This document shows positions 1-8,998 of a stretch of DNA of 8,998 bases, in pieces. The notes beneath the pieces are model-generated. The model searched no databases, was not told the DNA's origin, and worked only from the letters and a program-made list of their open reading frames with translations. The DNA is taken from contig JAFQUG010000061.1 of assembly GCA_017408625.1 (NCBI GenBank), positions 1-8,998 on the forward strand, written 5' to 3'. Both the position numbers and the translations under genes were made by a program. This DNA is from Clostridia bacterium. GTDB lineage: Bacteria; Bacillota_A; Clostridia; Oscillospirales; CAG-272. Positions within the stretch are counted from its first letter, which is position 1; each line of letters starts with the position of its first letter.

Positions 1-72
1 CCCGAATACATGTATTGATAAAGAATTTTTTATGGTTTGTGATTATATAGATTAAACCGTAAAAAGTATAAC
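1..72. other. AT-rich window edge, possible 3' tail of an upstream gene
   Basis: This AT-rich stretch precedes a terminator. Plus-strand frame 2 is open from base 2 to a TAA at 53-55 (17 residues), and frame 3 is open to a TAG at 48-50. Either could be the tail of an upstream gene ended by the hairpin at 73-101. Two frames are open and nothing is recognisable in either, so I do not choose between them. Confidence 0.25.
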
Positions 73-101
73 AGGAGATGCATAATTGCATCTCCTTTTT
101 T
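73..101 (+). terminator. Intrinsic terminator of an upstream unit
   Basis: AGGAGATGCA (73-82) pairs perfectly with TGCATCTCCT (87-96) around a 4-base loop, followed by a T run (97-101). This is a canonical rho-independent terminator for a transcript entering from the left. It isolates the gene at 288 from upstream transcription. Confidence 0.85.
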
Positions 102-232
102 CTTATCCCGGTCTCTTCGCACGGCCCCTTCCCCTCGCTACGCTACGCTGCGAGGAACCCCTTCCCCTGCGGGGACGGCTTTGCAGCGCGCGTCCTATTT
201 CGGGTATGTGGTTTGAACAGCTTAACTTTGTG
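102..232. repeat. GC-rich non-coding stretch with short repeats and hairpins
   Basis: No convincing gene is present here. CCCCTTCCCCT occurs twice, at 125-135 and 158-168 (33-base period). CCTCGC (133-138) can pair with GCGAGG (150-155), and TCCCC (163-167) with GGGGA (171-175). I find no well-spaced promoter for the gene at 288 in this interval. It could be a structured leader, an unrecognised small RNA, or an intergenic repeat of this genome. Confidence 0.4.
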
Positions 233-287
233 AAAAAATCCTCCGTTTACGGGGAATACTTTATGTATTACCGCACGGAGGTTTTTT
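233..287 (+). promoter_or_regulatory. Hairpin enclosing the ribosome binding site of the GlgB-like gene
   Basis: CCTCCGT (240-246) pairs with ACGGAGG (275-281). If T239 is bulged, the helix continues as A6 (233-238) against T6 (282-287). Inside, CGG (250-252) pairs with CCG (271-273) and AATAC (255-259) with GTATT (265-269) around a 5-base loop. The GGAGG at 277-281 is the ribosome site for the ATG at 288, so the folded form hides it. The GC helix followed by six T also has the form of an intrinsic terminator ending exactly at the start codon. It could act as a translational switch, a transcription attenuator, or both. The pairing is seen directly; the regulatory role is inferred. Confidence 0.55.
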
Positions 288-2099
288 ATGATCTATGAAA
301 CGCAGGCATCGAGCGGCGCGGCCTCTCTTGCCGACTATTATCTGCAAAAGGGAAACGGAACGCATGCCTATCGCTATTTTGGCGTGCACAGGCTACTTGA
401 CAGGCCGGATTGGAGCTACGTATTTCGCGTAGCTGCGCCCGGAGCGGATCGGGTCAGTCTGGTTGGGGAGTGGGATGGCTGGGAGCCCGTGCCCATGCAG
501 CGCATCCCACAAAGTGGTGTATGGGAGCTTTGCATGCGCGCGGGAATCTGCCCGGAGGGCTTGCGGTACAAGTATCTTGTAGAAACGGGAGATGGCAGGC
601 ATTATAAGGCCGATCCGTATGCCCGTGCGAGTGAGTGCAGCGGGGAAGGCGCATCTTATATCAGCACCGAGCAGCATTACGTCTGGCACGACCGTGATTA
701 TCTTTCCGCAAGAGCCATGCATCACAGTGAACACGAAAAGTATGCATATCCCATGAACATCTATGAAGCAGAGCTTCTTGGCTGGTTGGATCGGGATGCC
801 GTGGGTGTGGACGCCAATTACCGCATCATAGCCGATCTGCTCGCGCAATATTTGGCCGATATGGGATATACGCACCTGCTTTTGCACAGTGTTTGCCGTC
901 AGAATGCAGGCAAAGAGGGCATCGTGTCATATTTCGCTCCCGACAGTGTGCTTGGCACGCAGGATGATTTTGCATACTTTGTGGATCGCATGCACAAGGA
1001 GCAGATCGGTGTGATCATGGAGCTGGAGTGCCGTGCCCCCGGCACGCACGTGGGCGGTCTTGTCAACCTTGACGGCGCGGGCGCGTATGCATCCATGCGG
1101 GACGGCAGGGCTCGATTTGCTTATGCAGACCCTTACGCTACCACTCTGCTGTATTCTGCGGTTATGTTCTGGCTGCGCGAATATCATCTGGACGGCTTGT
1201 ATATCAATGCAGAAGGGATGAGTCCAGACCGATCAACGGGAGACTTTGTCAGAGGACTTGCGGCTCACGTGCATAAAGGGATGCCTGATGCATTGCTGCT
1301 TTTGCGCGGTGCGGGTCACCGGGGGCTGAGCACGGATGCCGCATGGGGAGGACTTGGATACGATCTGGTCATCGATCCGCGCGTCGAGAGAGCCATGCTT
1401 GATTGCTTTGCCATGCCGACGGATATTCGCCTTGGCAGACAGGCCTGGCGCGAGCCTGCCGGATATGTATTCGCTGAGGACTGCATTCTTGCACTGTCAT
1501 CCGAGCTGATTGCAGAGCGCGCTACGTCTGTGCTTGAAGCCTTGGCGGGTGACAGAGTACAAAAATTTGCATCCATGCGACTGCTGTTTTTCTATATGAC
1601 CTGTCTGCCGGGAAAAAAGCTGATCTTTATGGGCAATGAGATCGGGCAGTCGACAGTCTGGCAGGTGGGCGGTAGTATGGAATGGTTTGTGCGGGAGCTG
1701 GATTTTCATAAGGAATTGTACCAATACGTTAGGGCACTCAACCGACTGTATGGGCAAATCCCTGCGCTGTGGGAGTGTGATTTTGGCAAGGATGGGATCT
1801 CGGCAGTGATGCTTGATAATGCACCCGAGGGTGTGATTGCCTTCCGACGCTTCGACCGAGCGGGCAGGGAGGTTTGTGTACTGATCAATTTCGGTCAGAA
1901 AGAGGCACAGGGCATACGTGCGCAGCTTGGCGGTAAATATCCGTATTACGAGCAAATCTTTGCTACGAATGAGCAAAGCGAGCCCAAACGCCTGCAGATC
2001 GACGGTGACGGACGTGCCACGCTTGATTTGCAAGGGCTTTCCGGAATTCTTCTCGCCCCCCTACCGCCGGCAAACGGATTTTGGATGGAAAATGTTTGA
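288..2099 (+). CDS. GlgB-like protein lacking the branching-enzyme catalytic residues (probable pseudoenzyme)
   Basis: The 603-residue protein aligns by eye along the whole length of bacterial 1,4-alpha-glucan branching enzymes (GH13), which are usually somewhat longer. A CBM48-like domain spans about 40-125 (VFRVAAPGADRVSLVGEWDGW, GLRYKYLVE, KADPYA). A barrel follows from MNIYE at 156, with SYFAPDSVLGTQDDFAYFVD (214-233), HLDGLYINAEG (300-310), GGLGYD (354-359) and PGKKLIFMGNEIGQ (441-454). A C-terminal beta domain includes GVIAFRRFDRAGREVCVLINF (515-535). The catalytic positions are altered. The nucleophile motif DGLRVDA reads DGLYINA, giving N307 for Asp and Y305 for the invariant Arg. The acid/base AEES position reads LRGA (R340 for Glu). 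SHDE reads SSEL (404-407). The first GH13 motif DWVPAHF reads ELECRAP. The loop after the nucleophile is shortened. The frame is intact and well translated (GGAGG 277-281, 6-base spacer), which suggests a retained non-catalytic role such as glycogen binding or regulation. That role is inferred. Confidence 0.85.
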   Translation: MIYETQASSGAASLADYYLQKGNGTHAYRYFGVHRLLDRPDWSYVFRVAAPGADRVSLVGEWDGWEPVPMQRIPQSGVWELCMRAGICPEGLRYKYLVETGDGRHYKADPYARASECSGEGASYISTEQHYVWHDRDYLSARAMHHSEHEKYAYPMNIYEAELLGWLDRDAVGVDANYRIIADLLAQYLADMGYTHLLLHSVCRQNAGKEGIVSYFAPDSVLGTQDDFAYFVDRMHKEQIGVIMELECRAPGTHVGGLVNLDGAGAYASMRDGRARFAYADPYATTLLYSAVMFWLREYHLDGLYINAEGMSPDRSTGDFVRGLAAHVHKGMPDALLLLRGAGHRGLSTDAAWGGLGYDLVIDPRVERAMLDCFAMPTDIRLGRQAWREPAGYVFAEDCILALSSELIAERATSVLEALAGDRVQKFASMRLLFFYMTCLPGKKLIFMGNEIGQSTVWQVGGSMEWFVRELDFHKELYQYVRALNRLYGQIPALWECDFGKDGISAVMLDNAPEGVIAFRRFDRAGREVCVLINFGQKEAQGIRAQLGGKYPYYEQIFATNEQSEPKRLQIDGDGRATLDLQGLSGILLAPLPPANGFWMENV

Positions 2100-2117
2100 A
2101 AAACATGTCTGCTTGCC

Positions 2118-2146
2118 TTGACACCCAAGCGGCAAAGTGATAAAAT
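2118..2146 (+). promoter_or_regulatory. Sigma-A-type extended -10 promoter for the flippase gene
   Basis: The -35 box TTGACA (2118-2123) is perfect. A 17-base spacer separates it from the -10 box TAAAAT (2141-2146), which is preceded by the extended -10 element TGA (2138-2140). This places transcription start near 2153, about 25 bases before the GTG at 2180. Confidence 0.8.
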
Positions 2147-2179
2147 ATAGGTTAGTCGGCAAAAAGGGGAGGTGAGCAC

Positions 2180-3595
2180 GTGGACGCCAGAATCAAGAGA
2201 CTGTTTGGAAATACCGTGATCTTTACGGTAGGAAAATTTGTATCCAAAATGTTGGTCTTTTTGATGATGCCGTTGTATACCGCATGCCTGTCCGAGGCGC
2301 AGTATTCCACCGCGGATCTGATCACGCAGCTTGCCAATCTGCTCATCCCGTTGGCTTGCCTTGGCATTGCCGAGGGACTGTTCCGCAATGCAGCAGCCAA
2401 GGAAGGGGATAAGGAAGCCTTTTTCTCAAGCGGCATGGCCATTTTGGCCATCAGCTCGGCAGGCTTTTTGCTGCTCTCGCCGCTGCTTTTGCTGCTGGAA
2501 TACTTCGCATCCTACGTTTGGCTGATCGTCATTTTCGTGCTGTGCTCCAATTTTCATTCGGTTTGCGCGCAGTACGTTTGTGCCATCGGCAGAACCAAGA
2601 CCTTTGCTTTTCAGGGCATTCTGAATACCGCACTCAATATTGGCTTCAATCTGTTGTTCCTTTTGGGCTTTGGAATGAAGATCGAGGGATACGTGCTCAG
2701 CGTTGTGTGTGCCGATTTTGTCACCACGCTTGTGCTGATTGTGTATTGCAGACTGTGGCGCGCCTTTTCGTTCAAAAAGATCTCACGCAAGATCATGGGT
2801 GAGATGCTGCGCTTTTCCTTGCCGCTGATCCCCACCACCGTATTCTGGTGGATCACGGGAGTTTCCGACCGCTATCTGGTCGCGCGCATGCGCTCGGATG
2901 CAGAGAACGGCCTTTACGCGGCTGCCTATAAGATCCCCACGCTGCTGACGTATATGGTCTCGGTATTCAACGAAGCATGGAGACTGTCCGCAGTCAAGGA
3001 GTCGGATGACCCCGATGCGTGCGCCGATTTCTTTGGCAAGGTGTTCCGCTATTATGTGGCCATTGTGTTTGTGGGCGGGGCAGGCTTGATTGCATTTGCC
3101 AAGGTGGGCTCAGTGCTGCTGTTTGCCGATTCTTATTATCAGGCATGGCTGTACGTGCCGATTTTGGTGCTTGCCACGGTATTCACCTCATTTGACTCGT
3201 TCCTGGCAACCGCCTATTTCACCAAGAAAAAGACCATGGTATCGTTTTATACCTCCATGGTGGGCGCGATCCTCAATGTAGTGCTGAATCTGATCTGGAT
3301 TCCCGCGTGGGGGGCAGTCGGTGCGTCGGTTGCAACGTTTGTCAGCTATTTTGCTGTCTTTGTACTGCGTGCGGCTACCATGCATCGTTATATCCGCTTC
3401 AATTTGCAGATCCCGCGCATTGCAATCAATACCGTGCTGCTTGGCGGCATGACGGTCATTATGATGACCGAGCCGTATCTCTGGCAGCTGTACATCGGTC
3501 TTTTGGCTGTTGCGGTAGTGGGGTTGAATGCGCCCGCGCTGCTCTCCATGCTCAAAATGCTGCCCGAGATGCTGAAGGGAAGACTGAAACGCTGA
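2180..3595 (+). CDS. Polysaccharide/oligosaccharide flippase, MOP superfamily (Wzx-like)
   Basis: This 471-residue, strongly hydrophobic integral membrane protein should have about 12-14 transmembrane segments. It is of the RfbX/Wzx type that moves lipid-linked saccharides across the cytoplasmic membrane. Family features include the N-terminal stretch around residues 10-50, with PLYTACLSEAQYSTADL (31-47), which resembles the usual P-x-Y-T-x-x-L-s-x-x-x-Y-g-x-x-D pattern. GVSDRYLV (227-234) and YAAAYKIPTLLTYMVSVFNEAWRLSA (246-271) are typical of the central region. The length is normal for the family. The start is GTG at 2180, 7 bases after GGGGAGG (2166-2172); no ATG fits better. It has its own promoter and no glycosyltransferase neighbours, so the substrate (capsule, teichoic or exopolysaccharide unit) cannot be told. 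A MurJ- or SpoVB-like role is a less likely alternative. Confidence 0.85.
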   Translation: MDARIKRLFGNTVIFTVGKFVSKMLVFLMMPLYTACLSEAQYSTADLITQLANLLIPLACLGIAEGLFRNAAAKEGDKEAFFSSGMAILAISSAGFLLLSPLLLLLEYFASYVWLIVIFVLCSNFHSVCAQYVCAIGRTKTFAFQGILNTALNIGFNLLFLLGFGMKIEGYVLSVVCADFVTTLVLIVYCRLWRAFSFKKISRKIMGEMLRFSLPLIPTTVFWWITGVSDRYLVARMRSDAENGLYAAAYKIPTLLTYMVSVFNEAWRLSAVKESDDPDACADFFGKVFRYYVAIVFVGGAGLIAFAKVGSVLLFADSYYQAWLYVPILVLATVFTSFDSFLATAYFTKKKTMVSFYTSMVGAILNVVLNLIWIPAWGAVGASVATFVSYFAVFVLRAATMHRYIRFNLQIPRIAINTVLLGGMTVIMMTEPYLWQLYIGLLAVAVVGLNAPALLSMLKMLPEMLKGRLKR

Positions 3596-3642
3596 AATGC
3601 AAAAAAACATGAGAAAAATGTAAATTATTTTTCAAAAAACTC

Positions 3643-3671
3643 TTGCATTTTGAGAAAGTATATGTTATAAT
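3643..3671 (+). promoter_or_regulatory. Strong extended -10 promoter for rplS
   Basis: TTGCAT (3643-3648), a 17-base spacer and a consensus TATAAT (3666-3671) are preceded by TGT (3663-3665), an extended -10 element. Transcription should start near 3678, leaving a leader of about 83 bases before rplS. The -35 box also forms one arm of an 8-base inverted repeat: AAATGCAA at 3595-3602 and TTGCATTT at 3643-3650. Confidence 0.85.
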
Positions 3672-3676
3672 AACCG

Positions 3677-3752
3677 ATGCGTGCCATGAGCACGGCATTA
3701 GAACGGGTGGTCCGCTGCATGCTCGCATGAACATCCGATAATATAAGGAGGG
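3677..3752 (+). promoter_or_regulatory. Possible structured leader of rplS (L19-leader-like)
   Basis: CGTGC (3680-3684) pairs with GCACG (3690-3694) around a 5-base loop. The stem is extended by ATG (3677-3679) and CAT (3696-3698) with one bulged G. A competing pairing is possible between GAGCA (3688-3692) and TGCTC (3720-3724). Autogenous L19 leaders are known in Firmicutes. I cannot match this one to the known motif by eye, so the assignment rests on position and foldability. Confidence 0.35.
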
Positions 3753-3760
3753 CCATCAAA

Positions 3761-4102
3761 ATGAATCTGATCGAGGCTTTTACAAACGAGCAATTGAAGG
3801 CAGAAATTCCTTCTGTCAACGTTGGTGACACCGTACGTGTTCACAACAAGATCAAAGAGGGTTCCAGAGAGAGAATCCAGCTTTTCGAGGGTACTGTTAT
3901 CGCGAAGCACGGTGCAGGTATCTCCGCTACCTTTACTGTAAGAAGAATTTCTTACGGCTGCGGTGTTGAAAAGACTTTCCCCATCCACTCTCCCAATGTA
4001 GTCGCTGTTGACACTATCCGTCGTGGTAAGGTCAGACGTGCAAAGCTGTACTACCTGCGCGGCAGAGTTGGTAAGGCTTCTAAGGTTAAGGAAAAAATCT
4101 AA
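3761..4102 (+). CDS. rplS: Large-subunit ribosomal protein bL19
   Basis: This 113-residue protein has the full bL19 sequence, including [14 protein letters not shown] (21-34), [11 protein letters not shown] (38-48) and the conserved [16 protein letters not shown] region (63-78). The C-terminal [17 protein letters not shown] is also typical. bL19 sits at the interface of the 30S and 50S subunits. The ribosome site AAGGAGG (3745-3751) lies 9 bases before the ATG. Codon use differs from its neighbours, with GGT, GTT, TCT/TCC and AGA favoured, as expected of a highly expressed gene. In many Firmicutes rplS ends the rpsP-rimM-trmD operon. Here it has its own strong promoter and terminator, so it is monocistronic. 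Confidence 0.98.
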
Positions 4103-4112
4103 TCTTAGGGAA

Positions 4113-4156
4113 ATAGAAAAGGCGAACGCGATCATGCGCTCGCCTTTTCTATATTT
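4113..4156. terminator. Bidirectional terminator after rplS
   Basis: ATAGAAAAGGCGA (4113-4125) pairs perfectly with TCGCCTTTTCTAT (4140-4152). After one mismatch, CGC (4127-4129) pairs with GCG (4136-4138). The stem has A/T tracts on both sides, so it can act on both strands. It ends rplS and can stop read-through from the convergent gene. Confidence 0.85.
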
Positions 4157-4283
4157 GCGCCTTCGAAAATGGTTGACTGCTGCGTTGCTCCTATGTGCGC
4201 CTTGCATTCAAACAATTTTCGTGCGGCTATGTGGTACCACAACCGCCCACAGGGCGTCATCACTTGCCAAAGGCACCCATCAC
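4156..4283. other. Hairpin-rich spacer between two convergent terminators
   Basis: No gene is supported here. The stretch contains TGCGCCTT twice (4156-4163 and 4196-4203, 40 bases apart) and an inverted pair, CGAAAAT (4164-4170) with ATTTTCG (4215-4221). It also holds a perfect 12-base palindrome TGTGGTACCACA (4230-4241), a hairpin CGCCC-ACA-GGGCG (4244-4256) and a hairpin TGCC-AAA-GGCA (4265-4275). It could be an intergenic repeat element, a small RNA, or decayed sequence. Confidence 0.4.
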
Positions 4284-4318
4284 AAAACGGCAGATGCGCC
4301 AAGCGCATCTGCCGTTTT
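4284..4318 (-). terminator. Terminator of the Gfo/Idh/MocA gene
   Basis: AAAACGGCAGATGCGC (4284-4299) pairs perfectly over 16 bases with GCGCATCTGCCGTTTT (4303-4318) around a 3-base loop. On the minus strand it follows the stop codon at 4323-4325 within a few bases and ends in TTTT. By symmetry it may also act on the plus strand. Confidence 0.85.
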
Positions 4319-4322
4319 AACT

Positions 4323-5390
4323 TTACCACTCCAGCTTGATTTCTTGGTTTTGCTCGGAGCTGTCGTAGATGGCTTGCATCATACGCGCGGTGATGATGAC
4401 CTGGTCGATGTGAGAGGGAAGCTTTTCGCCCGTCTTGATGCAGCGGATGAAGGAATCGATCTCGTTCTGGAACATATGTACGCTGTCGTATTCGGGAATT
4501 TCCTTGGTCAACTTGCCGTCCTTGGTACCGAATACCGTGAAATTGCCGCCGTAGTTGAGGCGAACGCCTGCCTTGTCGCCAAGGAAGTCGATATAAGCCT
4601 CGCCAATGCCGATGTTTTGCGCCCATGCACCGTTGAAGGTGATGGTCGGACCCTCGGTGCGGATAAAGCCGGTGACGCTGTCGTCTACGTCGTAGGTGCC
4701 GTTTATGTCCTTGGTATCCTCAGCCCACATGCCCTCATAAACGTAGTTCGGCATATCTACGCCCAGCTTGCAAAATGCCTTGCCCGAAACGGTCAGAGGC
4801 TTGGGATCGCCCGTGCAGTACATCACGATATCCAGGTAATGCACGCCCCAGTCGATCAGAGCACCGCCGCCTGCGATCTCCTTGGTGGTAAACGCACCGC
4901 CAAGTCCCGGGATCGAACGCCATGCGCGGAAGGATACGTATACGTGATAGACCTCGCCAAGATCACCGTTCTCGATCAGCTTTCTGATCTCGTTGACAGC
5001 CGTATTGAAGCGGTTGACCACGCCGATGTTGAGTACCTTACCCGACTTGTGCTGTGCCTCTTGCATCAGCTTTGCCTCGGCATAGGTGCGTGCCGCGGGC
5101 TTTTCGCAAAGCACGTGCTTGCCATGCTCCAAAAAGTCAATGGCAATGGTGGTATGCATACGGTTGGGGGTGCAGACCGAAACTGCCTCGATCTCCGGGT
5201 CGTCCAAAATCTCATGGTAGTCCACGATGGCAGTACCGCAGCCGTATTTTTCCACGGCAGCCTGAGCCTTTTCGGGAATGATGTCGCAGAAATACTTGAT
5301 CTCTACCTCGGGATTGTTCATGTATGCGGGAATATGTGCGCTGTTAGCGATCGTTCCGCAGCCGATCACGGCAACCTTTGTTTTGCTCAT
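4323..5390 (-). CDS. Gfo/Idh/MocA-family NAD(P)-dependent oxidoreductase
   Basis: The protein has 355 residues, a normal length. An N-terminal Rossmann fold shows VAVIGCGTIANSAHIPAY (6-23), with the dinucleotide-binding glycines at 10 and 12. SVCTPNRMHTTIA (71-83) and the family hallmark CEKPAA (95-100, EKP at 96-98) follow. In the C-terminal domain, GGGALIDWGVHYLD (174-187) supplies the D180/H184 pair expected at the active site. The family oxidises or reduces sugars, inositols, sugar acids and similar polyols. The residues here do not tell which, so no specific name is given. It is probably cytoplasmic, since no signal peptide is visible. The ATG at 5390 is preceded by AAGGAGG (5398-5404 on the minus strand) with a 7-base spacer. 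It is a single-gene unit, with its own promoter and terminator, divergent from dut. Confidence 0.92.
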   Translation of the reverse strand: MSKTKVAVIGCGTIANSAHIPAYMNNPEVEIKYFCDIIPEKAQAAVEKYGCGTAIVDYHEILDDPEIEAVSVCTPNRMHTTIAIDFLEHGKHVLCEKPAARTYAEAKLMQEAQHKSGKVLNIGVVNRFNTAVNEIRKLIENGDLGEVYHVYVSFRAWRSIPGLGGAFTTKEIAGGGALIDWGVHYLDIVMYCTGDPKPLTVSGKAFCKLGVDMPNYVYEGMWAEDTKDINGTYDVDDSVTGFIRTEGPTITFNGAWAQNIGIGEAYIDFLGDKAGVRLNYGGNFTVFGTKDGKLTKEIPEYDSVHMFQNEIDSFIRCIKTGEKLPSHIDQVIITARMMQAIYDSSEQNQEIKLEW

Positions 5391-5422
5391 GGGTCGTCCT
5401 CCTTGATAAAACTGTTACCATG

Positions 5423-5451
5423 ATTATACTCCTTTTTGATCAATTCGTCAA
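5423..5451 (-). promoter_or_regulatory. Promoter of the Gfo/Idh/MocA gene
   Basis: Read on the minus strand, TTGACG (5451-5446) is followed after exactly 17 bases by a consensus TATAAT (5428-5423). The start codon is about 33 bases beyond the -10 box, leaving a short leader that contains the ribosome site. Confidence 0.85.
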
Positions 5452-5461
5452 GAATAATTGC

Positions 5462-5508
5462 ATATGTTCACACCGTGTTAAAAAATATTTGTTACACTAT
5501 GAACATAT
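5462..5508. promoter_or_regulatory. 9-base inverted repeat in the divergent spacer upstream of dut
   Basis: ATATGTTCA (5462-5470) is perfectly repeated in inverse as TGAACATAT (5500-5508), 29 bases apart. Between them lies a weak extended -10-like sequence, TGT followed by TACACT (5490-5498), possibly the dut promoter; no good -35 box accompanies it at 17 bases. The arms could be operator half-sites or simply a weak hairpin in the dut leader. Confidence 0.35.
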
Positions 5509-5529
5509 TATCTTACTCGGAGGAAAGTT

Positions 5530-5967
5530 GTGACAGTCAAGATCGTAAAGCTGCAGCAAAATGCACACGTCCCCACCTACGGAAGCGCCGACGCAGCAGG
5601 CGCGGATCTGTATGCATGCATTGACGAGGCGGTGACCATACAGCCAAGTCAGACCGTGCTGATCCCCACGGGACTTTCGATGGAGATCGAGCAGGGCTTT
5701 GCGGAATTTATCTATGCGCGCAGCGGCCTTGCCACCAAGCGCGGGCTTGCGCCTGCCAATAAGGTCGGCGTGATTGATAGCGACTACCGCGGCCAGGTCA
5801 TGGTCTCTTTGCATAATCATACCGAGCAGCCGCAGACGGTTGAGCCGGGTGAGAGAGTGGCGCAGATGGTTTTCGCACCGGTGTACCAAGCACAGTTCTG
5901 CGAGGTGGATGCACTGCAGGAAACCGAGAGAGGCACGGGCGGCTTTGGCTCGACCGGCACGAAATAA
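5530..5967 (+). CDS. dut: Deoxyuridine 5'-triphosphate nucleotidohydrolase (dUTPase)
   Basis: This enzyme hydrolyses dUTP to dUMP and pyrophosphate, keeping uracil out of DNA and feeding dTMP synthesis; it is a cytoplasmic trimer. All five trimeric-dUTPase motifs are present in its 145 residues. Motif 1 is AAGADLYA (22-29) and motif 2 is RSGLA (64-68). Motif 3 is NKVGVIDSDYRG (77-88) with catalytic D83. Motif 4 is GERVAQ (107-112) and motif 5 is RGTGGFGSTG (134-143). The start is GTG at 5530, 6 bases after GGAGG (5519-5523), and no ATG fits the conserved N-terminus. The next gene follows after 42 bases with no visible terminator or promoter, so the two are probably co-transcribed. Confidence 0.97.
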   Translation: MTVKIVKLQQNAHVPTYGSADAAGADLYACIDEAVTIQPSQTVLIPTGLSMEIEQGFAEFIYARSGLATKRGLAPANKVGVIDSDYRGQVMVSLHNHTEQPQTVEPGERVAQMVFAPVYQAQFCEVDALQETERGTGGFGSTGTK

Positions 5968-6009
5968 GGTAAGTAAATCAAAAACAAAAAATATTGATTG
6001 GAGGAACGT

Positions 6010-7368
6010 ATGAAAACGATCAGATTTTTCTCTATGATCCTTGCGATGCTGATGCTCGGCGTTTGCTTTGTCGGCTGTGACGGCGGAAACGAAGAGACCA
6101 CAACTCCCGAGGATACCACGGCTCCCGAGGGGACTGCAGCTCCCGAGCAGACCACACCCGAAGAGACCACCGAAGAGCAGACCGAGCCCGAAAAGCCCGA
6201 GGAGCTGCTTGCTTACGACACCTACTACCTGGATACCTATATGAAGCCTATCTGGAAGGGCAAGTACATGTATAACGAGACTGTCATGTTCGTCGGCATG
6301 GACGACAAGGCGTCCTTGCTGTATACACCCGACGAGATCCTTTCCGTCACCTCTTACGACCTGAAAACGGTTTACGAGCAGGGCAAGGACTATGACCTTG
6401 TAGATGGGAAGCTGGTGCTGCTTGAGGGCACGCGCATTCCCGTCATCACCTTTGAGGAATACTATCACGAAACCGAGATCCCCGGTATGCCCGCACAGCT
6501 TGTTACCAAGTATGACGGAAAGCAATATTATACCTATTGGGGTGAGGGCGTTGTCATGACCCAGTGGCAGATCGCCGTGACCTACACGCACAGCCAGACC
6601 TGGGAGGGCTTTGTACCCGAGACCTCGAATCAGTTTGCAAAGCTGATCGCAAAGCTGGAGGCAGGTCAGGATGCTACCATGATCTTCTATGGCGACAGCA
6701 TCACCTTCGGCGCATCCTCGTCGGGTCTTTCCGGCACCAATCCTTACGCACCCTCTTATACCCAGCTGTTCACGCAGTACCTGGCGCAGAAGTACGGCTA
6801 TACCGTCAAGTACGTCAACACCGGCCTTACCGGTGCTGCAGTTCCTCCCGCAGAGGACACCGTGTTCGGTACAAACGGTACCATTACCTATATCAATCCC
6901 GCCGTGGGCGGTTGGACCAGTGCTGACGGCTTTAACAAGTTTGACGAATACGTCAAGCCCTTCGTAGAGCAGTACGGCTGTGATTTCTTCCTGCTGGCAT
7001 TCGGTATGAACGATGCAGGAAATTCCCCCAAGAACGAGCAGAAGGCGATCAAGAAGATCTCGGATAAGCTGTATGAGATCGCACCCGAGGCAGAGATGCT
7101 GCTTGTAGCGACCATGATCCCCAATCCCGAGGCTACCAACGGCTGGTACGGCAATCAGCACCGCTTTGAGAACGTGTTTGAAGCGCTTGCGGCAGACTAT
7201 GTAGAGGACGGTAAGTCCTGCGCCGTCGCTAAGATGACCACCATGAGCCAGAGAATTCTGGAGAACAAGCGCTTCCGCGACCATACCGGCAACAACATCA
7301 ACCATCCCAACGACTTCTTGAGCAGAATTTACGCACAGGTTGTTTACCAGACCGTGATCGGTTATTAA
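6010..7368 (+). CDS. SGNH/GDSL-hydrolase lipoprotein, probable carbohydrate esterase
   Basis: The chosen start is ATG at 6010, with GGAGG (6000-6004) 5 bases upstream. A TTG at 5998 would lie within or before the ribosome site. The 452-residue product begins with a lipoprotein signal peptide and lipobox FVGC (Cys23). A Thr/Glu/Pro-rich linker (about 24-66) follows, so the protein is likely anchored on the outer face of the membrane. An accessory domain (about 67-215) is followed by an SGNH hydrolase domain. There, MIFYGDSITFG carries the nucleophile S230, LLAFGMNDAG (block III GxND) lies at about 328-337, and NNINHPNDF carries the presumed catalytic H432. The position three before this His, usually Asp, is Asn, so it may use a Ser-His dyad as CE2 esterases do. 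The two-domain order also recalls CE2. Deacetylation of a surface or dietary polysaccharide is inferred. Confidence 0.85.
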   Translation: MKTIRFFSMILAMLMLGVCFVGCDGGNEETTTPEDTTAPEGTAAPEQTTPEETTEEQTEPEKPEELLAYDTYYLDTYMKPIWKGKYMYNETVMFVGMDDKASLLYTPDEILSVTSYDLKTVYEQGKDYDLVDGKLVLLEGTRIPVITFEEYYHETEIPGMPAQLVTKYDGKQYYTYWGEGVVMTQWQIAVTYTHSQTWEGFVPETSNQFAKLIAKLEAGQDATMIFYGDSITFGASSSGLSGTNPYAPSYTQLFTQYLAQKYGYTVKYVNTGLTGAAVPPAEDTVFGTNGTITYINPAVGGWTSADGFNKFDEYVKPFVEQYGCDFFLLAFGMNDAGNSPKNEQKAIKKISDKLYEIAPEAEMLLVATMIPNPEATNGWYGNQHRFENVFEALAADYVEDGKSCAVAKMTTMSQRILENKRFRDHTGNNINHPNDFLSRIYAQVVYQTVIGY

Positions 7369-7377
7369 GAAAAGCAA

Positions 7378-7410
7378 AAAAGCCTCGCATGCAAATGCGG
7401 GGCTTTTCTT
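7378..7410 (+). terminator. Intrinsic terminator after the SGNH lipoprotein gene
   Basis: AAAAGCCTCGCAT (7378-7390) pairs with ATGCGGGGCTTTT (7395-7407) around a GCAA loop, with one T-G wobble, then CTT. The last two T of this tail (7409-7410) are also the first two bases of the next promoter's TTGACA. Confidence 0.85.
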
Positions 7411-7437
7411 GACAATGATCGCAAAGCATGATAAAAT
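7409..7437 (+). promoter_or_regulatory. Extended -10 promoter for the AIM24-family/GH35 unit
   Basis: The -35 box TTGACA (7409-7414) is perfect, with a 17-base spacer, an extended -10 TGA (7429-7431) and the -10 box TAAAAT (7432-7437). The architecture matches the promoter at 2118-2146, including a shared GCAAAG just upstream of the TGA. The -35 box abuts the preceding terminator. Confidence 0.85.
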
Positions 7438-7469
7438 AAAAGCAAAGAAAGACCAAGGAGGTATGACTG

Positions 7470-8153
7470 ATGATCAAATATGAAATTCAAGGGGATTCGC
7501 TTCCCGTTGTGATCTGTTATCCCGAAGCAGGGCAAACGCTTTGCACAGAGAGAGGGGCTATGAGCTGGATGAGCCCCAATATGAAAATGGAAACAAACGC
7601 AGGCGGCTTTGGCAAGGCCATGGGCAGACTGTTTTCGGGCGAATCCGTGTTTTTGAACGAATATACCGCAGAGGGTCGCCCCGGCATGATCGCGTTTTCG
7701 TCCTCCTTCCCGGGATCGATCCTGCCTTTCCACGTCACGCCCGGTAACGGTATCATCGTGCAGAAAAAGGGCTTTTTGGCCATGGAGAAGGGACTGGATC
7801 TGTCCATCCATTTCCGCAAAAAGATCGGCCAAGGGTTGTTTGGCGGTGAAGGCTTTATCATGCAGAAGATCACGGGCGACGGCCTTGTGTTTATCGAGAT
7901 CGACGGCTACTGCAAGGAATATGAGCTTGCCGCAGGGCAGAGCATTATACTCGGCACAGGGTATCTTGCAGCCATGACCGAGACCTGCACCATGGATCTG
8001 GAAAGCGTCAAGGGCGCGAAAAACGTGCTGTTTGGCGGCGAGGGCTTCTTTAACACGCGTGTGACCGGCCCGGGTAAGATCTGGGTACAGTCCATGCCCA
8101 TTATGGCAACAGCGGCAGCCATTGCACCGTATATTCCCACAAGTAACGATTGA
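7470..8153 (+). CDS. AIM24 / TIGR00266-family protein of unknown function
   Basis: This 227-residue protein is of the AIM24 family (TIGR00266 group), small beta-rich proteins widespread in bacteria with no firmly established biochemical role. Family features include RGAMSWMSPNMKMET (29-42), the mid-protein YTAEGRPGMIAFSSSFPGSI region (65-84) and two related beta units. The units are GLFGGEGFIMQKITGDGLVFIE (122-143) and VLFGGEGFFNTRVTGPGKIWVQ (186-207), showing internal duplication of an LFGGEGF-TGxG pattern. It has no signal peptide or membrane segment except a mildly hydrophobic C-terminal stretch (MATAAAIAPYIP). The ribosome site AAGGAGG (7455-7461) lies 8 bases before ATG 7470; an out-of-frame ATG sits at 7463. 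It is the first gene of a unit with the GH35 gene 3 bases downstream. Confidence 0.88.
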   Translation: MIKYEIQGDSLPVVICYPEAGQTLCTERGAMSWMSPNMKMETNAGGFGKAMGRLFSGESVFLNEYTAEGRPGMIAFSSSFPGSILPFHVTPGNGIIVQKKGFLAMEKGLDLSIHFRKKIGQGLFGGEGFIMQKITGDGLVFIEIDGYCKEYELAAGQSIILGTGYLAAMTETCTMDLESVKGAKNVLFGGEGFFNTRVTGPGKIWVQSMPIMATAAAIAPYIPTSND

Positions 8154-8156
8154 GAT

Positions 8157-8998
8157 ATGGATATGAAGCACACATTTGCATACGAAAATGCACAATTTCT
8201 TTATGACGGTCAACCCGTGACCATTCTGTCTGGTGCTGTGCATTATTTCCGCACCCTTCCCGAGCAATGGGAGGACAGACTGCTCAAGCTCAAGGCATGT
8301 GGGCTCAATACGGTTGAGACCTATACCTGCTGGAATCTGCACGAACGCAAGGAAGGGCAGTTTGACTTCTCGGGGCTGCTTGATATTGAGAGATTTATCG
8401 AAACGGCAGAAAGGCTGGGGCTTTTCGTCATTCTTCGCCCCGGACCCTATATTTGCGCTGAATGGGATTTCGGTGGACTTCCTTCCTGGCTGCTCTCTTA
8501 TCCCGATATTGCGCTGCGCTGTGACGACCCCATGTACCTTGAAAAGGTCAAGCCGTATTATCGCGAGCTGCTCTCGCGTATCCGACCGCATCTGTGCACC
8601 AACGGCGGCAACGTCATCATGGTACAGGTCGAGAATGAATACGGTAGCTATGGCGACGATAAGGTCTATTTGCAAAAGATCGTGGATATCTACCGCGAAA
8701 ACGGCATTGATTGTCTGCTGTTCACCTCGGATGGCACGGCTAAGTGGATGCTGAGCGGTGGTACGCTGCCCGAGGTGCTGGCTGTGGCCAATTTCGGCAG
8801 CTATACCGAGCAGATTCTGACCTTGAACGAGTTCCAGAAGGATCGCCCCTTGATGTGCGGTGAGTTCTGGGACGGCTGGTTTGACCATTGGTACGAATCG
8901 GGCACGCAGCTGCGCCCCATCAAGGACATCGTGCGCGAGATCGAAAAGTTCTTTGATCTCGGCGCGTCCTTTAATCTGTATATGTTCCACGGCGGCAC
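8157..8998 (+). CDS. GH35 beta-galactosidase, N-terminal part (runs off the window)
   Basis: The open frame runs from ATG 8157 to the window edge with no stop, giving 280 residues of what should be a 580-700 residue enzyme. It is a clear family-35 beta-galactosidase barrel. Family matches include ILSGAVHYFRTLPEQWEDRL (23-42), GLNTVETYTCWNLHE (49-63), RPGPYICAEWDFGGLPSWL (94-112) and VQVENEYGSYG (156-166) with proton donor E161. LMCGEFWDGWF (232-242) carries nucleophile E236, and YMFHGG (275-280) follows. It hydrolyses terminal beta-galactosyl residues. No signal peptide is seen, so it is probably cytoplasmic and acts on imported oligosaccharides. ATG 8163 is an alternative in-frame start. Neither has a good ribosome site (only GAG at 8152-8154), so translation is probably coupled to the AIM24-family gene ending at 8153. 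Confidence 0.93.
   Translation, partial: MDMKHTFAYENAQFLYDGQPVTILSGAVHYFRTLPEQWEDRLLKLKACGLNTVETYTCWNLHERKEGQFDFSGLLDIERFIETAERLGLFVILRPGPYICAEWDFGGLPSWLLSYPDIALRCDDPMYLEKVKPYYRELLSRIRPHLCTNGGNVIMVQVENEYGSYGDDKVYLQKIVDIYRENGIDCLLFTSDGTAKWMLSGGTLPEVLAVANFGSYTEQILTLNEFQKDRPLMCGEFWDGWFDHWYESGTQLRPIKDIVREIEKFFDLGASFNLYMFHGG

Follow-up and report, generated by a model that had tools for sequence, protein, structure and literature searches.

The window, that is, the whole stretch of 8,998 nucleotides that was analyzed, starts just 287 bases upstream of a gene for a GlgB-like protein, which is preceded by a hairpin and followed by a flippase gene (Table 1). Three long open reading frames, at 4008 to 5423 (plus strand), 5497 to 7377 (minus strand), and 7365 to 8996 (minus strand), lie antisense to or overlap real genes and are probably shadow open reading frames.

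Table 1 Features of the window
Feature	Position	Strand	Basis or remark
Terminator-like hairpin, stem 240-281, T6 run abutting ATG	233..287	+	z -4.5 and -5.05
Inner dyad of hairpin, AATAC/GTATT	255-269	+	Sequence
Shine-Dalgarno GGAGG in 3' arm of hairpin	277-281	+	Sequence
Predicted non-catalytic GlgB paralog	288..2099	+	603 aa: N-terminal segment, CBM48, degenerate GH13 barrel, C-terminal beta domain
N-terminal segment (LADYYLQKGNGTHAYRYFGVHR)	327..392	+	Codons 14-35
CBM48 domain, residues 31-112	378..623	+	Domain match
ELECRAP (residues 245-251), replacing GlgB DWVPAHF; D335 to E, H340 to A	1020..1040	+	Alignment
Y305-I306-N307, replacing R-V-D (invariant Arg and nucleophile Asp)	1200..1208	+	Alignment
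R340 at acid/base Glu position; Arg in 29/29 rows	1305..1307	+	Alignment
SSEL (residues 404-407), replacing SHDE	1497..1508	+	Alignment
Oligosaccharide flippase-like protein (PF01943)	2180..3595	+	Downstream neighbor in 4/4 carrier loci; no part claimed in the mechanism
rplS	3761-4102		Real gene under long open reading frames
Gfo/Idh/MocA oxidoreductase	4323-5390	-	
dut	5530-5967		Real gene under long open reading frames
GDSL lipase-like	5998-7368		Real gene under long open reading frames
AIM24 family	7470-8153		Real gene under long open reading frames
GH35	from 8157		Real gene under long open reading frames

The CBM48, GH13 barrel, and C-terminal beta domain architecture of GlgB is present in full in the window protein, the PGKKLxFMG landmark of GlgB is conserved, and a structure model retains the GlgB fold, with 549 to 581 residues aligned and residues 1 to 30 forming a short strand and a helix ahead of CBM48. 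Domain matches and model thus bear out the initial annotation, which had recognized a GlgB-like CBM48, barrel, and C-terminal domain, and alignment shows its individual residue calls (N307, Y305, R340, SSEL, and ELECRAP) to be right. Its wider statement, that all GH13 catalytic motifs are lost, is correct for the window protein but does not extend across the family described below, in which Asp survives at the nucleophile position in 8 of the 29 rows. The window protein misses the NCBIfam GlgB equivalog cutoffs (score/cutoff, 312/577, 287/741, and 243/464 bits).

Catalytic residues in the family and in other GlgB-like proteins

The protein search covered 5.8 billion proteins, with at most 7995 candidates sharing short words being scored. 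Among the best 120 of 3343 matches were 28 full-length relatives at 52 to 95% identity and one fragment of 362 amino acids, the next GlgB proteins standing at 36% identity or less. A family profile search returned the same 29, and scores dropped from 590 bits for the last member (the fragment) to 417 bits for the first GlgB. Frames of about 600 codons are retained in the 28 relatives, 122 columns are invariant across the 29 family rows, and CBM48 is matched in 29/29 members, the Pfam alpha-amylase domain in only 4/29. On viral contigs, 13 pattern matches included no relative.

Alignment A2 consists of 96 rows, the window protein and 28 relatives versus 67 other GlgB-like rows, and its active-site columns are designated by what we take to be the corresponding E. 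coli residue numbers (Y300, D335, H340, R403, D405, E458, H525, and D526). The initial annotation had looked to orthologs with the same substitutions, and one substitution is indeed common to all: the acid/base column (E458) is Arg in 29/29 family rows. In the transition-state column (D526) Asp is found in 0/29 (A in 20, E in 5, others in the rest), and His at H525 and Arg at R403 are likewise found in 0/29. The nucleophile column (D405) is mixed, with N in 17 rows, D in 8, C in 2, H in 1, and R in 1; the D335 column is E in 25/29 and D in 1/29, H340 is retained in 1/29, and Y300 in 2/29. Every family row is therefore without, at a minimum, the acid/base Glu and the transition-state Asp, and the Asp/Glu/Asp triad with the His, Arg, and Tyr subsite residues of GlgB is not to be found in the family. 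Relative to GlgB, 44 alignment columns are deleted in the family. Six of the 67 comparison rows in A2 also lack a triad residue.

The family is monophyletic with support of 100 both in a tree with 22 of the 29 family rows and, under a mixture model, in a tree with 11 family rows from which five GlgB rows were left out. An origin by recent duplication of the genus's own GlgB is not favored by the trees, which place the own GlgBs in another group, but it may still apply; holding the family and the own GlgBs together as one group was not rejected in the mixture-model tree with 11 family rows (p-AU 0.072). In the 22-row tree, the family groups (support of 87) with L088, itself a copy that has lost residues; this grouping was flagged as long branches meeting, and these sequences neither establish nor exclude a common origin of the two.

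Twelve of 218 GlgB-like rows lack at least one triad residue, one being L001, a family locus, and 11 lying outside the family; 12/218 is not a frequency because the sample was picked by similarity and includes some duplicates (P0030 among them). Five of the lost-triad rows are loci titled Clostridia or Ruminococcus. L046, from Ruminococcus bromii YE282, has Gly for the nucleophile Asp and nevertheless passes two NCBIfam GlgB cutoffs. Three copies are from the taxonomic family of G001, the sheep-colon metagenome-assembled genome RGIG5376 that is the source of L001: L088 (G082) has lost all three triad residues, L097 (G017) the nucleophile and the acid/base Glu (with Asp at the acid/base position), and L098 (G100) the acid/base residue. 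Further GlgB-like copies with lost residues are L012, L034, L060, and L075 and P0037, P0043, P0045, P0049, P0082, and P0085. In 4/4 such genomes checked (R. bromii, G017, G082, and G100) another copy retains all eight residues. That of R. bromii is a clear GlgB (918/741 bits); those of G017, G082, and G100 are divergent GlgB-like proteins whose scores fall below the NCBIfam cutoffs (291-295/577), so the term intact GlgB can be used with confidence for R. bromii alone. The cutoffs are not diagnostic of activity, since one nucleophile-less copy passes and three residue-intact copies fail.

Genomic context and the hairpin preceding the start codon

Among 196 genomes drawn from the taxonomic family of G001, the gene is present in three (G001, G116, and G159; 56 to 72% identity), which are three of four genomes examined from one genus. 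In G159 it is in two overlapping pieces at contig ends. A GlgB that retains all eight residues is encoded in each of G001, G116, G159, and also G069, that of G116 being divided between two contigs; those of G001 and G069 pass the NCBIfam GlgB cutoff (848 to 859 bits). Less than 9 kb from the intact GlgB gene of G001, and on its strand, are glgA and a gene for glycogen phosphorylase; in G069 the intact GlgB gene is followed by glgC and glgA. The second, catalytic GlgB anticipated in the initial annotation is thus represented, as far as its residues go, in 3/3 carrier genomes (G001, G116, and G159), and the family protein is therefore not the only GlgB of the cell and probably not its branching enzyme.

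The gene order in G116 is argR-recN-argS-yebC-gene-flippase; by eye, G159 shows this order across two contigs and L001 contains the same genes, with two small genes between yebC and the gene that show weak matches to 2'-5' RNA ligase and DUF559. A GC-rich repeat (CCCCTTCCCCTCGCTACGCTACGCTGCGAGGAACCCC...) is present in L001 at about 7280 to 7350 and 7820 to 7930, in opposite orientations flanking the DUF559-like gene, and one copy lies upstream of the gene in the window, at about 115 to 205. As the initial annotation had remarked for the window, the gene is not beside glg genes in the carrier loci examined. In L144 (G019, same taxonomic family), this flippase is immediately preceded by a GlgB gene and glgC and followed, by eye, by rplS.

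In G069, the gene is absent between yebC and the flippase. A four-gene tree, in which the window is represented by its flippase only, groups G069 with the window and G001 with moderate support (83/87), and loss in G069 is therefore likelier than never having had the gene. The gene has thus probably been lost outright there, and would therefore be dispensable. yebC and the flippase are also adjacent without the gene in 3/12 loci from other genomes of the taxonomic family of G001, and in the remaining loci the flippase has differing neighbors. A promoter-like sequence (TTGACA-17-TAAAAT) lies between gene and flippase at 2118 to 2146 of the window, and similar sequences are visible in L001, L117, and G069. 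The idea of an operon-style shared function with the flippase is weakened by this promoter-like sequence of its own and by the yebC adjacency without the gene (G069 and 3/12 loci).

The hairpin structure that abuts the start codon in the window does so also in L001, L083, and L115 (z of -7.6, -6.8, and -5.3). Both arms of the outer stem differ between the two species pairs. The features of a terminator-type attenuator, a stable hairpin, a U run, and a Shine-Dalgarno sequence in the 3' arm, are all present, and we read the hairpin as a putative terminator-like element that would also hide the ribosome-binding site. A simple terminator scan of window positions 1 to 400 listed no promoter and, at the site of the long hairpin, only short hairpins at 239 to 255 inside it, and no Rfam match reached the gathering threshold in the window, L001, L083, or L084. 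The inner dyad occurs once each in G001, G116, and G159 and not at all in G069, with zero control matches, which gives no support to the hairpin being a genome-wide repeat. The hairpin-ATG junction (CGGAGGTTTTTTATG) is likewise found once in each carrier genome and not in G069, a test that alone says little because its backward control was found twice in G001. A plain yebC terminator is a less fitting reading of the hairpin in L001, where two genes part it from yebC and it stays with the family gene. In L154 (G069), at about 1640 to 1780 on the minus strand, the outer stem and T run are kept, the inner dyad is decayed, and there is no start codon (z -3.5); this is probably a deletion scar. The outer stem, kept in G069 without the gene, may therefore serve yebC there, and the inner dyad, which was lost along with its gene, is a possible operator. 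A second AATAC-GTATT dyad (AATACATGTATT) is found near the window start, at 5 to 16.

Selection and the location of constraint

We estimated dN/dS by pairwise maximum-likelihood codon models from the DNA of four family members. For the window and G001, omega was 0.130 (dN 0.185, dS 1.42), and omega = 1 was rejected (2lnL 266); for G116 and G159, omega was 0.157 (dN 0.238, dS 1.52), with omega = 1 again rejected (2lnL 218). Only these two least saturated pairs are quoted because dS reached at least 2 in the four remaining family pairs. The neutral decay that would have spoken against the initial annotation is therefore not observed. The adjacent flippase has an omega of 0.050 and a dN of 0.028 between the window and G001, and the genus's own GlgBs, whose codon rows run stop to stop and so include some codons upstream of the start, have an omega of 0.06 to 0.12 and a dN of 0.06 to 0.13. 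Over matching species pairs, the family protein exceeds four neighboring genes in dN by a factor of 2.3 (recN) to 20 (argS) and the genus's own GlgB by a factor of about four. The family protein is constrained yet fast-changing.

For the comparison of constraint within the protein we used 29 family and 116 GlgB rows, excluding lost-triad GlgB rows as well as L101 and L031, which are changed only beside the triad; the active-site face was defined from the secondary structure of the model and not from coordinate distances. Between GlgB pairs at an identity of 0.6 to 0.7, 48% of positions differ in the N-terminal segment (residues 14 to 40), 50% in CBM48, and 21% in the active-site face, whereas between family pairs at the same identity these values are 15%, 29%, and 45%. 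Residues 14 to 40 show the lowest variability of any region in family pairs. At an identity of 0.5 to 0.7, the active-site face is more variable than the mean of N terminus and CBM48 in 320/320 family pairs versus 0/5854 GlgB pairs; the pairs are not independent, and the separation is complete. Among the closest family pairs (0.7 to 0.85), the C-terminal domain is slightly above the face in variability (0.32 versus 0.30). Column entropies agree with the inversion; the set behind them excluded P0001 as a near-duplicate, along with the six GlgB-like P rows of A2 that lack a triad residue. This inverted constraint is the strongest new result of our analysis, and it indicates that selection has moved off the catalytic cleft onto the N-terminal segment and the carbohydrate-binding module.

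Seventeen positions are fixed in at least 28/29 family rows in a state unlike that conserved in at least 85% of GlgB rows; they include P248C, P252G, D254H, T219D, R281D, E340R, and H384R, and two of the 17 are gaps in GlgB. A concentration of the newly fixed residues in the cleft was considered and discarded, with 8/12 barrel positions in beta-to-alpha loops versus 172/335 barrel residues (hand count), no clear excess.

Proposed function and relation to known systems

Taken together, the sequences indicate that the window gene belongs to a conserved, apparently non-catalytic GlgB family and is not one odd gene. Selection on a non-catalytic function, as proposed in the initial annotation, is well supported by the 28 orthologs, the low omega, the intact GlgB in 3/3 carrier genomes, and the inverted constraint. 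We suggest, at about an even chance, that a GlgB paralog gave up branching and was kept as a hairpin-gated accessory protein for a glucan or glycogen enzyme. Through its N-terminal/CBM48 surface the protein would attach to alpha-glucan (glycogen) or to one of the glycogen enzymes, the intact GlgB being the probable one, and the binding would adjust where or how branches are placed, like the proposal for ISA2 in plants. The hairpin over the ribosome-binding site would gate synthesis, both by ending transcripts that come from upstream and by masking the Shine-Dalgarno sequence. That the protein binds glucan or GlgB is our best inference, one as likely to be right as wrong. CBM48 domains of branching enzymes have been found with maltooligosaccharides or cyclodextrins bound in crystals, according to the accessible text of PMC6243121. 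Against this explanation stand the high divergence (dN of 0.185, versus 0.028 for the adjacent flippase, between the window and G001), the probable loss of the gene in G069, its position away from glg genes in the carrier loci examined, and the shorter competing hairpin that the simple terminator scan lists inside the long one.

The newly fixed cleft residues R340, C248, H254, D281, and R384 would also fit a different ligand. This raises the possibility, which we consider unlikely, that the former cleft has been remodeled to receive some other ligand (a sugar, a nucleotide sugar, or a lipid-linked glycan), perhaps serving the flippase and not glycogen. The 17 newly fixed positions and the flippase downstream in 4/4 carrier loci would agree with such a receptor, but the active-site face is overall the most variable part of the family at an identity of 0.5 to 0.7, the flippase adjoins yebC without the gene in G069 and 3/12 other loci, and the promoter-like sequence separates the two genes.

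The protein might instead be a dominant-negative or assembly partner of the intact GlgB, tuning it purely through putative heteromers and with no glucan binding. Such a reading would draw on the full GlgB fold being kept, on outer helices and far-side loops that are less variable than the cleft face (0.91 versus 1.32 bits of entropy), and on the intact GlgB in 3/3 carrier genomes. We think it improbable, as the most constrained region carries a carbohydrate-binding module. Equally improbable in our judgment is relaxed selection on a slow pseudogene on its way out: the raised dN relative to the four neighbors and the own GlgB, the absence from G069, and the lost-residue GlgB-like copies elsewhere in Clostridia are what such a gene would show, but omega is 0.13 to 0.16 with omega = 1 rejected, the frames of about 600 codons and the 122 invariant columns persist, and constraint is concentrated in one part of the protein. 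A changed enzyme, with catalysis kept or gained through other residues such as the nucleophile Asp of 8/29 rows, the Glu at D335 of 25/29, or the R, C, H, and D that have become fixed in the cleft, is very unlikely given an acid/base Arg in 29/29, a transition-state Asp and its His missing in 29/29, and a cleft face that is the most variable region in family pairs at 0.5 to 0.7 identity.

The accessory protein that we favor resembles GlgB (GH13_9) in domain order, in a fold shared over 549 to 581 residues, in CBM48, and in the PGKKLxFMG landmark, and differs from it in the lost catalytic residues, the 44 deleted columns, the missed NCBIfam cutoffs, and the inverted constraint. Our literature search, which covered mainly openly available papers, found no conserved bacterial GlgB pseudoenzyme among the matches listed; passages on glgB1/glgB2 in PMC5716241 and PMC4282360 had no bearing on the question. 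In the part of PMC11046441 available, a branching-enzyme domain rendered inactive is described in the GlgA-GlgB fusion of some Chlamydiae, and a table of archaeal GH13 counts marks one inactive isoform; the chlamydial domain was inactivated by rearrangement and fusion, whereas the family is stand-alone, substituted, conserved, and found beside an intact GlgB. Plant proteins of the PTST/FLO6 type, as presented in the accessible text of PMC6243121, likewise carry CBM48 without being catalytic and bind both glucan and starch enzymes, but PTST1 consists of coiled coils and CBM48, whereas the family retains the whole GH13 barrel.

The closest parallel in kind is plant ISA2 (GH13_11). The available text of PMC12510319 describes it as a non-catalytic GH13 paralog with CBM48 that evolves faster than its catalytic paralogs, with at least four of five catalytic residues changed, the nucleophile included, and as proposed to work through glucan binding in complexes. 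The family is likewise monophyletic and under purifying selection, with residues lost, fast evolution, and a catalytic paralog in 3/3 carrier genomes. It differs in being GlgB-like and not isoamylase-like, in being bacterial, and in having the nucleophile Asp in 8/29 rows; the ISA2-specific N-terminal beta-sandwich is absent from the model of the window protein, and partner complexes are proposed for ISA2 in the same text, whereas one for the family would be hypothetical. More doubtful is the wider idea, drawn from this analogy, that spare GlgB copies in Clostridia have time and again become glycogen scaffolds led by CBM48, counterparts of ISA2, with the hairpin serving in this genus as terminator, ribosome-binding-site lock, and possibly operator. 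If so, giving up the chemistry of the enzyme would be a way, taken more than once, for bacteria to set the architecture of their glycogen. A GlgB-like sequence is, in any case, not always a branching enzyme. That a non-catalytic GH13 paralog shapes a storage glucan is already known in plants from ISA2, and a conserved bacterial GlgB-like counterpart would make it testable whether binding proteins, besides enzymes, set the architecture of glycogen.
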